A stretch of DNA of 64,000 nucleotides from Pseudomonadota bacterium (GTDB lineage: Bacteria; Desulfobacterota; Desulfobacteria; Desulfobacterales; JAHIVH01): positions 16,266-80,265 of the forward strand of contig JAHIVH010000120.1 of the NCBI GenBank assembly GCA_018816735.1. The letters are read 5' to 3'. Shown here in pieces: positions 1 through 64,000 of the stretch. The notes under the pieces were generated by a model. That model had not been told where the DNA came from. It made no database searches and was given only the letters and a program-made list of their open reading frames with translations. Position numbers and translations under genes: made by a program. Within the stretch, counting starts at the first letter, position 1; each line of letters opens with the position of its first letter.

Positions 1-1
1 G

Positions 2-928
2 ATGAGTAAAAATATTCTGAACCTTACAGCCATTATTACCGTCTTGACGATTATTCTGGGATTTATCATATCCATATTTAATACCAAAAGCATCAATGGC
101 TCCATTTCTCTTCTTATGAAGAAAACAGAAGAAATTGCAGAAGGCCGGTTTGAGGTTATCGAAAATATCAATGCGCCCAGAGAAATTCAGGAACTGGCCA
201 GCCATTTTAACAAAATGTGCATGCGCCTGAAGGAACTTGATACCATGAAGGCCGACTTTATCAGCCATGTTTCCCATGAATTGAGAACACCCATGACAGC
301 CATCAAGGAAGCGTCCAACATGCTCGGAAAGGGAATGTTCGTCAACCGGCCGGATAAACAGGCTGACCTCCTCAATCTGATTGAATCCGAATGCAAAAGG
401 CTTATCAAATCCGTTAACAGAATCCTTGACCTTTCAAGCATGGAAGGGAATATGATGGCATACCAGTTTAAAGAATCAGACCTTTCACAAATCGTCAGGA
501 ATGCCATCCTGAAATTATTTCCCCTTGTTCAGAAAAAAGATATTGATCTGGAACTGATTCCCCATCCGGCAATGCCTTTGATACGTCTTGATGAAGAGAG
601 GATTGGAGAGGTTATGGAGAATCTTCTTGGGAATGCAATCAAATTTACACCTTCAAATGGTGAAATCAAGCTCTCGATAGACCATGATACATTAAAAAAA
701 GAAATACGGGTCACGGTTTCGGATACAGGTTGCGGGATAGCCACCAAACATCTGGAGGATATTTTTGACAAATTCAAAAGAATAGATAATGGCATCGAAA
801 CCACAAGAGGTACAGGACTTGGATTATCGATTTCAAAGCATATCATTACGGCACACGGAGGAAAAATATGGGCGGAAAGCCACGAAATAAAAGGCACAAA
901 CGTTTTTTTTACATTACCGGTATCCTGA
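2..928 (+). CDS. Sensor histidine kinase, GlrK-like, probably cut at its 5' end by the window
   Basis: Membrane sensor kinase. The visible part starts with one transmembrane helix (about residues 5-27), then a HAMP-like linker (about 28-80), a HisKA dimerisation helix with the H-box SHVSHELRTP (about 88-97), and a HATPase_c domain with the N-box (ENLLGNAIKF), the G1 box (DTGCGI) and the G2 box (GTGLGLSISKH). The ATG at base 2 is probably an internal methionine, because kinases of this type carry a first membrane helix and a periplasmic domain upstream. The next two genes are a lipoprotein and a sigma-54 activator, the order of the enterobacterial glrK-qseG-glrR operon, so this is probably the kinase for that regulator. 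The signal sensed cannot be read from this fragment. Confidence 0.85.
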   Translation: MSKNILNLTAIITVLTIILGFIISIFNTKSINGSISLLMKKTEEIAEGRFEVIENINAPREIQELASHFNKMCMRLKELDTMKADFISHVSHELRTPMTAIKEASNMLGKGMFVNRPDKQADLLNLIESECKRLIKSVNRILDLSSMEGNMMAYQFKESDLSQIVRNAILKLFPLVQKKDIDLELIPHPAMPLIRLDEERIGEVMENLLGNAIKFTPSNGEIKLSIDHDTLKKEIRVTVSDTGCGIATKHLEDIFDKFKRIDNGIETTRGTGLGLSISKHIITAHGGKIWAESHEIKGTNVFFTLPVS

Positions 929-1476
929 TTTTACTCAGCATCGGAAACGGATGTCAGAATACATCAATTGCCAATTTTCAGTCAGGATTGTTTAATAAAA
1001 AAGGATGGTTCCATTTATCAAAAGCAGAGGTATACATTCAGAAAGGAGAATTTGAAAAGGCGATTTCTCAAAATTACAAAAGCATTCTTTTATTGCCATA
1101 TGAGGCCATGTTTCAGAAAGGGGTGATTTATGCCCATCCGGACTGCCCGTTTAAGGATTACATAAAGGCCCATGACTATTTTGAGACAGTTATTCAAAAA
1201 AGAATTCATGTGGCCCCGGAAATATATAATAAATCGGTTGTTTTCAAGTCGCTTATTTATGATCTCCTTGATACACAAAAAAAATATCAGGATACGGCAC
1301 AGGAACTGCAAGGAGCAACTGATCAGGTTGCTTCACTGAATACACAGGTTTTAAATCTGAATTCGCATATAGCCAACCTCCAGGAAGAGATAAATAATTT
1401 GAAAAATCAGATTGAAAACCTGAAGGAAGTCGATCTGAATCTGGAAGAAAAAAAACTGGAACCATTATATAAATAA
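868..1476 (+). CDS. Coiled-coil lipoprotein, QseG/YfhG-like by position
   Basis: Putative envelope lipoprotein of 202 residues. It has a basic N-terminus, a hydrophobic stretch (about residues 13-28) and a cysteine at about 29 that could be lipidated, although the lipobox (IGNGC) is weak. The middle resembles a TPR-like helical segment (IQKGEFEKAISQNYKSILLLPYE region), and the C-terminus is a strongly predicted coiled coil rich in Q, N, L and E (about 140-190). It overlaps the end of the kinase gene by about 60 bases and is followed closely by the response regulator, matching the kinase/lipoprotein/regulator order of glrK-qseG-glrR. Similarity to QseG itself is not obvious by eye, so the role, perhaps modulating the kinase from the outer membrane, is inferred from position. 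A start inside the kinase overlap region is possible. Confidence 0.7.
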   Translation: MGGKPRNKRHKRFFYITGILILLSIGNGCQNTSIANFQSGLFNKKGWFHLSKAEVYIQKGEFEKAISQNYKSILLLPYEAMFQKGVIYAHPDCPFKDYIKAHDYFETVIQKRIHVAPEIYNKSVVFKSLIYDLLDTQKKYQDTAQELQGATDQVASLNTQVLNLNSHIANLQEEINNLKNQIENLKEVDLNLEEKKLEPLYK

Positions 1477-1515
1477 TTGAAACGAGATAATTGAAGAACA
1501 CAGGGATGTAGAAAA

Positions 1516-2892
1516 GTGAACAGGATTCTTATTGTTGATGATGACCCTGCCATCTTGAAAGTATTGAAGGTGCGCCTTGAGGCAGATGGCTATCTGGTGA
1601 CCGAAAAACAGAATGCAGACGAAGCGCTTTTTGCAAGCAAAAAAGAAATGTTTGACATGGCACTCCTCGACTATAAGCTGAATGGCGAAAGCGGGATTGA
1701 ATTGATGGAAAAGCTTCTTAAAACGAATGCTGAAATGCCGATTATTATTCTTACTGCTTATGGTACGATTGAGACAGCTGTTGAGGCCATGAAAAAAGGG
1801 GCATACAGTTACCTGACCAAACCCTTTGATGATACAGAACTTATTCTCCAGGTCAATCATTGTCTTGAAAAAAGCAAGCTTGCTAAAGAAGTTAAAAAAC
1901 TGCGGCGTATGGTAAATGACCAGTTCGGTTTTGAAAATATTATCGGAAAAGAGGGCAAAATGAAAAAAGTCCTCGAGCAGGTCTCCCAGGCTGCCTCGAC
2001 AGATTCAACCGTCTATATTGAAGGCGAAAGCGGAACAGGAAAAGAGTTGATCGCCAAAACGCTTCACGTGTCCAGTTCACGGAAAAACGGCCCCTTTATT
2101 GCCATCAACTGCGGTGCCATTCCTGAAAATCTTTTTGAAAGCGAACTTTTCGGTTATGAAAAAGGTGCTTTCACGGGCGCTGCAAAGAGTAAAAAAGGGT
2201 ATTTTTCTCTTGCCAATGACGGGACATTTTTTTTAGATGAAATTTCTGAAATGCCGGTTTCCACACAGGTGAAGCTATTAAGGGTTCTCCAGGAAAATGA
2301 ATTCTACCCTTTGGGTGGAAACACAAAAATTAAATTAAGCGCGAGAATCATTGCCGCATCAAACACAAACCTGACTGAAGAAGTATCAAAGGGCCATTTC
2401 AGGGAAGATTTGTTTTACAGGATTCATGTCATCCCCATCAAGTTGCCGCCTCTCAGAGAAAGGCGGGAGAGTATTCCTCTGCTTGCAGAACATTTTATAA
2501 AAGATTTTAATAAAACCATGCAAAAAAATATCAAAGGTATCTCTTCCCAGGGGATGACCAAGCTTCTAAACTATACCTGGCCTGGAAATGTGAGAGAACT
2601 CAAAAATGTTATTGAATATTCAGTGGCCATGTCACAATCTGATTTTATACCGGAAGACCTTCTCCTGACCACACAAAAATTTGAAAAAAAAGATGCCCAA
2701 AATGAGTCAGATAACCTGAAACCCTTAAAAGAGGCAAAACAGGATTTTGAAAAGGAATATCTGACACAACTTTTGAAACTTTCCAAAGGGAATATCAGTC
2801 AAGCCTCCAAGCTTGCGGGCAAATACAGGGCCGATTTTTATGAGCTATTGAAAAAACATGCATTGAAGGCTGATGATTTCAGAGCCAATTGA
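1516..2892 (+). CDS. glrR: Sigma-54-dependent response regulator, GlrR-like
   Basis: NtrC-family transcription activator of 458 residues, full length. A receiver domain (1-120) has the acidic pocket DDD at 8-10, phospho-acceptor D52, T80 and K102. The AAA+ domain (about 141-375) has Walker A GESGTGKE at 170-177 and an intact GAFTGA loop at 217-222 for contact with sigma-54. The C-terminal Fis-like helix-turn-helix contains ISQASKLAGKYRADFYELLKK, closely resembling the GlrR DNA-binding end. Translation starts at GTG, 39 bases after the lipoprotein stop, and the three genes are probably one operon. Its targets are unknown, and no clear -24/-12 promoter was seen next to it. Confidence 0.9.
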   Translation: MNRILIVDDDPAILKVLKVRLEADGYLVTEKQNADEALFASKKEMFDMALLDYKLNGESGIELMEKLLKTNAEMPIIILTAYGTIETAVEAMKKGAYSYLTKPFDDTELILQVNHCLEKSKLAKEVKKLRRMVNDQFGFENIIGKEGKMKKVLEQVSQAASTDSTVYIEGESGTGKELIAKTLHVSSSRKNGPFIAINCGAIPENLFESELFGYEKGAFTGAAKSKKGYFSLANDGTFFLDEISEMPVSTQVKLLRVLQENEFYPLGGNTKIKLSARIIAASNTNLTEEVSKGHFREDLFYRIHVIPIKLPPLRERRESIPLLAEHFIKDFNKTMQKNIKGISSQGMTKLLNYTWPGNVRELKNVIEYSVAMSQSDFIPEDLLLTTQKFEKKDAQNESDNLKPLKEAKQDFEKEYLTQLLKLSKGNISQASKLAGKYRADFYELLKKHALKADDFRAN

Positions 2893-3293
2893 CAATGCCC
2901 TTGAAGGCGTTTCCATACATGGGATTTTTTTTATGAAAATCCTTAAAACAACCTGTCATTATTAAAATAGCCCTGACTGGATATTGCCTGTGGCATGTAT
3001 TTGGGCACTCCTTGTGAAGGAAATTCCCTTCACATCTTTATTGCATCTAAAAACAGCATGTTGGAAAGCAACAGGCAAAAGGCACATCTGAGGCTGTAGG
3101 TATTGGCCTTCATTTAAACCATATGGACGAATGGTAATAAGAAAGGATGATTTTAAATAAATAATAATAAAATTGAGTATATATAAAATATTCCCGGCTC
3201 ATGGCACAGGATGTGAATTACTATAAATCGCTAATTTATCCCCCCCACCCTGTGTTTTGCCGGAGTGATACCTGTCATTCCCGGTAATTTTCA
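2893..3293. other. Intergenic region without recognised gene
   Basis: About 400 bases between the convergent GlrR-like regulator and the SLC13 permease. AT-rich around 3150-3200, with a C-run near 3240. The short inverted sequence GCCTTGAAGGC-like element just after the regulator stop, followed by eight Ts near 2930, could be a weak terminator. I see no open frame or RNA gene in it. Confidence 0.5.
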
Positions 3294-3347
3294 GGTTGAG
3301 CTGAGTTCTCACCCTTTAAGAACGCCTTCTTAATGCTCAGCTCAACC
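3294..3347. terminator. Inverted repeat, likely terminator of the SLC13 permease gene
   Basis: A 12-base perfect inverted repeat GGTTGAGCTGAG / CTCAGCTCAACC (3294-3305 and 3336-3347) encloses a second small hairpin (AAGAA CGCC TTCTT). It lies 14 bases beyond the stop of the minus-strand permease and between convergent genes, so it probably ends transcription on one or both strands. The U-tract is poor on either side. Confidence 0.6.
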
Positions 3348-3360
3348 CGTTTTATTCAAA

Positions 3361-4845
3361 TTATCCTGTAGCAACTGCTGTGATAGGCATTCCCATTAAT
3401 GGCCAGATAACAAGCACAAAAATACCTGTGACAACAAGGAGAAGAATGCTTGCCGGAATACCGTACAAGAAAAATTCTCCAGGTGTAAACTGTTTTGAAT
3501 CATACGCAATGGCATTTGGCGCAGCACCTACAAGCAGAAGGAAGGGCATACCTGCTGCAACCAGGGATGCGAATAAAATCACTTCCTGCGCAACTCCCAG
3601 ATACGGACAAAGGAGCAATGCAACCGGTAGAACGATGGCAATTGCCGCCACGTTCATGATAAAGTTGGTCATCATAAGTACAAAAAAGGTGATGGCAATA
3701 ACAAATATAAACCAGTGGGCATTCTGGAAGAGCGTAATGAAATTTACCGCCATCCATTTGGCTGCGCCAGTGTCGTAGAGACAGATACCAATACTCATTG
3801 CACCTGCGAAAAGCAGAATGATATTCCAGGGAATGGCTTCAAGATCATCAAGATCAAGAATGTTTACGATAAAGAAAAGAATCGTTGAGACCAGGATAAC
3901 CGCTGTTTTATGGAACGGTTTTAAAATCGGGAAAAACTGCCTTGAGGCAAGAAAGAAAATACATGCGCCGATGATAATGGCTGCTATAATTTCCTGTTTG
4001 GATATGGGCCCCTGTTCTTCAGCCAGTTTCTTCGCTTTTTCCCTCAAACCGGGAATAACCTTTTTTTCAGGTTTCAGCATAACCATGAACAAGCCCCAGA
4101 GGAGAAATACCATTGTCCATCCAATGGGGGCCATGTAATAGGACAGCTCGAAAAAGGAGACGGTTTTTCCGGCCACTTCATTGAAAAAACCCACGGCAAC
4201 AGCACCACGGGCAGCCCCGAGAAGTGTGATGATACTTCCGGCACCTGCCACATAAGCCATTCCGATAAAAAGGCCTTTTCCGAATTTGGTGGGTTTGTTG
4301 CCTTCACCATAAAGCTCATTAACGACAAGGAGCAAGGGGTATATCGTGGCAGCAACCGCTGTGTGGGCCATAATGTGGGTCAGGAGTGCGGTCACTACAA
4401 AGCACCCCAGGTAGATCATACTTGTTCGCTCGCCCACAATATTCAGCATTTTATAGGCCAGGCGTTGTGTCAAGCCTGTTTTGGTGAATACGAGTCCGAT
4501 GACAATGGAACCAAAAATAAACATAACGGATGGGTCCATAAAATCATGGAAAGCATCTTCTGCTGATCGAATCAGGAAAAGTACTTGCAGGACCCCAATC
4601 AGGATACTTGTAACCCCTATGGGGACAACTTCGAACACCCACCATATACCTGCCAGGCAGAAAACAGCAATCGCCCCCTTTGCCTGGGGCGTGAGGGAAA
4701 ACTTTTCACCCATGGGGTCCACAGCATCTCCCCATTGCGGTGAATAATAAATAAGTGCAAAGAGGAAAATTCCCAAAAACATAAAACCAAATCTTTTCCA
4801 GTCTATTCCGGATTCAGTTGATATTGATAACGCATCTGTAGTCAT
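3361..4845 (-). CDS. SLC13/DASS-family anion (dicarboxylate or sulfate) permease
   Basis: Integral membrane transporter of 494 residues of the divalent anion:Na+ symporter family, which carries C4-dicarboxylates, citrate or sulfate. The characteristic early motif around GIWWVFEVVPIGVTSILIGVL and repeated hydrophobic segments (about 11-12 helices) are visible, with a second half containing NFIMNVAAIAIVLPVALLL typical of the family's paired transport motifs. I set the start at the ATG at 4845, preceded by AGGAG with good spacing, rather than the track's upstream start at 4896, which would extend into the intergenic space. It follows a receiver gene by 44 bases and is probably cotranscribed with it. 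The substrate is uncertain: sulfate uptake would fit a sulfate reducer, but this is inference. Confidence 0.88.
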   Translation of the reverse strand: MTTDALSISTESGIDWKRFGFMFLGIFLFALIYYSPQWGDAVDPMGEKFSLTPQAKGAIAVFCLAGIWWVFEVVPIGVTSILIGVLQVLFLIRSAEDAFHDFMDPSVMFIFGSIVIGLVFTKTGLTQRLAYKMLNIVGERTSMIYLGCFVVTALLTHIMAHTAVAATIYPLLLVVNELYGEGNKPTKFGKGLFIGMAYVAGAGSIITLLGAARGAVAVGFFNEVAGKTVSFFELSYYMAPIGWTMVFLLWGLFMVMLKPEKKVIPGLREKAKKLAEEQGPISKQEIIAAIIIGACIFFLASRQFFPILKPFHKTAVILVSTILFFIVNILDLDDLEAIPWNIILLFAGAMSIGICLYDTGAAKWMAVNFITLFQNAHWFIFVIAITFFVLMMTNFIMNVAAIAIVLPVALLLCPYLGVAQEVILFASLVAAGMPFLLLVGAAPNAIAYDSKQFTPGEFFLYGIPASILLLVVTGIFVLVIWPLMGMPITAVATG

Positions 4846-4889
4846 TTTTTTTACACTCCTCGAATATTTGCAAGCGCTCTCTAAAGAGG

Positions 4890-5318
4890 TTACCAACCTT
4901 TATGCGCCACAATTTTTGAAATTTCAGCCTGACGAATTCGCTCATCGTGCTCTGCCTTTATCGTTTTTGCCGCATGTATTTTTTCTGCCAGATCATCCGC
5001 AGACGCAGGCTTTAATAAAAAGTCATACGCTCCCAGTTTCATTCCTTCTATGGCATTTTCAACTGTTGCCGCCCCTGTCAGCATGATGACCTGTAGGAGC
5101 GGATTAATGTCCTTGATCTGCCTCAGGGCCTCAGTCCCTGTCATTTCAGGCATCATCACGTCAAGAACGATAACATCGAAGTCGACTTTACCAATGATTT
5201 CAAGTGCTTTTTTGCCTGAATAGGCTATGGTCACATTGAAATCCCTGATTTTGAGCCGCTCCCCCATTGCATCGACAAAATCTTTTTCATCATCAACTAG
5301 TAAAACTTTTGTTTTCAT
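4890..5318 (-). CDS. Single-domain response regulator (CheY-like receiver)
   Basis: Stand-alone receiver of 142 residues with acidic pocket DDE (9-11), phospho-acceptor D53, T81 and K103, plus a short helical C-terminal tail rich in charged residues, and no output domain. The start is placed at the second ATG (5318), which sits 5 bases after GGAGG. The track start would put that Shine-Dalgarno inside the gene. It lies directly upstream of the SLC13 permease and downstream of a degenerate kinase-like gene and another receiver. It probably acts in a phosphorelay or binds a partner protein. A direct effect on the permease is conceivable, but nothing in the sequence proves it. Confidence 0.88.
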   Translation of the reverse strand: MKTKVLLVDDEKDFVDAMGERLKIRDFNVTIAYSGKKALEIIGKVDFDVIVLDVMMPEMTGTEALRQIKDINPLLQVIMLTGAATVENAIEGMKLGAYDFLLKPASADDLAEKIHAAKTIKAEHDERIRQAEISKIVAHKGW

Positions 5319-5555
5319 CTGATCCTCCATTTAATTTTTTTATTTATTCTGTCGGAGGCTTTAAACGGATCTTGTTTTAAAGCTCCGGCTCTTATCGCAA
5401 TTCATTGAGAATAAATGGACTATCATATGGATTTATAGAAAACAATATGGAACTGATTGATGGTGGAAAATGTGCACACCTGACCGGAGAGTTTGCACTT
5501 CCTTTTAATCAAAATTCAGGTAGGCAGGGGATGGTTGAACCGGAAATTTTTATCA

Positions 5556-6212
5556 TCAGGTATTGAAACGTAAAATGATACCATGGGTATCCTTGTCTGC
5601 AGTGGCGCATCCATTGATCCTTTTTAAGGTGTCTTGAAGGCAGGCCCACTGTTCTGAGACTTGTATTCTGTTTGGCAGATCCGCATCCGGGGATTTATCC
5701 TTGCAGATGATTTTTACTTCAACCGTCTGATCTGATTTTTCCGGTGTAATTTGCATGCTGCTTCCGGATGAAAGCTGGCTCATCAAGGTGTCTATCGCAG
5801 ATAAAAGGGCAATCTCAAATTTGACCGCACTTGTTTTGAGGGTTGCCGGAACATCCGGTTTGTCCACGTGAATAGTTATATTGCAATTTTTTAATTTTCG
5901 ATGGATCAGTTTGATAATCATGTGGCTTGTTTGAAAAATATCCACATCCTTTTCATCATGATCCGGCGTGTGGGCGAATTCATTGAGGCTTGACGTCAGT
6001 TCCGATCCTCTTACGGTTTGACCCTTGATGGTGGAAAGGCATTTTTGAAATTTTTCAATGAACGGGAGCTCAGCGCCTTTATTCATAAGAAGAATATCCT
6101 CCATGAGCCCTCCGGTTTCCTTGATAATGGCAAAGATATTCTGAAGGTCATGGGTAACGCCTGCAGTGACCTTACCAAAAAAACGGGTTTCATCGGATAT
6201 TTTTTCTGTCAC
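5556..6212 (-). CDS. Degenerate histidine-kinase-like protein with intact H-box (Spo0B-like?)
   Basis: Cytosolic protein of 218 residues with no membrane segment. The N-terminal third looks like a HisKA-type helical hairpin with an H-box-like GVTHDLQN (H21). The C-terminal part has the length and pattern of a HATPase_c fold but lacks the ATP-binding boxes: there is no N-box asparagine, the G1 position reads CKDKSPDADLP instead of DxGxG, and no GxGLGL is present. It may therefore be a phosphotransfer protein like Spo0B rather than a kinase. It is flanked on the same strand by two single-domain receivers (14 bases downstream of one, 237 bases upstream of the other), the natural donors and acceptors of such a relay. 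Retained weak ATP binding cannot be excluded without a structure model. Confidence 0.75.
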   Translation of the reverse strand: MTEKISDETRFFGKVTAGVTHDLQNIFAIIKETGGLMEDILLMNKGAELPFIEKFQKCLSTIKGQTVRGSELTSSLNEFAHTPDHDEKDVDIFQTSHMIIKLIHRKLKNCNITIHVDKPDVPATLKTSAVKFEIALLSAIDTLMSQLSSGSSMQITPEKSDQTVEVKIICKDKSPDADLPNRIQVSEQWACLQDTLKRINGCATADKDTHGIILRFNT

Positions 6213-6226
6213 GGGGCATCTCCCTT

Positions 6227-6592
6227 TTATTTGTGTATGGCACCTAAGACTTTTTCAATGAATTCATCAATTTTCAGCGGTTTTATCAGATAATCATGCG
6301 CACCCATTTTTTTGCCTTCTTCACCATCTTTTGTCGAGCCCTGACCTGTTAAAAGGATCACCGGCAGATCTTTTTTGATTTTTTTAATGCTTTTTAATGT
6401 TTCAATGCCGCTTAAACCCGGCATTTTCAAATCAAGTATCACCACATCAAACTCTTTATCCTTCACCAGCTTAATTCCTTTTTCGCCATCACTTGCCAGT
6501 TCAGTTTCAAAGCCTCTTATTTCAAGCCTTTCCGCAAGTGTTTCCGAAAAATCTGTCTCATCATCTATCAGTAATATTCTGGTTCCTTTCAT
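6227..6592 (-). CDS. Single-domain response regulator (CheY-like receiver)
   Basis: Receiver domain of 121 residues with DDE (10-12), phospho-acceptor D54, T82 and K104, and no output domain. It is the first gene of a minus-strand set: receiver, kinase-like protein, receiver, SLC13 permease. Its sequence is close to the second receiver of the cluster (shared pattern LLIDDE..F...L.ERLEIR.F), suggesting duplication. A Shine-Dalgarno-like GGAG (GATCTGAACATG context) is weak. A function as phosphoryl donor or sink in a relay through the kinase-like protein is inferred from neighbourhood. Confidence 0.87.
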   Translation of the reverse strand: MKGTRILLIDDETDFSETLAERLEIRGFETELASDGEKGIKLVKDKEFDVVILDLKMPGLSGIETLKSIKKIKKDLPVILLTGQGSTKDGEEGKKMGAHDYLIKPLKIDEFIEKVLGAIHK

Positions 6593-6922
6593 GTTCAGAT
6601 CTCCAATTTTTTTCTGGTATCCTTAATGATAAATATCTTGAAAAGGTGTGTTTTATTCCTATGCAATCTGATTCTAAACGATTTATTTCTGTAACATAAT
6701 GCAATCCTGTTGTACATTGATTTGTTTGAAAGAAAAAGAGTTGGCCAGACAGGCCATATATGGTAATTTATCGAATTTTATCGGCATATTGTATTTGCAC
6801 TGAGTCCGCGTTGATGCTATTGTGATAAGCAAATCAATTTCAACATGTGTTTTCAGAATTGGGTAAAACATGCAAGTCGCATAAGAAAAAAACGTTATTA
6901 CGGTAATTTATCAGGAAAGCCT
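6593..6922. other. Divergent intergenic region
   Basis: About 330 bases between the divergently transcribed receiver and the EIIA gene. It must hold promoters for both directions, but I could not assign convincing -35/-10 boxes. A short inverted sequence TGGCC AGACA GGCCA lies near 6742-6756. The ORF track extends the EIIA frame into this region, but without a ribosome-binding site. Confidence 0.4.
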
Positions 6923-7393
6923 ATGAGAATATGGAAACTGATTGAAACAAAAGATATTTTTTTAAACATGACGATTCCTGACAAGGATGCGATCATTCGC
7001 TATATAGCAGAAACCTGCAAAAACCATGGCATTGTTGCGGATCAGGAATTGCTTTATCAAGGCCTTCAGCAGCGGGAACAGACCATGAGCACCGGTATCG
7101 GGAACGGAATTGCCATTCCCCATACGACCAATCCGGAAGCCAGCCAACCAACGGTGATATTTATTCATCTAAAGAAACCTGTTGATTTCGAATCGATCGA
7201 TAACCGCCCTGTGGATATTATCGTCGCGATTGTTATACCAGATGAACAAATCAACCTGCATCTTCAGATACTGGCCCGCATTTCAAGACTGTGCAGCAAA
7301 CCGGATTTTCTTGAATCCATAAGATGTGCCAACAGTCCGGAATCTCTCCATGATATCATCAGGGAAATGGAAGAAAAGCTGGTTAATTATTAG
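6923..7393 (+). CDS. PTS EIIA (PtsN/fructose type) domain protein
   Basis: EIIA domain of PTS family 2 (mannitol/fructose/Ntr), 156 residues. The phosphorylatable histidine is in the conserved context IGNGIAIPHTT, and the helical C-terminus (LQILARISRLCSKPDFLESIR) is typical. No EIIB or EIIC is nearby, so it is a regulatory EIIA like PtsN, taking phosphate from NPr/EINtr-type donors encoded elsewhere. The start is set at ATG 6923, after AGGAAAG; the 26 residues upstream in the track are basic and lack a Shine-Dalgarno. The next gene encodes a PII-like protein 23 bases on, followed convergently by a cation/proton antiporter. EIIA-Ntr proteins are known to control K+ transport, which suits this setting. 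Confidence 0.88.
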   Translation: MRIWKLIETKDIFLNMTIPDKDAIIRYIAETCKNHGIVADQELLYQGLQQREQTMSTGIGNGIAIPHTTNPEASQPTVIFIHLKKPVDFESIDNRPVDIIVAIVIPDEQINLHLQILARISRLCSKPDFLESIRCANSPESLHDIIREMEEKLVNY

Positions 7394-7416
7394 AAACTGA
7401 AAAGTGGAAAATAGTC

Positions 7417-7752
7417 GTGTACCTATTGTTTACAGTGCTAAATAATGAAGACCTTTTAGATACCATCCTTACCGGATGGATCGACATGGGCATTACGGAT
7501 TCAACAGTAATAGAAACCACCGATGCTCTCCAGCTTATCAGTCATCATATTCCAATTTTTGCGGGATTCAGAATTCTTACAAGCGGTGGTGTTCGGCACA
7601 ACAAAACGCTTATGACTGTTATTGACGATGAATTCCTTGTTGACGGTGCCATAGATTATCTGAAAAAGGTATGCCAGGAAACGGGGAAGACCAATCAGGG
7701 AAAATATTTTGTTGTACCGCTTTCAAAATCAGGTCTTTTAGGACGGCTGTGA
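7417..7752 (+). CDS. Small PII-like (GlnB-superfamily) protein
   Basis: A 111-residue protein beginning at GTG. The pattern MYLLFTVLNNEDLLDTILTGW with a later GGVRHNKTLMTVIDDE and a terminal VVPLSKSGLL fits the ferredoxin-like fold of PII-related small proteins, in which a sensor trimer binds nucleotides. It lacks the canonical PII T-loop tyrosine and signature sequences, so it is not GlnB (a true GlnB lies at 25072). It follows the EIIA gene closely and ends one base before the convergent antiporter stop. By analogy with PII-like proteins next to transporters it could gate the antiporter, but this is an inference. Fold assignment by eye is moderate. Confidence 0.7.
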   Translation: MYLLFTVLNNEDLLDTILTGWIDMGITDSTVIETTDALQLISHHIPIFAGFRILTSGGVRHNKTLMTVIDDEFLVDGAIDYLKKVCQETGKTNQGKYFVVPLSKSGLLGRL

Positions 7753-7753
7753 G

Positions 7754-8965
7754 TCAGGCATCAGACCGGATTGCCTGTTCTCTGAACAGGCGGTGAATCA
7801 GGTTGGTACTGATTAGGTCATTGATGACAATGGTAAAAAGAGCTACCGATACAATTGTTTGGGATATCCCCCAGGGAAACCCCTGTTGAAAATCAAAAAT
7901 AATGGCCAGAGACAGTCCGCCCTGATCAAGCAGGCCGAACCCAATCGATTTCGGCTGGGTTTTAAATTTGGGTATGATCCATGTGATCAGGATGCCGCCT
8001 GAAAACTTCGCTGCCATACGGAAAAAAAAGTAACCTGAAGCCATGAGCAATACCCATGAGTTAATGATGGTCCAGCTTGCACCTAAAAATACACAGAGCA
8101 GAAGGTATAAGGGTTTTTCGATACTCATGAGCAGGTTGAAAATTTTTTCTTTTTCCATGGAAATGTTGACCAGAGCGAAACCGAATATGAAATTGATGAC
8201 AAGTGGTGAAAAATGAAGCATGGACGCTGCCCCACTGGTAAGGATGGCCATGCCAACGATGGCGATTGACAGCTCATCGGTATTCAGGCGCTGGGCCAGA
8301 AAAAAATTATAAAGAAGCAGCAAAAAAATCAATGCGGCAACAATGATCGTCAATTCAACTGTGAATCGGGATGTCATGAAGACATCTGCCACAATCGGAT
8401 GTCTGAAAAAATAGGCAAAACTCAAAATGGAAAGCGCAATGCCCGAGTCGATGCTGGACATGAATCTTAAAAGCCTTATCATATCGTGACGTCTTGAAAT
8501 CGTATCTCTTGCCAAAAGCGCTATCCCTGTGGGGGCGCTGCATACTGCAGCAGCAGCCATCATCAGTGTGATGGCCGGCAGTTTCTGATTATTATCCCTG
8601 ATAAGAAAAGAGAGCATGAAAAACACGGCAGGGATGACATAAATGAATGTCAGTGCCGCCTCAATGAAAGTGGCCTGAAAAAAATGGCGGGGAAATCGCC
8701 TGAGTTTGGCCATTTCAAACTGAAAACCAAAAAGAAGGCCAATCCATCCCAGAACAAGTGCCATGAGCGGTTCAAGGCCTTTTAAGGTGTTGATGTCGAG
8801 AAGGTTCAGAAAATTGGGGCCTAAAAGTAACCCCAGGAAAAGAAATTCGATGCCTGTAAGATAAAATTTTCTGGAAAAAAGCGGCATTTTAAATCCCCTG
8901 AACGTCAGGTGATAACCACTCATGGCCAGAAAAATAATGATCAGGAATACAAAGAAAAATTTCAT
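7754..8965 (-). CDS. CPA2-type cation:proton antiporter without RCK domain
   Basis: Membrane protein of 403 residues with about 11-12 hydrophobic helices and the Na+/H+-exchanger (Kef/NhaA-like) pattern, including an early GIEFLFLGLLLGPNFL and GLLDQGGLSLAIIFDF near the end. There is no TrkA-N/RCK domain, unlike the KefB-like protein at 29090, so regulation must come from another polypeptide. It is convergent with, and one base from, a PII-like gene preceded by an EIIA gene, and both are candidate regulators. Residues M1-V6 are followed by a first helix, which fits an N-out or signal-anchor start. Ion specificity (Na+ or K+) is not readable. Confidence 0.85.
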   Translation of the reverse strand: MKFFFVFLIIIFLAMSGYHLTFRGFKMPLFSRKFYLTGIEFLFLGLLLGPNFLNLLDINTLKGLEPLMALVLGWIGLLFGFQFEMAKLRRFPRHFFQATFIEAALTFIYVIPAVFFMLSFLIRDNNQKLPAITLMMAAAAVCSAPTGIALLARDTISRRHDMIRLLRFMSSIDSGIALSILSFAYFFRHPIVADVFMTSRFTVELTIIVAALIFLLLLYNFFLAQRLNTDELSIAIVGMAILTSGAASMLHFSPLVINFIFGFALVNISMEKEKIFNLLMSIEKPLYLLLCVFLGASWTIINSWVLLMASGYFFFRMAAKFSGGILITWIIPKFKTQPKSIGFGLLDQGGLSLAIIFDFQQGFPWGISQTIVSVALFTIVINDLISTNLIHRLFREQAIRSDA

Positions 8966-8984
8966 ATATGTCTTTCTTTGAAGG

Positions 8985-10832
8985 TCAGAGCATTTTTATC
9001 ACTTCATCCAGAAAACGGCTCTGCCTGGAATACTGACCCCTTCTGAATTCTGCACAGCAAAGATAGAGGTACATCTCCGCCCGTGTCATGGCAACATACA
9101 TCAGTCGTCTTTCTTCCTGAAGTTCTGATTCGTTTTCCATGGACCGCCAGTGCGGGAAGATGTTTTCCTCACATCCCGTCACAAATACGACGGTATATTC
9201 AAGGCCTTTGCTTGCATGGACGGTTGAAAGGCTGACCCCGGTTTCTTTTTCTTCTTCGTCCTCTTTATCCTCTTTTATCAGTGATGCATCTTCCAGGTAA
9301 TCGCCAATATTGTCGTGAAGAGACGCTGAATAAATCAGTTGTTCAAGATTTTCCATTCTGCTGGTGAAATCCATTTTATCTTCTTTTGAAGCGGTTTTGA
9401 GGTACTGCTCATAATTGAAAGTATAAAGGATTTCATTTATGGCCTGCTTGGGCGGCATATCCCTCATCATGTCAAGATTTTCAATGAGAAATTTCAATTC
9501 CTTATGGACTTTTGGGGTAAGAATCCGTTCTCCGATAATTTTACGGACAGCATCCTGAAGGCTCATATCCCCTGTCCGGACACTTTTGATTCTGGAAAGC
9601 ATGGATGGCCCCACCCCTCTCCTCGGGACATTGATGATACGCTCAAAGGCCACATCATCCTTTGGAAAGAAAGCTGCTGAAAGATAGCAGTTCACATCAA
9701 TGACTTCCTTTCTTTCAAAAAATCCCTTTGCACCTTTCATGATATAAGGAACCTTGTAAGCCCTGAATGTTTTTTCAAACGACAGGGACAGGGCCTTGGT
9801 CCGGTAAATGACCGCCATGTTTTCATAAGGAATACCCATGGTGTTCAACGAAATGGCTTTTCTGGCCACAAAAGATGCTTCTTCAGATTCGTTATAGAAG
9901 GAATAATGCTCGATCACGCCCCCTTTTTTTCCTGAAAAACATTTTTTTTTCATCCGCTGACTGTTGTGATCGATCAGCGCATTTGCCACCTGGACAATTT
10001 CATCTGCGGATCTGTAGTTTTCTTCGAGTCTGAAAATTCGGGCGTTTTCAAATGTTTCTTCAAATGACAGGAAGTGACTGACATTGCTGCCCCTGAAACC
10101 ATATACCGCCTGCCAGTCGTCACCCACACAGAACAGGTTCCCGTTTTTCAGGAAAAGCCGTGTGAGTTCTTCCTGAAGGTTGTTTGTGTCCTGGTATTCA
10201 TCCACCAGAATGTATTGAAAATAATCCTTGTAGTGTTTTCGGATGTCTTCATGATCCCGGAGAATGTTTCGGGTCAGAAGAAGAATATTGTCAAAATCCA
10301 CGGCATTCTGTTCTTTCAGCATGGATTCATAGTGATGGAATATATCCTTGATCATAAAGCGCGTGGCACGGACATGATTATCGAAATACGTATCTGGATC
10401 TCCGGAATTTTTTGCCTTTGAAATATCCGAGATAATGGCGCCTGTGTATTTTTTGTCAATATCGAGATTGGCCATAATCTCTTTGATGATTTTGGTCTGG
10501 TGATATTGGCTCAAGATTTGTAAAGGGTGGGAAAGTCCTGCAAGCTGACAATGGGATTTAAGGATTTTGAAACAGGCGCCATGATATGTTCTGACCCAGG
10601 GAAAATGATTGAGAGACATACGGGTCAAGTCAACGAGTCGGTTTCTCATTTCTTCTGCTGCTTTGTTTGTAAACGTAATGGCCAGTATCCGTTCAGGGTC
10701 AAACCCTTTTGACAGAAGATAGGTTATTTTTGCTGTAAGTGTTCGGGTTTTTCCTGAACCCGCACCTGCCACCACAAGCGCAGGGGTACCCATATGTTCT
10801 ACGGCAATTTTCTGTTGAGGGGAAAGTTGCAT
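8985..10832 (-). CDS. UvrD/Rep-family ATP-dependent DNA helicase (superfamily 1A)
   Basis: 3'-5' DNA helicase of 615 residues, somewhat shorter than Rep/PcrA (about 670-720). Motifs in order: Q-motif LSPQQKIAVEH, Walker A AGAGSGKTRT, Ia TFTNKAAEEM, Walker B DEYQDTN, III GDDWQAVYGFRG, IV VIYRTK, V STVHASKGLEY and VI EERRLMYVAMTRA. All catalytic residues are present. Motif III has W where DQS is usual. Likely role: unwinding during repair, restart of stalled forks or removal of protein roadblocks. It lies alone, transcribed towards the antiporter gene and 19 bases from its start, so the two might be cotranscribed. The C-terminal Tudor-like tail seen in PcrA is missing, which favours a Rep-like protein. 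Confidence 0.93.
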   Translation of the reverse strand: MQLSPQQKIAVEHMGTPALVVAGAGSGKTRTLTAKITYLLSKGFDPERILAITFTNKAAEEMRNRLVDLTRMSLNHFPWVRTYHGACFKILKSHCQLAGLSHPLQILSQYHQTKIIKEIMANLDIDKKYTGAIISDISKAKNSGDPDTYFDNHVRATRFMIKDIFHHYESMLKEQNAVDFDNILLLTRNILRDHEDIRKHYKDYFQYILVDEYQDTNNLQEELTRLFLKNGNLFCVGDDWQAVYGFRGSNVSHFLSFEETFENARIFRLEENYRSADEIVQVANALIDHNSQRMKKKCFSGKKGGVIEHYSFYNESEEASFVARKAISLNTMGIPYENMAVIYRTKALSLSFEKTFRAYKVPYIMKGAKGFFERKEVIDVNCYLSAAFFPKDDVAFERIINVPRRGVGPSMLSRIKSVRTGDMSLQDAVRKIIGERILTPKVHKELKFLIENLDMMRDMPPKQAINEILYTFNYEQYLKTASKEDKMDFTSRMENLEQLIYSASLHDNIGDYLEDASLIKEDKEDEEEKETGVSLSTVHASKGLEYTVVFVTGCEENIFPHWRSMENESELQEERRLMYVAMTRAEMYLYLCCAEFRRGQYSRQSRFLDEVIKML

Positions 10833-11100
10833 GATATTCCTTTGATGATTACACGTCTAAAAGTTACCTAAAAAAAGCTCTGCCTTTTATAACACCATCT
10901 TTTAATTTTGCATCTAATTTTTAAAAATGGAAGTGTTGAATGAGGGAATTGATTGGTATAAAATATAATAATATTAAATAATTATATTACGTATGCACAG
11001 ATATTAAAACATAACCACAATTACGTTTCACCTTCAACCGGATGAGGTTTTTAAAAACGTATATTATAGGGTCAGCTATATCGGAATGACGTCCAGAGGG
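10833..11100. other. AT-rich intergenic region upstream of the helicase
   Basis: Together with the hairpin at 11101-11132 and the bases after it, this gap of about 320 bases separates the helicase start from the cold-shock gene. It is AT-rich and probably contains the helicase promoter. No coding frame or RNA gene is recognised. Confidence 0.4.
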
Positions 11101-11132
11101 AGGCATTTCGTAAAACGGTTTACGAAATGCCT
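11101..11132. terminator. Perfect 14-bp hairpin after the cold-shock gene
   Basis: AGGCATTTCGTAAA / TTTACGAAATGCCT with a 4-base loop. On the plus strand it is followed by GTTTTCTT. On the minus strand, the direction of the cold-shock gene ending at 11155, there is an A-tract before it but no U-tract after it. It most likely ends the cold-shock transcript or works in both directions. Confidence 0.65.
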
Positions 11133-11154
11133 GTTTTCTTCTGTGCCAAAAAAT

Positions 11155-11358
11155 TTAAACTTTCAAGACCTTTTTGGCAGCAGATCCTCTCTCATTGCTT
11201 TCAATTTCAAAATTTACTTTGTCACCTTCTGCGAGTGTCCTGAATCCAGGCATGTCAATGGATGAATAGTGAACAAAAATATCTCCGTTACCATCTTCCT
11301 GTTCGATGAACCCATACCCTTTTTTGTCGCTAAACCATTTTACTGTACCTTCTGCCAA
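11155..11358 (-). CDS. Cold-shock domain protein (CspA family), TTG start
   Basis: Single cold-shock domain of 67 residues that binds single-stranded RNA/DNA and melts RNA structure. RNP1 (KGYGFI) and RNP2 (DIFVHYS) are intact, and the N-terminus LAEGTVKWFSDKKG is the family's usual MAEGTVKWF. The true start is almost certainly the TTG at 11358, which sits 8 bases after a strong GGAGG. The track's ATG at 11391 would add an 11-residue leader (MINVFKKGGDV) and read through the Shine-Dalgarno. A long AT-rich untranslated region lies upstream, as is common for csp genes whose leaders act as RNA thermosensors; no specific structure is proven here. Confidence 0.92.
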   Translation of the reverse strand: MAEGTVKWFSDKKGYGFIEQEDGNGDIFVHYSSIDMPGFRTLAEGDKVNFEIESNERGSAAKKVLKV

Positions 11359-12037
11359 AACGTCTCCTCCTTTTTTAAAAACATTAATCATACTGTCCGC
11401 AATCGAAACAGAATAAATTTGACCTTTCCAATCACATCTTGCCAGAGTTACAGGCTTAAAAAATAAACGGAAATAATTTTACGGATGTGTGTTTAGAAAA
11501 TGGTCATACAATTTTCTTCCGATCACGGTTGCCCTTTTAAAAAAGAGCAAGCACACGACTACCCAAAAACCTTGCACGTATTTATGTCATGCAGGAAAAA
11601 TGATCTAATTTAAATACAGAATACAGATATATGATATTCATTTATTGTTGAAACAAGATATTTACAAAAAATATATGAACGCTTAGCGTCCGGCAATACT
11701 TACTGCTGTTTGGATCGATACAGGAGTGAGAACTTCAGCCATCGGTGTTTAAACCCGCTTCAAAATATTTTATTTGCCCCGGATATCAATCAGGTACAGC
11801 AGTAAGTTTTGTTATTATGAGAGATATCATTTATTTTGAAGCTGCATTTTTAGTATGTAATTTCATCAAGATACGTTCTTTAATACCTGTAAAAAATCAA
11901 TTTAAATTTGCATAACATAGATTGATAGTTCAGATCAATAGTTTTACAATTTTTTTTTTATATCGGTCAGCGTTGATTTAATCAGTTATCTGATTTCTCC
12001 AGGCTGTTTTTCCTGATCAATGAGATTTCACTTGTCC
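11359..12037. other. Long intergenic region with a 12-base inverted repeat
   Basis: About 680 AT-rich bases between the cold-shock gene and uppP, both on the minus strand. It should contain the csp promoter and leader. A perfect inverted repeat ACTTACTGCTGT / ACAGCAGTAAGT lies at 11698-11709 and 11796-11807. No open frame of note was found on either strand. Confidence 0.5.
11698..11807. repeat. 12-bp perfect inverted repeat with 86-base spacer
   Basis: Arms ACTTACTGCTGT and ACAGCAGTAAGT; the right arm is followed by TTTTGTTATT on the plus strand. It could be a long-loop hairpin of a non-coding transcript, a decayed mobile element end pair, or chance. No coding frame occupies it. Confidence 0.45.
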
Positions 12038-12868
12038 TTAAAAAAATACACCTGAAAAAACAGCCAAAATGCCAATGGCCCAGCAGTAAAAGGCAAACAA
12101 GTGGAGTCGGCCTTTTTTGACGATCTTAAGCAGAACGCGCAGGGCCATATATCCGGTGATAAAAGCTGTTGCTGTTCCCACTGCCGTTAAACTGTTTATG
12201 TTAAAATCCGTTGAAAACCCGTCGATGAGTCCAATAAATTCAGCTGCCATGATTGCAGGCATACTTAAAAGGAATGAGTATCTGGCGGCTGTTTCTCGTT
12301 CAAGTCCCATAAAAAGCCCGGCTGCTATGGTTGAACCTGACCGCGAAATACCGGGCATGACGGCAAGTCCTTGAATGGTGCCGATGATAAACGCCTTTTT
12401 GGGTGAAACATCCTTGATCAGCAAATGGGTATCTGTTCGTTTTCTGGTAACCCATAATAATATACCGGTAATAATCAACATACATCCGACGACAGTTATG
12501 GATGAGAAAATTGTATCTGCATAATTTTTCAGGAATAAGCCAATAACCCCTGTGGGTATGGAGCCCAACACGATCAGATAGAACAGTCTGGCATCCGGAT
12601 CGGTTGCCAGGATATCAGACGTTTTTTCGTTTTTAAAAACAGACACCATCAACTTGAAAAATGCATTGATCATGCCCTTTATTTCCTTTAGGTAAATGAG
12701 GGCAACGGCAAGAAGCGTCCCCACATGGAGGCTGATATCGAAAAAGAGCTGCGGTTCACTTAATCCGAACAGATGTTGAAACAGGACCAGGTGGCCGGAG
12801 CTGCTCACCGGCAGAAATTCCGTGAGCCCTTGAATAATCCCTAAAATAACAGCCTGATACATTTCCAT
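12038..12868 (-). CDS. uppP: Undecaprenyl-diphosphatase UppP (BacA)
   Basis: Inner-membrane phosphatase that recycles the lipid carrier undecaprenyl pyrophosphate to undecaprenyl phosphate for peptidoglycan and other envelope polymers. 276 residues, the usual length, with about 8 helices. Both catalytic signatures are present: GLTEFLPVSSSGH near the N-terminus and PGISRSGSTIAAG in the second half. The ATG at 12868 is preceded by AAGGAAAT. It is the last gene of a run dapL, moeA, moeA-PBP, uppP, 14 bases after the preceding stop, so it is probably cotranscribed even though the functions differ. Confidence 0.96.
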   Translation of the reverse strand: MEMYQAVILGIIQGLTEFLPVSSSGHLVLFQHLFGLSEPQLFFDISLHVGTLLAVALIYLKEIKGMINAFFKLMVSVFKNEKTSDILATDPDARLFYLIVLGSIPTGVIGLFLKNYADTIFSSITVVGCMLIITGILLWVTRKRTDTHLLIKDVSPKKAFIIGTIQGLAVMPGISRSGSTIAAGLFMGLERETAARYSFLLSMPAIMAAEFIGLIDGFSTDFNINSLTAVGTATAFITGYMALRVLLKIVKKGRLHLFAFYCWAIGILAVFSGVFF

Positions 12869-12882
12869 TATCGCCGATTTCC

Positions 12883-14847
12883 TTAGAGTATAATGTTTCC
12901 GGTCATGTGCGTATGATATCCGCCAAGGGCATTTACGCGTGCTTTAAATCGTTTCGTATTTATGGTTTCAATCAGTTTTTGCATATTGGGAGAATTGAAA
13001 AATTCGCCCGGTATAACGAGATCATACTGTTCGGTCACAACCGGAATAAAATCAAGGTTAAGCGCCTTTGCCGCCGCATAGATCCCCAAGCCCACATCCA
13101 CCCTGCCTGAAAGCACCGAGACAGCTACGGACATATGCGTATATTCTTCATCGGCATAGCCGATAATCGTTTCCGGATCAATTCCAAGTTGGGAAAGCTT
13201 GAAATCGAGAAGGATTCGTGTTCCGGAGCCTGCCTGCCGGTTCATGAACCGGATATCTCCCCTTGACAAATCCTCGATGCCTTTGATCTGTTTCGGATTA
13301 TGTTTGGGGATGATAAGGCCCTGATCTCTCATGACCAGATGGACAACATTCACGTGGACATCCTTCAGGTATTTTTTGATATAGGTCACGTTGTAACTGC
13401 CGTCATCCGCATCAAGAAGGTGAGACCCGGCCAGATGGCATACACCTTTTTTTAAAGCTATCAAGCCCCCCATACTTCCCACATGACTGGATGAAAGGCT
13501 TATCCCTGCATCCCTTCCAAGCTGATCAGAAAGAATGTCCAGGGTATTGTCATGGCTGCCGGCGACCACAAGTGTTTTGCGGATAGAGGATGCCGTTTTC
13601 AAAAGCGTTGCCCGGACAGGTGTCTCTGCTGTTAACCCTTCCACGTGGTTGGGTATACGGATGATGCCATCTGCCTGCGTGATGCTTGTGATAAAACCCG
13701 CTCCTCTGGGAAGCGGCGTGCATACGGTTTTATCGCCCACATGCCCGATTTTTATGCGCAAAAATTCTTCGACGCCGAGTTTGGATGGAATTTTCCGCGT
13801 AGGCGTCACGTCGATTTCAGGACGTTCCTGTTCCGGTTGTCCGGTCATGTTTAATAAAAGAGGTTCGGCGAACTGTTCAAAGGAAATGATGGCGGAAACC
13901 GGATATCCGGGAATACCGATAACGGGGATATGATTGATGTCGCCAAGGATAACCGGTTTTCCCGGCATGATGGTCACGCCATGGACGAGAATTTCACCCA
14001 GTTCCCCGATAACGTGGCTGGCAAAATCTTCTGATCCGGCGGAGGAACCGCCGATGATCAGAATCATATCCACGTCTTTTTTAGTAAATCCATCTACCGA
14101 TTTTTTAATGGTGTCAAGATCGTCTCCAACAATTTTGATACGTTCATATTCCCCACCGGCAGACCGGATGAGCCCCCCCAGTACGTAAGAGTTGCTTTCA
14201 ATGACCTTCCCGGGTTTGAGATCTAAAAGGTGTTTGTCCGGGTGAAGGTCCAAAAAACCGTCGACCAGCTCCGAGCCTGTAGGAATGACCAATACTCTGG
14301 GCTTTTTGTAAACCGGGACGGCGAAAATGCCTCCGGAAAGAAGGGCCCCCAGACAATAAGACGTGATTTTGTGGTTGCTTGGAAAAAGGAGTTCTGTAGC
14401 CACTATGTCTTCGCCCATTTTCCGGATATGCTGCCAGGGAAAGGCCGGGGCCTCAATTCTTATGGTATCTCCGGATATGACCTGGATATGTTCTATCATG
14501 ATGACGGCATTGCAATTTTCCGGTATCATATGACCGGTATTGACATAGAATGCATCTTTGCCGATCAAGAGATCTTTCGGTCGGTTTTCACCGGCGCCAA
14601 ATGTTTGGGCGGCGTTTACAGCGATGCCATCCATGGCTGCAGCGTGAAAATGGGGAGATGAAATTTTTGCCGAAACCGGTTCTGATAAAATCCTTCCCAC
14701 GGCATCCGGAACAGGAAGCATTTCAGTATCACAAATTTTTTTATTTGAAAATCGATCAAAGAGAATTTGCCTTGCCTCTTCAAGAGATTTCATTTTCAAG
14801 TAGATATTTCTTTTTGGACTCATGGCGTGTGCCTTATTGTTTTTCAA
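12883..14847 (-). CDS. MoeA-like molybdotransferase fused to a PBP-like substrate-binding domain
   Basis: A 654-residue two-part protein. Residues about 15-420 are a MoeA domain, including MDGIAVNA, the PTGSEL loop and IIGGSSAGSEDF. In the E. coli homologue these bind molybdopterin-AMP for molybdate insertion. Residues about 425-650 form a periplasmic-binding-protein-like domain of the kind found in some MoeA and ModE-like proteins, with the motif NRQAGSGTRILLD and GLGIYAAA. It has no signal peptide, so it acts in the cytosol, perhaps sensing or delivering molybdate or tungstate. It overlaps the canonical moeA upstream by 4 bases. The paired arrangement is known in archaea and deltaproteobacteria that handle both Mo and W. 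Confidence 0.92.
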   Translation of the reverse strand: MKNNKAHAMSPKRNIYLKMKSLEEARQILFDRFSNKKICDTEMLPVPDAVGRILSEPVSAKISSPHFHAAAMDGIAVNAAQTFGAGENRPKDLLIGKDAFYVNTGHMIPENCNAVIMIEHIQVISGDTIRIEAPAFPWQHIRKMGEDIVATELLFPSNHKITSYCLGALLSGGIFAVPVYKKPRVLVIPTGSELVDGFLDLHPDKHLLDLKPGKVIESNSYVLGGLIRSAGGEYERIKIVGDDLDTIKKSVDGFTKKDVDMILIIGGSSAGSEDFASHVIGELGEILVHGVTIMPGKPVILGDINHIPVIGIPGYPVSAIISFEQFAEPLLLNMTGQPEQERPEIDVTPTRKIPSKLGVEEFLRIKIGHVGDKTVCTPLPRGAGFITSITQADGIIRIPNHVEGLTAETPVRATLLKTASSIRKTLVVAGSHDNTLDILSDQLGRDAGISLSSSHVGSMGGLIALKKGVCHLAGSHLLDADDGSYNVTYIKKYLKDVHVNVVHLVMRDQGLIIPKHNPKQIKGIEDLSRGDIRFMNRQAGSGTRILLDFKLSQLGIDPETIIGYADEEYTHMSVAVSVLSGRVDVGLGIYAAAKALNLDFIPVVTEQYDLVIPGEFFNSPNMQKLIETINTKRFKARVNALGGYHTHMTGNIIL

Positions 14848-16076
14848 ACTAGTATGACCTGAACTTCGGTACCTTGTAACAGCCCTTCTTCATTCATCCC
14901 AACTTCGATCACACCGTCCGCCCGGATCATGGTGCTTATCAGGCCGGATTTGCCCAGAACAGGTTCTGCGTATGTGATGTTATCCCTGCGAACGAGTTTG
15001 ACCCGTGTATAATCTATCCTGCCCTGGGCAGATGAAATATTTCGCGTCAAAATGGCTTTTAAAGGAGGACCTTTTTGAAATGGATTTGAAATGCCTCGCA
15101 AATAGTCAAGACAAGGGCGGACGACGGTATTGAATACGATCATGGCAGATGTTACATGGCCGGGGATTCCCCAGATGAATTTATTTTCAGCCTTTGCCAG
15201 AATGGTCGGTTTTCCCGGGCTTATGGGGATGCCATGAACCAGGATGCTGGAATTTTTAAGGGCGGAGAGCGTCTCAATGGTTAAATCCCGTGTGCCCACA
15301 GAGCTTCCGCCTGAAATCAGGACCATGTCTGTTTCCTGGCATGCTTTTTCACATGCCTCAAAAAGGAGTTCGCGCTGGTCCCTGATAATGCCGTATGATT
15401 TGGGCGTACCGCCATATTTTTTCACAAGGCCCGACAGGGTGAAGGTATTCATATCCCGGATATATCCGCACGGCGGGATTTCGTTCACCGGGACCACTTC
15501 ATCTCCAGTCGAGATAATGCCGATCACCGGTTTCCGGTAAACCTGGACCGGATTATGCCCAAAAGCGGCAAGTGCGCCAGCTTCCTGCGGTCTTATCAAG
15601 GTCCCTTTTTCAAGAACGACCGTCCCTTTTCTGAAATCCTCACCTTTTTCAATAATGTTCTGGCCAGGGGCCATGCTTTTGAACGCTTCTACGGTCTCAT
15701 CATCGATGCTGTCCGTATGTTCGATCATAATGACGCTGTCTGCATTTTCAGGCAGCATGCCGCCTGTGGGAATTGGGGCGGCTTCTCCGGAACCGATCGA
15801 AAAATCCGGTTTCTCAGCCATGGAAACAGCGCCCTTAATGGTCAGGTAAGCAGGATTGCTTTCGCTTGCCCCGAATGTCGATGCAGCTTTGACCGCATAC
15901 CCATCCATGGTGGACCGGGAAAAGGGCGGCAGATCCATATCTGCTATAACATCAACGGCCAGAACCCTCCCTTGGGCACAAAAGAGATCAACCGGTTCCA
16001 TTTCTACCCGATCTGTCCCGGAAATCAGTTTCAGGACATCTTCAAGGGGGGTGACTTTAAAAAAATCTTTTATCAT
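14844..16076 (-). CDS. moeA: Molybdopterin molybdotransferase MoeA
   Basis: Inserts molybdate (or tungstate) into adenylated molybdopterin, the last step common to molybdenum cofactors. 410 residues, normal length. Visible signatures are RSTMDGYAVKA (about 54-64), STGDEVVPV (about 188), the GGSSVGTRD loop, SPGKPT and IPGHVTSAM. It overlaps the following MoeA-PBP gene by 4 bases (stop/start overlap) and begins 27 bases after dapL, so it is translationally coupled to its paralogue. Having two MoeA proteins side by side suggests different metals or different target enzymes. Confidence 0.95.
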   Translation of the reverse strand: MIKDFFKVTPLEDVLKLISGTDRVEMEPVDLFCAQGRVLAVDVIADMDLPPFSRSTMDGYAVKAASTFGASESNPAYLTIKGAVSMAEKPDFSIGSGEAAPIPTGGMLPENADSVIMIEHTDSIDDETVEAFKSMAPGQNIIEKGEDFRKGTVVLEKGTLIRPQEAGALAAFGHNPVQVYRKPVIGIISTGDEVVPVNEIPPCGYIRDMNTFTLSGLVKKYGGTPKSYGIIRDQRELLFEACEKACQETDMVLISGGSSVGTRDLTIETLSALKNSSILVHGIPISPGKPTILAKAENKFIWGIPGHVTSAMIVFNTVVRPCLDYLRGISNPFQKGPPLKAILTRNISSAQGRIDYTRVKLVRRDNITYAEPVLGKSGLISTMIRADGVIEVGMNEEGLLQGTEVQVILV

Positions 16077-16103
16077 AAGGGTTGTTTCGAATCATGCAGG
16101 CCA

Positions 16104-17327
16104 TCATTTCAGTGCTTTTCTGATTCGCTCCATGGCTCTTTTCACGTTTTCATAGCTGTTGAACGCACTGATCCGGATATAGCCCTGACCGCATTTCCCA
16201 AAACCCGCACCAGGAGTACAGACCACGCCTGCTTCTTTCAGGAGAAGATCAAAAAATGCCCAGGAATCTGTTTTGCCGTCTATCCAGATATACGGCGAAT
16301 TCTCGCCACCTGTCAGTTCATAGCCCATATCTGCAATTTCTTTTCTTATGAGCTGTGCATTTTTAAGGTAATAATCTGTCAGGCCTTTTACCTGTTTTTT
16401 TCCTTCCTCATTGTAAATCGCTTCTGCCGCTTTCTGAACCGGATATGAGACGCCGTTGAATTTTGTTGAATGTCTTCGGTTCCACAGGGCGTGGATCAGA
16501 TGGGCATTCCCCTTTGTATCCCAGGCCATGCAGGTTTTAGGCACAACCGTGTATGCGCATCGTGTGCCTGTGAAGCCGGCTGTCTTTGAGTAACTCCTGA
16601 ATTCAATGGCCACTTCGCGGGCCCCTTCAATCTCATATATCGATTTCGGCAAGTGTTCGTCCCGGATAAATGCCTCATAAGCTGCATCAAAAAGAATGAG
16701 CGCTTTTTCCTTTCGGGCATAATCCACCCAGGTTTTAAGCTGGTCTTTGGTAATTGTCGATCCGGTGGGATTATTGGGAAAACAGAGATAGATCAGATCG
16801 ACCGGCGTTTCCGGAAGTTCCGGAACAAAGCCGTTTTCCTTGGTGCTGTCCAGGTAAACGATATCCTCATATCGCCCGTCGCTGAAAAGGCCTGTCCGGC
16901 CTGCCATGACGTTGGTATCGAGGTATACCGGATACACCGGGTCGGGTATGGCAATTGTTATGTCGTTTGAAAAAATTTCCTGGATATTACCCGTATCGCA
17001 TTTCGCACCGTCGCTTACAAAAATTTCATCCGGAGAAATATCGGCGCCTCTTTTCTGAAAATCTTCCGCAGCTATTTTCTCCCTTAAAAACGCATATCCC
17101 TGTTCCGGACCATAGCCCCTGAATGTGGCATCTTCCGCCATTTCAGCCACACCTTTCCGAAACGCTTCTATACAGGCATCTGGGAGCGCTCTTGTGACGT
17201 CTCCAATACCCAGCTTGATCACTTCTTTGGTTGGATTGTCTTTCTGATATGCGGTCACGCGCTTGGCAATGTCCGAGAACAGGTATGATGCCTGAAGTTT
17301 TAAATAGTTTTCATTGATTTTGATCAT
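16104..17327 (-). CDS. dapL: LL-diaminopimelate aminotransferase DapL
   Basis: PLP-dependent aminotransferase that converts tetrahydrodipicolinate directly to LL-diaminopimelate in the shortened lysine/peptidoglycan pathway, found in plants, chlamydiae, cyanobacteria and many deltaproteobacteria. 407 residues, full length. The N-terminus ([17 protein letters not shown]) and [15 protein letters not shown] are diagnostic, and the Schiff-base lysine lies in [12 protein letters not shown]. It heads the minus-strand run with moeA, moeA-PBP and uppP. Aspartate kinase lysC, which feeds the same pathway, is also in this window (49971), but not linked. Confidence 0.95.
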
Positions 17328-17654
17328 GAATCTTCCTCTGTCAATTTAAAAATATGGACGCTTTTTAGCTCCTGATTGTTTACCTTACGGGTAATACTCG
17401 AAAATTCCAGTATGAGTCAAGAGGGGATTCTGTATATTCCACTCAGCCAAGTTCAATTGAAAGTCTTACCATTCGATTTTTGATAAAAAGTCACCATCAT
17501 CTTGGATGAAACTGCAGCAAGAATGGTTAAATGGACCTTGACATTAAATGTCATTCTCTATAATTATCCTTAGTAAAACAAGATTCTTATCCTTAGGTAA
17601 ATAAATATTAACTGAAACTGAAATCTGCATTTTACATGACGGTTGTCTAATAAT
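17328..17654. other. Divergent promoter region between dapL and the PfkB gene
   Basis: About 320 AT-rich bases upstream of two divergent genes. It should hold both promoters. TTGACA-like or TATAAT-like words are too scattered to call. No small gene or RNA was seen. Confidence 0.4.
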
Positions 17655-18782
17655 ATGAATCATGAACCCAAATCCCCATCTCCAATTATTACCATTGGAA
17701 GTGGAAATATTGAGCACGTTTTAGAACTTGACGGTGAAATACATCTGGGGCGAAAGCATATTGTAAAATCCCATGAATTTTTAGGTGGAAGCTGTATTAA
17801 TTATTCTATACGACTTATGTCAATGGGTGAAATCGTTTATCCGATTCCTTTTATCGGTAAAGATAAATATGGCCGAGAAATCCAGAAAAAGTTGATAAGC
17901 ATCGGAAATAAATATGACCGATCCTCTACATGCGAAAATTTTATAAATTCAGAAGATTTTTTTGTCCCAACCATTCAGACGCCTAAAGCAACGATAATGG
18001 TTCATAAAGGACAGCGAACTATTTTTTCGCAGGGCTTGACGCAAACCGGCGTATCAGTCGAACACATTGAAAAGCGCATTCGACGGTTGATTGAAAAGAT
18101 GCCAACCTGTTCGATCATGATCGGACATGTAACACCTGATATTGATGCCATGGCGCCAGGGGAAATCACAAAAAAAATAATCGATATATGTGATGATAGC
18201 CAACTCATTTATGCTAATTTGGGTAATGGGCAACTGGTTCACGGCGTGGATTTTTGGAAAAAAGATATGTGCCGTACCGATATCTTTCAGCTGAACATCG
18301 AAGAGATAAAACGATTTTTTTTGAAATCCGGCATGGATAATTCGCTCTACAACATTATCAAGTGGTTAAGAAAGAATTCCATTACAGCTGTCATCACATT
18401 GAATCGATTCGGTGCCGTTGGAACTTACAAAGACGGTCGCGATGGTATTGTTCTAGCATGGCCGCTTGATATCGGTGACATTATCGATCCGACAGGCGCG
18501 GGCGATGCCTTTGCTTCAGGGATGGTATCCTGCCTGAAAGGGAAAAAGTCATTTTCTTTTAATGAATTCGTATCTGCCATTGATATAGGACGATACTGGG
18601 CGTCTTATGCATGCAAAAGCCTTGGGGCATGCGCCGCCTGTCCGGATAAAAAGGCCATAGATGCATTTATCCAAAAACAAGCGCGATGCCATGATAACCT
18701 GATTATGGAAATCACAGAGGAAAACCATCCCAAACAGATCATGGATCTCATCGATAACGTGTATCAATTATCGATTTGTTAG
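17655..18782 (+). CDS. PfkB/ribokinase-family sugar kinase
   Basis: ATP-dependent carbohydrate kinase of about 375 residues. The first family signature appears as LGGSCINYSIRLMSMG, and the second, with the catalytic aspartate, as DPTGAGDAFASGM near residue 285. A C-terminal extension of about 60 residues with several cysteines (ACAACPDKK) goes beyond the core fold. I chose the ATG at 17655; the track's TTG, four codons upstream, has no better ribosome-binding site. It precedes a phosphomannomutase, a phosphohexomutase and a MYG1-like gene on the same strand, though 250 bases separate it from the next one. The sugar or nucleoside substrate is not readable. Confidence 0.88.
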   Translation: MNHEPKSPSPIITIGSGNIEHVLELDGEIHLGRKHIVKSHEFLGGSCINYSIRLMSMGEIVYPIPFIGKDKYGREIQKKLISIGNKYDRSSTCENFINSEDFFVPTIQTPKATIMVHKGQRTIFSQGLTQTGVSVEHIEKRIRRLIEKMPTCSIMIGHVTPDIDAMAPGEITKKIIDICDDSQLIYANLGNGQLVHGVDFWKKDMCRTDIFQLNIEEIKRFFLKSGMDNSLYNIIKWLRKNSITAVITLNRFGAVGTYKDGRDGIVLAWPLDIGDIIDPTGAGDAFASGMVSCLKGKKSFSFNEFVSAIDIGRYWASYACKSLGACAACPDKKAIDAFIQKQARCHDNLIMEITEENHPKQIMDLIDNVYQLSIC

Positions 18783-19033
18783 ATATTTGGATTCCATATA
18801 ACCCATCTAATCTGGAGGAATTACAAAAAAAATTAATTTTGGCAATTAAGGAAATTTATAAATAGCATGCATGATTTATCAAATTGAATATTTTAGCTTG
18901 ACTATGATTGCCCAATTCAGGAATAATATCCGTTTATTCAAACTATTAAAAAGTTTGATCTTATGTGGATAGAAAAAAAGAAAGGAACCCCATAGTCCTG
19001 TTCTTTAAAGATTGAAAATATATAACAAGCCGG

Positions 19034-19894
19034 TTGGCAGAAATGGAAAAAATGAAAACAGCAGCTCTTTTTGACGTTGACGGTACCTTGACCCCTCCCA
19101 GACAACCGATCACGGAATCCATGGTCAGGATAATCGATCGTCTTTGCGTTCCTTTCAGTGTTGCGGCCGGCAGCCACCTCCCGCTTCTGAAAAAACAATT
19201 CTTTGAACCTCTGTTTCAATATGGGTACAGAAAAAAGTTCAACGCATTTCTGAGTAATGGTGCCATTCAGTATTTGTGCGATTTTTCAGAAGGACTATCG
19301 GTTCTGCCGGTAAAGTCTTTCAATATCCGTGAGTTTTTGGGAGAAAGCGATTACCGCTTTTTGATAGACACGCTCGAAAAAACCCTTGACCTTTCGGAGT
19401 TCAAGCTTCCCGGTTCGCTTAAGGTGTTTGATAACACGATTGTATTTCGTGACTCAATGGTCAATTTTGTACCTATCGGCCGGCTTAAGGTTGAAGGGCC
19501 GGAAGCGCAAACCAATCGGAATAATTTTGTCGCCTTTGACAACAAAGACCGGAAAAATGGATACAGGCTCGACGTGATGGCACATCTGAACAGAGAACTG
19601 GCCCCGCTTATTGAAAAAAAAGGATTGAAAATAACGTTGGGGGGCCAGACGTCATTTGACATCGGTATTGTTGGAAAGGATAAGACCAATGCGGTGACGA
19701 CGTTATTTGAGAGCGGTGTTGAGCGTGTCGTCTTTTTTGGAGATGCCTTGTTTGAAGGCGGGAACGATTATGCCATACGTGAATTCGAAAAAACATGGCC
19801 TGCCGATTCTCCGCATAAAATTGAGACTGTTCACGTGCATTCATACAAGGACACAATTGATCAACTTCGCCAGTTTGGTTTTCTTTTCGAATAA
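19034..19894 (+). CDS. Eukaryotic-type phosphomannomutase (PMM/Sec53 family, HAD superfamily)
   Basis: Interconverts mannose-6-phosphate and mannose-1-phosphate (or the glucose forms) by a HAD-fold phospho-aspartyl mechanism. Motif I is FDVDGTLTPPRQ, the hallmark of the PMM1/PMM2/Sec53 branch with both nucleophile and acid/base aspartates. Later come a GGQTSFDIGIVGKDKT motif matching the family's GGQxSFD...DK, and a GGNDYAI metal-binding loop. 286 residues is somewhat longer than human PMM2 (246). This family is common in eukaryotes and rare in bacteria, which usually have the unrelated ManB. Start codon is TTG at 19034, or ATG at 19043 or 19052; no clear Shine-Dalgarno separates these. It is 21 bases upstream of a ManB-type mutase. 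Confidence 0.9.
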   Translation: MAEMEKMKTAALFDVDGTLTPPRQPITESMVRIIDRLCVPFSVAAGSHLPLLKKQFFEPLFQYGYRKKFNAFLSNGAIQYLCDFSEGLSVLPVKSFNIREFLGESDYRFLIDTLEKTLDLSEFKLPGSLKVFDNTIVFRDSMVNFVPIGRLKVEGPEAQTNRNNFVAFDNKDRKNGYRLDVMAHLNRELAPLIEKKGLKITLGGQTSFDIGIVGKDKTNAVTTLFESGVERVVFFGDALFEGGNDYAIREFEKTWPADSPHKIETVHVHSYKDTIDQLRQFGFLFE

Positions 19895-19915
19895 AACATC
19901 TGAAGAGGAATTTTA

Positions 19916-21877
19916 ATGAAACCGAATCATGTAACAATCAATCCATCAGCAACCAAGAACGAATCCCTTGAGATTAATGACGAACTCGTTAACGCCTATT
20001 CATTGGAAAAGTGGGCTCGCGATTTTAATCTGATGACCGCAGGTTATCGGGACCAACTGGATCCGGATGATATTCTAAATCCAGAGGTGCCAGTCAATTT
20101 GGTCACCATGGTTATTTTAGGGGAAGCCAAGGCCCGTGTTTTTAAGAGAAAAACAAAAGATCCGGGTGCATTGCATGTTCATATCGGCGGGGAAACCCGT
20201 CCCCATACCCAGGATTTTATCAAGCTATTGTCCCGCGTGTATGCGGCGAACGGTTTCTATGTGCACTTGCGGTCCATGATTTTAACGACGCCGATCTGGT
20301 ATTCCTCTTTCGGGGTTTTTTATGAAGACTTCCAAAGTGGCGATAATCTGACGGCCAGTCATTCCCAGTATTTTAAAGGGGGATGGAAGCCATTAGATTC
20401 ATTTGGGAAGCAACTTGTTGAAGAAGAATCGGACATTATAAAAGAGGTGAACCATATTGTTGAATCCAGGGCGACTATCCAGCTTGCCCCTATGTCGGAT
20501 GCAAAGATATTGCATGATTTTGATGTGGACGATGCCTATATCCGGTATCAAAAAACAGTTGTTGATGAACAATCGATCAATGAGATAAAAAAGGCCAGCA
20601 AGCAGGGATTCCGATGCTCAATCTGTACGGTTGGGGGATCGATGAAAAAAACATCGGAAAAACTGTTCCAGGGGTTTGGTATATCTACAGGCCCGGATGG
20701 CATCATTCAATACTTTCTTGACGATGAAGATTCCCAATATCACGGTATCGGCCAGATCAATGGCGAGAACTATGGTGTGGACCCGACCAAAAAGGAAATC
20801 TACCGCAATATCGGCGCCCAGGAAAAATTAATTAAAGGTGAGGCAGCGGTCATTTTTATATGGGATCCGGATGGCGATCGCTTTAATATGGTGACCACCG
20901 CATCAAAACGGAATATCGACAGATTTAAAAGCCTGGGTTTGGAAGTTGAACAGCAGGACAAAACAGATAAATGCATTGTTTATTTCACACCGAATCAAAT
21001 TTTTTTTATGTTGGTTGCCTACCGGATGAGTGCGTTAAAACGGGATGGCAGTATAGGGGCTTACGATTGGTTTATCGCCTCTTCGGTAACGACTTCCAGA
21101 GCATTGGATGAACTGGCCGAAAAGGAAAATTTCCCCATTGTGCACGTGCGTGTCGGTTTCAAACACTGGGGAACCTTTGCCCATTGGCTTGAAAGCAGGA
21201 AGGATGCGGATGAACCCTATATAACGGCCTTGGGAGATCGCGTGGCAATCGGGAAAAAACCCCGGTTAATTCTAATGTGCGAGGAGTCCGGTGGCGCTAT
21301 TTTCGGTGGTAATGAATTCCTGATGAATAAGTTGTCTTCAAATGCAATTATTGCAATGAGGGAGAAAGACGCATTCCAATTCGGGTTGTTATCCCTATCT
21401 CTGGGTGCCTTTCTATATAACTCGAGCCAGTCGTTTGCTGATTATTATTGTGACCTGATAGAAAAGTATAATATTCGAAATCGTTTTTTCAAACGATATG
21501 ATAAGCGTCTTTATGATGAAAGTTTGTCAGGTGCGGTTCGGGAGAACGCCAAAAAAATTGGAGAAGCAAAGCGGGACCGGATTATGAAATATTTTCATGA
21601 TTTGGCTGTAAACTATTCTTCACACATGGATTTGGATGAAGCTCGAAAAGAAATTCACGCCAAATGCCCCCCAAATAGTCGAAATCTCCCTTCTATCAAA
21701 AAAATTAGTCTTATTGGAAAGGGTGGCTTACTTGAAGGGACGTTTATTCAATTTGACACGTTCTGGCTGGTTATCCGGTCCTCCGGGACAGACGCAGTGT
21801 TAAGATATTATATGAACGGCGAAAATAAGGAAGAAATGGATTCTGTTCAAAACACGATAATGAATCTGGATATTTAA
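19916..21877 (+). CDS. Divergent alpha-D-phosphohexomutase (phosphoglucomutase/phosphomannomutase superfamily)
   Basis: 653 residues, longer than typical PGM/PMM proteins (about 450-580). All four functional loops are recognisable: phosphoserine loop LTASHSQYFKGGWK (usual TASHNP), metal loop DPDGDR, sugar-binding loop EESGGA, and phosphate-binding loop RSSGTDAVLRYY. The N-terminus TAGYRDQLDPDDI replaces the usual FGTSGxRG. It is preceded by GAAGAGGAAT spaced well to the ATG. It is cotranscribed with the HAD-type phosphomannomutase 21 bases upstream and the MYG1 gene 28 bases downstream. The two unrelated mutases may act on different sugars. The altered active loop (ASHSQ for ASHNP) makes the substrate uncertain. 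Confidence 0.88.
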   Translation: MKPNHVTINPSATKNESLEINDELVNAYSLEKWARDFNLMTAGYRDQLDPDDILNPEVPVNLVTMVILGEAKARVFKRKTKDPGALHVHIGGETRPHTQDFIKLLSRVYAANGFYVHLRSMILTTPIWYSSFGVFYEDFQSGDNLTASHSQYFKGGWKPLDSFGKQLVEEESDIIKEVNHIVESRATIQLAPMSDAKILHDFDVDDAYIRYQKTVVDEQSINEIKKASKQGFRCSICTVGGSMKKTSEKLFQGFGISTGPDGIIQYFLDDEDSQYHGIGQINGENYGVDPTKKEIYRNIGAQEKLIKGEAAVIFIWDPDGDRFNMVTTASKRNIDRFKSLGLEVEQQDKTDKCIVYFTPNQIFFMLVAYRMSALKRDGSIGAYDWFIASSVTTSRALDELAEKENFPIVHVRVGFKHWGTFAHWLESRKDADEPYITALGDRVAIGKKPRLILMCEESGGAIFGGNEFLMNKLSSNAIIAMREKDAFQFGLLSLSLGAFLYNSSQSFADYYCDLIEKYNIRNRFFKRYDKRLYDESLSGAVRENAKKIGEAKRDRIMKYFHDLAVNYSSHMDLDEARKEIHAKCPPNSRNLPSIKKISLIGKGGLLEGTFIQFDTFWLVIRSSGTDAVLRYYMNGENKEEMDSVQNTIMNLDI

Positions 21878-21905
21878 TATTGACCAATTTTAATAGGACT
21901 TCATT

Positions 21906-22709
21906 TTGCCCAAAACACTTATCATTACGCATCCGGGGTCTGCCCATTTTGATGAATTCTTTGCGATTTCGCTTATTATTGCCATTAATGACGATGTTGA
22001 ATTTCATATCGACAGAAGAGATCCTGCGCCGGATGAACTGAAGAATCCAACGGTATGGGTAGTGGATATCGGGGGCGAATATAATCCTCACCTGAAGAAT
22101 TTTGATCACCATCAGAACCTGGAAATCCCGGCAAGTTTCATGATTGTCGCAGACTTTCTTGGTGTCTCGTCAAAATTAAGCGTGCTTCCCTGGTGGGCGT
22201 ATAAGGACAGAATTGACCGGTTCGGGCCTATCCGCGTCGGCGAAGACATGGGGACGGGTAATCTGGTGGCTACATACAGTCCTTTTGAAGAATGGTATCT
22301 GGAATATTTTTCCAAACAACCGGACGCATGCAGGGACGTCATGAAGGCATTTGGGAAATGTATACTGGAAAAGGCAGATGAGCTTTCTTCCGGAATTAAT
22401 TACTGGAAAAACGCAAAAAGGATACAGGTGAAACAAAAGACATGCCTTCTGGGTGAGACCAATGATCTGACAGGCGCTGAGGAGTATTTGACACGTGTGG
22501 GCATTCCTTTTTCAATAACCGTTTCCCACGATAAACGGGGCGAGGGATGGACATTGAAACGATATCATGATGACCCGGAGGTCGATTTTTCAAAGGTTTC
22601 TGATCACAAAGATATCAAGTTCGCCCATAAGGGCGGATTCATTGCCAAAACCCGGACACGACTGGCGCTTGACAAAGTGATTGAAATTGTTGACCTGGCC
22701 GTCAGTTAA
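21906..22709 (+). CDS. MYG1-family metal-dependent hydrolase/exonuclease-like protein
   Basis: 267 residues of the MYG1 (UPF0160) family, a DHH-like phosphoesterase fold. Visible signatures are THPGSAHFDEFFAI at the N-terminus, DIGGEYNP, and FDHHQN, which supply the metal-binding aspartates and histidines. The eukaryotic member is reported as a 3'-5' RNA exonuclease in nucleus and mitochondria; the bacterial role is not established. Translation appears to begin at TTG (21906), with a modest AGGAC upstream. It ends a likely operon with the phosphohexomutase and PMM. Its place beside sugar-phosphate enzymes hints at a sugar-phosphate or nucleotide substrate, but that is only context. Confidence 0.85.
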   Translation: MPKTLIITHPGSAHFDEFFAISLIIAINDDVEFHIDRRDPAPDELKNPTVWVVDIGGEYNPHLKNFDHHQNLEIPASFMIVADFLGVSSKLSVLPWWAYKDRIDRFGPIRVGEDMGTGNLVATYSPFEEWYLEYFSKQPDACRDVMKAFGKCILEKADELSSGINYWKNAKRIQVKQKTCLLGETNDLTGAEEYLTRVGIPFSITVSHDKRGEGWTLKRYHDDPEVDFSKVSDHKDIKFAHKGGFIAKTRTRLALDKVIEIVDLAVS

Positions 22710-22875
22710 TCGCGTATTTTCGCCTTGAAGTTGTGCCAAAATAGTGTTTGACTCTGATTTCTCAATGAACATATAATTACAATAATTTTAGAGTTGAATG
22801 AAGAAGAAAGACACATCTGAAACAACCAATTAGACCATTTAAAACCATTTCATATTGCCGTCAGGAGACATGATT

Positions 22876-23442
22876 ATGCCAAAGGAATTGCAGAGAAAAA
22901 TAAATCTTGAGCAATTTAAGCTTATCAGCTATGCAATTTCAACCTATGAAGATCTGAATGTGTTAAATGCTCATATTGTTGAAAGCATATGCCGGTCCTT
23001 CAATGTCAAGGGATGCAGTATCTTTTTGTTTGATGAACACGAAAAACAACTGTTTCGCGTCAGTTCATATGGCATCAGTGAAGACTATCTGCAGAAAGGC
23101 CCGATCTATGCGGCTGATGCTCTGGAGGAATTTAAAACTGGTCAGCCGGTTCTTTTTACCGACTTTCAACATGACCCAAGGGTTCAGTACCCGGAAGCAG
23201 CAGCAAAGGAGGGAATCGTGGCCATGCTGTCGGTCCCCATCCGATGCAAATCCCACGTTCTGGGCTTGCTGAAAATATATCATTCGGAAAAATGGATTCT
23301 ACATAGTGAAGATCTGGAGTCTATTCGAATTCTCGCCGATCATCTGGGTCTCGTGATCGAAAATAACGGACTTAGAAATTTTCTTGAAGAAGTAAAAATG
23401 GCCATGAGAAGCCTTCCCAAGCGTCTTTCCCAAGGGCTTTAG
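22876..23442 (+). CDS. GAF-domain protein
   Basis: A single GAF sensor domain of about 150 residues (core about 20-165) with flanking helices, 188 residues in total and no effector domain. Features: NVKGCSIFLFDEHEKQL, VLFTDFQHDPRVQYPEAAAKEGI and SVPIRCKSHVLGLLKIY. The start is the ATG at 22876, 8 bases after AGGAG; the track start is a TTG further upstream. The stop is three bases before the ATG of a protein-kinase-like gene, so the two are translationally linked and the GAF protein probably supplies a ligand signal to it. The ligand is unknown. Confidence 0.87.
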   Translation: MPKELQRKINLEQFKLISYAISTYEDLNVLNAHIVESICRSFNVKGCSIFLFDEHEKQLFRVSSYGISEDYLQKGPIYAADALEEFKTGQPVLFTDFQHDPRVQYPEAAAKEGIVAMLSVPIRCKSHVLGLLKIYHSEKWILHSEDLESIRILADHLGLVIENNGLRNFLEEVKMAMRSLPKRLSQGL

Positions 23443-23445
23443 TTT

Positions 23446-24360
23446 ATGCCAGGAAGAGTCGTTACAGATACATCTGATTTTTTTTCTATTGATTATGGTG
23501 ATGAGCTTAAGATCGGCAAAAAACGGTTCAGAATTATCGGGCATGCCAAGGAAAAACGATTTGGGGTGGAAGACCCTAAATTTTGGGTAAAAAGAGTGAT
23601 TGATCTCGATACCAATCAAAGCAAGATCGTCAAGCTGGTTTTTTATGAAAAATTTGTAACCAACCTGGGCGGTGTAAAGATAAACTGTTTCAGGAATCCT
23701 GATAAAGAAGGGAAAATTATCAAACTGGTAAAAAATCATCCCTATTTTATGCAGGGTGAGGAATACAGGGATGAAAAGTTAAATAATATCAGAGTGCTGG
23801 ATGTTGTGAGAGGTCATGATTTTTATGAGTACCTGGAAGGCCTTGAGATGGATTATCAGACATATTATCATACGAAGCTTTCCAATATTCTGAAACATTT
23901 GGTGAAAGCATTTGAGGCCATCCGGTTTCTGCATATTCATGGTTTCAGACATGGGGATATCAGGAATGATCACCTGATCATTCAAAATGAAACCGGAAAT
24001 TATGTGTGGATCGATTTTGATTATGATTACGAAGCACCGGAAAATCCCTTTGGGCTCGATCTTTTTGGCATGGGGAATATCTTGCTTTATTCAATTGGTA
24101 AAGGCTTCCATGTGATTTACGATATTGAAAGAAACCCGGACGTTTATGGTGATCTCGTCACAAGGCTGAAGCAGAGTGACATGTCGATTCTGGATAAAAG
24201 CAGGGTCATGAATCTTAGAAAAGTGTATCCATCCATTCCCAAAAAACTGAATGATATTCTGATGCATTTTTCGCGGGCAACCGATATTTATTATGAAAGT
24301 GCAGAGGAAATCATAGAAGATATCAACAGGTGCCTGTATTTGTGTTTCGACGAATTTTAA
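23446..24360 (+). CDS. Protein-kinase-like protein (Hanks-type fold, DFD instead of DFG)
   Basis: 304 residues with a eukaryotic-like protein kinase C-lobe. The catalytic loop reads HGDIRNDHLII (catalytic Asp retained, HRD replaced by HGD, Asn replaced by His), and the metal loop is IDFDYDY, so the DFG glycine is missing. An N-lobe lysine may be in IVKLVFY, but no glycine-rich loop is obvious. No membrane segment. It is directly downstream of the GAF gene and 88 bases before a UspA protein. It could be an atypical Ser/Thr or small-molecule kinase, or a pseudokinase; the retained Asp and DFD favour some activity. Confidence 0.8.
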   Translation: MPGRVVTDTSDFFSIDYGDELKIGKKRFRIIGHAKEKRFGVEDPKFWVKRVIDLDTNQSKIVKLVFYEKFVTNLGGVKINCFRNPDKEGKIIKLVKNHPYFMQGEEYRDEKLNNIRVLDVVRGHDFYEYLEGLEMDYQTYYHTKLSNILKHLVKAFEAIRFLHIHGFRHGDIRNDHLIIQNETGNYVWIDFDYDYEAPENPFGLDLFGMGNILLYSIGKGFHVIYDIERNPDVYGDLVTRLKQSDMSILDKSRVMNLRKVYPSIPKKLNDILMHFSRATDIYYESAEEIIEDINRCLYLCFDEF

Positions 24361-24448
24361 ATGGAAGTGGTTTTAATTTTAATTGTTTTTTCTTCAGGCT
24401 TTTTAGCATGTCCTATAAGAGAAAGAATACGCCTGGGAGGTATTTATT

Positions 24449-24895
24449 TTGAAGAATTCAATTATGATTGCGCTGAATGACTCATTAAGCTCAAGGGCTG
24501 TGATCGACTATATCTGCAATTTATCCCTGCGGCCGGAGGATGTCAGATTTACGCTTTTGCATATTTACCGGGAACCTTCTTCAGGTGAAGAACTGATGGG
24601 CCAAAAATATATGCGGAAGTTGCCTCTGAAATATCTGTCGATGCTTTCAAGTGTCAAGGAAAAGCTGGTTCAGGCAGGCTTTTTAAAGGACAATATTGAA
24701 GTGGCTTTAATTACAGATCCGTATGCCACCGTTGCAGACGGCATCATCGATCAGTTTAAGAAAAAGGATTACAGCATGGTGGTCGTGGGACGGAAAAGGA
24801 TGTCAAAAGCCGAGGAATTCGTCATGGGGGATGCGAGCATCAAGCTTGTAAGGGCGCTTGAAAGAACGGCCGTTATGGTGGTAAAGTTGAAATAA
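24449..24895 (+). CDS. Universal stress protein (UspA family)
   Basis: 148-residue USP fold starting at TTG 24449, 8 bases after GGGAGG. It opens with SIMIALNDSLSSRAVIDYI, the usual beta-strand and first helix. The nucleotide loop VVGRKRMSKAEEFVMGDAS resembles G-x2-G-x9-G-S but lacks the second glycine, so ATP binding may be altered. It follows the GAF and kinase-like genes and precedes glnB by 176 bases. Role in stress or signalling is by family only. Confidence 0.88.
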   Translation: MKNSIMIALNDSLSSRAVIDYICNLSLRPEDVRFTLLHIYREPSSGEELMGQKYMRKLPLKYLSMLSSVKEKLVQAGFLKDNIEVALITDPYATVADGIIDQFKKKDYSMVVVGRKRMSKAEEFVMGDASIKLVRALERTAVMVVKLK

Positions 24896-25053
24896 AAATA
24901 AAACATGGCATGGGAAAGAAACATTGCTTTTTACCAAACCGGTATTAGAATAAGCCGTTTGAATCCTGTATCACTTGTGGTTATTTTTTTATTTTGTACA
25001 TGCAATTTATTTATTTTATAAGTAAATATACTTAATACACTTTTTAAGGCTAA

Positions 25054-25410
<357 letters not shown>

Positions 25411-25446
25411 ACAGCGCGTATTTTTACTTCATCCAGGGTTTTTAAT

Positions 25447-26313
25447 TTGAGGCACGAGAACAATCCATTTGTCAGTGTGATTATCCCCACATACAATCGG
25501 GGATGGATTCTTAAAGACGCAGTTGATTCGGTTCTTTCACAGGATTATCCTCATTTTGAACTGATCGTTGTGGATGATGGGTCAACTGATGATACAAAAG
25601 ACATTCTAAACACATATGGTGCTGACATTCAGGTCCTCCGGCAATCAAACACCGGCGTCAGTGCTGCACGAAACAGAGGCATCCGGCATGCTTCAGGCGA
25701 GCTTGTCGCCTTTCTCGATTCTGATGACTCCTGGTTCAAGCGGAAATTATCGGATCAGGTTTCTTTTTTTAATCAAAATCCGGAAGCCCTTATCTGCCAG
25801 ACAGAAGAGATCTGGATCAGAAACGGCAAACGGGTGAATCCCCGAAAAATTCATAAAAAATTATCCGGCATAATATTTGAGCCTTCGCTTCATCTTTGCC
25901 TGGTCAGCCCATCTGCCGTGATGATGCGGCGCGAGTTTTTCGATAGAATCGGTTATTTTGATGAAACGCTTCCTGCCTGTGAGGACTATGATTTATGGTT
26001 ACGTGCGAGTGCCTCATACCCTGTCTATCTGATTGATGAGCCGTTGATTTCAAAACGGGGCGGGCATCCGGATCAGTTGTCAAAAGGTTGGGGGCTTGAT
26101 AAATACCGGATACTGTCCTTGAAAAAAATTATTGAAAGCGGTCTGCTTTCAGACGACCAGAAGAAAGCTGCTTTGCGAGTAATGAAAGAGAAAATTACGA
26201 TTTACGCCCAGGGGTGTCTCAAGCGGGGGAAGGCAGAGGAGGCTTCCGAGTACATGAAACTATATTCTGACAAAATCGAAACATGTATCATTGCCTATAG
26301 AGAGGTGACATGA
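25447..26313 (+). CDS. Family 2 glycosyltransferase
   Basis: GT-A fold inverting glycosyltransferase of 288 residues. SVIIPTYNRGWILKDAVDSVL at the N-terminus, VVDDGSTDDT for nucleotide binding, and the metal-binding FLDSDDSW (DxD) are intact; the acceptor region contains ACEDYDLWLR, with the family's ED dyad. No membrane helices, so it is cytosolic or peripheral. Translation seems to begin at TTG. It overlaps the SDR gene downstream by 4 bases. It likely adds a sugar to an envelope polysaccharide or lipid. Sugar and acceptor unknown. Confidence 0.88.
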   Translation: MRHENNPFVSVIIPTYNRGWILKDAVDSVLSQDYPHFELIVVDDGSTDDTKDILNTYGADIQVLRQSNTGVSAARNRGIRHASGELVAFLDSDDSWFKRKLSDQVSFFNQNPEALICQTEEIWIRNGKRVNPRKIHKKLSGIIFEPSLHLCLVSPSAVMMRREFFDRIGYFDETLPACEDYDLWLRASASYPVYLIDEPLISKRGGHPDQLSKGWGLDKYRILSLKKIIESGLLSDDQKKAALRVMKEKITIYAQGCLKRGKAEEASEYMKLYSDKIETCIIAYREVT

Positions 26314-27131
26314 AAGAATTGAAAGGAAAAGTTGCAGCCGTAACAGGGGCGGGATCGGGAATCGGAAGAGCGCTTGCGGAAAATCTGGCAGGAGAAGGGT
26401 GCCATTTGGCGTTGTCGGATATAGACGAAAAGGGCCTTATAGAAACCGTGGGTATGCTTGAGAAATATCATGTGAAAGTGACCCGTCATATTGTGGATGT
26501 ATCTGACAGGGAAAAAATGGATAGATATGCAGCAGACGCCGCATCTGCTCATGGCCAGGTCGATATGATCATCAATAATGCCGGCGTTACAATTGTGACA
26601 TCTGTTCCCGGGGTTTCCTACGACGATTTTGAATGGCTTATGAATATCAATTTCTGGGGAGTCGTCTATGGTACCAAAGCATTTCTGCCTTACCTTCAGA
26701 AACAGCCTGAAGGCCATGTCGTCAATATTTCCAGTATCAATGGCATACTCACCTGGCCAAATCACAGCCCATACTGTTCGGCCAAATTCGCCGTCAAAGG
26801 CTTTACAGAAGTCCTGCTTCAGGAAATGGACGGCACGTCTGTTCGTGTTTCATGCGTTCATCCTGGCGGTATAAAAACCAATATTGCCAGGAATTCACGT
26901 TTCTATGAAAGTGCCAATAAAGAACTGGATAAGGATGGTACGGTTAAACTTTTTGATAAACTGGCCATGACAACGGCTGACAAGGCTGCCCAAATTATCA
27001 TTCAGGGGATCAAGAAAAACAAACGCCGCATTATGGTCGGCATGGACGCCAAAATCATGGACTGGCTGACACGGCTTTTCCCTCTTGCCACTGTAAAACT
27101 CATGGGGATTGTCACTAAAAAAGCGAAGTAG
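26310..27131 (+). CDS. Short-chain dehydrogenase/reductase
   Basis: 273-residue classical SDR: NAD(P)-binding TGAGSGIG at about 11-18, NNAG at about 90, catalytic Ser in NISSINGIL and the YxxxK motif YCSAKFAVKG. A C-terminal hydrophobic segment (TRLFPLATVKLMGIV) may associate with membranes. Such SDRs often act on fatty or steroid-like alcohols. It overlaps the glycosyltransferase gene by 4 bases. Substrate unknown. Confidence 0.9.
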   Translation: MKELKGKVAAVTGAGSGIGRALAENLAGEGCHLALSDIDEKGLIETVGMLEKYHVKVTRHIVDVSDREKMDRYAADAASAHGQVDMIINNAGVTIVTSVPGVSYDDFEWLMNINFWGVVYGTKAFLPYLQKQPEGHVVNISSINGILTWPNHSPYCSAKFAVKGFTEVLLQEMDGTSVRVSCVHPGGIKTNIARNSRFYESANKELDKDGTVKLFDKLAMTTADKAAQIIIQGIKKNKRRIMVGMDAKIMDWLTRLFPLATVKLMGIVTKKAK

Positions 27132-27174
27132 AGTGAATTCTAAACAAATGTAAAATTCTGTAAGGATAAGAATA

Positions 27175-28161
27175 ATGAAGACATCAATTCTGACATTATG
27201 CTGCTTTCTGTTTCCTGTTATCGGATCTTCCATTCATGCAGAACCACTGCCAGGGATTTCCATTCGTGCGTATTCTCCATTGAACGGGGCGATAGTATTC
27301 GAAGCTCAGAAAAATGGCATACAGCAGGCTGACGTGGATATTTTTGTAGATGAATCGTTTGTCGGAAAGACAGATGGGACAGGCCAGTTAAGATCCGAGT
27401 GGCTTGCAGCAGGAGACCATGCATGGCAGGCGAGCCATGAAGGCAACAAAGCAGCAGAAGGTCAGTTTACGGTCAAAGAAACGGTGGATATCGTATTTGA
27501 AGATAGAGGCGCTATAATGAATGGTGAAATGAATCGAAACAATCTTCAGGTACGCCCCCTTATAGAAACGTGGACGGGATTTTTTTCCGTCAGAAACACC
27601 GGTACAACCGCCATAGATCATTTTTCCGTGAGTTTTATATGTCCCATGAGAAACGAAAAATCGATGACCGTAAAACTGGTGTCTCCCCCCATTCCATCAT
27701 GGTTATGGAAGCCGTTTATGGGAAGTATGCTGGATGCCTGCAAACGTCGCATGGTTGTCAATGTTCAAGATAAGAAAGTGACCATGAAAGACGCCTTTTC
27801 CGATATACCTATCACCGTAATAGATATAAATAGCACAAAGCCATTGGGAGAAAATGGACTATTGCCCGGAGCTGTAATAACAGTCCAGTATACAGAACCC
27901 TATCAAAATTGCATTGACGGGTTTGTGAGAAGTATCGGAAAGGAATTGAACATTGAGATAGACCGGGAAGTCGTAGACCCTGAAAACAATATCATGCAAA
28001 TCATTATGCGGGAGTATAAATTCGGGCCGATGGTCTTTAAAAAAATCAAGGCCAATGCGATTTTCAAGGGATTTGGAAAAGAAGGTACCTGTACGTTAGG
28101 CCTTTCTATCGATGATACGGTATACGACCAGGTACCTTGGGTTGCTTTTGAATGGCTGTAA
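27175..28161 (+). CDS. Exported protein of unknown function
   Basis: 328 residues with a clear Sec signal peptide (MKTSILTLCCFLFPVIGSSIHA, cut about residue 22). The mature part begins with what looks like an immunoglobulin-like or PEGA-like beta segment (about 30-100: SPLNGAIVFEA, DIFVDESFVGKTDGTGQL), followed by a region I do not recognise. No lipobox. It starts 43 bases after the SDR with AAGGATAAG upstream. It is probably periplasmic or secreted. Family unknown. Confidence 0.75.
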   Translation: MKTSILTLCCFLFPVIGSSIHAEPLPGISIRAYSPLNGAIVFEAQKNGIQQADVDIFVDESFVGKTDGTGQLRSEWLAAGDHAWQASHEGNKAAEGQFTVKETVDIVFEDRGAIMNGEMNRNNLQVRPLIETWTGFFSVRNTGTTAIDHFSVSFICPMRNEKSMTVKLVSPPIPSWLWKPFMGSMLDACKRRMVVNVQDKKVTMKDAFSDIPITVIDINSTKPLGENGLLPGAVITVQYTEPYQNCIDGFVRSIGKELNIEIDREVVDPENNIMQIIMREYKFGPMVFKKIKANAIFKGFGKEGTCTLGLSIDDTVYDQVPWVAFEWL

Positions 28162-28210
28162 AATGGTTCTTGGGTTTAATGTTTTGTTGAATATTGATCA
28201 AGGGTCGATT

Positions 28211-29008
28211 TTAATTTCCTTTAAATTCCGGTTTCCGTTTCTGGAAAAAGGCGCCGATACCTTCCATAAAATCCTGGGTACCAACTGACAGCATGAATTG
28301 ATCCGCATCCATATGCATCACAGCCTGATCGGTCAAAGAGGCAATGGCATTGACACTTTTCTTCACCATCTGGGCGGCAATGGGGGGTTTTTCCGCATAG
28401 GCCTTCGCCATTTCTTTTGCTTTTGCGATTAACTCTTCTTTGAGGGCAACTTCATCCAGAAATCCCCAGGAAAGAAGGGTTTCCGCGTTTTCTTTCTGAG
28501 CCAGAATAATCATACGTTTTGCCCGGGCAGCTCCTATCAGGTTCACGCACATGGGCAGGGCTCTCCAGCTCAGATTCATTCCCAGCCCCACTTCCGGATA
28601 GCCTATCCGGCAATCGTCCGCCCCAATCCGGAAATCGCAGGCTGCGGCGATGCAGGCCCCGCCACCCAAAGCAAACCCATTGACGGCAGCGATGGTAATC
28701 TGGCTCATTTCGTAGATTTCCCGAATCATTTTAGGCCCGAGATCAAGTTGCCGCAATTTTTTTAACATGGAGGCGCCCATCATGCTGCTGCTCTGGTTGG
28801 AATCGGCCAAATCAACCCCGCAACTGAAATTTTTCCCTTTGCCTGTAAAAATAACGACCCGCGATACCTCATCCTCCTGAAATTCTCTAACCGCCTGGAT
28901 GATTTCCTTCATTAAATCGATGCTTAGCGTATTCAGTTTTTCCGGTCGATTCAGGGAAACGGTTGCTACATGTTCATCACGTTCTACGGTCAAATAGGTA
29001 TAGCGCAT
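28211..29008 (-). CDS. Enoyl-CoA hydratase/isomerase family protein
   Basis: Crotonase-fold protein of 265 residues acting on acyl-CoA thioesters. The oxyanion-hole motifs are present: GKGKNFSCGVDL and VNGFALGGGACIA. The acidic residue in YPEVGLG matches the first catalytic glutamate; the second position is not a clear Glu (NLSWRAL region), so the exact reaction (hydration, isomerisation or other) is uncertain. It begins with ATG after AAGGAGAGA. Single gene, 81 bases downstream of the KefB-like gene on the same strand. Confidence 0.88.
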   Translation of the reverse strand: MRYTYLTVERDEHVATVSLNRPEKLNTLSIDLMKEIIQAVREFQEDEVSRVVIFTGKGKNFSCGVDLADSNQSSSMMGASMLKKLRQLDLGPKMIREIYEMSQITIAAVNGFALGGGACIAAACDFRIGADDCRIGYPEVGLGMNLSWRALPMCVNLIGAARAKRMIILAQKENAETLLSWGFLDEVALKEELIAKAKEMAKAYAEKPPIAAQMVKKSVNAIASLTDQAVMHMDADQFMLSVGTQDFMEGIGAFFQKRKPEFKGN

Positions 29009-29089
29009 GTGTCTCTCCTTGTAAAATGAATGAATTTGATCAATAACAATTACACTGTATCGTACCTGTTTCCAAGGCCTTCATGTCTT

Positions 29090-31066
29090 TCAGGCACTGG
29101 TCGGGTCAGACGGTTTTGAGAGCTCATGAAACAATGCCAGCTGTTCTTTTTTCCCTAAGACCCCTATAATATCATCTTTGGCTAGCACGAAGTCCGGTGC
29201 CGGATTAGTAAATAGCGTTCCATTCCGCAAAATACCGGCAACTGTGACGCCGGTCTTGCTTCGAATTTTTAATTTTTCAATTGTTTTTTCAACCATCGGG
29301 CTGTTCTGAGGTATCGCCACCCAGGTCAGTCCAAATAAACGGGAGGCATTCTGCAATTGGGTAATGGATGTGTATTCTGCATGCAGGTCATATAATGGCC
29401 GGTAGAGTTCATGTCTGACTTCGTCCGTAAACTGCTGGATTCTGTCTGCCGGAAAGTCGAGGTGAAGAAGGGCCTGACGGGTGAATTCCAGGCTTGCTTC
29501 GAATTCCGGCTGCACGATATGATATACACCGCTATCCTGAAATTCCTTCATCTGATCGAGTGATTGTGCACGTGTCACCACGTGGAGGTCGGGCCTTATT
29601 TTTTTAGCCAACGAAACAATTGCCTTTGAAACGATGAATGCAGGTGTCGTGGATAGAAGGAGTTTAGACTTTTTTATTTCTGCTGCCTCCAGAATGATTT
29701 GTTGGCTCGCATCGCCATAAATGATGGGAAAACCAAAGGTTTTTAACTGCTCAATCCGTCTGCCATCAAACTCAAGAATGACAAAGGACACTCCGATTCG
29801 TTGCAAAACATCTGCAATGTGCTTCCCGATCCTGCCGCCACCGGCAATAATCAGATGATCTTTTAACCCATCTTCGGGAAGGTTGATCGTTTGCAGGGTA
29901 AACGGCTTTCGCCACCTGTTGCGAAGCGCATATAAAGGTGTTGTCAATCCGGAAATAAACGGGGTAAAAAACATAGTGATAACGGTTGTGGTAAGAATTA
30001 AGGAATAAAAATCCATTGAAATCGATTGGGTGCTGATGCCAACCCGCGCCAGAACAAATGAAAATTCCCCTACCTGTGAGAGTCCCAATGCGGTTGCAAG
30101 GGGTATGACATTGCCATAGCCGAACGATTTGCTTAAAAACCCGAATATGATTCCTTTGCCGGTCATGATGATCAGAACCAGCAGTAAAACGGTTTTGAAA
30201 TGAGATATCAGATAGTGAGGGTCAAACAGCATGCCGACCGATGTAAAAAAAAGAAGGCTGAAGATATCCCTTAAGGGGATGATGTCACTCAATGCCTGAT
30301 ACCCATAATCGGACTCGCTTAACAGCATTCCTGCCACAAATGCGCCAAACGCAAACGAAAGTCCAAATAGATAGGTTCCATAACCGATGCCCAGTCCCAT
30401 TGCTGTCGTTGCCAGTAAAAAAAGTTCCCTTGAATTCCAGTTGGCGATGTGTTTCATGATCAGTGGTATCAGACGGGTACCACCCAAAATCATTACCAAA
30501 AGAAAAAGAAAGGCCTTGACAATCGCAATGCCCAATAACGGCAGTCCTGCTTTGGGATTGTTTAACTGGGGCAGGATAATCATCATGGGTACGATGGCCA
30601 AATCCTGGACTATCAGCATGCCGATCATGACCCTGCTTGATAATGTGCCGATCCGCCCCTGATTTTCAAGTGTTTTAAGTAAAACCATTGTGCTGGACAG
30701 TGATATCAGGACACCAAACCAGATTGAGCTTATCCATGGCCAGCCAAACAACTGACCCACCGAGAATCCAAAAAGGATGGTTACGACAATCTGGATAGGG
30801 GTGCCGATCAGGGCAATGTTTCTGACCGGTTTTAATTCCTTGAAAGAAAATTCCAGCCCCAGGGCGAACAATAAAAGCGCAATTCCTATTTCAGCCAGCA
30901 TTTCGATTTCATGAATGCTTGAAACAGTAATGCCTCCCGTATAAGGGCCAACCGCTATGCCTGCCAGAATATATCCTAAAATCAGCGGTTGTTTGAGTCG
31001 TTGTGCAATCAAACCGCCTATAAACGCGGCCATCACAATGATAATGATATCACCGGCAATTCCCAT
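29090..31066 (-). CDS. KefB-type K+/H+ antiporter with RCK (TrkA-N and TrkA-C) domains
   Basis: 658-residue monovalent cation:proton antiporter of the CPA2 family. Residues 1-about 385 form 12-13 helices with [15 protein letters not shown] and [18 protein letters not shown], classic Kef/Ybal features. Then a TrkA-N Rossmann domain with the NAD-binding [17 protein letters not shown] and the strand-ending acidic residue in LEFDGRR (about 400-520), and a TrkA-C ligand domain at the end. Similar to E. coli YbaL. It contrasts with the RCK-less antiporter at 7754. Likely role: K+ or Na+ efflux and pH homeostasis under nucleotide control. Confidence 0.93.
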
Positions 31067-31570
31067 AATCTTCCTTTAAATAGTTTTAGAATAGTAACAT
31101 TTGCAATATTATCCGTCTGTATTGCTTATATACGTTGCATTAACGATTTAATCTGTTTGAAAATGCTTTTGTATCAATCATTTAATTGGGTATTAGAAGG
31201 ATATATGCTTATCAAACAAGCCAATATGGTATGTTGCTTTATTTTCCTAATCCTTTTCAGCATGACTTTGCTCAAATATCGATACCCAAATACATAAAGC
31301 AATCCATCTGAAAAGTAAATATTCTAAAGTGTGTGTATAACATATTGTTATTCAATAATAAACACCTATCATCCTTCAGATGTCAAAATATGGCATTTTT
31401 ATTGCATATGTAAACGACGTTATATTTAAATGTGATTTAATAATTATTTTTATGATACAATATTATTATAATTTCGGTAGTTAAACTATAAATCGCAAAT
31501 GTCCTTTTGGGGCAAATTAAATCAACATTTATATCGGTAAACATTTTAAATTTTTTTATAGGAGAGAAAA
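31067..31570. other. AT-rich divergent intergenic region
   Basis: About 500 bases, very AT-rich towards the right end, between the divergent antiporter and PEP-CTERM genes. It must contain both promoters, and the last part (31500-31560) is the leader of the PEP-CTERM gene with GGAGAG before its ATG. The short track frame at 30989-31297 is not supported. Nothing else is recognised. Confidence 0.45.
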
Positions 31571-32209
31571 ATGAAAAAAGCATTAACTATTTTATGCGCA
31601 ATTTTGTTAGCAGTAGGCCTTTCAGGATCTGCAAGTGCACTTGTATTTGAGTTGGATCATTATGACATCAATCTTAACGACACTGATCCGGGTCTTGTAT
31701 TAAATTATGGCAAAATTTTATCTACACCGGGTTCTGGCGATTTGTCACTGGGAGCATCTTATACGACCCAGTTGTTCAAGCTCTGGACCAACGAAACAAC
31801 AGTAAATGGCGATGATACCGTCCCCCAAAATATTTTTGTTGATTTTTATTTCACCCGGCCCGATTCATTTACCGGAACAGTTGGCGGGCAAACCAATGGC
31901 AATCGCTCGAGCTGGTGGATTTTTTCGGGATATTATCAATATGGTGCTGTGACCTGGTCCGGACCCCAAACCCTGTATTTTGGCCCTGAAGGGGATGGTG
32001 AATTGTTGGTCAGTTTATCAGATGCAACTTTTAATGCAGGTTTTTTTGGGTTGAATGAAGGCAGGTGCCCTGGTGCTGTAATTGATGTGACCTTCACCTA
32101 TCTTAAAGAAGCGTCTTCCCAGGCACCGGTTCCGGAGCCTGCAACCATGCTCCTTCTTGGTTTTGGTTTAATTGGTATCGCGGGTGTTACAAGAAAAAAA
32201 CTTCAGTAA
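31571..32209 (+). CDS. PEP-CTERM sorting-domain exported protein
   Basis: 212-residue secreted protein: signal peptide (about 1-23, ending SGSASA), a beta-rich body, and the C-terminal sorting tripartite signal VPEPATMLLLGFGLIGIAGVTRKK (Pro-Glu-Pro, hydrophobic helix, basic tail). Such proteins are processed by exosortase (EpsH) and usually end up in the exopolysaccharide matrix. No exosortase gene lies in this window. The gene has its own strong GGAGAG site and two hairpins after it, so it is probably monocistronic and well expressed. Function of the body unknown. Confidence 0.92.
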   Translation: MKKALTILCAILLAVGLSGSASALVFELDHYDINLNDTDPGLVLNYGKILSTPGSGDLSLGASYTTQLFKLWTNETTVNGDDTVPQNIFVDFYFTRPDSFTGTVGGQTNGNRSSWWIFSGYYQYGAVTWSGPQTLYFGPEGDGELLVSLSDATFNAGFFGLNEGRCPGAVIDVTFTYLKEASSQAPVPEPATMLLLGFGLIGIAGVTRKKLQ

Positions 32210-32237
32210 GGCATCAATTATTAGGTTGGTTTTACAC

Positions 32238-32265
32238 CTAAGGCCCCTGTTTAAAGGGGCCTTAG
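32238..32265 (+). terminator. Hairpin after the PEP-CTERM gene
   Basis: CTAAGGCCCC / GGGGCCTTAG, a 10-bp GC-rich stem with an 8-base loop that can extend inward (TTTAAA), 29 bases after the stop. No U-tract directly follows; it may stabilise the mRNA 3' end or act with the next hairpin. Confidence 0.65.
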
Positions 32266-32278
32266 GGCTCACTTTGAA

Positions 32279-32316
32279 ACCTCAGAGAATTTTCTTGATT
32301 CTCTGAGGTATTTTTT
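32279..32316 (+). terminator. Rho-independent terminator of the PEP-CTERM gene
   Basis: ACCTCAGAGAAT / ATTCTCTGAGGT, a perfect 12-bp stem with a 7-base loop, followed by ATTTTTTATTTTT. A textbook intrinsic terminator on the plus strand, overlapping the end of the convergent gene. Confidence 0.88.
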
Positions 32317-33667
32317 ATTTTTCCGGCAGACCATCATCAGGAAAAACCGCTCCATTCGGGAATGTATCATCAGGCAAAATGGACACTTCACTCGTGGCAT
32401 CAATGAATAGCCTTCCTTCAATATTCATACTATCCATTACAATAGTATTTCCTGTTATATCGAGATTAAAAAAAGGATCATCATTCAGGGTGATGCGTTG
32501 CGTGTTATTTCCGGCAAGTGTTACTGTTCCTTTATTGTGAAGAAATTCTCCGGTATTATCCAGCTCGCCGGTGATGAAAATATATGCCCCCTGTGCAGGG
32601 GACAGAACACCTGCCTGATCGATAAATAAGTTATGAAAAATGGAATCTGTTCCGGGGATGAAAGTCCCTTTGAAAATAGAAAGTTCTTTTACGATTAACT
32701 GTTCTGTTTCAACATAGCTTTCATTTTCTACCTCCAGATAATCGAATTCAGTCTCACCGGAAATGACCTGGGGGGCTTCGCCTTTGAGTACAACTGTTCC
32801 GCCATTGACCGAAAACGTACCGTTATTGATCAGGTTTCCGTATAAAAAAAGGGTTGCTTCCGAATGAATCGTCAGGCATCCATTTTTCCCGATTTCAATA
32901 GTATTGAGATGTGCGGATTCCCCATTCAGTATGAGGGTTCCGTTTGAAATTTTTAAGCGTCCGCTGATTTTAAGCCCGGCGTTATAAATGAAGGTATCTC
33001 CGCCAGTTATTTCGAGCTCGTCATTTTCCTGACCAAAATCAAATTCACGGATGGACGGAAACGTATCTTTTATTTCCTCAGCAGGGCAGGCATTTTTAGG
33101 GTTAAAATCGCACTGTCCGGATGTATTGTACCAGTATCGATAGAGAAGTGTACTATTCTCGATTTGAATGAAATCAAGCGCGCCGTAAACATCTTGATAT
33201 TTGAATAAAAGAATACCCCGGTAAGAATTTTTGTATGATCTGGAAGCAGACGTTGCAAAAACAATTTTATCCGGACAGGAAAAATTTAATTCAGGTGTGT
33301 TGTTTAAGACATCGACCGTGCTGAATCCATTGTAGGATTTATAGGAGGATGTCTGCCAGATAGAAGGGCCATCTGAAACGTTTGCAAAGGATAGTCCTTC
33401 AATGCTGTAAATATATCCAAAGTGTTCATTGGCCTGGCTCCATGGGATTTTTACCAGACCCAGGTCCAGGCATTTGCCAATTTTACTGATGCCCTGTCCT
33501 TGAACAATATCGGCATGAACGTGTTGAGGATATGGAATGAAGAACAAAAGATTCAAAATAAGATACCATATGCTCCTATTGATGGTGTTCCCGGATATCT
33601 TATAGACCAATGGTTCTTGATGGCAGTTCGGGGTTGTGGATTGCGGCATAAAAACGCTCTGGGTCAC
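32315..33667 (-). CDS. Exported beta-repeat protein of unknown function
   Basis: 450 residues. A hydrophobic segment (about 33-48, IWYLILNLLFFIPYPQHVHA) looks like a signal peptide, with the real start perhaps at a later codon than the track's, because the first 30 residues are unusually long for one. The C-terminal half repeats short motifs (NNGTFSVNGGTVVLKGEAPQ and a second copy near NTGEFLHNKGTVTLAGNNTQ), as in beta-helical surface proteins and adhesins. No anchor domain or autotransporter barrel was seen; the protein ends in an acidic tail. It converges on the PEP-CTERM gene and shares its terminator region. Function unknown. Confidence 0.72.
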   Translation of the reverse strand: MTQSVFMPQSTTPNCHQEPLVYKISGNTINRSIWYLILNLLFFIPYPQHVHADIVQGQGISKIGKCLDLGLVKIPWSQANEHFGYIYSIEGLSFANVSDGPSIWQTSSYKSYNGFSTVDVLNNTPELNFSCPDKIVFATSASRSYKNSYRGILLFKYQDVYGALDFIQIENSTLLYRYWYNTSGQCDFNPKNACPAEEIKDTFPSIREFDFGQENDELEITGGDTFIYNAGLKISGRLKISNGTLILNGESAHLNTIEIGKNGCLTIHSEATLFLYGNLINNGTFSVNGGTVVLKGEAPQVISGETEFDYLEVENESYVETEQLIVKELSIFKGTFIPGTDSIFHNLFIDQAGVLSPAQGAYIFITGELDNTGEFLHNKGTVTLAGNNTQRITLNDDPFFNLDITGNTIVMDSMNIEGRLFIDATSEVSILPDDTFPNGAVFPDDGLPEK

Positions 33668-34077
33668 TATCGTTCTCCGGAATTGTTTGGTGAATAAATC
33701 ATCGATATCATTTTGGCCTTGGTTCAGTCAGCTGCAGGGAGCACATTTCATGCCAGATAAAATTTTTACATATCTACTTGTTTTAATATGTGATTGCTAA
33801 TTTTTAACTGTTTTAGTTGGTGTTTAAGTATCCTTGCACCTTATTTTCGTTGCCGCCTAAATATCTGCTTAACGATTTGAATTTTATACACTTATTATGG
33901 CGAAGGGTTTAATATGCATGAAATTTCATACACAATTTGTTTTCAGATAGATGTTTATGTGGAGATTGTTTAATTTGCCTTGTTGACAGGATTATGGGCT
34001 TAACATATTTAGAGGGCATGGATTTAAAAGTCGTTTGAAATAACGTCAAATCAATATTTTGATGGCCGGAGGGGAGT
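33668..34077. other. Divergent intergenic region without recognised feature
   Basis: About 410 AT-rich bases between the exported repeat protein and the diguanylate cyclase. Expected to hold two promoters. No gene, RNA or strong hairpin noticed. GGAGGGG at about 34068-34074 is the ribosome-binding site of the GGDEF gene. Confidence 0.4.
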
Positions 34078-35106
34078 ATGAAGGAAAAGGATAAGACATA
34101 TGAAACACGTGCACTTGCCGCATGTGTGGAGGTTGGAAAGCTTCTGACATCGACACTCAATTTAAAGGAAATCCTGAGGCTGATTGTTGTAAAAGTAAGT
34201 GAACTCGTGGAAGCGGAAAACTGGTCACTTCTTTTAAAAGATGAAAAAACCGGTGAACTGAGTTTCAGCATTGTCGTGGGGATTGACGAGTCCCTGTTTA
34301 AGGGGATCAGGCTTGCACCCGGAGAGGGTATCGCAGGCATTGTGGCAGAGACAGGTGAAATTAAGATTATTCAGGATGTGCATGCCGATACCTGCTTCTA
34401 CAGAAAAGTGGATGAAACAACCGGATTTACCACCCGGTCTGTTATCTGTGTACCGCTTAAAACCCATGGGAAAGTGTTGGGCGTGCTTGAGATTGTCAAT
34501 GTGAAAGATACGACCTTTTTTGAATCCCATTATCTTCGCATTTTGACCATACTTTCAGACTATGCAGCCATTGCCATTGAAAATTCCCACCACTGTGACC
34601 GGATTTTTCAGTTGACCATCCGGGATGAATATACCGGTCTTTTTAATGCGCGCTATCTTCATCAGATTCTTGACGGGATCATCGATCAGGGAAAAGGGGA
34701 AGAAAGACAACTGGCCCTTGTATTTGTCGATATCGATAACTTCAAGGAAGTGGTGGATACCTATGGCCATTTATTGGGGTCCCAGGTTTTGAAGGAAGTG
34801 GGGAATACGATGAGCGATTGCATTCATGGAAATGATATTCTCGTCAAATACGGCGGAGATGAGTATATCATTATTTTGCCGGATAAAAACAGATCAGAAG
34901 CCATTTCCTGTGTGGAAACCATTATAGACACAATCAGAAAAACCACTTATCTGGCATCTGAAACAAAGCCGGTTTATATTACCGCCAGTTTTGGCATTGC
35001 GTTGTACCCTGATGATGCATCAACGTCAAGGGATCTGCTTTCAAGGGCGGATAACATGATGTACACGATAAAGCGTTCCACAAAAAACGGATATGGTGTG
35101 GCCTGA
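34078..35106 (+). CDS. GAF-GGDEF diguanylate cyclase
   Basis: Cytosolic signalling enzyme of 342 residues: GAF sensor (about 15-170), then a GGDEF domain (about 180-340) that makes c-di-GMP from two GTP. The active-site loop reads YGGDEY (GGDEF with Tyr at the last position), and the metal aspartate is in VFVDIDNFK, so activity is plausible. The inhibitory RxxD site is absent (HGND at that position), so product feedback is probably missing. A strong GGAGGGG precedes the ATG. It is a single gene followed by a palindromic terminator. Confidence 0.93.
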   Translation: MKEKDKTYETRALAACVEVGKLLTSTLNLKEILRLIVVKVSELVEAENWSLLLKDEKTGELSFSIVVGIDESLFKGIRLAPGEGIAGIVAETGEIKIIQDVHADTCFYRKVDETTGFTTRSVICVPLKTHGKVLGVLEIVNVKDTTFFESHYLRILTILSDYAAIAIENSHHCDRIFQLTIRDEYTGLFNARYLHQILDGIIDQGKGEERQLALVFVDIDNFKEVVDTYGHLLGSQVLKEVGNTMSDCIHGNDILVKYGGDEYIIILPDKNRSEAISCVETIIDTIRKTTYLASETKPVYITASFGIALYPDDASTSRDLLSRADNMMYTIKRSTKNGYGVA

Positions 35107-35138
35107 TCGGTGTATTCAATAAGTGCGTAAATGCACGG

Positions 35139-35169
35139 TCAATGCCGTTTTCTTAAGAAAACGGCATTG
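35139..35169 (+). terminator. Perfect palindromic hairpin, likely terminator; copy of a repeated sequence
   Basis: CAATGCCGTTTTC / GAAAACGGCATTG with a TTAA centre (13-bp stem), 33 bases after the diguanylate cyclase stop and just before the convergent CobT stop. The first 20 bases (with the preceding T) recur with one mismatch at 63865-63884. It probably ends transcription of both convergent genes. Confidence 0.7.
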
Positions 35170-35172
35170 AAT

Positions 35173-37287
35173 TTACTCTTTATTTGACACCCCTGCTTCT
35201 TCAAAAGAGGCCATCTCTCTCATGATCCGACAGGCTGCATCGATAATATCGATGGCAAGGGCTGCACCTGTTCCTTCTCCCAGTCTCATGTCAAGATCGA
35301 TCAGGGGAGACAACTTCAGTTTGTCAAGCGCGGCTTGCTGCGAAATTTCAACAGATTTATGGCCTGAAAACAGATAGCCGTTGATATCCGGGCAGATCAG
35401 GGAGGCGATTAAACCTGCTGCCGTTGAAATGACGCCATCCAGAACGATGGCTGTTTTTTTGGAGGCTGCGGCAAGGATGGCGCCAACAATGCCTGCGATT
35501 TCATATCCCCCCACCCGGATCAGCACATCAAGACCGCTTCTTGCATCAGGCTTCTGAAATTGAAGTGCCTTTTCAATCACACAGGCCTTATGGTCAACCC
35601 CCTTGTCATCGATACCGGTGCCCCTGCCGGTCGCATCTTTGGGAAATATCCCAGTGATTGCACAGATGATGGCTGTGGCAGAGGTGGTGTTTGCGATCCC
35701 CATTTCACCTAATCCAACGATATCAATAGGTGTTTTTTCGAATTCGGACAGAAAGACAGTCATGCCGTTTTCAATTCCCTGAATGGCTTCTTTTTCTGTC
35801 ATGGCAGGCTCAAGCGCAAAATTCCGTGTACCTTTTCGTATTTTTTTTGTGATCAGATCCGGATGATCGGCGAGATCGCTTTTAACGCCCATGTCCACCA
35901 CATGGATGTCAATATCATTGTGCCGGCACAGGACATTGATAGCCGCGCCCCCATTTAAAAAGTTTTGAACCATCTGGGCAGTCACTTCCGAAGGAAATGC
36001 AGAAACCCCTTCTTCTGCAATACCATGGTCTGCTGCAAACACAAACATCGCTTTTCTGTCGATACAGGGGGTCAAATTCTCCTGAATCAAACTCATCCGG
36101 ACGGCCATGTCTTCCAGTCTTCCCAGGGCCCCAAGGGGTTTGGTCTTGAAGTCGATTTTCTTCCTGGCAGAAGGAAGAATCTCCTGGCTTACGGGTTTTA
36201 AATGATCGGACACCTTTTTTGCTATACCGGATTGGGCAGTGATAGCCTGTAAATCATTTTTATCGGTCGTACTATTATTAACCGTTGAGGGTAGTGTTGT
36301 CATGCGTTTTTTCTCCTTATGATCGTCTGAAAAATGAATGATATACTTTAATGATATTCCTGAAAGCACATGCGCCATGATCGTTGGAATGACTTCAGGG
36401 GTAATGATATCTTCTGTCAGATATTTGAAAGCAGAAGGATCTTTCTGGATTACAAAAAGGGCGTTCTCCATATCCTTTTTCGTGCAACCGTAAGAGCCGG
36501 TAAGGGAGTGCTCTCTGTAATGCATGAGATTTAAAAGATTGCTCTCGATAGGTTGATTCTTCTTGAGGCCGCTGAAAAATGAAAACCGGCCGCCTTTGGC
36601 GATTTTGGTCATGCTGATGTTAAATGCTGCAGGATCATCACAGGCATTGATGACCACGTCAAAGTCGCTTTCCGGTGTGGTTTTGACGCAGGGGATATGG
36701 GTATGCTCAAGAAACGGTTTTATTTTATCGATTTTTTCTTCATCTTTTTCGATAACGATAGGACGAGCCCCCTGTTGAAGCGCTGCATAAGCCGTAATCA
36801 GCCCGACCGTACCCCCTCCCACGACAAGCAAGCGTTCATGCTTTTTCAGACCTGTTTTTGACAGGGCATGAAGGGCGCAGCCGACCGGTTCTGAAAAACA
36901 GGCGATCTGCGAGGGTAAATCTTCCGGTATGGGAATGAGGCTTTCCTTTGGCGCATCCACATAATCGGCAAATCCGCCATCATGATGAAAACCGGTTATT
37001 TCCATATCTTCGCACAGGTTTTCCTGGCTGCTTTTGCAGTAACGGCAAATGCCACAGGTTTTTCCCGGCCAGATCACAAAACGGTTTTTCGATGTATCTG
37101 AGACCACGATTTCATGACCAGGGACTCTGGGAAGAGACAGATCCCGATGGCCTTCATGCCATATTTTGGCATCAGTGCGGCAAATGGCGCAACAATCGAC
37201 CTTGAGCCTTTTGTATCCGGTTTCCGGCTCTTTTTCGTTATCGTTGGTTTTTGTAAGTGTCTTTAACCCGGTTAACAGGAATCTCAT
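35173..37287 (-). CDS. cobT: Fusion of MDR zinc dehydrogenase and CobT (nicotinate-nucleotide:base phosphoribosyltransferase)
   Basis: 704 residues from the ATG at 37287 (preceded by AAGGATAT; the track start is 19 codons upstream and overlaps the previous gene). Residues 1-about 328 are a medium-chain dehydrogenase: catalytic zinc ligands in CAICRTD and PGHE, four structural-zinc cysteines in CGICRYCKSSQENLC, and a Rossmann GGGTVGL. Residues about 329-704 are CobT, which activates the cobamide lower-ligand base to its riboside phosphate: LGEMGIANTTSA and RLGEGTGAALA carry the conserved glutamates. The junction contains its own AAGGAG and ATG (36303), so free CobT of 376 residues may also be made. 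It is the second gene of a cobalamin-riboswitch operon. The dehydrogenase substrate is unknown; a step in lower-ligand or aminopropanol supply would fit. Confidence 0.9.
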   Translation of the reverse strand: MRFLLTGLKTLTKTNDNEKEPETGYKRLKVDCCAICRTDAKIWHEGHRDLSLPRVPGHEIVVSDTSKNRFVIWPGKTCGICRYCKSSQENLCEDMEITGFHHDGGFADYVDAPKESLIPIPEDLPSQIACFSEPVGCALHALSKTGLKKHERLLVVGGGTVGLITAYAALQQGARPIVIEKDEEKIDKIKPFLEHTHIPCVKTTPESDFDVVINACDDPAAFNISMTKIAKGGRFSFFSGLKKNQPIESNLLNLMHYREHSLTGSYGCTKKDMENALFVIQKDPSAFKYLTEDIITPEVIPTIMAHVLSGISLKYIIHFSDDHKEKKRMTTLPSTVNNSTTDKNDLQAITAQSGIAKKVSDHLKPVSQEILPSARKKIDFKTKPLGALGRLEDMAVRMSLIQENLTPCIDRKAMFVFAADHGIAEEGVSAFPSEVTAQMVQNFLNGGAAINVLCRHNDIDIHVVDMGVKSDLADHPDLITKKIRKGTRNFALEPAMTEKEAIQGIENGMTVFLSEFEKTPIDIVGLGEMGIANTTSATAIICAITGIFPKDATGRGTGIDDKGVDHKACVIEKALQFQKPDARSGLDVLIRVGGYEIAGIVGAILAAASKKTAIVLDGVISTAAGLIASLICPDINGYLFSGHKSVEISQQAALDKLKLSPLIDLDMRLGEGTGAALAIDIIDAACRIMREMASFEEAGVSNKE
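36301..36318 (-). promoter_or_regulatory. Internal ribosome-binding site and ATG at the dehydrogenase/CobT junction
   Basis: On the minus strand AAGGAG is followed after 9 bases by an in-frame ATG at 36303, exactly where the dehydrogenase homology ends and CobT begins (MTTLPSTVNN). This would allow separate synthesis of CobT from the same mRNA, or is the relic of two once-separate genes. Confidence 0.65.
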
Positions 37288-37315
37288 ATATATCCTTATA
37301 TCAAAGGTTCTTCGG

Positions 37316-38419
37316 TCATGAAAGCCATCCTTGAAGCGTTTCAAACCCTTTATCAGGGGTCCGGTTCTGTGTTGTTACCCAGTTTTCAAGCGTTTTAAAA
37401 GCTGCCCCGTCTTCTATCATCCGGGAAGCCTGTTTGACACCTGAGGGAATGTCTGCTGCATGACCGGAAATATAATAGATCAACCCGGCGTTTAACACGG
37501 CTGCATCTTTTCGTGCGCCGTTCTTATTTCCTCTTATCAGGGCCACAAATTGACGGGCTTCCTGTTCAATGGTTTCAGCAGGCCTGAGTTCATCTGCCGC
37601 ATGAGTGCCAAGTCCCATATCATGGGGCCGGAAAGAAAATTCATCCATATCGCCGTTTTCCTTAAGTTCCGACAGGTACGTTGTACCGCAAACAGATGCC
37701 TCATCCATGCCTTTTTCCGAGTGATCCACCGTACCAAAAACAATAAGGGCGCGTCTGTAGCCGATGGCTTTCATGACAGTCAGGGCCGGTAGCATCATTT
37801 CTTTTTTATATACACCCCTGACCGCCAGTTTGGGTAATGCCGGATTGGCAAGGGATGCGGCAATGTTTAATGTGGAACCGAATGAAATTTGGGAGAGAAT
37901 CCTTCCCAGCGCCTGGGGATGAACCTCAGGGCTCATACCGTTAAAAAGCCCGATGTTTGCTTTTTCGATGCTTTCAGACACGATTGACACACCACATTCC
38001 ACATCCACACCAAGGGCTTCCGCTATGTCTACCGTTCCACACACGGATGTAATCGCCCGTGCGCCATGACGGGCCATTTTAATGCCGCCTGCGGCGCCCA
38101 GGATCGACGCTGCCGTACTGATGTTATAGGTCTTTTGCGTATCCATGCCGGTACCGCAGTTTTCAACAACAGGGAAATGATCTCCCACGGTTACATGGGT
38201 AGTATCCCGTTCATAAATCGCTTCAAAGCAGCCTGCGATTTCATCTGAAGATTCCCCTTTGGCTGTTAAGGCAGAAAGAAACGCGCCCTGCTGCATGTCA
38301 GTGGTCTTTTGGTCAATGATTGTGATGAACGCATCTTTTGTGTCTTTCCGCGTGAGATTTTCTTTTCGAATCAGCCGATTAATCAGGTTCCCCAATTTTC
38401 GGTCGGTTTCAGTCAGCAT
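37316..38419 (-). CDS. TrpD-like phosphoribosyltransferase in a cobalamin operon
   Basis: 367 residues of the anthranilate phosphoribosyltransferase (TrpD, nucleoside phosphorylase III) fold: N-terminal helical domain, then the PRPP region. The usual GTGGDG reads GTGMDT, KHGNR reads RHGAR, and the arginine that binds anthranilate in HPAMK..PVRRELG is replaced (HPQALGRILSQISFG). The metal-binding DE pair (GMDEASVCG) and NISTAA remain. So PRPP/Mg binding is plausible, but the aromatic substrate probably differs from anthranilate. It is the first gene after a cobalamin riboswitch and 28 bases before the dehydrogenase/CobT gene. I infer a role in making or activating a cobamide lower ligand. GGAGG sits 5 bases before the ATG. 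No other trp gene is nearby. Confidence 0.85.
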   Translation of the reverse strand: MLTETDRKLGNLINRLIRKENLTRKDTKDAFITIIDQKTTDMQQGAFLSALTAKGESSDEIAGCFEAIYERDTTHVTVGDHFPVVENCGTGMDTQKTYNISTAASILGAAGGIKMARHGARAITSVCGTVDIAEALGVDVECGVSIVSESIEKANIGLFNGMSPEVHPQALGRILSQISFGSTLNIAASLANPALPKLAVRGVYKKEMMLPALTVMKAIGYRRALIVFGTVDHSEKGMDEASVCGTTYLSELKENGDMDEFSFRPHDMGLGTHAADELRPAETIEQEARQFVALIRGNKNGARKDAAVLNAGLIYYISGHAADIPSGVKQASRMIEDGAAFKTLENWVTTQNRTPDKGFETLQGWLS

Positions 38420-38679
38420 ATTTTCCTCCGTCTTTTTTACCGCTTGAAAAGCGGTATTTTACGTCACTGGTGTTTTTCAGGCAGCCGTACGTATGAAAAA
38501 GTTAAAGCCGGATAAGGATGGTTGATGATATACAAAGGGGGCAGGCCCGGAACACCTCTGAAAGCATCTATCCATACCTTTTCCATTTGGGGCGAACACC
38601 TTGCCCGAATTAAAAAAAATATGGATTGCCTCCAGTTGGCATCCTAAAAAAAGAAGGGGATAAACATAACCCAAACACA
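38420..38679 (-). other. Leader between the cobalamin riboswitch and the TrpD-like gene
   Basis: About 260 bases of untranslated leader. Near its end a hairpin TACCGCTT / AAGCGGTA (about 38434-38452) lies just before the Shine-Dalgarno GGAGG, where it could serve as expression platform affecting ribosome access; on the minus strand it is followed by As, not Us, so termination is unlikely there. GGGC...GCCC words near 38590-38610 may form the partner structure. Nothing coding is recognised. Confidence 0.5.
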
Positions 38680-38847
38680 TTAACAGGCAGGCTTTCTGGC
38701 TTGCGGATCATCCTCGTTACCGCGCCTTCCCGGGAATCCCCAGTGGCCATATTGCGGCAGTCGTCCCCGTTTACAGCAATGACTGGCTTGCGATGGTTTC
38801 TCACCATCTTTCCTTTTAACACCGCATTCATACGATGCACCTGTTAA
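38680..38847 (-). ncRNA. Cobalamin (adenosylcobalamin) riboswitch
   Basis: Read on the minus strand, the segment has the family's conserved blocks in order: GGTGTTAAAAGGAAA-type 5' region, the B12-box core GCCACTGG, GGGAAGGC, GATGATCCGCAAGCCAG and CCTGCCTGTTAA at the 3' end. Outer stem P1 pairs TTAACAGG with CCTGTTAA (38840-38847 with 38680-38687), an exact 8-bp match that sets the ends. It lies 260 bases upstream of the TrpD-like/dehydrogenase-CobT operon and should repress it when cobalamin is plentiful. This ties the operon to cobamide metabolism independently of the CobT homology. Confidence 0.93.
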
Positions 38848-38997
38848 CTTCGTACGTCTATTAAGCCATTTCAATTTGGTTTGTCAATGGACTTTTGAAA
38901 ACAGGAAATCATCTGATCAATACCCATTGATTTTTTTCAATTCGTCTTTATGTTATTTCAGATTATCAATCAACCAAATACAGGAGTATAATACAAA

Positions 38998-39924
38998 ATG
39001 GGCAATCAGATTAAAACAACCCTGTTATTAACACTCATGACCGTGTTTTTCATGTTTATCGGAAGAATTCTGGGGGGTGGCCCCGGTATGGTCATCGCCC
39101 TTATTTTTGCAGGTGGCATGAACCTTTTTTCTTACTGGTATTCGGATAAGCTCGTCCTTAAAATGTATAAAGCATCTGAGATTTCATCGGAAGATGCCCC
39201 TGAACTGTTTGATATCGTGAAAAGACTTGCCGAAAGAGCAGACCTTCCCATGCCAAAAGTATTTCTTATTCCCCAGGACGCCCCCAATGCATTTGCCACA
39301 GGCAGAAACCCTCAGCATGCGGTGGTGGCTGTCACCCGAGGTCTGTTGAAATTAATGGGCCGGGATGAAATCGAAGGTGTTCTTGCCCATGAGCTGGGGC
39401 ATGTTAAAAATCGGGACATCCTGATAGGAACCGTTGCGGCAACTATGGCAGGTGCGGTGATGATGCTTGCCAATATGGCCAAATGGTCTGCCCTGTTCGG
39501 CGGGTTCAGCAGGGATGATGATCATCGAGGCGGCGGGTTCATCGAGCTCATCACGATGGCCATAATTGCACCCATTGCCGCCATGCTGATTCAGATGGCG
39601 ATATCCCGGTCACGGGAATACCTGGCGGATGCAACTTCCGCAGAAATTACAGGAAACCCTGAAGGCCTTGCATCTGCCCTGGAAAAGCTGGGGGGATACG
39701 CCAAACAGATACCCATGGCAGCAAATCCGAGCACGGCCCATATGTTTATTGCAAACCCATTGTCCGGCCAACGAATGGCGAGTTTCTTTTCAACCCATCC
39801 CCCCATAGAGGAGCGGGTGGCCAGATTGCGGCACACAAGGCCAGAGCCTGAGAGAAATGTTCAGCAAGGCACACGGCCTGATATGGACAAGGATGCAAGA
39901 GATTTCTGGAACAGGTTGTCATAA
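38998..39924 (+). CDS. htpX: Membrane zinc metalloprotease HtpX
   Basis: Inner-membrane protease (M48 family) of 308 residues for quality control of membrane proteins. Two N-terminal helices (about 8-45), zinc motif HELGH (about 130) with a third ligand glutamate in SREYLADATSAEITGNP, and two further helices around 145 and 190 are visible, all at usual spacing. AGGAG lies upstream of the ATG. Divergent from the riboswitch operon by about 150 bases; 32 bases upstream of an aldo/keto reductase-like gene. Confidence 0.95.
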   Translation: MGNQIKTTLLLTLMTVFFMFIGRILGGGPGMVIALIFAGGMNLFSYWYSDKLVLKMYKASEISSEDAPELFDIVKRLAERADLPMPKVFLIPQDAPNAFATGRNPQHAVVAVTRGLLKLMGRDEIEGVLAHELGHVKNRDILIGTVAATMAGAVMMLANMAKWSALFGGFSRDDDHRGGGFIELITMAIIAPIAAMLIQMAISRSREYLADATSAEITGNPEGLASALEKLGGYAKQIPMAANPSTAHMFIANPLSGQRMASFFSTHPPIEERVARLRHTRPEPERNVQQGTRPDMDKDARDFWNRLS

Positions 39925-39956
39925 AAAGAAACGTCTGCAAACGTTAACCTCTAAAC

Positions 39957-40781
39957 ATGAAAGGTAGATGCCCCATGGATGATTTCAGGAAAAGAACGCT
40001 TGGGAGGACCGGATTGAAGGTGGGACGGCTTGGGGTTGCTGCAAGTTATGGCGCACCGGCCCAGGCATTTGAGGAAGCATTTGAAAAAGGCTGCAATTAT
40101 TTTTACATGGGTTCCGGACGTCATCGTGGAAATATGCATCAGGCCATCCGGAATATCATTAAAAAAGGCCAGCGGGATAAACTGGTGATCGCGATTCAAA
40201 CCTATGCGCGAAACGGGATGTTGATGGAACCGTTTTTTAAAAGAACGCTTAAAAAGCTTGGTATTGATTATGCGGATGTGATGATATTGGGATGGCATAA
40301 TAAACAGCCATGGCCCAAACTGGTTGATCGTGCTGTTTCCATGAAGGAAAGGGGCTTGTTCCGATTTTTTGGCATGTCCGGCCATAATCGAAAACTTTTC
40401 CCTGAGCTAAACGCAACCAATGTATTTGATGTGTTTCAGATCAGATACAATGCTGCTCACAGAGGTGCTGAAAAAGAAACATTTCCCTACCTGAATGAAA
40501 AAAACCAGCCTGGAATCATATCTTACACGGCAACGCGGTGGGGGCATCTTTTAAATGATAAAAAAATGCCGGAAGGCGAAAAAGCACCATCGTCAAGCGA
40601 TTGCTACCGGTTTGCCATGACCAACGGATCTGTTGACGTCTGCCTCTGTGGTCCAAAGACCGTTTCGGAAATGAGAGACGCTCTTCCCGCATTGGATCTT
40701 GGTCCTTTAAACGGCGATGAAATGGCCCGGATGAAGAAAATCGGGGATCATGTTCATCGCACGGCAAAAGGTTTTTTTTAA
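39957..40781 (+). CDS. Aldo/keto reductase-like protein with degenerate active site
   Basis: 274 residues of the AKR barrel: LGRTGLKVGRLGVAASYG start, ILGWHNK, FRFFGMSGHNRK and a final segment with LDLGPLNGDEMARM. The usual catalytic strand G-x-N-F-D-T-A-x-x-Y-G reads GCNYFYMGSGRHRG, so the catalytic aspartate and tyrosine are missing, and the lysine position reads AIQTY. Only the histidine-like position (GWHNK) remains. It may therefore not be a reductase but a binding or regulatory relative, or act by another chemistry. Start could be the ATG at 39975 (MDDFRKRTLG). It follows htpX by 32 bases. Confidence 0.8.
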   Translation: MKGRCPMDDFRKRTLGRTGLKVGRLGVAASYGAPAQAFEEAFEKGCNYFYMGSGRHRGNMHQAIRNIIKKGQRDKLVIAIQTYARNGMLMEPFFKRTLKKLGIDYADVMILGWHNKQPWPKLVDRAVSMKERGLFRFFGMSGHNRKLFPELNATNVFDVFQIRYNAAHRGAEKETFPYLNEKNQPGIISYTATRWGHLLNDKKMPEGEKAPSSSDCYRFAMTNGSVDVCLCGPKTVSEMRDALPALDLGPLNGDEMARMKKIGDHVHRTAKGFF

Positions 40782-40824
40782 AATCAGATTTCAACTCAAT
40801 TTTTGTTTTTCCTCAATGAGGTGA

Positions 40825-41139
40825 CGCGCCCCATCGAAATACGCCACCCTGGCTCACATTAAATGGAACTATAAATTTAGCTGGACCCACTTTATACGTT
40901 TCTGGCCCAGATTATATGATATTAAGGGGCACCCAGGTCACTTCGTAAATACTACCTATGGATTTACAAAGATTCCAACCGCCATAGATTGGTATGTTAT
41001 TTCGCCCTTTATATTTTCTCTGCTGTTCTTGAATGATCTTGAAATATTTTTTTCAATATCATATAAAAATCTAAAGATGAAAGATGCTCTTCGGCCACTC
41101 AATCAGATATCTTCAATTCGCAACTGTCCGTTTGTTTAA
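40825..41139 (+). pseudogene. Open frame without start codon, possible gene remnant
   Basis: A 104-codon stop-free frame in the 367-base gap between the AKR-like gene and the sensor gene, bounded upstream by TGA and ending in TAA at 41137-41139. It has no ATG, GTG or TTG before its last third. The predicted peptide is rich in Trp, Phe, Tyr and His (HIKWNYKFSWTHFIRFWPRL) with a hydrophobic patch (WYVISPFIFSLLFL). This may be the 3' part of a decayed gene. I do not recognise the family; chance openness cannot be excluded. Confidence 0.35.
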
Positions 41140-41148
41140 GGAAAATCT

Positions 41149-42048
41149 TTGTTGAAAAATAAAATCTACACGAGATATTTTTTTTGCCAATTTCTGTCGG
41201 AACCAGGCTTAAATTCTCTCTCTCAAAAAATCATCAACCGTTTGATCATGATATTCCTGCCCATTTCTTTATTCTTCACCCCGGTCTGGTTCGCACATGG
41301 CGGGGAACACGCCATTTCAAGTCTTACCGCAGCGGAACGAATCTGGCTTGACCGAAATCCTGAAAAACTCACCCTGCTTTTCAACATCGAATTCCCTCCG
41401 TTAGAATTTGCCTCACCGTATGGCACCTTTACCGGCATGGGGGCAGACATCATTGCCGAAGTAGAAAAAAAATTAGGTGTCACATTCCTCAAAAAACCAT
41501 CCGACGACTGGAACGAACATATATCCTCATTAAAAAACGGGGCATGCGCTGTTGCGCCAACGATAGTCGACACATCCGAAGGGGAACAATACGCCTTTTT
41601 TACCAAACCCTACACCACAGTGCCTGTTGTCATCATTACGACAAGAACCATTAAGGAAGATCTGGACCTGGATGATCTCTCTGGCCGAAAGGTGGCAGTG
41701 GTTTCCGGTTATGCAACCGAAACCTATCTCCGGCAAATAGCGGATGACCGGATTGAGATTGTGCCTGTGTCAAGTGTCACGAAAGGGTTAAGTTTACTGT
41801 CATTCGGGCGCGTGGATGCTTTTGCGGGAAATCTTTCCATGGCAGCTTACGCCATTGAAAAAGAAGGGATTTCGAACCTGCGAATGGCTGGCAGCACAGA
41901 TTATTCCTTTGCCTTTAGTATTGGCATAAGCCGCAAATACCCGTTGCTTTTCAGTGCCATTCAAAAAGCCCTTGACACCATCCCACAAAGCGAGATCAAT
42001 GCCATCCGCAGCAAATGGATACACATTGATACAAGCAACTGGCAACCG
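41149..42048 (+). pseudogene. Periplasmic solute-binding (SBP_bac_3) sensor part of a frame-disrupted hybrid kinase
   Basis: Signal/anchor segment (about residues 34-50) followed by a family 3 extracellular solute-binding domain (about 60-290: ERIWLDRNPEKLTLLF, FTGMGADIIAEVEKKLG, SGYATETYL). Such domains normally form the sensor of BvgS-like hybrid kinases. The frame continues to 42171, but after SKWIHIDTSN the sequence makes no sense as SBP, whereas another frame there (open from 42030) encodes the beginning of a PAS domain. So this and the next ORF are most likely one gene broken by a frameshift, with the usual membrane helix between sensor and PAS also missing. Start TTG 41149, or ATG 41248. 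If translated as is, it would be a free periplasmic binding protein. Confidence 0.7.
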
Positions 42049-44315
42049 AAACCACCCAGGCAGGTGCATGGGATGCCCGTCCGAAATCCCAAATTATCTA
42101 CATCAGCAAACAATGGTATAAAATGTTGGGCTATGAGCCCAATGCAACAGAAATTTCCTTCCCGGACCTGAGGCGGTTCATGCACACAGATGATCATGCC
42201 TTTGTGACTCAGTTTTTTGATAATTATGTTGCCGAAAAAGGTAGTGCTCAATTTGAAACGGAGTTCCGTATGCGAAGGGCGGATGGCTTATGGTGCTGGG
42301 TGCTTTCCAAAGGTAGGGCCGTTGAGTGGGATGAGTTCGGCACCCCCGAACGTATCATCGGCCTGGATATCAATATCGATTCCTTCAGGGAAGCCCAGGA
42401 CAAGGTGAACCAGAGTGAAAAAAAATTTCGGGCGATTTTTGACAATGCCCCCTATTCCATTGTCATTAACAGCCTTGAGGACGGGCGTTATCTGCAAGCC
42501 AACAAGGCCTTTCTGGACAGCCGGGGTGTCAAGCCGGAAGAACTGGCCCAACTGAAGGCGGAAAGCTTCTCGCTCATTTCAAGAGAAGACGTGGCAGACA
42601 TCTTCGACACATTAATGAAAAAGGGTTTTGTGAAAAATCGTGAAGTGAAAACCGTCACAAAAGATGGCGCTATCCGGTACTCGACATTCTCGTCTGTCAT
42701 CATGGATATTCAGGGCCAAAAGCAAATCCTTTCCATGACGGTGGATACAACCGAAAGAAAACGTGCGGAAGACGCGTTAAAGGAAAGCGAGGCCCGATTT
42801 CGTAAACTTTTCAAATTGGCGCCCATACCCATGAGCTATATCTCCATGGATGGAAAAATCCTGGATGTCAACGACAGCCTCGTAAAGACGATGGGATATA
42901 CAGCTGATGACATGCCGACCCTGGAGCATGCCTGGGAGCATGCCTTCACCGATAATGACCTGAAAAACGAAATTACCTCAAAATGGCGGGCAAGCCTCGA
43001 AAACGCCATTAAAGACCATTCAGACATCGAATCCATAGAATGCCCGGTTCGTTGCAAGAACGGCAGCTTTCGAGACATGATTGTCAGCACAAAACTCATC
43101 GGAGACAGTATTATTATCAGTTTTTTTGATATTACCGAGCGCAAACAGGCGGAAGCGGAGCGGGAAGTGCTTCAAAGCCAGCTCTACCAGTCACAGAAAA
43201 TGGAGGCCATTGGTGTTTTCGCAGGTGGTATTGCGCACGATTTTAACAATATGCTGGGCGCCATCCTGGGATATTCGGAACTTATGTTGAGTAAACTGGA
43301 CGCTTCAAATCCGTTTCGTGAATTTCTAAATAGCATTCTCGATGCGGCCCAACGTTCCGCCAAGCTCACCCGCCAACTGCTCGCCTTTTCCCGTCAGGAA
43401 ATGATTTCACCGGTCATATTCGACCTCAATGAGGCTGTTGAAGCCATATTAAAAATGATACGAAGGCTCATCGGAGAAAACATAGAATTGATCTGGTTAC
43501 CAGGGGAAATGCCAGGCATGGTCCGGATGGACCCCACTCAACTGGACCAGATTCTTGTTAACCTCTGCGTCAATGCGAGAGACGCCATAAAAGATACCGG
43601 AAGGGTTACAATAGAAACCAACACTGTCGTTATCGATGATCAACATGGTGAGGGGCATGCCGAATTACTCCCCGGAGCGTATGTGATTTTAGCGGTAAAA
43701 GACGATGGTTGCGGAATTGATACAAAAACACTGAGCCATATCTTTGAACCCTTTTTCACGACCAAAGCTCTGGGAAAAGGAACAGGTATGGGATTGGCCA
43801 CCATATACGGTATCGTAAATCAGAACAACGGCGCTATAAACGTATACAGCGAATTGGAGAAAGGAACCACATTCACCATCTACATTCCGCGTCATGCCGC
43901 CGAAAAAACGCCAGAAAAACAGGAGCGAATGGCCGATCTACCCAAAAGCAGGGGAGAAACCCTGCTTATTGTAGAAGATGATCCGATGCTTTTGGGAATG
44001 AGCATGCTCATGATGCAGAAGTTGGGATACTCCGCGTTAACGGCAAGCACGCCTGGTGAGGCCGTCAGGATAGTCGAGGAAGACCATGCTGAAATTCACC
44101 TTTTGATCACCGATGTCATCATGCCGGAAATGAATGGCCGGGACCTGGTGAACCGACTTCAGAAATTCCAGCCAGGCATCAAGCACCTTTTCATGTCGGG
44201 CTATACAGCTGACGTGATCGCCCATCAAGGGGTACTGAATGAGGGTGTCAATTTCATTCAAAAACCCTTTTCATTAAAGACAATGGCGTTAAAAATCCGT
44301 GAAGTTCTCGATTGA
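42030..44315 (+). CDS. PAS-PAS-PAS hybrid histidine kinase with receiver domain (5' end disrupted)
   Basis: Cytosolic part of a hybrid kinase. The frame opens at 42030 and reads QLATETTQAGAWDARPK, a typical PAS entry, before the track's ATG (42123), so the ATG start would cut the first PAS domain. Three PAS domains follow (about 42040-42410, 42420-42760, 42790-43150), then HisKA with GGIAHDFNN, HATPase_c with NLCVNARDAI, DDGCGID and GKGTGMGLATIYGIV, and a C-terminal receiver with EDD, phospho-acceptor Asp in LLITDVIMPEMNG and KPF. Kinase parts look intact. No membrane helix is present in this frame. Expression would need a restart at 42123 or ribosomal frameshifting. Confidence 0.85.
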   Translation, partial: YKQLATETTQAGAWDARPKSQIIYISKQWYKMLGYEPNATEISFPDLRRFMHTDDHAFVTQFFDNYVAEKGSAQFETEFRMRRADGLWCWVLSKGRAVEWDEFGTPERIIGLDINIDSFREAQDKVNQSEKKFRAIFDNAPYSIVINSLEDGRYLQANKAFLDSRGVKPEELAQLKAESFSLISREDVADIFDTLMKKGFVKNREVKTVTKDGAIRYSTFSSVIMDIQGQKQILSMTVDTTERKRAEDALKESEARFRKLFKLAPIPMSYISMDGKILDVNDSLVKTMGYTADDMPTLEHAWEHAFTDNDLKNEITSKWRASLENAIKDHSDIESIECPVRCKNGSFRDMIVSTKLIGDSIIISFFDITERKQAEAEREVLQSQLYQSQKMEAIGVFAGGIAHDFNNMLGAILGYSELMLSKLDASNPFREFLNSILDAAQRSAKLTRQLLAFSRQEMISPVIFDLNEAVEAILKMIRRLIGENIELIWLPGEMPGMVRMDPTQLDQILVNLCVNARDAIKDTGRVTIETNTVVIDDQHGEGHAELLPGAYVILAVKDDGCGIDTKTLSHIFEPFFTTKALGKGTGMGLATIYGIVNQNNGAINVYSELEKGTTFTIYIPRHAAEKTPEKQERMADLPKSRGETLLIVEDDPMLLGMSMLMMQKLGYSALTASTPGEAVRIVEEDHAEIHLLITDVIMPEMNGRDLVNRLQKFQPGIKHLFMSGYTADVIAHQGVLNEGVNFIQKPFSLKTMALKIREVLD

Positions 44316-44378
44316 TACGGGATAAATTTTTTCGAGCCTGCCATTTCCCAGAAAATATATCCCTTCATTTGCAATTTA

Positions 44379-44403
44379 GAGGATGAGGCATATCCTCATC
44401 CTC
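44379..44403. terminator. Hairpin between convergent genes
   Basis: GAGGATGAGG / CCTCATCCTC, a perfect 10-bp stem with a 5-base loop, between the hybrid kinase stop (44315) and the CocE-type hydrolase stop (44441). Likely a bidirectional terminator; U-tracts are short. Confidence 0.65.
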
Positions 44404-44440
44404 TTCTGATATCTGCGTTGTGAACTATAATTTCAAATCA

Positions 44441-46942
44441 CTATCGTACCAGGGATGAAATAAAACACCCTTTGGCTCCGGAGTTCGAGTTGTCATGCAT
44501 ATTAGACAATTTCTGATCCATATCGTTTTTCACATTTCCTGCGATACGTTCTGTATCTTCCAGGTTGCTTGAATCGTCGTCTGCCTGATTTTCAGGAATA
44601 CCGCCATCATCATCCAAAAGACGATCAGAGGCGTAATCAATTGTTTCGGATGCTTCATTCACATTCTCAAGCTGAATTGACGGGGAGGCATTCTCCGATT
44701 CCATTTCAACATTGGAATCGCTTTCATGAAGCAAATAATCGTTGATTTTGCTGTTTAATTGTGTGCCTCCAGGGCCGACCCATTTCCAGGTAACGCCTTC
44801 TCCTTTGCTGTTGTCGGCGATTTTGAAATCAAGCCTTGCCGGATAGTCTTCCGTGATGACGATGGTATTGGTGGATGGTCTTAAAATCGGGACCAGGTGG
44901 GGAAAATCAGATCCGGAAAGTGAAATCCGTATGCGATGCCCTCTTTTGAACACATTGCATGTGGGCCACAGTTCCACCACATACTGATACAAGTCTCCCT
45001 CATTGATCAATTTGGGATAGTGATCCGGGTATGTATAAAATGGATCAAAAGGAGTATAGGAAGGATCAACAGGGTGCTTCGTCAAAAATTCGGATTCATC
45101 CGGGTCATACTGCCTGTGGGATGCCCTCAGCCAGCCGGAAGTCAAATTCTTGGCGCGACCTTCCGGATAGACATCGTTCAGCTCGACCACCCATTGCACA
45201 TCCTTTTCCTCCATCTGTTCGACCCAGAAGTTGTCTTTCAATCCCAGCATGTTTTCAACCGTAGCCATAAGTCCTTCAACAAAATTTTGCGCATAGGGAC
45301 TCGTAAATTCCGTTCTGGCCCAGAATGTAAGGGCAAGCGGACCCACAATTTCCATGTCCTCGGATAGCGGCTCAGTTGTAAATGTAGGGATTTTCCACTC
45401 ATCACTCCGCTCATCCTCGTAATACATGGTTTCATCAACATCCTTGCCGAACCACATTTTCGAAATTTGGGCAAAAAGGGATGTAACACCTAAAAGCCAC
45501 CTGGCAGATGATCGGGAATCCATTCCATGAAGGGCTTTTGGAAGGGCGGAATGTTTCATCACGGGGTTATCGCTTTCAAAATCAACATCGGAAGGATTGT
45601 CTACCATCGAATAGATCTGGTTTTCCGGATTGTTTGTAAACGCATCTCCTGAGATGTTAGCTGCCTTGGCTTTGGAAAGATAAAGGGTTTTTGAATCGGT
45701 TCTGTCGTCTGAAAGGGGCCACGATTTTTCAGCCCGCCACCTGTCCACGCCGAGAACCCGCATGACCACCGGAAAATCTTTCATGAACACGTCTTCTTTG
45801 CCCTTGATCTTCCAGTCAAACCATCTTGCCGGAAGGGCCAGACGTTCCAGTGCGGGAATCCCCAACCCAAAGGAGCCGTCGGTATGATACCAGTCACTGA
45901 TCAACAGCGCTTTGTCTTCATCGGCGTGCATGCTTAACCCGTACTGATAATTATTGAGCGTCCCCCGAGTCAGGATATCGTACCAACCGCTCACAAGAAA
46001 CACCGGGAGTTTGGGGGAAATGACACATTGATCGCCTTCAGGGTAGCCCCATCCGCCTTCCGGCTTTATGGGCCAGTAGGACATTGGGGAGCGCTGATCA
46101 TATACCTCCGTACTGTCGGTAATATGTTCGTTGGTCGTCACCAGACTTAATACATCCGGAAAATTGTTCCAGTGACTCACCCAGATTTCCTCAGCCTCTT
46201 TGATATCCGCTTCCGTAGGATTGAAATTTTCCTCTCCAAGCCGAAGCAGAGGCGGCAGCAGTCCAAAGGTTTCAACAATCCCGAATATGCCTGACTCAAG
46301 GGTCAGATTCAGGGTGCCGCCCTGCATCAGGCCATCCCTGTATAAATCACTGAACGTGACCAAAGGGAACAGAGCCTTGAGATGAACCGGTGCTCCATCA
46401 CCCTTGCAATCGACGATACCGGAAACCAGCATTTGTATGATGCCCATATAGGACGGCCCGAACATGCCGACGTTTCCGTCCGACCATTCTTGGGCCGGAA
46501 TGAAATCATCAATCACGTATTTGGTTGCATACTGTTCGGCCAGAGAAAAAACCTCCCAGGGCCCGCCTGAAGAACCGCTTCCCATAATATCCACCACCAG
46601 CAGGGTATACCCGTAGGTGATGATGGGCGCAACAGTCGGTGTGATGAACAGCCGATTGTAAGGCGTTGCCACCAGTATTGTCGGCGTTTTTTCACGGTAC
46701 GACCGGTTGGGCCTGATCACTGTGGCCCAAAGCGTTACATCCTCATCCATATGAGGATTTTTCTCTTTCGGGACTTCAATTCGGACATTGATATCAATGG
46801 TAAAGCCCGGAATACCTCCTTTTTCAAGCTTGGCTTTAAGGTTATCCGCATCATTCTCGGAAAGCATACTTCCGTATGAAACAAACGGCATCATCCCACA
46901 AATGAGAGCCATACAAAATATAGCATAGCGTAAACAGGCCAT
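44441..46942 (-). CDS. Exported CocE/NonD-family alpha/beta hydrolase
   Basis: 833 residues with a signal peptide (about 1-24). The first domain is an X-Pro dipeptidyl-peptidase/cocaine-esterase type hydrolase: VATPYNR, VVDIMGSGSSGG (oxyanion part), nucleophile S164 in GMFGPSYMG, and LFLVSGWYDILTRG-like region with the catalytic Asp. The later part is the beta-sandwich C-terminal domain (FKRGHRIRISLSGSDFPHL). After about residue 750 comes an unusual acidic Asn/Ser/Asp/Glu-rich tail of about 80 residues ending in a GCFISSLVR segment, which is not part of the family. Likely a periplasmic or secreted esterase/peptidase. Substrate unknown. AGGGGGAGAG precedes the ATG. Confidence 0.9.
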   Translation of the reverse strand: MACLRYAIFCMALICGMMPFVSYGSMLSENDADNLKAKLEKGGIPGFTIDINVRIEVPKEKNPHMDEDVTLWATVIRPNRSYREKTPTILVATPYNRLFITPTVAPIITYGYTLLVVDIMGSGSSGGPWEVFSLAEQYATKYVIDDFIPAQEWSDGNVGMFGPSYMGIIQMLVSGIVDCKGDGAPVHLKALFPLVTFSDLYRDGLMQGGTLNLTLESGIFGIVETFGLLPPLLRLGEENFNPTEADIKEAEEIWVSHWNNFPDVLSLVTTNEHITDSTEVYDQRSPMSYWPIKPEGGWGYPEGDQCVISPKLPVFLVSGWYDILTRGTLNNYQYGLSMHADEDKALLISDWYHTDGSFGLGIPALERLALPARWFDWKIKGKEDVFMKDFPVVMRVLGVDRWRAEKSWPLSDDRTDSKTLYLSKAKAANISGDAFTNNPENQIYSMVDNPSDVDFESDNPVMKHSALPKALHGMDSRSSARWLLGVTSLFAQISKMWFGKDVDETMYYEDERSDEWKIPTFTTEPLSEDMEIVGPLALTFWARTEFTSPYAQNFVEGLMATVENMLGLKDNFWVEQMEEKDVQWVVELNDVYPEGRAKNLTSGWLRASHRQYDPDESEFLTKHPVDPSYTPFDPFYTYPDHYPKLINEGDLYQYVVELWPTCNVFKRGHRIRISLSGSDFPHLVPILRPSTNTIVITEDYPARLDFKIADNSKGEGVTWKWVGPGGTQLNSKINDYLLHESDSNVEMESENASPSIQLENVNEASETIDYASDRLLDDDGGIPENQADDDSSNLEDTERIAGNVKNDMDQKLSNMHDNSNSGAKGCFISSLVR

Positions 46943-47375
46943 CTCTCCCCCTTTTTTTTGAGCTGCAAATAGTATAACTATTTTAAATTATTAACATTAA
47001 ATTGATTGTATTCATATGGACTGTTCGGGATTGCTTTGGTTGAAATGTTCAACGCAAGAACACAGATTCCAATCCAAATACATGTTTCATCAAAATTAAG
47101 TTAACATAGACGGTGTGTCAATGTTTATCGAAAAAATTTTACTGAATTGTGCTTCGCCAAAATTAAATCGTGACTGAAATTATAGGGTATTTTTACTGCC
47201 CGAACAGTTTACGCAAGGTAGAAATGATAATTTTATCGTAATTTTTAGATAATAAAATAAATCGTTTATGGATGTGCTGACGCTTTTTACGAGACCATCA
47301 TAGTGGGTTAACTAAAGAGTGTTAACCAATTTGCTATGTGGATTTGCCACACGGTTATAGAACTGAAACAAAGAC
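46943..47375. other. AT-rich intergenic region
   Basis: About 430 bases upstream of the CocE-type hydrolase and downstream of the VOC gene (both minus strand). It holds the hydrolase promoter. A small inverted pair GTTAAC ... GTTAAC is at about 47308-47325. No gene recognised. Confidence 0.4.
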
Positions 47376-47750
47376 TTACTTGATTTCAAACAAGTTGCCG
47401 TCAAAATCAAAGATGAACACAAGGTTTTTGTCTCCTTTTGGAATTCGGTTGATCTTTATGCCTAAAGACTGGCAGCGGTTCAGGAAATCATCACGGTTTT
47501 CCACTTCCAGGCAGGTGTGTTCGATGATGCCGGCATTGGTTTTTTTCTGATCATGGATGAATATCTCAAAATGACATTTATCGTTCATATAGTTGATCAT
47601 TTTCAGGTCGGAAGCGATGTTGAAGATGGCTTGAGATAGACTTTCAGGGAGAATTTTAGGTTGGCTTTTCGTGAGCCCTAAAAGTTCCTGGTAGAATTTG
47701 TCTGCATTTTCTTCTGTTTGGCACGTCAGACCCGAATGTAAAATCTTCAT
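47376..47750 (-). CDS. VOC (glyoxalase/bleomycin-resistance) superfamily protein
   Basis: 124 residues, two beta-alpha-beta-beta-beta units. The N-terminal His (ILHSGLTC) and C-terminal Glu (DFDGNLFEIK) match metal-ligand positions of the superfamily, and HTCLEVEN supplies the middle ligand. Start set at ATG 47750 after AAGGGGA, 19 bases after the stop of the zinc dehydrogenase; the track start overlaps that gene. It is the last gene of lsrF, dehydrogenase, VOC. It could isomerise or cleave a small hydroxy-ketone in the same pathway; the actual reaction is not readable. Confidence 0.82.
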   Translation of the reverse strand: MKILHSGLTCQTEENADKFYQELLGLTKSQPKILPESLSQAIFNIASDLKMINYMNDKCHFEIFIHDQKKTNAGIIEHTCLEVENRDDFLNRCQSLGIKINRIPKGDKNLVFIFDFDGNLFEIK

Positions 47751-47769
47751 GTTTTTTCCCCTTATCGTG

Positions 47770-48783
47770 TCACTCATTTGGCTTAATGATAACTTTTATC
47801 GAATCCTTTGCCTCGGTAACCAGTTTAAATCCTTTCTTAATATCATTCAGGGGCAGTTTGTGCGTAATCATGTCATCAACGGTAATCAACCCTTGCGCCA
47901 AAATTTTAATGGCTTCGGAAATATCCGGCGGGCCACAATAGTAAGAGGTGAGTATTTTAATTTCTTTCATCCAGAAATCATTGATGGGGACTATCACATC
48001 TTTTCCCGGTTCCGGCACGGCAAAGAAAACAATACTCCCCCCTTTTTCAACACATTCCCAGGCTTGCGCGATGGCAGACAGCGCGGATGTGCAAAGGATG
48101 ACGACGTCGGCTTTTTTTGAATTTTTCTCTATCAGGCGGGCAGGAACGTTATCAGACGCGTTAATCACAATATCAGCGCCAATTTTTTTTGCAAATTCAA
48201 GCCTGTTTTCATTGATGTCTACGGCGATTGTATTGTAATTTTTCGCTTTGGCCAGTTTCAAATGAATCAAGCCGGACATGCCGCAGCCCATGATCATGAC
48301 GGTTTGGCGCTCTTTAATTCCCGAAAGCCTTTGCGCCCGGACCACACAGGCAAGCGGTTCAATAAAGGTGCTTTGATCATAAGAGATGGTTTCAGGAAGA
48401 AGATACGTCCCTTTTTCAACCAGGCCGGACGGGACAACAATACATTCGGAAAATCCCCCGGGCAGCCGGTCTTTTACATTCGGGCAAACCGGGTAGTGCT
48501 CATTTTCGCAGTAGTGGCAGGCCATGCAGGGTACTTTGGGTGCAACAAAAACCCTGTCACCCGGTGCGTATTTTTTAACGTGTTCACCTGTTTTTACGAT
48601 TTTACCGCCAATCTCATGGCCCAATACCAGGGGAGCCCTTGGCAGTCGGTACCATTCTGAAATGTCACTGCCGCATATGCCGCATGAAATGACTTTTACA
48701 AGCATTTCTTCAGGGCCAGGTTCTGGCAGGGGAACGTCTTCTATCCGGATATCGCTGTTGTTATACCACATGGAAATTTTCAT
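47770..48783 (-). CDS. Zinc-dependent medium-chain dehydrogenase (threonine/sorbitol dehydrogenase-like)
   Basis: 337 residues, full length. Catalytic zinc ligands: CGICGSD and GHEIGG; structural zinc: CMACHYCENEHYPVC; NAD-binding MGCGMSG. Oxidises a secondary alcohol or polyol. It sits 25 bases downstream of lsrF and 19 bases upstream of the VOC gene, so the three form an operon. The pairing with a LsrF aldolase/thiolase suggests a pathway for a phosphorylated or free polyol/ketose. Distinct from the dehydrogenase fused to CobT. Confidence 0.92.
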   Translation of the reverse strand: MKISMWYNNSDIRIEDVPLPEPGPEEMLVKVISCGICGSDISEWYRLPRAPLVLGHEIGGKIVKTGEHVKKYAPGDRVFVAPKVPCMACHYCENEHYPVCPNVKDRLPGGFSECIVVPSGLVEKGTYLLPETISYDQSTFIEPLACVVRAQRLSGIKERQTVMIMGCGMSGLIHLKLAKAKNYNTIAVDINENRLEFAKKIGADIVINASDNVPARLIEKNSKKADVVILCTSALSAIAQAWECVEKGGSIVFFAVPEPGKDVIVPINDFWMKEIKILTSYYCGPPDISEAIKILAQGLITVDDMITHKLPLNDIKKGFKLVTEAKDSIKVIIKPNE

Positions 48784-48808
48784 ATGTTTTTATCCTGCTA
48801 TTGCTGTA

Positions 48809-49690
48809 TCAGTGTTGATTCTTCAACGAGTTATAGAGTTCAAATGCTTTTTCCGGTTTTTCATTTTCATGGACTACCGCTTTAACGGCCTGAATCATGG
48901 CAACCGGTGAATCTGCCTGAAAAATATTGCGGCCCATATCCACACCGTTTGCGCCTTGCTGGACAGCGTTATATGCCATGGTCAGCGCCTCCAGCTCCGG
49001 TATTTTCTTGCCGCCCGCCATCACAATCGGCACCGGACAGGAAGCGGTTACGGTTTCAAAACCTTCTTCCACATAATAGGTTTTTATGTAATGCGCGCCC
49101 AATTCTGCGCATATTCTTGTGGCAAGCCTGAAATAACGGGCGTCCCGTGCCATATCCTTGCCCACGGCGGTTACAGCCAGAACGGGTATGCCGTAACGGT
49201 TTCCCATGTCTACCATTCGGGTCATATTGATGATCGATTCTTTTTCAAATTCCCCGCCGATAAACACCTGAACGGCCATGGCGCAAACATTTAACCGTAT
49301 GGATTCCTCAATGTCAACGGCGATATCTTCGTTGGAGAGTTCCTTTAAAATGCTCGTCCCACCGGACACTCGCAATACGATCGACTGAGAAAACGACGGT
49401 GGCACAATGCTCCTTAAAATACCTCGGGTCAGCATCAGCGTATCTGCATATGGCGCAAGCGGCAGGATGTTCAGATCGATCCGCTCCAACCCTGTGGTAG
49501 GCCCCTGAAAATAGCCATGGTCAATGGCCAGCATAACGGTTCGTCCGGTTTTGGGATTGAAAATTCTTGAAAGCCTGTTTTTCATTCCCCAGTCAAGAGA
49601 ATTCGAACCCTTGAGAAAGAATCCTTCGGTCTTTTGCGGTGTGTCGGCAAAATATTTCTTGCCTTCTTTCAGGTCGTCTACATCTGGCAT
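48809..49690 (-). CDS. lsrF: LsrF-like class I aldolase/thiolase (3-hydroxy-5-phosphonooxypentane-2,4-dione thiolase family)
   Basis: 293 residues with strong similarity to E. coli LsrF along the whole length: [47 protein letters not shown], the Schiff-base lysine region [11 protein letters not shown], and [10 protein letters not shown]. In E. coli LsrF transfers an acetyl group from phospho-AI-2 degradation product to CoA. No lsrK, lsrR, lsrG or Lsr transporter is in this window; instead a zinc dehydrogenase and a VOC protein follow. So it may act in AI-2 turnover with partners elsewhere, or in another ketose-phosphate pathway. ATG with GGGGGAAAAC upstream. Confidence 0.9.
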
Positions 49691-49843
49691 GTTTTCCCCC
49701 TTGGCATTTCAAATTATTGAATAATTAGGCCTGAAGCTTGTTTTTGTACAAAACATTAACCCAAGTTGCAAATGCGGAGTATGAAAAAAGATTATTTTTT
49801 TGTCAATGTATTTGTGGCGGTTTATATTTCGTAAGAAAGGGGG

Positions 49844-49872
49844 GCAGGCGAAAAGCCGGTTAAGCCGCCTGC
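49844..49872 (-). terminator. Second hairpin between lysC and lsrF
   Basis: GCAGGCG / CGCCTGC with a 15-base loop; on the minus strand it is followed by CCCCCCTTTCTT. It lies 44 bases beyond the clear lysC terminator and may reinforce it. Confidence 0.45.
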
Positions 49873-49915
49873 ATTATTACTAATGTCTGTTTCAATGTCA
49901 TAAACTTAAGGCAAA

Positions 49916-49947
49916 AAAGGCGATTCCAACTCACTGAAACCGCCTTT
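49916..49947 (-). terminator. Rho-independent terminator of lysC
   Basis: On the minus strand AAAGGCG...CGCCTTT (7-bp stem, long loop) is followed by TTTT, 23 bases after the lysC stop. Confidence 0.75.
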
Positions 49948-49970
49948 CAGATTTGATTTACGAACAAAAA

Positions 49971-51191
49971 TTATTCTTTTTTATCCAGCCCAAACGCCGT
50001 GTGGAGCGCTCTTACAGCCAGCTCTGCGTATTTTTTTTCAATGACACAGGAGATCCGGATTTCAGACGTGCTGATCAACCGGATATTGATATTTTCCTGG
50101 GCAAGGGTGCTGAACATTTTGGCTGCCACGCCGGAATGGTTTTTCATGCCAACGCCTATGACCGAAATTTTTGCAATGTCTTCTGCGGTGAGCACTTCTG
50201 TGGCTCCGATCTCTTTACCGACTCTTTCAGCAATCTCAACAGCCGCCTTGAAGTCGCTTTTTGTGACCGTGAAGGTGAGGTCTGTATCCCCACCGGTTCT
50301 GGTGTTCTGAATGATCATGTCCACGACAATACCTGCATCGGCAATCGGGCAAAAGATTTTTGATGAAATGCCCGGTTGGTCCGGAACGCGTTTCAAGGTT
50401 ATTCTTGCTTCATTTTTATCACAGGTGATGCCTGATACTTCCAGACGTTCCATCCCGGTATTTTCATCAAGGACCATGGTTCCTTCCTCCTCATTAAATG
50501 ATGATCTTACGTGTATGGGTACATTAAATTTCTTGGCAAAACTGACCGATCGGATCTGCAGCACCTTGGCGCCCAGGCTTGCCATCTCGAGCATTTCATC
50601 GTAGGAAATCCGGGATAATTTTCGTGCTTTTTCACATATGCGGGGGTCTGTTGTATAGATACCATCAACGTCTGTGTAAATTTCACAGCTGTCTGCCTTG
50701 ATGGCCGCAGCAACGGCTACTGCCGTGGTATCTGAGCCGCCCCTTCCCAATGTGGTGATGTTCCCTTGATGATCGCTTCCCTGAAATCCGGCGACCACAA
50801 CGATATGTTTCTGGGCGATCAGGTCTTTTATCCGCGCTGCACCGATATTTTGAATACGTGCCTTGGTAGCCGCATTATCCGTGAGAATCTCCGCCTGATA
50901 TCCTAGAAGAGATTGTGCCTTGTAGCCCATGGATTGAAGCATCATGGCCATGAGCGCCACGGTGGTCTGTTCACCTGTTGCGAGAAGAACATCCATTTCC
51001 CGCTCAATCGGGAGATCCGATATCTCTTGAGCCATTTTAATCAGGTTGTCCGTAACGCCCGCCATGGCGGACAAGACAACGACCACGTCGTTTCCCTGAT
51101 CATACGTTTTAATAATTCTTTTTGCGACATTCCTTATCCGGTTAAGATCTCCTACCGAAGTGCCGCCATATTTTTGAACAATCAGTCCCAT
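49971..51191 (-). CDS. lysC: Aspartate kinase
   Basis: Phosphorylates aspartate, first step towards lysine, diaminopimelate, threonine and methionine. About 406 residues: kinase domain with [12 protein letters not shown] at the start, [16 protein letters not shown] and [11 protein letters not shown], then two ACT domains (about 265-400) that bind allosteric lysine/threonine. Start at ATG 51191, six bases after GGAG, rather than the TTG one codon upstream. Last gene of the run phoH to lysC. With dapL elsewhere in the window it covers part of the diaminopimelate pathway. Confidence 0.95.
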
Positions 51192-51271
51192 CAACTTCTC
51201 CTTAAAAAAGGCATTCTTTATCTTAAAAAAACATCTTGCCCCAATAACGTTATTTTTTCGTATATGGTATT

Positions 51272-51751
51272 TTATTTGAAGTCAAAATTTTTTATCAAAT
51301 CCGGATTTTTCTGTCCAGATATAATGATCGTAAAAATGCGATCGGTATCATCTGTCATATCAATCGATATGCTGATGTCTTCTTTTAGAAAATGTTCCGG
51401 GAATTTGTCTGCCCATTCAATGGCGACAACCCCTTCACCGTTGATGATATCAAAAAAACCCAGGTCATCCAGCTCATCCATGCTGGTCAAACGGTAAATA
51501 TCGATGTGAAACAGGCGATGGCGTCCCGGATATTCATTAATGATGTTGAATGTGGGGCTTGTTATATAATAGGTGGAAGGCACTCCCAGCCCTTTTGCAA
51601 GTCCCTGGACAAAGGACGTTTTGCCGCTGCCCAGATCGCCTGCAAGGGAAATCACGGTTCCTTTTTCTACCCATACGCCGATGGTTTCGGCCATCATTTT
51701 TGTTTTCTCAGGGGATGTGGTGGTCACTGTATATTTTATTTTGTCTGGCAT
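51272..51751 (-). CDS. tsaE: tRNA threonylcarbamoyladenosine biosynthesis ATPase TsaE
   Basis: P-loop protein of 159 residues needed with TsaB/TsaD for the t6A37 modification of ANN-decoding tRNAs. Walker [16 protein letters not shown]; the conserved [10 protein letters not shown] and HIDIYRL motifs; [10 protein letters not shown]. Start chosen at the ATG at 51751 (MPDKIKYTV), because the track start lies inside nnrDE; only 13 bases then separate the two genes. No good Shine-Dalgarno is present, suggesting translational coupling. Confidence 0.93.
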
Positions 51752-51764
51752 TGTTTTAACGATA

Positions 51765-53387
51765 TTAAATGATATCAATGGTCTGTCTGGTTTTAAAAAG
51801 CCTTTTGCTGAAAACCGTCCGGTTTTCATTGTCGTGAAGGGCCAACATGCGCCTTATCTGTTCCGGAATGGTCTTCACAATATCTGATGCAAGATATCCC
51901 ACAGGGCCGATCTCTTCTGAAAGGGTATCGGATGTCTTCCCGTGAAGATAAACGGCTGAAACAGCGGCATCTTCAGGGGACAGGCCCTGGGCGACAAGAC
52001 CTGCTATCATGCCTGTCAATACATCTCCCATGCCTGCGGATGCCATCCCCGGATTCCCGGTTTGATTAATCCATACCCTGCCATCCGGATGGGCGATAAT
52101 CGTTTTTGCGCCCTTAAGGACCAGATAAACATGATATGTTGATGCAAATTCCCGGGCTATAGCGATACGGTTCTTTTGGATGGTATTGACGTCTGTTCCC
52201 ATGAGGCGGGCCATTTCTCCGGGATGAGGTGTCATGATCACCGGTATGCTTGCTGTTTTTAATATATCCACATGTCCTGACAGACAGTTTAATCCGTCTG
52301 CATCAATCACCATCGTGATACGGCTTTCTTCAACCAGTTTACGGACCAGTTTTTTGGTGGAAGGGTCCGTGCCAATGCCAGGACCAATGGCGATGCATTT
52401 TTTATCTGCCATGAGATTTAAAATGGCATCAAAGGATAATTCGGACAGATTGCCGTTTTTTGTTTCCGGAAGAGGGTAGGTCATGCCTTCTGTGATAAGT
52501 GATTCAAGAACGGGGTTGAGATTTTTGGGACATCCGAGGGTCACAAGACCTGCACCTGTCCGAAGCGCTGCCATCGATGTCAGTGCGGCAGCACCAGTTT
52601 TCCCTGGTGACCCGGCGATTATAAGGAGGTGGCCGGTATGGCCTTTATGGGTTTCAGGGGCGCGAACAGGAAATGTTTTTCTGACCAACTGGTCTGTAAT
52701 AAGGAAATGATTGGGTTTGACGTCGTCTCTGATATGGTGGGGAATGCCAATATCGATAATTTCTATTTTCCCGGCATATTGTGCGCCTGGAAAGACAACA
52801 TGTCCGGGTTTTGCAAAGGCAAAGGTAACGGTGACGTCAGCATTGATGGATATGCCGCAGACTTGGCCTGTATTTGAGTTAATGCCGGATGGAATATCAA
52901 CACTTAATACGTTTTTTTTCTGTTCGTTTACAAATGCAATCACGTCTTTATAATGGCCTCTGACATCCGAATTCAGGCCGGTACCCAAAATGGCATCCAC
53001 ATAGAGATGTTGATGGGCCATGTCCGCTTTTTTTTCCTGAAAAGCTGCGGTATCTGTTACCTCACAAACCTCTATATTCAAAGGAGCGAGGAGGGAAAGG
53101 TTTAAAGCGGCATCCCCTTTGACTTTCTCTTTTTGGGTCAATAAAAATACAGTGGGTCTTACACCTTTTAAAAAAAGATATCTTGCAATGACAAATCCGT
53201 CTCCGCCGTTATTTCCGCTTCCGGCCAGTATCCCCACTTTTTTATTTTCAAGATCGCCAAACTGTTCCATAAGGACGCGGGTTGCCCCGCGGCCTGCATT
53301 TTCCATGAGAACGACCCCTGGTATGCCAAAAGAGGTAATTGTTCTCTGATCCATTTCCCGCATCTCTTCAGCCGTAACAAGTTCCAT
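51765..53387 (-). CDS. nnr: Bifunctional NAD(P)H-hydrate epimerase/dehydratase
   Basis: 540 residues, repairs hydrated NAD(P)H. Residues 1-about 215: epimerase (MENAGRGATRVL, GSGNNGGDGFVIAR, DAILGTGLNSDVRG). Residues about 235-510: ADP/ATP-dependent dehydratase (GHLLIIAGSPGKTGAAALTSMAALRTGAG, AIGPGIGTDPSTK, NPGMASAGMGDVLTGMIAGL). The standard bacterial fusion. It is between pdxJ and tsaE, the order common in deltaproteobacteria, where acpS often lies between pdxJ and this gene; acpS is absent here. Confidence 0.95.
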   Translation of the reverse strand: MELVTAEEMREMDQRTITSFGIPGVVLMENAGRGATRVLMEQFGDLENKKVGILAGSGNNGGDGFVIARYLFLKGVRPTVFLLTQKEKVKGDAALNLSLLAPLNIEVCEVTDTAAFQEKKADMAHQHLYVDAILGTGLNSDVRGHYKDVIAFVNEQKKNVLSVDIPSGINSNTGQVCGISINADVTVTFAFAKPGHVVFPGAQYAGKIEIIDIGIPHHIRDDVKPNHFLITDQLVRKTFPVRAPETHKGHTGHLLIIAGSPGKTGAAALTSMAALRTGAGLVTLGCPKNLNPVLESLITEGMTYPLPETKNGNLSELSFDAILNLMADKKCIAIGPGIGTDPSTKKLVRKLVEESRITMVIDADGLNCLSGHVDILKTASIPVIMTPHPGEMARLMGTDVNTIQKNRIAIAREFASTYHVYLVLKGAKTIIAHPDGRVWINQTGNPGMASAGMGDVLTGMIAGLVAQGLSPEDAAVSAVYLHGKTSDTLSEEIGPVGYLASDIVKTIPEQIRRMLALHDNENRTVFSKRLFKTRQTIDII

Positions 53388-53409
53388 CGCAATCGCTCAA
53401 GTTTGAATT

Positions 53410-54129
53410 TTAAAGTTCTTTGACCAGTGCCAGCATCTCCCTCACGGCTTTATCCAGGCCCACAAGAACCGCACGTGAAATGATGCTGTGGCCGATGCTG
53501 TATTCGTCTATTTCCTGAATCCCTTTAAAGGCCTTGATCGTGTTATAGCATAATCCATGGCCGGCATTTACGCCGAGTTTAAGTTTTTTTGCGAGTTTGG
53601 CGGCGTTCACGATATTTAAAAATGCTTTTGTCCGCTTTTGAGGTGTATCTGCATCACAGAAACCACCAGTGTGAATTTCCACCATATCGGCATTTATCTT
53701 GTGTGCGATCCGGATTTGTTCTGCATCCGGGTCAACAAACAGACTTACGGGAATATGGGCACTTTTAAGCGTTTCCACACCTTCAGAAATAATGTCCATG
53801 TTCAGGGAAAGGTTCAATCCGCCCTCTGTTGTCAGCTCTTTTCGTTTTTCAGGAACCAGGGTGACCAGATCCGGCTTGACTTCAAGGGCAATACCCAGCA
53901 TTTCAGGGGTTGCGGCCATTTCAAGAATCAGTTTGGTCTTTACCGTTTGCCTTAGAATTTTTACATCCCTGTCTTTGATATGCCTTCTGTCTTCGCGGAG
54001 ATGGACCACGACCCCTTCTGCCCCTGCCAGCTCAACAAGGGCTGCCGCAGTTACCGGGTCCGGATAATTTATTTTTCGAGCCTCTCTTAAGGTAGCAATA
54101 TGATCAACATTTACAGCAAGTCCTGCCAT
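53410..54129 (-). CDS. pdxJ: Pyridoxine 5'-phosphate synthase
   Basis: Makes pyridoxine 5'-phosphate from deoxyxylulose 5-phosphate and 3-amino-1-hydroxyacetone phosphate (DXP-dependent vitamin B6 route). 239 residues, TIM barrel. AVNVDHIATLREAR at the start, VVHLREDRRHI, and GVNAGHGLCYNT are all intact. I prefer the ATG at 54129 (MAGLAVNVDH), 9 bases after AAGGAG, to the track ATG, which touches the Shine-Dalgarno. In the middle of the phoH-lysC run. Confidence 0.95.
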   Translation of the reverse strand: MAGLAVNVDHIATLREARKINYPDPVTAAALVELAGAEGVVVHLREDRRHIKDRDVKILRQTVKTKLILEMAATPEMLGIALEVKPDLVTLVPEKRKELTTEGGLNLSLNMDIISEGVETLKSAHIPVSLFVDPDAEQIRIAHKINADMVEIHTGGFCDADTPQKRTKAFLNIVNAAKLAKKLKLGVNAGHGLCYNTIKAFKGIQEIDEYSIGHSIISRAVLVGLDKAVREMLALVKEL

Positions 54130-54156
54130 GATGGACATCTCCTTAATTTTAATATT

Positions 54157-54618
54157 TTAAAAATAATCAAGTTCTGTATTGTTTTCTATCAATCTTAAAA
54201 GTTCTATACTCTTTGTTGTCATTTTTTTTTCTTCATTGGGGGAAGTATCATGGTCGTATCCGAACAAATGGAGAATGCCATGAACCAGAAGTTGAGATAG
54301 TCGTTCATCTGTTTTAATGCCGGCATGCTCTCCTTCCCGTATTGCCGTGTCTATAGAAATCACCACATCACCCAGAAGATGGGGAGAAATTTCACTGAAG
54401 TCGCCATCACACATGGGGAAAGAAATAACATTTGTGGGACCGTCACGGTTCAGGTAGTCCCTGTTTAACGATTCGATTTCCACGTCATTCACAATCGTTA
54501 TGGAAAGCTCATAATCATCACGAGATCCCAAGGCGCTTAATATGACTCTGGCCTTTTTCTTCAGTTGCGTCAGGGAAATTTTTTGGCTGGTCTGCCTGTT
54601 TGTTATCAGAACGTTCAT
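54157..54618 (-). CDS. ybeY: Endoribonuclease YbeY
   Basis: Metal-dependent endoribonuclease for 16S rRNA 3' maturation and 70S quality control; 153 residues. The zinc motif H-x3-H-x5-H is present as LVHGILHLFGYDHD, preceded by GDVVISIDTA. Start at ATG 54618 (MNVLITNRQ) after AGGAAG; this overlaps the end of the HD phosphohydrolase gene by about 100 bases, an unusually long overlap but supported by both proteins' homology (the HD protein tail in the overlap is low complexity). Confidence 0.93.
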   Translation of the reverse strand: MNVLITNRQTSQKISLTQLKKKARVILSALGSRDDYELSITIVNDVEIESLNRDYLNRDGPTNVISFPMCDGDFSEISPHLLGDVVISIDTAIREGEHAGIKTDERLSQLLVHGILHLFGYDHDTSPNEEKKMTTKSIELLRLIENNTELDYF

Positions 54619-56920
54619 CTTCCTTTTTTTCTTCCTGCTGCGTGGCTGTGGTTTCAGCATATTCGATTCTATGATGGTAGATACCATTTAATATTTTATT
54701 GAAACTTTTTGCAATACTGTGCAAGTCTTTCAGCGTAAGTTCGCATTCGTCAAGCTGGCCGTCAATGAATATTTTATTGATCAGATTCTGAACCAGCCCC
54801 TGTATCCGGGAGGGGGTCGGGTTGTCAAGGGTTCTTGAAGCTGCTTCGACCACATCTGCGAGCATGACGATTGCCGTTTCCCTTGTCTGGGGTTTGGGGC
54901 CCGGGTATCTGAAATCTTCACTGTTAACGGTTTGTCCCGCACCTTTCAGCTGTTTCGCTTTTTCGAAAAAGAAGCTCAGCAGGCTGGTGCCATGATGCTG
55001 CCTGATTGTATCGACAATATCCGCTCCCAGTTTTTCTTTTTTTGCGATTTCCACACCGTCCTTGATATGGGCTGTAATAATCAGTGCAGACATGGATGGT
55101 GCCAGTTTGTCGTGCTTGTTTTTCCCCGGTGTCTGATTTTCAATGAAATAGAGGGGCTTTGTGATTTTTCCCACATCATGATAGTATCCGCAAACCCTTG
55201 TAAGAAGAGGGTTTGCCTGGATTTCCGACGCTGCCGCCTCTGCCATGGTGCCTACGATGACACTGTGATTATAAGTTCCGGGGGCTTCTATCATCAGTCG
55301 TCTTAAGATGGGCTTGTCAAGGTTTGCCAGTTCCAGCAGCTTGATGTCTGTGGAGTAGTCGAAGAGAATTTCGATGATCGGGGTTATGCCCGAGGTTATT
55401 ATACCGGACATGATACCGCTTGCAAATCCGAATATCCAACCCCATAGCAGTCGTTCACCTGTTATCTGGTCCATATAAATATCAATTGCTGTGATCAATA
55501 TGATGTTCAATAAACTGATTTTTAAACCTGCCTTGATGAATACTTTCCGTTCACGGCAATCCTGAATCCAGAATGTGGCCATGGCACTCTGAAGGAAGAA
55601 GTACACAAATATTTCAAATTTATTCTGGAAAATGATTGTGGCAAAAACAGAGAGAATCAGTGCAAACGGAATGGCGATTTCGATGCCCAGGAAAAGGCAG
55701 ATCGTCATGGTCGCTGCAGCCATGGGCAGTGAATAGGCCAGGGAGGTGTCAGATACTGCAAATGCCAGTTCCGAAGATTTGGTAATAGGTAAAAAAGCGA
55801 TCATCTTGACCATGAAAAGAAATGCCAGCAGAATGAGGGCCAGAAAAAATAGATGTTTGTTCAGGTTGCGATCCATTTTTTTCTGGCGCTTAAAATGGAG
55901 CACATAGGAAATCATGAGAAAACAGAGGATCAGCATGGCCGTTCCCACACTGCTCGTTACGATATGTTTTTGTTTGGTCTGGGTCTCAAGGTTTTTCAAT
56001 TTGATCAGCTGGGGCATAGTTACCCGTTCGCCTTCACGGAGGAGCATTTCTCCTTCCTTGATCATATAAAGAACGGATTTGACTTCTGCCTCAGATGCTT
56101 TAAGCCTGTTTTCAGTTTCATTTTTGTTCAAGGTAATATTGGGCTGAATCAGTTTCTGCGAAAAATCAACGATAAGATTTTTAAGGTTAGAACTCGTATC
56201 TTTTAAAAGCGGTTCTCCAATAATTCTGACCATGGTTTTGGCCTGATCCAGGCCATAGATACGTTTCAGGTTTCTTACGACGGTTTCTTCATTTGTACCT
56301 ACCGATCGTAAAATGATGCCCTTGTCCTGTTCTTTAAGAAGAATTTCTTTATTTGTGACAACGCCGTTTTCAATAATCTCAGTGATGATTTTATTGATAA
56401 TCTCAGATATGTCAGTTGAAAAGTTATCTTTCTTGAGGATTTGAAATGCCCCTGAACTGATTGACGTACCAACAATATCTTCAAAGATGGTTTTCAGTTC
56501 ATCGTCTGAAGGTATTACTTTTGTATCCATCCGGGGAGCGGTTTCTGTTGTGCCGGCAGATTCTTCCAGCGGCTTTTCTTCCGGAGAAAGAAGGGTTTTC
56601 AATTCCTTGAAGGCGTGGAATACCCGTGATTTCAAGTCCGGAAGAAGTGCGGTGTCATGATCGTAAACCGTTAAAACAGAATCTATGGCCTGTTTCCGGT
56701 TGAATTCAGTGGCCACTGTATCTTCAATATAAAAATCTTTGGGGGCCTTTACATCTCTTTTGGCGATATCTCCCAGCTTGTAGGAATGCTGCTTCACTGT
56801 CAGGTTGGGGTTCAGGAAAAATGTAAATATGAGCGTGACAAAGATTAAAAGAAACCACAGAACCTGTCTTTTTGTTACTAGAAATTTGAAAAACGGCTTG
56901 GTATTTATTTTAAGGTCCAT
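54518..56920 (-). CDS. 7TM HD-family phosphohydrolase (PgpH-like c-di-AMP phosphodiesterase family)
   Basis: 800 residues. One N-terminal helix (about 15-33), an extracellular 7TMR-HDED domain (about 40-320), seven membrane helices (about 330-520) and a cytosolic HD domain with the HDIG-like motif: YNHSVIVGTMAEAA and CGYYHDVGKI, then HHGTSLLSFFF. In Listeria the family member PgpH hydrolyses c-di-AMP; here the nucleotide is not proven. The C-terminal 60 residues are charged low-complexity and overlap ybeY. It lies between phoH and ybeY, the usual order. Confidence 0.92.
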   Translation of the reverse strand: MDLKINTKPFFKFLVTKRQVLWFLLIFVTLIFTFFLNPNLTVKQHSYKLGDIAKRDVKAPKDFYIEDTVATEFNRKQAIDSVLTVYDHDTALLPDLKSRVFHAFKELKTLLSPEEKPLEESAGTTETAPRMDTKVIPSDDELKTIFEDIVGTSISSGAFQILKKDNFSTDISEIINKIITEIIENGVVTNKEILLKEQDKGIILRSVGTNEETVVRNLKRIYGLDQAKTMVRIIGEPLLKDTSSNLKNLIVDFSQKLIQPNITLNKNETENRLKASEAEVKSVLYMIKEGEMLLREGERVTMPQLIKLKNLETQTKQKHIVTSSVGTAMLILCFLMISYVLHFKRQKKMDRNLNKHLFFLALILLAFLFMVKMIAFLPITKSSELAFAVSDTSLAYSLPMAAATMTICLFLGIEIAIPFALILSVFATIIFQNKFEIFVYFFLQSAMATFWIQDCRERKVFIKAGLKISLLNIILITAIDIYMDQITGERLLWGWIFGFASGIMSGIITSGITPIIEILFDYSTDIKLLELANLDKPILRRLMIEAPGTYNHSVIVGTMAEAAASEIQANPLLTRVCGYYHDVGKITKPLYFIENQTPGKNKHDKLAPSMSALIITAHIKDGVEIAKKEKLGADIVDTIRQHHGTSLLSFFFEKAKQLKGAGQTVNSEDFRYPGPKPQTRETAIVMLADVVEAASRTLDNPTPSRIQGLVQNLINKIFIDGQLDECELTLKDLHSIAKSFNKILNGIYHHRIEYAETTATQQEEKKEDERSDNKQADQPKNFPDATEEKGQSHIKRLGIS

Positions 56921-56998
56921 ATGTGTTCACTTTATGTTTGGAGTAAAAACAATATTTCCGTGGGTATATCACAACGTGATGTTCTATAGACACAGAAA

Positions 56999-57982
56999 TT
57001 ATTTGGTATTTTCCGTTAAGGTTTCATAGGCTTTTATGATTTCCATGACAAGCTTATGGCGAACAACGTCTCTTTTGGAAAAAAATACAAATTGTATACC
57101 CTCGATGTCCTGAAGGATATTTTTAGCCTCAATCAATCCGGATGCTTTATCCTTTGGAAGGTCTGTCTGAGTGATATCGCCCGTGATAACAGCCTTGGAA
57201 TTGAATCCGATGCGTGTTAAAAACATTTTCATCTGCTCTGTGGTTGTGTTCTGCGCTTCATCCAGAATAATAAATGAATCGTTTAACGTCCGGCCTCGCA
57301 TGAACGCCAGGGGCGCCACTTCTATGATTCTCTGTTCCATCAGGCTCGCAACTTTCTCAAATGGAAGCATATCGTGCAGCGCATCATAGAGGGGTCTTAA
57401 ATAAGGGTCGACTTTTTCTGCAAGATCTCCGGGAAGAAACCCCAGAGACTCCCCTGCTTCAACAGCAGGGCGGGTTAATATCAACCGGTTGACCTTGCCT
57501 TTGGACAGTGCGGCCACTGCCATGGCCATGGCCAGATATGTTTTTCCTGTACCGGCCGGCCCGATTCCGAAAACAATATCAAAGTTTCTGATCGCCTCAA
57601 TATAATTTTTCTGGGTTGGATTTTTTGGGGTGACCGAACGTTTTTTTGACGTTACAAAAATCGTATCCAGAAAAATGTCCTTCAGTTTCACCCGATCATC
57701 AGATTTTAATGCTCTTACGGCAAAATCAATATCATTGGGATAAAGAGAAAATTTTTCTTTCAATATGTGATAGAGCTGGTTCAGTATATTTTCAGCAAGC
57801 CCTAAAGTGACCACATCCGCTTCAATGAGGACCGTATTCCCTCTTGCATTGATGGTTGCATCAATTGCTTGGCCGATTCTTTTCAGATTGCTGTTATGTT
57901 CACCAAACAGCTGTCTTGCCAAATCGAAATCCGGAAAAGTCAGTTCTGAACGGTTGTGCTGGGTATCTGTCATTTGGTCCAT
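56999..57982 (-). CDS. PhoH-family P-loop ATPase
   Basis: 327 residues. N-terminal KH-like/RNA-binding part, then the PhoH NTPase with Walker [17 protein letters not shown], Walker [12 protein letters not shown] and the [10 protein letters not shown] arginine-finger region. Likely an RNA-associated ATPase or helicase that works with YbeY in ribosome and RNA metabolism; the two are encoded close together in most bacteria. First gene of the run, divergent from cvpA with a 290-base AT-rich spacer. Confidence 0.94.
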
Positions 57983-58273
57983 TCATTCGTCATTATTGCG
58001 GTCACCGGCCGTTTAATATCCTTAATTGTCAATATGCAAATCAAGGATGGTCCTTAAAAAATTGTCTAATACATATCACACCTTTTCAAACGATTGCAAA
58101 CAGCAATCCTCGCGTTTGATTTAAAAACCCTTCTGAATGATCTTGACGGTTAAAATTCCATTTGATAATCAAAAGCCTTTGATAAAATTATAAATTTTTT
58201 TAATATTTTTTACGATTTTATGAAATAGCCTGATTGTAAGGCGCTTTCTAAATAATAAAAAAACCGGAGCGTT

Positions 58274-58849
58274 ATGAATCCACTTGATATGATTATCGTT
58301 GTGATTATGGCATTTTGTCTTATCCGAGGTCTTTTCAGAGGGTTTGTCAAGGAAATATCTTCAATCATCGGTGTCATGGCCGGATATTATGCTGCATATA
58401 CCTATTATCCGGACCTGTCCGACTACTTATCCGGTTTGATGTCGTCAGGAAAAATCTATATGAATGTATTGAGTTTTCTTGTGCTGTTTTGTGGTATATA
58501 TCTGATAATAAGCTTACTGGGCGTTTTGATTAAATTTATCATGAAAATTGCCTATCTCGGGTGGGTCGACCGAATTCTCGGAACCTTGTTCGGCGGCATC
58601 AAAGGAATATTGATTGTTTCCGTCATACTGATCGGGCTTGCAACGCTGTTGCCTAGAGATACGTCACTTATCCGGACATCCGTTCTTTCAAAACACGTGG
58701 CAAAGGTTTCTGTGGTCATGATAAGGGCCGTTCCTGATGAGATGAAAAGGGAATTCGGTGAGCGATTGAAGAAACTTAAAGAGTCATGGGGAGATCGCCT
58801 GGTCGATCAGGCAAAAGTGGCCTATAAAATAAATAAGGATTTAAAATAA
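58274..58849 (+). CDS. CvpA-family membrane protein
   Basis: 191 residues with four hydrophobic helices in the first 130 (MNPLDMIIVVIMAFCLIRG and FVKEISSIIGVMAGYYAAY typical of CvpA), then a charged cytosolic tail. In E. coli the homologue is required for colicin V production and bile tolerance; the general function is unclear. Its stop codon abuts the mazG ATG (TAA ATG), so the two genes are coupled. Confidence 0.9.
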   Translation: MNPLDMIIVVIMAFCLIRGLFRGFVKEISSIIGVMAGYYAAYTYYPDLSDYLSGLMSSGKIYMNVLSFLVLFCGIYLIISLLGVLIKFIMKIAYLGWVDRILGTLFGGIKGILIVSVILIGLATLLPRDTSLIRTSVLSKHVAKVSVVMIRAVPDEMKREFGERLKKLKESWGDRLVDQAKVAYKINKDLK

Positions 58850-59620
58850 ATGGATGTGGACCGGATCATCCAGCTGATTCAAACCCTTCGGGGAGAAGGG
58901 GGCTGCCCCTGGGATAAAAAACAGACGCCGCAGTCGCTTTCAACCTATTTGATCGAGGAAGCATACGAACTGGTTGAGGCCATTGAAAAAGATAATGGGG
59001 ATGAGATCAGAAACGAACTGGGGGATGTGCTTTTTCAAATCCTTTTTATAGCTGAGCTCTACAGGGAAAAAGGGGCGTTCGATCTTGCCCAGATCATTGA
59101 AGAAAATATCAGGAAAATGGAAGGACGCCACCCTCATGTATTTGGTGATGTAAAAGTGACTTCCGTTCAGGACGTGAAAAAGAATTGGGACAAGATCAAG
59201 GCCAAAGAAAAAAAAGATACGGATGGGACATCTGCACTTGAATCTGTACCGGCATCTCTGCCCGCATTGATGAGGGCTTATCGTATTTCATCCCGGGCAG
59301 CCGGGGAGGGGTTTGACTGGGATGATATTGAAGGCGTCATGGAAAAAGTGGAGGAAGAATGGTTTGAACTGAAAGATGCGTTAAAAGAAAAAAGTATTAA
59401 GGATGTTGCCCTTGAATTTGGCGATATTCTGTTTACTCTTGTAAATGTGGCCCGTTTTGCCGGTATCCACCCGGAAACAGCGTTAAAGGATTCAACCGGA
59501 AAATTTGAAAAGCGTTATCTTCATATGAAAAAGGCGCTTGCCGGTAAAGGACTTTTGCTTCCTGAACTCAGTCAGGAAGAAAAAGATATTTTTTGGGAAA
59601 GGGCCAAGGCGGAAACATGA
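58850..59620 (+). CDS. mazG: Nucleoside triphosphate pyrophosphohydrolase MazG
   Basis: Removes pyrophosphate from non-canonical or excess NTPs. 256 residues with two MazG domains. GCPWDKKQTPQSL and the metal-binding EEAYELVEAIEK / ELGDVLFQ lie in the first; AGEGFDWDDIEGVMEKVEEEWFELKDA and EFGDILFTLVNVAR in the second, all as in E. coli MazG. Starts directly after cvpA. The end is 23 bases from a small conserved gene. Confidence 0.95.
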   Translation: MDVDRIIQLIQTLRGEGGCPWDKKQTPQSLSTYLIEEAYELVEAIEKDNGDEIRNELGDVLFQILFIAELYREKGAFDLAQIIEENIRKMEGRHPHVFGDVKVTSVQDVKKNWDKIKAKEKKDTDGTSALESVPASLPALMRAYRISSRAAGEGFDWDDIEGVMEKVEEEWFELKDALKEKSIKDVALEFGDILFTLVNVARFAGIHPETALKDSTGKFEKRYLHMKKALAGKGLLLPELSQEEKDIFWERAKAET

Positions 59621-59658
59621 TGGAATGGATTTTTTAAAATGAGTTGAGGGTGAGCGTG

Positions 59659-60000
59659 ATGACCATTACCAAAGGACTTCAAAAAGCTGAAAAACTTGAA
59701 ATACAATCCTATAAGCAACCCAAAGATGTTAAAACCCTGAGGGAAACGCATGTCCCGTTTTCAGGAACACCCAAAAAACATCCCTATCATCCTGATCGTG
59801 TGATTCTGGTGGCTGACCCGTATAATACGATTTCACATTACTACGAGTTCAGGGCAAAAGATATCACCTTTGTGGAGGAGCTGCCCAATATTGTTAATGT
59901 GGATGGCGAGACTGTGCCGGTTGCAAGAATCTGGGTGAAGAAAAAGTGTGTTGCCCTTCAGTGTATGCCATTTATGGTCGATGATATGGATGCCATTTAG
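59659..60000 (+). CDS. Small conserved protein of unknown function
   Basis: 113 residues from the ATG at 59659 (MTITKGLQKAEKLE), preceded by GAGGGTGAG; the track begins five codons upstream at TTG. Soluble, mixed alpha/beta, with ETHVPFSGTPKKHPYHPDRVILV and YYEFRAKDITFVEELPNIVN as its most ordered-looking segments. I have the impression that similar proteins occur in other sulfate reducers, but I cannot assign a family or function. It follows mazG by 38 bases and may be in the cvpA-mazG operon. Confidence 0.7.
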   Translation: MTITKGLQKAEKLEIQSYKQPKDVKTLRETHVPFSGTPKKHPYHPDRVILVADPYNTISHYYEFRAKDITFVEELPNIVNVDGETVPVARIWVKKKCVALQCMPFMVDDMDAI

Positions 60001-60058
60001 GGGGAATAGAAGGGAAAGCACTCTTCCCGGGTCTCCCTTCCTTGTTTCAATCGTTTTT

Positions 60059-60448
60059 TTATTCGCCGTAAATATGAACCGTGTACTGTGTCCAGAAGCT
60101 CAGGATTTTAAGCGTTTCAAGATCAGCATAATAAACGGTTTTAATGCCATTTTTCCGGGCAATATCATAAATGGCATTGCTGTCCCATATGAAATTCAAG
60201 TAATAAAAAGAAAAATGTTTGACGTCACTCATGCCTTGCTTCGTCCCTTTTGGCGTTTCTTTCATATTCAGGTCCAGGGGCGTGATGGTGTGTGTATAAA
60301 CAAGCCCTCGATATGCCTGGCTGGTAATTCCTTTTAATGGCGGTCTGGGAGTACCGGGCTGGGGAATAACAATCACGTTGGTCGGTGAACATCCTGCCAT
60401 AAAAAAAATCAGAAGCGGAATGACAAGGGTGATGTAAAGGCGTTTCAT
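60059..60448 (-). CDS. TRL-like lipoprotein
   Basis: 129 residues with a type II signal peptide (lipobox FMAGC, lipidated Cys about 19). The mature part matches the TRL-like pattern: GLVYTHTITPLDLNMKETPKGTKQGMS and a terminal KTVYYADLETLKILSFWTQYTVHIYGE. It is paralogous to the next upstream gene (60479), which shares TPLD..M..T..GTK.G and the end. Function of the family is unknown. Convergent with the small conserved gene. Confidence 0.82.
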   Translation of the reverse strand: MKRLYITLVIPLLIFFMAGCSPTNVIVIPQPGTPRPPLKGITSQAYRGLVYTHTITPLDLNMKETPKGTKQGMSDVKHFSFYYLNFIWDSNAIYDIARKNGIKTVYYADLETLKILSFWTQYTVHIYGE

Positions 60449-60478
60449 TCGAAATCCTCCATTGTTTTCAGATGGCGT

Positions 60479-60772
60479 CTAATCACCATATACGATGGTC
60501 GTTACTTTTGAATATAATCCGAAAAGAATGGAATAGGTCTTCTGGTCGGCATGCCTGATGACGGTTATTTCGCCATTTTCGGCAGCTTTCTTTGTCCCGG
60601 CATCCCCCCAGGCAACCAGCCAGAGAACGGATTGAAGGCTTGCTTCCCCTGTTTTTGTCCCGAGAGAGGTCTGGTCCATGTCTGTGTCAAGCGGTGTTTT
60701 AACATTCACATATGCACATCCGGTCATCATGATCGCCAAGCTTAGAATCAGACCCATTAAAAAACGTTTCAT
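60479..60772 (-). CDS. TRL-like lipoprotein (paralogue)
   Basis: 97 residues; lipobox MMTGC with Cys at about 19. The mature part contains NVKTPLDTDMDQTSLGTKTGEAS and SILFGLYSKVTTIVYGD, the TRL-like core. It lacks the Tyr-rich middle insertion of its neighbour 30 bases downstream. The two were probably made by tandem duplication and are cotranscribed. ATG is preceded by AAGGAGAAT. Confidence 0.85.
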   Translation of the reverse strand: MKRFLMGLILSLAIMMTGCAYVNVKTPLDTDMDQTSLGTKTGEASLQSVLWLVAWGDAGTKKAAENGEITVIRHADQKTYSILFGLYSKVTTIVYGD

Positions 60773-61139
60773 ATTTTGTATTCTCCTTTTTCTTCGTTTG
60801 CTGCTTCAAATGATGCGTTGAAAAAAACGCTGCCGTTTATTGAAAAACGTTCTATCTTTATGAAGCGGTTCTGTCAACATTTCTCAGGGGAGGATGTCGA
60901 ATATTTCAGCCACAATCTGTTGCCGAATCATATTTTATACTACAAGACATTCGTTATTTTTTATCTAAATTACTTGTGTAAGAAATTGAATTCGCACAAT
61001 GAAAATGGATTTAAAATGTTATATGCATAGATTATAATAGGTTATTTGTGTTGACAATGACTATATCTGTCGATATCAAGAGTAATTACACAATTAATAA
61101 TTTAATGACTGAAAAATAGAATAGTATTTTCGGAGGTTC
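60773..61139. other. Divergent intergenic region
   Basis: About 370 AT-rich bases between the TRL-like lipoprotein genes and a small plus-strand gene. It should contain promoters for both. TTGACA (about 61052) followed 17-18 bases later by a TATCGAT-like word could be a sigma-70 promoter for the right-hand gene. The 84-residue frame at 60776-61030 has no coding character. Confidence 0.4.
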
Positions 61140-61406
61140 TTGAAGACCATGGCGTCATTGACTAAAATAGAAGAACTCCTTGATAGAATAAATGCATCGT
61201 TAGTCAAGAAATCAAAATATCTGGAACTGAAAAGGACCAATGCCTATTTTCTTATTGTGCTGAATGGTCACCGGGTAATTAAATCAGGGCTCACCATGGC
61301 AAAAACCCAGATCGTTCTGGAAGGGATGCTTGAAGGCATCAAGCTCGCTTTCTCAAGAAAATCTTCCGAAAAAACAAAAAAAAATCCGGATGTCAGTTCC
61401 TCTTGA
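61140..61406 (+). CDS. Small protein of unknown function
   Basis: 88 residues from TTG 61140, or 85 from ATG 61149; GGAGG is 3 bases from the TTG and 12 from the ATG, so the start is ambiguous. Charged helical N-terminus (LTKIEELLDRINASLVKK), central AYFLIVLNGHRVIKSGLTMAKTQIVLEGMLEGIKLAF and a Lys/Ser-rich tail. No family recognised. A preceding promoter-like sequence and good Shine-Dalgarno support that it is real. It converges on the cytochrome operon with a 41-base spacer. Confidence 0.6.
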   Translation: MKTMASLTKIEELLDRINASLVKKSKYLELKRTNAYFLIVLNGHRVIKSGLTMAKTQIVLEGMLEGIKLAFSRKSSEKTKKNPDVSSS

Positions 61407-61447
61407 AAGGAAAAGACACCCGGCGTATCTGTTGAGTATTTTTCTAA

Positions 61448-62845
61448 TTATTGTTTAGGAAATACAGCCTTTGGTTTTTCAGTGTTACCCGTCGCATTTG
61501 GGTAGTCCGTGGATATATATGATTTTTTATTGTGTTTGATCATATCTCTGGCCTCTTCCATGAACCCATTGTATCTTTTTTTGCATTCATAAAATCCATG
61601 CCACCAGGTGTAGTCGGGGGCCATCATGGCAGATCCCATTCGGGCGCGTCTTCCTTCGTGGTGCCACAGCTCATAGAACTCAACCTCAAGCGGTTCATCG
61701 AAAAATCGGGTCTGGTCCAGAAGACCCTTTTCATTCAGCTCATCAAAAACCGCCTTTGCAGGTTTAAAATAGACATTATTATATTCCTGAACCACTTTAT
61801 CAAGCTTCATGTAGTGATCGTCCACCCATGTTTTTCCGTGGCACTGGGTGCAGACTTCTTTCATTTTATCTCTTTCGGTTTCCCAGTTGGTTTTTGCCGG
61901 AAGCGGTTTAAATTCGGATGGCCTTACGGTTAAGGGCGCCTGAAGTTCCCATGACAATCTTTCCGTGACATCATGTGAGGTTAATACACTTCCTGCACCG
62001 GACATGTGGCAGGACGCGCACGTGGGACCCCGGAAATCAACGCCTGGAGACCAGGTGCCTGGTGCAGCCTCCCAGTTGTAATCATCACCAAATGCGTCAT
62101 AAATATCGCCATGCTTGGATTCGGTGAATATTTCAATCTGGGGATGATCCGGCCCTAAATGGCACTGGCCGCAAGCTTGGGGCTTCCTTGCTTCCATCAC
62201 GGAGAACCGGTGGCGGGTGTGGCAGCTGGTGCAGCTTCCCTTGCTGCCATCCAGATTGATTCTTCCCACGCCCACATTTGGCCAGGTTTCAGAGGTAAGC
62301 TTGCCATCTTTCATTTCAAGGACCGTGCCATGGCAGTGATAGCAGCCAGCAGTCCTTTCAACATCGCTGTTCATGCCTTTGTTCAGCCAGGGGTCGATTT
62401 TCCATATGATTTCCATAGTATTGGCATGTTTGCTTACGCTGTATTGTTTGGCTTCATCCGGATGGCATCTGGAGCAGTCCTTTGGGGTGACAACCGCAGC
62501 AATCGGAATTTTATATTCCTTTGTCCCGAATTTCTGGTCAGATCGCTCATATTGTTTGAAATGGGCCTGGCTGACATCAGGATCGCTCGCCTCGGCCTTA
62601 TGGCAGTCAATGCAGGTGATGTTGGCGCTGGCATGACGGCTGCCCGCCCAGTCGGCAAAAAGGCCCGGATGCTCTTTTTTATGACAGTCAATGCAGGCGA
62701 TCGCTTCCCTGGGCATGCTTCTTTCAATGCGGAACTCCTTGTCCTTGGCTGTATTGACTTGGGCAAAGGCATTCTCAGAAAGTGTGATGGCAAAGACCAT
62801 CATCACCAAAAGCATATACAGTCTTCCTGATACAGATTTTCTCAT
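61448..62845 (-). CDS. Octaheme cytochrome c of the hydroxylamine oxidoreductase (HAO) family
   Basis: 465 residues, signal peptide (about 1-28), periplasmic. Eight CxxCH sites are seen: CIDCH, CIDCH, CSRCH, CYHCH, CTSCH, CGQCH, CASCH and CTQCH, matching the octaheme HAO fold; MAPDYTWWHGFYECKKRY near the end is typical of the family's C-terminal helix. Versions without the cross-linking tyrosine work in reverse, reducing nitrite or hydroxylamine to ammonium; which type this is needs alignment. The partner NapC/NrfH quinol dehydrogenase gene is 43 bases upstream on the same strand, which favours a reductase fed from menaquinol. Confidence 0.88.
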   Translation of the reverse strand: MRKSVSGRLYMLLVMMVFAITLSENAFAQVNTAKDKEFRIERSMPREAIACIDCHKKEHPGLFADWAGSRHASANITCIDCHKAEASDPDVSQAHFKQYERSDQKFGTKEYKIPIAAVVTPKDCSRCHPDEAKQYSVSKHANTMEIIWKIDPWLNKGMNSDVERTAGCYHCHGTVLEMKDGKLTSETWPNVGVGRINLDGSKGSCTSCHTRHRFSVMEARKPQACGQCHLGPDHPQIEIFTESKHGDIYDAFGDDYNWEAAPGTWSPGVDFRGPTCASCHMSGAGSVLTSHDVTERLSWELQAPLTVRPSEFKPLPAKTNWETERDKMKEVCTQCHGKTWVDDHYMKLDKVVQEYNNVYFKPAKAVFDELNEKGLLDQTRFFDEPLEVEFYELWHHEGRRARMGSAMMAPDYTWWHGFYECKKRYNGFMEEARDMIKHNKKSYISTDYPNATGNTEKPKAVFPKQ

Positions 62846-62888
62846 GGCATCTCTCTCCCTGTTTTTTTACATATGAAACGAATAATTT

Positions 62889-63440
62889 TTATAAGCCCAA
62901 CCCTCTGTATGTATTTTCATACTGTTTATATCTGAAAACTTCCGAAGAATTGTGGACCAGATTTTTATGGCAGTCCACGCAACGTTTTTCATAACCTGCC
63001 CGCGTAAAAAGGACATCCCTGTGTGCGAGCATGGCACCTCTTTTATTGGGGATATAAAGGATATTTCTGTGGCATTTCATGCACTGGGCGTTTTTAAATG
63101 ATGCATAGGCCGATTCTCTTGCTTTCAGGCGATCATAGTCATTGTGAACAAAATGGGCAAAAACGTCTTTCATGCCGTGCATGGTTTTCTGATAGAAAAA
63201 ATTCAGCATGTCATGGGGGGCAGGAAGGTGGCAATCCATGCAGTCTGCCACGAATCCCTGTTCGTTGTTGACGTGGGTTGACGTCCGCCATTCATTGACT
63301 GCAGGTTGAATTTCATGGCAGGAGGCGCAGAACTGGGGGGTTGATGTCCTGACCATCGTATAGTAGGTGATGCTGAAGACCGGCAAACTCAATAATACAC
63401 CAAGTCCAACAAGCAAGACGCTGATAATGAATTTGTTCAT
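62889..63440 (-). CDS. NapC/NrfH-family tetraheme quinol dehydrogenase
   Basis: 183 residues with one N-terminal membrane anchor (about 5-28) and a periplasmic tetraheme domain: CASCH, CMDCH, CMKCH and CVDCH. It takes electrons from the quinol pool and passes them to the octaheme enzyme encoded immediately downstream. Size and heme spacing (first heme close to the membrane) match NrfH/CycB-like partners of NrfA and HAO-type enzymes. First gene of the pair; GAGGGAATC precedes the ATG. Confidence 0.92.
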   Translation of the reverse strand: MNKFIISVLLVGLGVLLSLPVFSITYYTMVRTSTPQFCASCHEIQPAVNEWRTSTHVNNEQGFVADCMDCHLPAPHDMLNFFYQKTMHGMKDVFAHFVHNDYDRLKARESAYASFKNAQCMKCHRNILYIPNKRGAMLAHRDVLFTRAGYEKRCVDCHKNLVHNSSEVFRYKQYENTYRGLGL

Positions 63441-63797
63441 GATTCCCTCATGATGCTGATTTTTTAGTCAGGCCTTCACTTGCAAAACAGGCGGTTGAAT
63501 ATTTTATTAAGGTTATCTTACAATCTTAAAAACGTTTTACTATCTCTGATTCCGGATGATTTGTTTTACGAGCAATACTGTCACAAGGTGCGTTGTCTGT
63601 ATCAGATGGATGGTTATCCGCATCATTTAATGATATTTAGAATTTCTGTTTTTATAGGTGATTGAGCCGGAAAAGTAAAGACTAAAAATGGACGTTTCGA
63701 TGGAAACAGATATTCAAGATAAATGCCGGGCTATAGGTATTTGTTATCAATGAAAGGTGCTATAAAGCAAGCCAGGTAAATTGGGTGTGGAATTGTG

Positions 63798-63839
63798 CCA
63801 TGTTCTGCCCTTGCATATTCCTGCAAGGGCAGAACATGG
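63798..63839. repeat. Perfect 18-bp inverted repeat (hairpin/cruciform)
   Basis: CCATGTTCTGCCCTTGCA, loop TATTCC, TGCAAGGGCAGAACATGG. No U-tract on either side, so it is not a classical terminator. It may end a transcript from the right, be a protein-binding palindrome or a repeat unit. Confidence 0.65.
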
Positions 63840-63864
63840 ACTTCAAAAATTTATAGCCATAAGT

Positions 63865-63884
63865 TCAATGCCGTTTCCTTAAGA
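63865..63884 (+). repeat. Second copy of the TCAATGCCGTTT element
   Basis: TCAATGCCGTTTCCTTAAGA is identical in 19 of 20 bases to 35139-35158. The second half of the palindrome seen there is missing here (AGTTTTGTTT follows). It could be a decayed copy of a dispersed palindromic repeat or an insertion-sequence end. Confidence 0.5.
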
Positions 63885-64000
63885 GTTTTGTTTATAAGCG
63901 TAATGAAATTGTTTTTGCTTAACCTTATGTTTTCTGGGGTATTCTCTGCCCGGTCGAATACTTTCAGTTGTTTTTATAAAAAGAGAGCATACTTTTAAAA

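Follow-up and report, generated by a model that had tools for sequence, protein, structure and literature searches.

A kinase-derived protein without ATP boxes, set between two stand-alone receivers, points to a probable phosphorelay beside anion transporters of sulfate reducers

The window, a 64,000-nucleotide stretch of contig JAHIVH010000120.1 (assembly GCA_018816735.1), carries a unit of four genes on its minus strand. These encode a stand-alone receiver, REC1 (6227..6592; 121 amino acids; PF00072, 102.6 bits); a kinase-derived protein, HPT (5556..6212; 218 amino acids, GTG start at 6212); a second stand-alone receiver, REC2 (4890..5318; 142 amino acids; PF00072, 102.3 bits); and an anion permease of the DASS/SLC13 type (3361..4845; ~494 amino acids, with an ATG at 4845 preceded by a Shine-Dalgarno sequence). 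This arrangement agrees with a preliminary description of the locus, which placed two stand-alone receivers on either side of a kinase-like protein and an SLC13 permease downstream. Indeed, the permease scored above the cut-offs of both PF00939 (160.8 versus 27 bits) and TIGR00785, the DASS model (200.6 versus 198.6 bits). The intergenic gaps are 14 bp between REC1 and HPT, 237 bp between HPT and REC2, and 44 bp between REC2 and the permease gene. REC2 more likely starts at the second ATG, at 5318, than at 5330 as given in the open reading frame list, since the former follows GGAGG at a distance of 5 nt and yields 142 amino acids, the commonest length in the REC2 family. The HPT-REC2 spacer contains no known RNA element and no more promoter-like sites than expected by chance, and the folding z-score of positions 5331-5555, -1.24, was not significant. 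A sigma-54 promoter near the unit was rejected on the basis of 39 near-consensus matches in the window versus 37.2 expected; the stretch from 5619 to 7015, which includes the spacer upstream of REC1, contained none of these.

The four-gene unit encodes no DNA-binding regulator, as had been described, but this statement does not extend to its surroundings: a set that includes a REC-sigma-54 regulator lies approximately 470 bp past the permease on the other strand. This set (2-2892) comprises a CHASE3/HAMP kinase, the full-length gene of which starts ahead of position 1, a lipoprotein-like protein with a coiled coil, and the regulator, and resembles the QseE-QseG-QseF arrangement. It is unrelated to the unit and, on the opposite strand, cuts the permease off from its CBS-domain partner (C67:14897-15472) and a hexapeptide-repeat partner (C67:13472-14893), both just beyond the window edge. 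The NtrC/kinase pair of this set was rejected as the regulator of the relay. Specifically, the regulator is ~38% identical to the DASS-adjacent sigma-54 regulators of relatives and the kinase matches those of relatives poorly (22% to the DASS-adjacent one in locus L170), so the pair is no clear counterpart of theirs. Upstream of REC1, positions 6845-8965 hold a divergent pair encoding a PTS IIA/PtsN-like protein (PF00359, 132 bits) and a 111-amino acid protein that matches PII weakly (E = 0.03). The 403-amino acid multi-pass membrane protein that follows on the other strand had no significant match in Pfam or NCBIfam. In Desulfospira, too, a PTS IIA gene follows the DASS cluster.

Direct reading of HPT revealed an H-box motif, T20-H21-D22-L23-Q24-N25, in which His21 (codon 6150..6152, minus strand) is the putative phospho-acceptor and is invariant in 75 of 75 relatives. 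In Pfam searches, the protein matched HisKA only weakly (14.8 bits versus a cut-off of 26.9) and no ATPase domain was matched. The losses were evaluated by aligning 75 HPT sequences with 117 full kinases encoded nearby. The H-box histidine was present in 100% of both groups, whereas the N-box Asn was found in 0-1% of HPTs versus 100% of the kinases, the G1 Asp in 0% versus 100%, and the G2 glycines in 4-8% versus 100%. The F-box was deleted in all 75 HPTs; the ATP boxes were kept at 95-100% in the kinases. The acidic residue at H+1 and the Asn at H+4 were each present in 100% of the HPTs. Residues G13, H21, N25, G35, D39 and H81 were invariant in the family, and Q65, N77 and H81 were specific to it, being absent from the neighbouring kinases. 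The earlier observation that the window protein keeps THDLQN and has lost the N, G1 and G2 boxes thus holds across the family. HPT has the H-box of a functional histidine kinase and no intact N, G1, F or G2 box. Because the loss is shared by the whole family, it did not arise by chance, and the alignment identifies HPT as a conserved conversion of a kinase rather than an accident of sequencing or annotation.

The family appears to have no existing name. The window HPT matched no SPOB Pfam model at E ≤ 1, nor did the family table at E ≤ 0.1. For PF10090 (HPTransfase, the ChpT family), the window protein was unmatched and one of 58 members matched, at 1.7e-4. PF01627, the canonical monomeric HPt domain, matched neither the window protein nor the family. 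Across the phylum, a search with a threshold of E ≤ 1e-12 detected relatives in 57 of 395 genomes, mostly as stand-alone frames of ~220-260 amino acids, and 28 of 40 close relatives carried one. In a scan of named genomes, the window HPT alone retrieved no match from the contigs and the alignment of the whole family proved too divergent to search with; a nine-sequence subset was therefore used. This yielded 80 loci, 74 of them with a stand-alone copy and most in Desulfobacterota. Carriers included Desulfospira, Desulfocicer, Desulfamplus, Desulfosarcina, Desulfacinum, Desulforhabdus, Desulfoferrobacter and Desulfomonile MAGs; outside Desulfobacterota, there were one Nitrospirae MAG and one Riflebacteria MAG. 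The dsrA gene was present in 54 of 57 carriers versus 136 of 338 non-carriers, as raw counts that ignore kinship.

An AlphaFold2 model of HPT, built from the 75-sequence alignment, had a pLDDT of 92.7. In the model, DHp helices 7-43 and 52-80 form a hairpin, followed by a degenerate ATPase-like α/β domain at residues 88-217 in which a short helix, 179-185, replaces the ATP lid ahead of helix 187-198. No complete ATP site, which according to the preliminary description would have spoken against its reading, is present in this predicted fold. The model, with its DHp hairpin, degenerate ATPase-like domain, retained histidine and lost ATP site, thus resembles a pseudo-histidine kinase phosphotransferase. 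A Foldseek search with it found DHp-CA kinases. Among the 50 matches listed, ChpT (4fpp) had the highest TM-score (0.53/0.55) and the lowest rmsd (6.2), although ordinary kinases outranked it by E-value. That the TM-scores stayed near 0.5 is probably due to differences in hinge angle. Spo0B, to which the preliminary description had likened the protein, was not among the 50 matches listed. A profile search of PDB sequences retrieved the kinase cores of ThkA, ZraS and KinB and neither Spo0B nor ChpT, suggesting that the likeness of HPT to both is likely due to separate descent from kinases.

Both receivers have the complete acidic pocket, Asp, Thr and Lys of single-domain response regulators, and domain searches detected no output or DNA-binding domain in either. 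The active-site residues of REC1 are D10, D11, D54, T82 and K104. A tree of 191 receivers placed the window REC1 in a clade with 53 of the 56 receivers located immediately upstream of HPT; the active sites were complete in 56 of 56 REC1 sequences, with one Ser for Thr. REC2 grouped with 35 downstream receivers that come last in their clusters and with three others, and D/D/D/T/K was present in 39 of 39 members of this clade. By this tree, REC1 and REC2 are orthologous to the two conserved receiver positions. The tree also rejected a recent duplication as the origin of the pair, which is about 40% identical outside helix 1. REC2 further possesses a conserved C-terminal tail, K.eHEeRIR.AEI...gW, predicted to extend helix 5 (residues 107-140; AlphaFold2 pLDDT 91.4). 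Helix 1, the docking helix, was more similar between REC1 and REC2 of one cluster than elsewhere (0.556 versus 0.418, n = 27). We did not take this as proving that docking is shared, because the difference is modest and the similarity in the window, 0.47, was no higher than that between REC1 and several other receivers of the genome.

The order of genes recurs in relatives. A kinase lies at most five genes upstream of HPT in 68 of 74 loci, a receiver immediately upstream in 56, and a stand-alone receiver at most five genes downstream in 64. A DASS, SulP or TauE gene was present in 39 of the 48 HPT loci of at least 12 kb, and none was recognised in the other nine. This association is not built in, as HPT was the sole basis for retrieving the loci; by comparison, the 6.5-Mb window genome has five DASS matches. 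The earlier question of whether the permease always accompanies the set was answered in the negative: SLC13 occurred in only 21 of the 48 long loci, with SulP in 12, TauE in 16, or no transporter in the others. The TauE association is less specific than those of the other transporters. In DASS-type clusters, the order is a dCache kinase (~575 amino acids), REC1, HPT, optionally a small protein and a degenerate receiver, REC2, a CBS protein and DASS. SulP-type clusters have SulP-STAS, a fusion of a cytidylate kinase-like domain and a receiver, the kinase, REC1, HPT and REC2. In TauE-type clusters, which represent a third transporter type for this relay, it is followed by TauE and a 142-amino acid protein; in L043 (11587-13660), for example, the relay precedes a TauE/SafE exporter, the 142-amino acid membrane-type protein and a CBS protein.

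Several accessory genes were observed in these neighbourhoods. Many relay clusters contain sigma-54 activators, of the PAS type or, beside DASS, of the REC type. In L109 (5511-5846), as in many clusters, the relay kinase is separated from a PAS-sigma-54 activator by a gene for a 111-amino acid Nitro_FeMo-Co (NifX-like) protein, possibly an extra regulatory input. The same locus (8875-9779) encodes a 121-amino acid protein without a Pfam match and a 180-amino acid receiver scoring 35.5 bits, barely above the cut-off, which recur in DASS-type clusters; some downstream receivers of such clusters lack the Asp or Lys. In L128 (6238-7464), a Cytidylate_kin2-like domain is fused to a C-terminal receiver beside SulP-STAS, as in many relatives, and SulP is preceded there by a further, free-standing Cytidylate_kin2 protein. 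The genome of L127 has a second cluster (5815-18028), with genes for two Cache kinases, for five receivers and for two DASS permeases that are divergent; it lacks HPT, and one receiver is fused to a complete HisKA-HATPase (387 amino acids).

In the window, the relay genes have no adjacent kinase; the divergent PTS IIA gene lies upstream instead. The window genome contains a single HPT copy. Of its 73 kinase matches, the best was an orthologue of the relay kinases at G000:C77:138588-140180 (41% identity over the full length, E = 9e-137), the next being at 34%. In a tree, the C77 kinase was nested among mostly SulP-type relay kinases with a support of 1.0. Its locus comprises a cytidylate kinase-like gene, SulP, a cytidylate kinase-receiver fusion and the kinase, that is, the SulP type minus REC1-HPT-REC2. 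In a genome of the same genus, an HPT 53% identical to that of the window lies directly upstream of these first three genes. Together, the gap at C77 and this placement suggest that the relay module was split into two loci. Judging from orthology and gene content, the C77 kinase is the likeliest donor for the window relay. Two kinases of contig C105 (33-34%), located beside other SLC13/DASS permeases, are alternative donors. The earlier idea of a distant kinase thus gains a concrete candidate, whose pairing with the relay is put forward as an inference.

Aligned with the dicarboxylate transporter VcINDY, the window permease has AHT and MNV in the substrate loops in place of SNT/SNT. The cluster permeases of relatives are 58-74% identical to it, except that of L158 (27%), and most share AHT/MNV. 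These motifs suggest no more than a substrate other than a dicarboxylate; the proposed substrate is a sulfur oxyanion, most likely sulfate.

We consider it probable that these proteins constitute a four-step phosphorelay, running through the kinase, REC1, His21 of HPT and REC2, that controls anion transport. The membrane dCache histidine kinase would sense a signal, autophosphorylate and hand the phosphate to Asp54 of REC1. From there, the phosphate would pass to His21 of a dimeric, ATP-blind HPT and then to Asp53 of REC2. As REC2 has no output domain, its output would occur by protein contact: with its long conserved C-terminal helix, it may act on the permease, the CBS-domain partner or a sigma-54 activator. 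In the window organism, the kinase would be supplied in trans from the C77 locus, beside the SulP sulfate permease. The receiver-histidine-receiver scheme proposed earlier is thus strengthened by the family-wide box loss with an invariant His, the predicted fold and the recurrent order of kinase, REC1, HPT and REC2. Because the relay recurs beside sulfur-compound transporters of many sulfate reducers, their transport is probably under phosphorelay control.

Desulfobacteraceae clusters of the same kind, containing DASS and SulP with Cache kinases, response regulators named as WalR-type, CBS proteins and TetR repressors, have been described (Sci Adv 2025, PMC11887813). There, sulfate was suggested as the common signal of the Cache kinases, and the published model is one of direct kinase-to-regulator transcriptional control, not a relay. 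The words 'phosphorelay' and 'receiver' do not occur in the main text of that article, and its main-text passages on the clusters do not mention a phosphotransferase. We found no phosphorelay for sulfate transport described in the open-access literature. The clusters are thus known; what appears to be new is the phosphotransferase family and the interpretation as a relay. If true, the relay would correct the published model. Under direct two-component control, the Cache kinase would phosphorylate regulators of DASS and SulP transcription, and the 218-amino acid protein would be incidental or an inert remnant. The kinase-to-regulator-to-promoter arrows drawn for both cluster types in the published model and the sigma-54 activators of many clusters are consistent with this, but no DNA-binding domain is present in the cluster receivers here. 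Moreover, an inert remnant would not be expected to retain six or seven residues without variation, His21 among them, and a near-constant length across 58-75 divergent copies. We therefore regard direct control as improbable.

Similarly unlikely is that HPT functions chiefly in reverse, setting the off state as a drain of phosphate from REC2 to REC1, a receiver phosphatase or a sequestering partner. In HisKA proteins, the H+1 acid and the H+4 Asn are linked to both kinase and phosphatase activity. All HPT copies keep both, and with His and the H+4 Asn retained, HPT could work in the reverse direction, as a sink for phosphate or as a phosphatase. PhyT not only transfers phosphate but also keeps its regulator inactive (PMC5898713). 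The window copy, with no kinase beside it, would also suit such a role, but the kinase close upstream in most related loci fits a forward relay. Finally, DivL (4q20, labelled 'tyrosine kinase' in the database) was among the top structural matches listed, with a TM-score of 0.52, but DivL has lost the phospho-accepting His that the HPT family keeps in 75 of 75 copies, making it very improbable that HPT is a DivL-like pseudokinase that carries no phosphate and reads phospho-REC1 or phospho-REC2 allosterically.

Within the four-step phosphorelay, we tentatively raise a further possibility, itself rather doubtful: that the terminal receiver-only protein directly tunes transport post-translationally, by acting on the permease, a CBS partner or a STAS domain, in three unrelated transporter families, and that one SulP-side Cache kinase also drives the window DASS in trans. 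Sulfate uptake is the first step of the energy metabolism of sulfate reducers, and to our knowledge little is known of how it is set at the molecular level. The recurring relay offers a testable route by which an external sensor could reach DASS, SulP and TauE transporters. Direct action of the last receiver on the transporter would make control rapid and post-translational; if the C77 kinase is the donor, a single sensor could serve a DASS and a SulP transporter alike.

In its proposed function, HPT is like Spo0B, ChpT and PhyT, but it belongs to none of their families, to which it adds an apparently independent conversion of a kinase to a phosphotransferase. With Spo0B of Bacillus sporulation, it shares the loss of the ATP boxes and the order of kinase, single-domain receiver, kinase-derived phosphotransferase and receiver; it differs in that its terminal receiver, REC2, has no DNA-binding domain. 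ChpT of Caulobacter (PF10090; 4fpp) is likewise derived from a histidine kinase, with a two-helix DHp, a degenerate Bergerat-fold domain and a retained His, and has been proposed to transfer phosphate between receivers, as we propose for HPT (PMC3433190). A short extra helix of ChpT, helix 4', is reported to close the pocket at the site of the ATP lid (PMC3433190), and helix 179-185 of HPT is comparable. HPT matches the ChpT fold overall, a similarity common to kinases in general. However, ChpT acts downstream of the hybrid kinase CckA, whereas HPT is encoded between stand-alone receivers, beside transporters and in a different phylum. In the Pak-SdrG-PhyT-PhyR pathway of the Sphingomonas stress response, transfer from kinase to single-domain response regulator to degenerate kinase to response regulator was shown in vitro (PMC5898713). 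PhyT is membrane-bound, includes a putative sensor domain and has PhyR as its end point, whereas HPT has no membrane or sensor region and its relay would end on a receiver-only protein.
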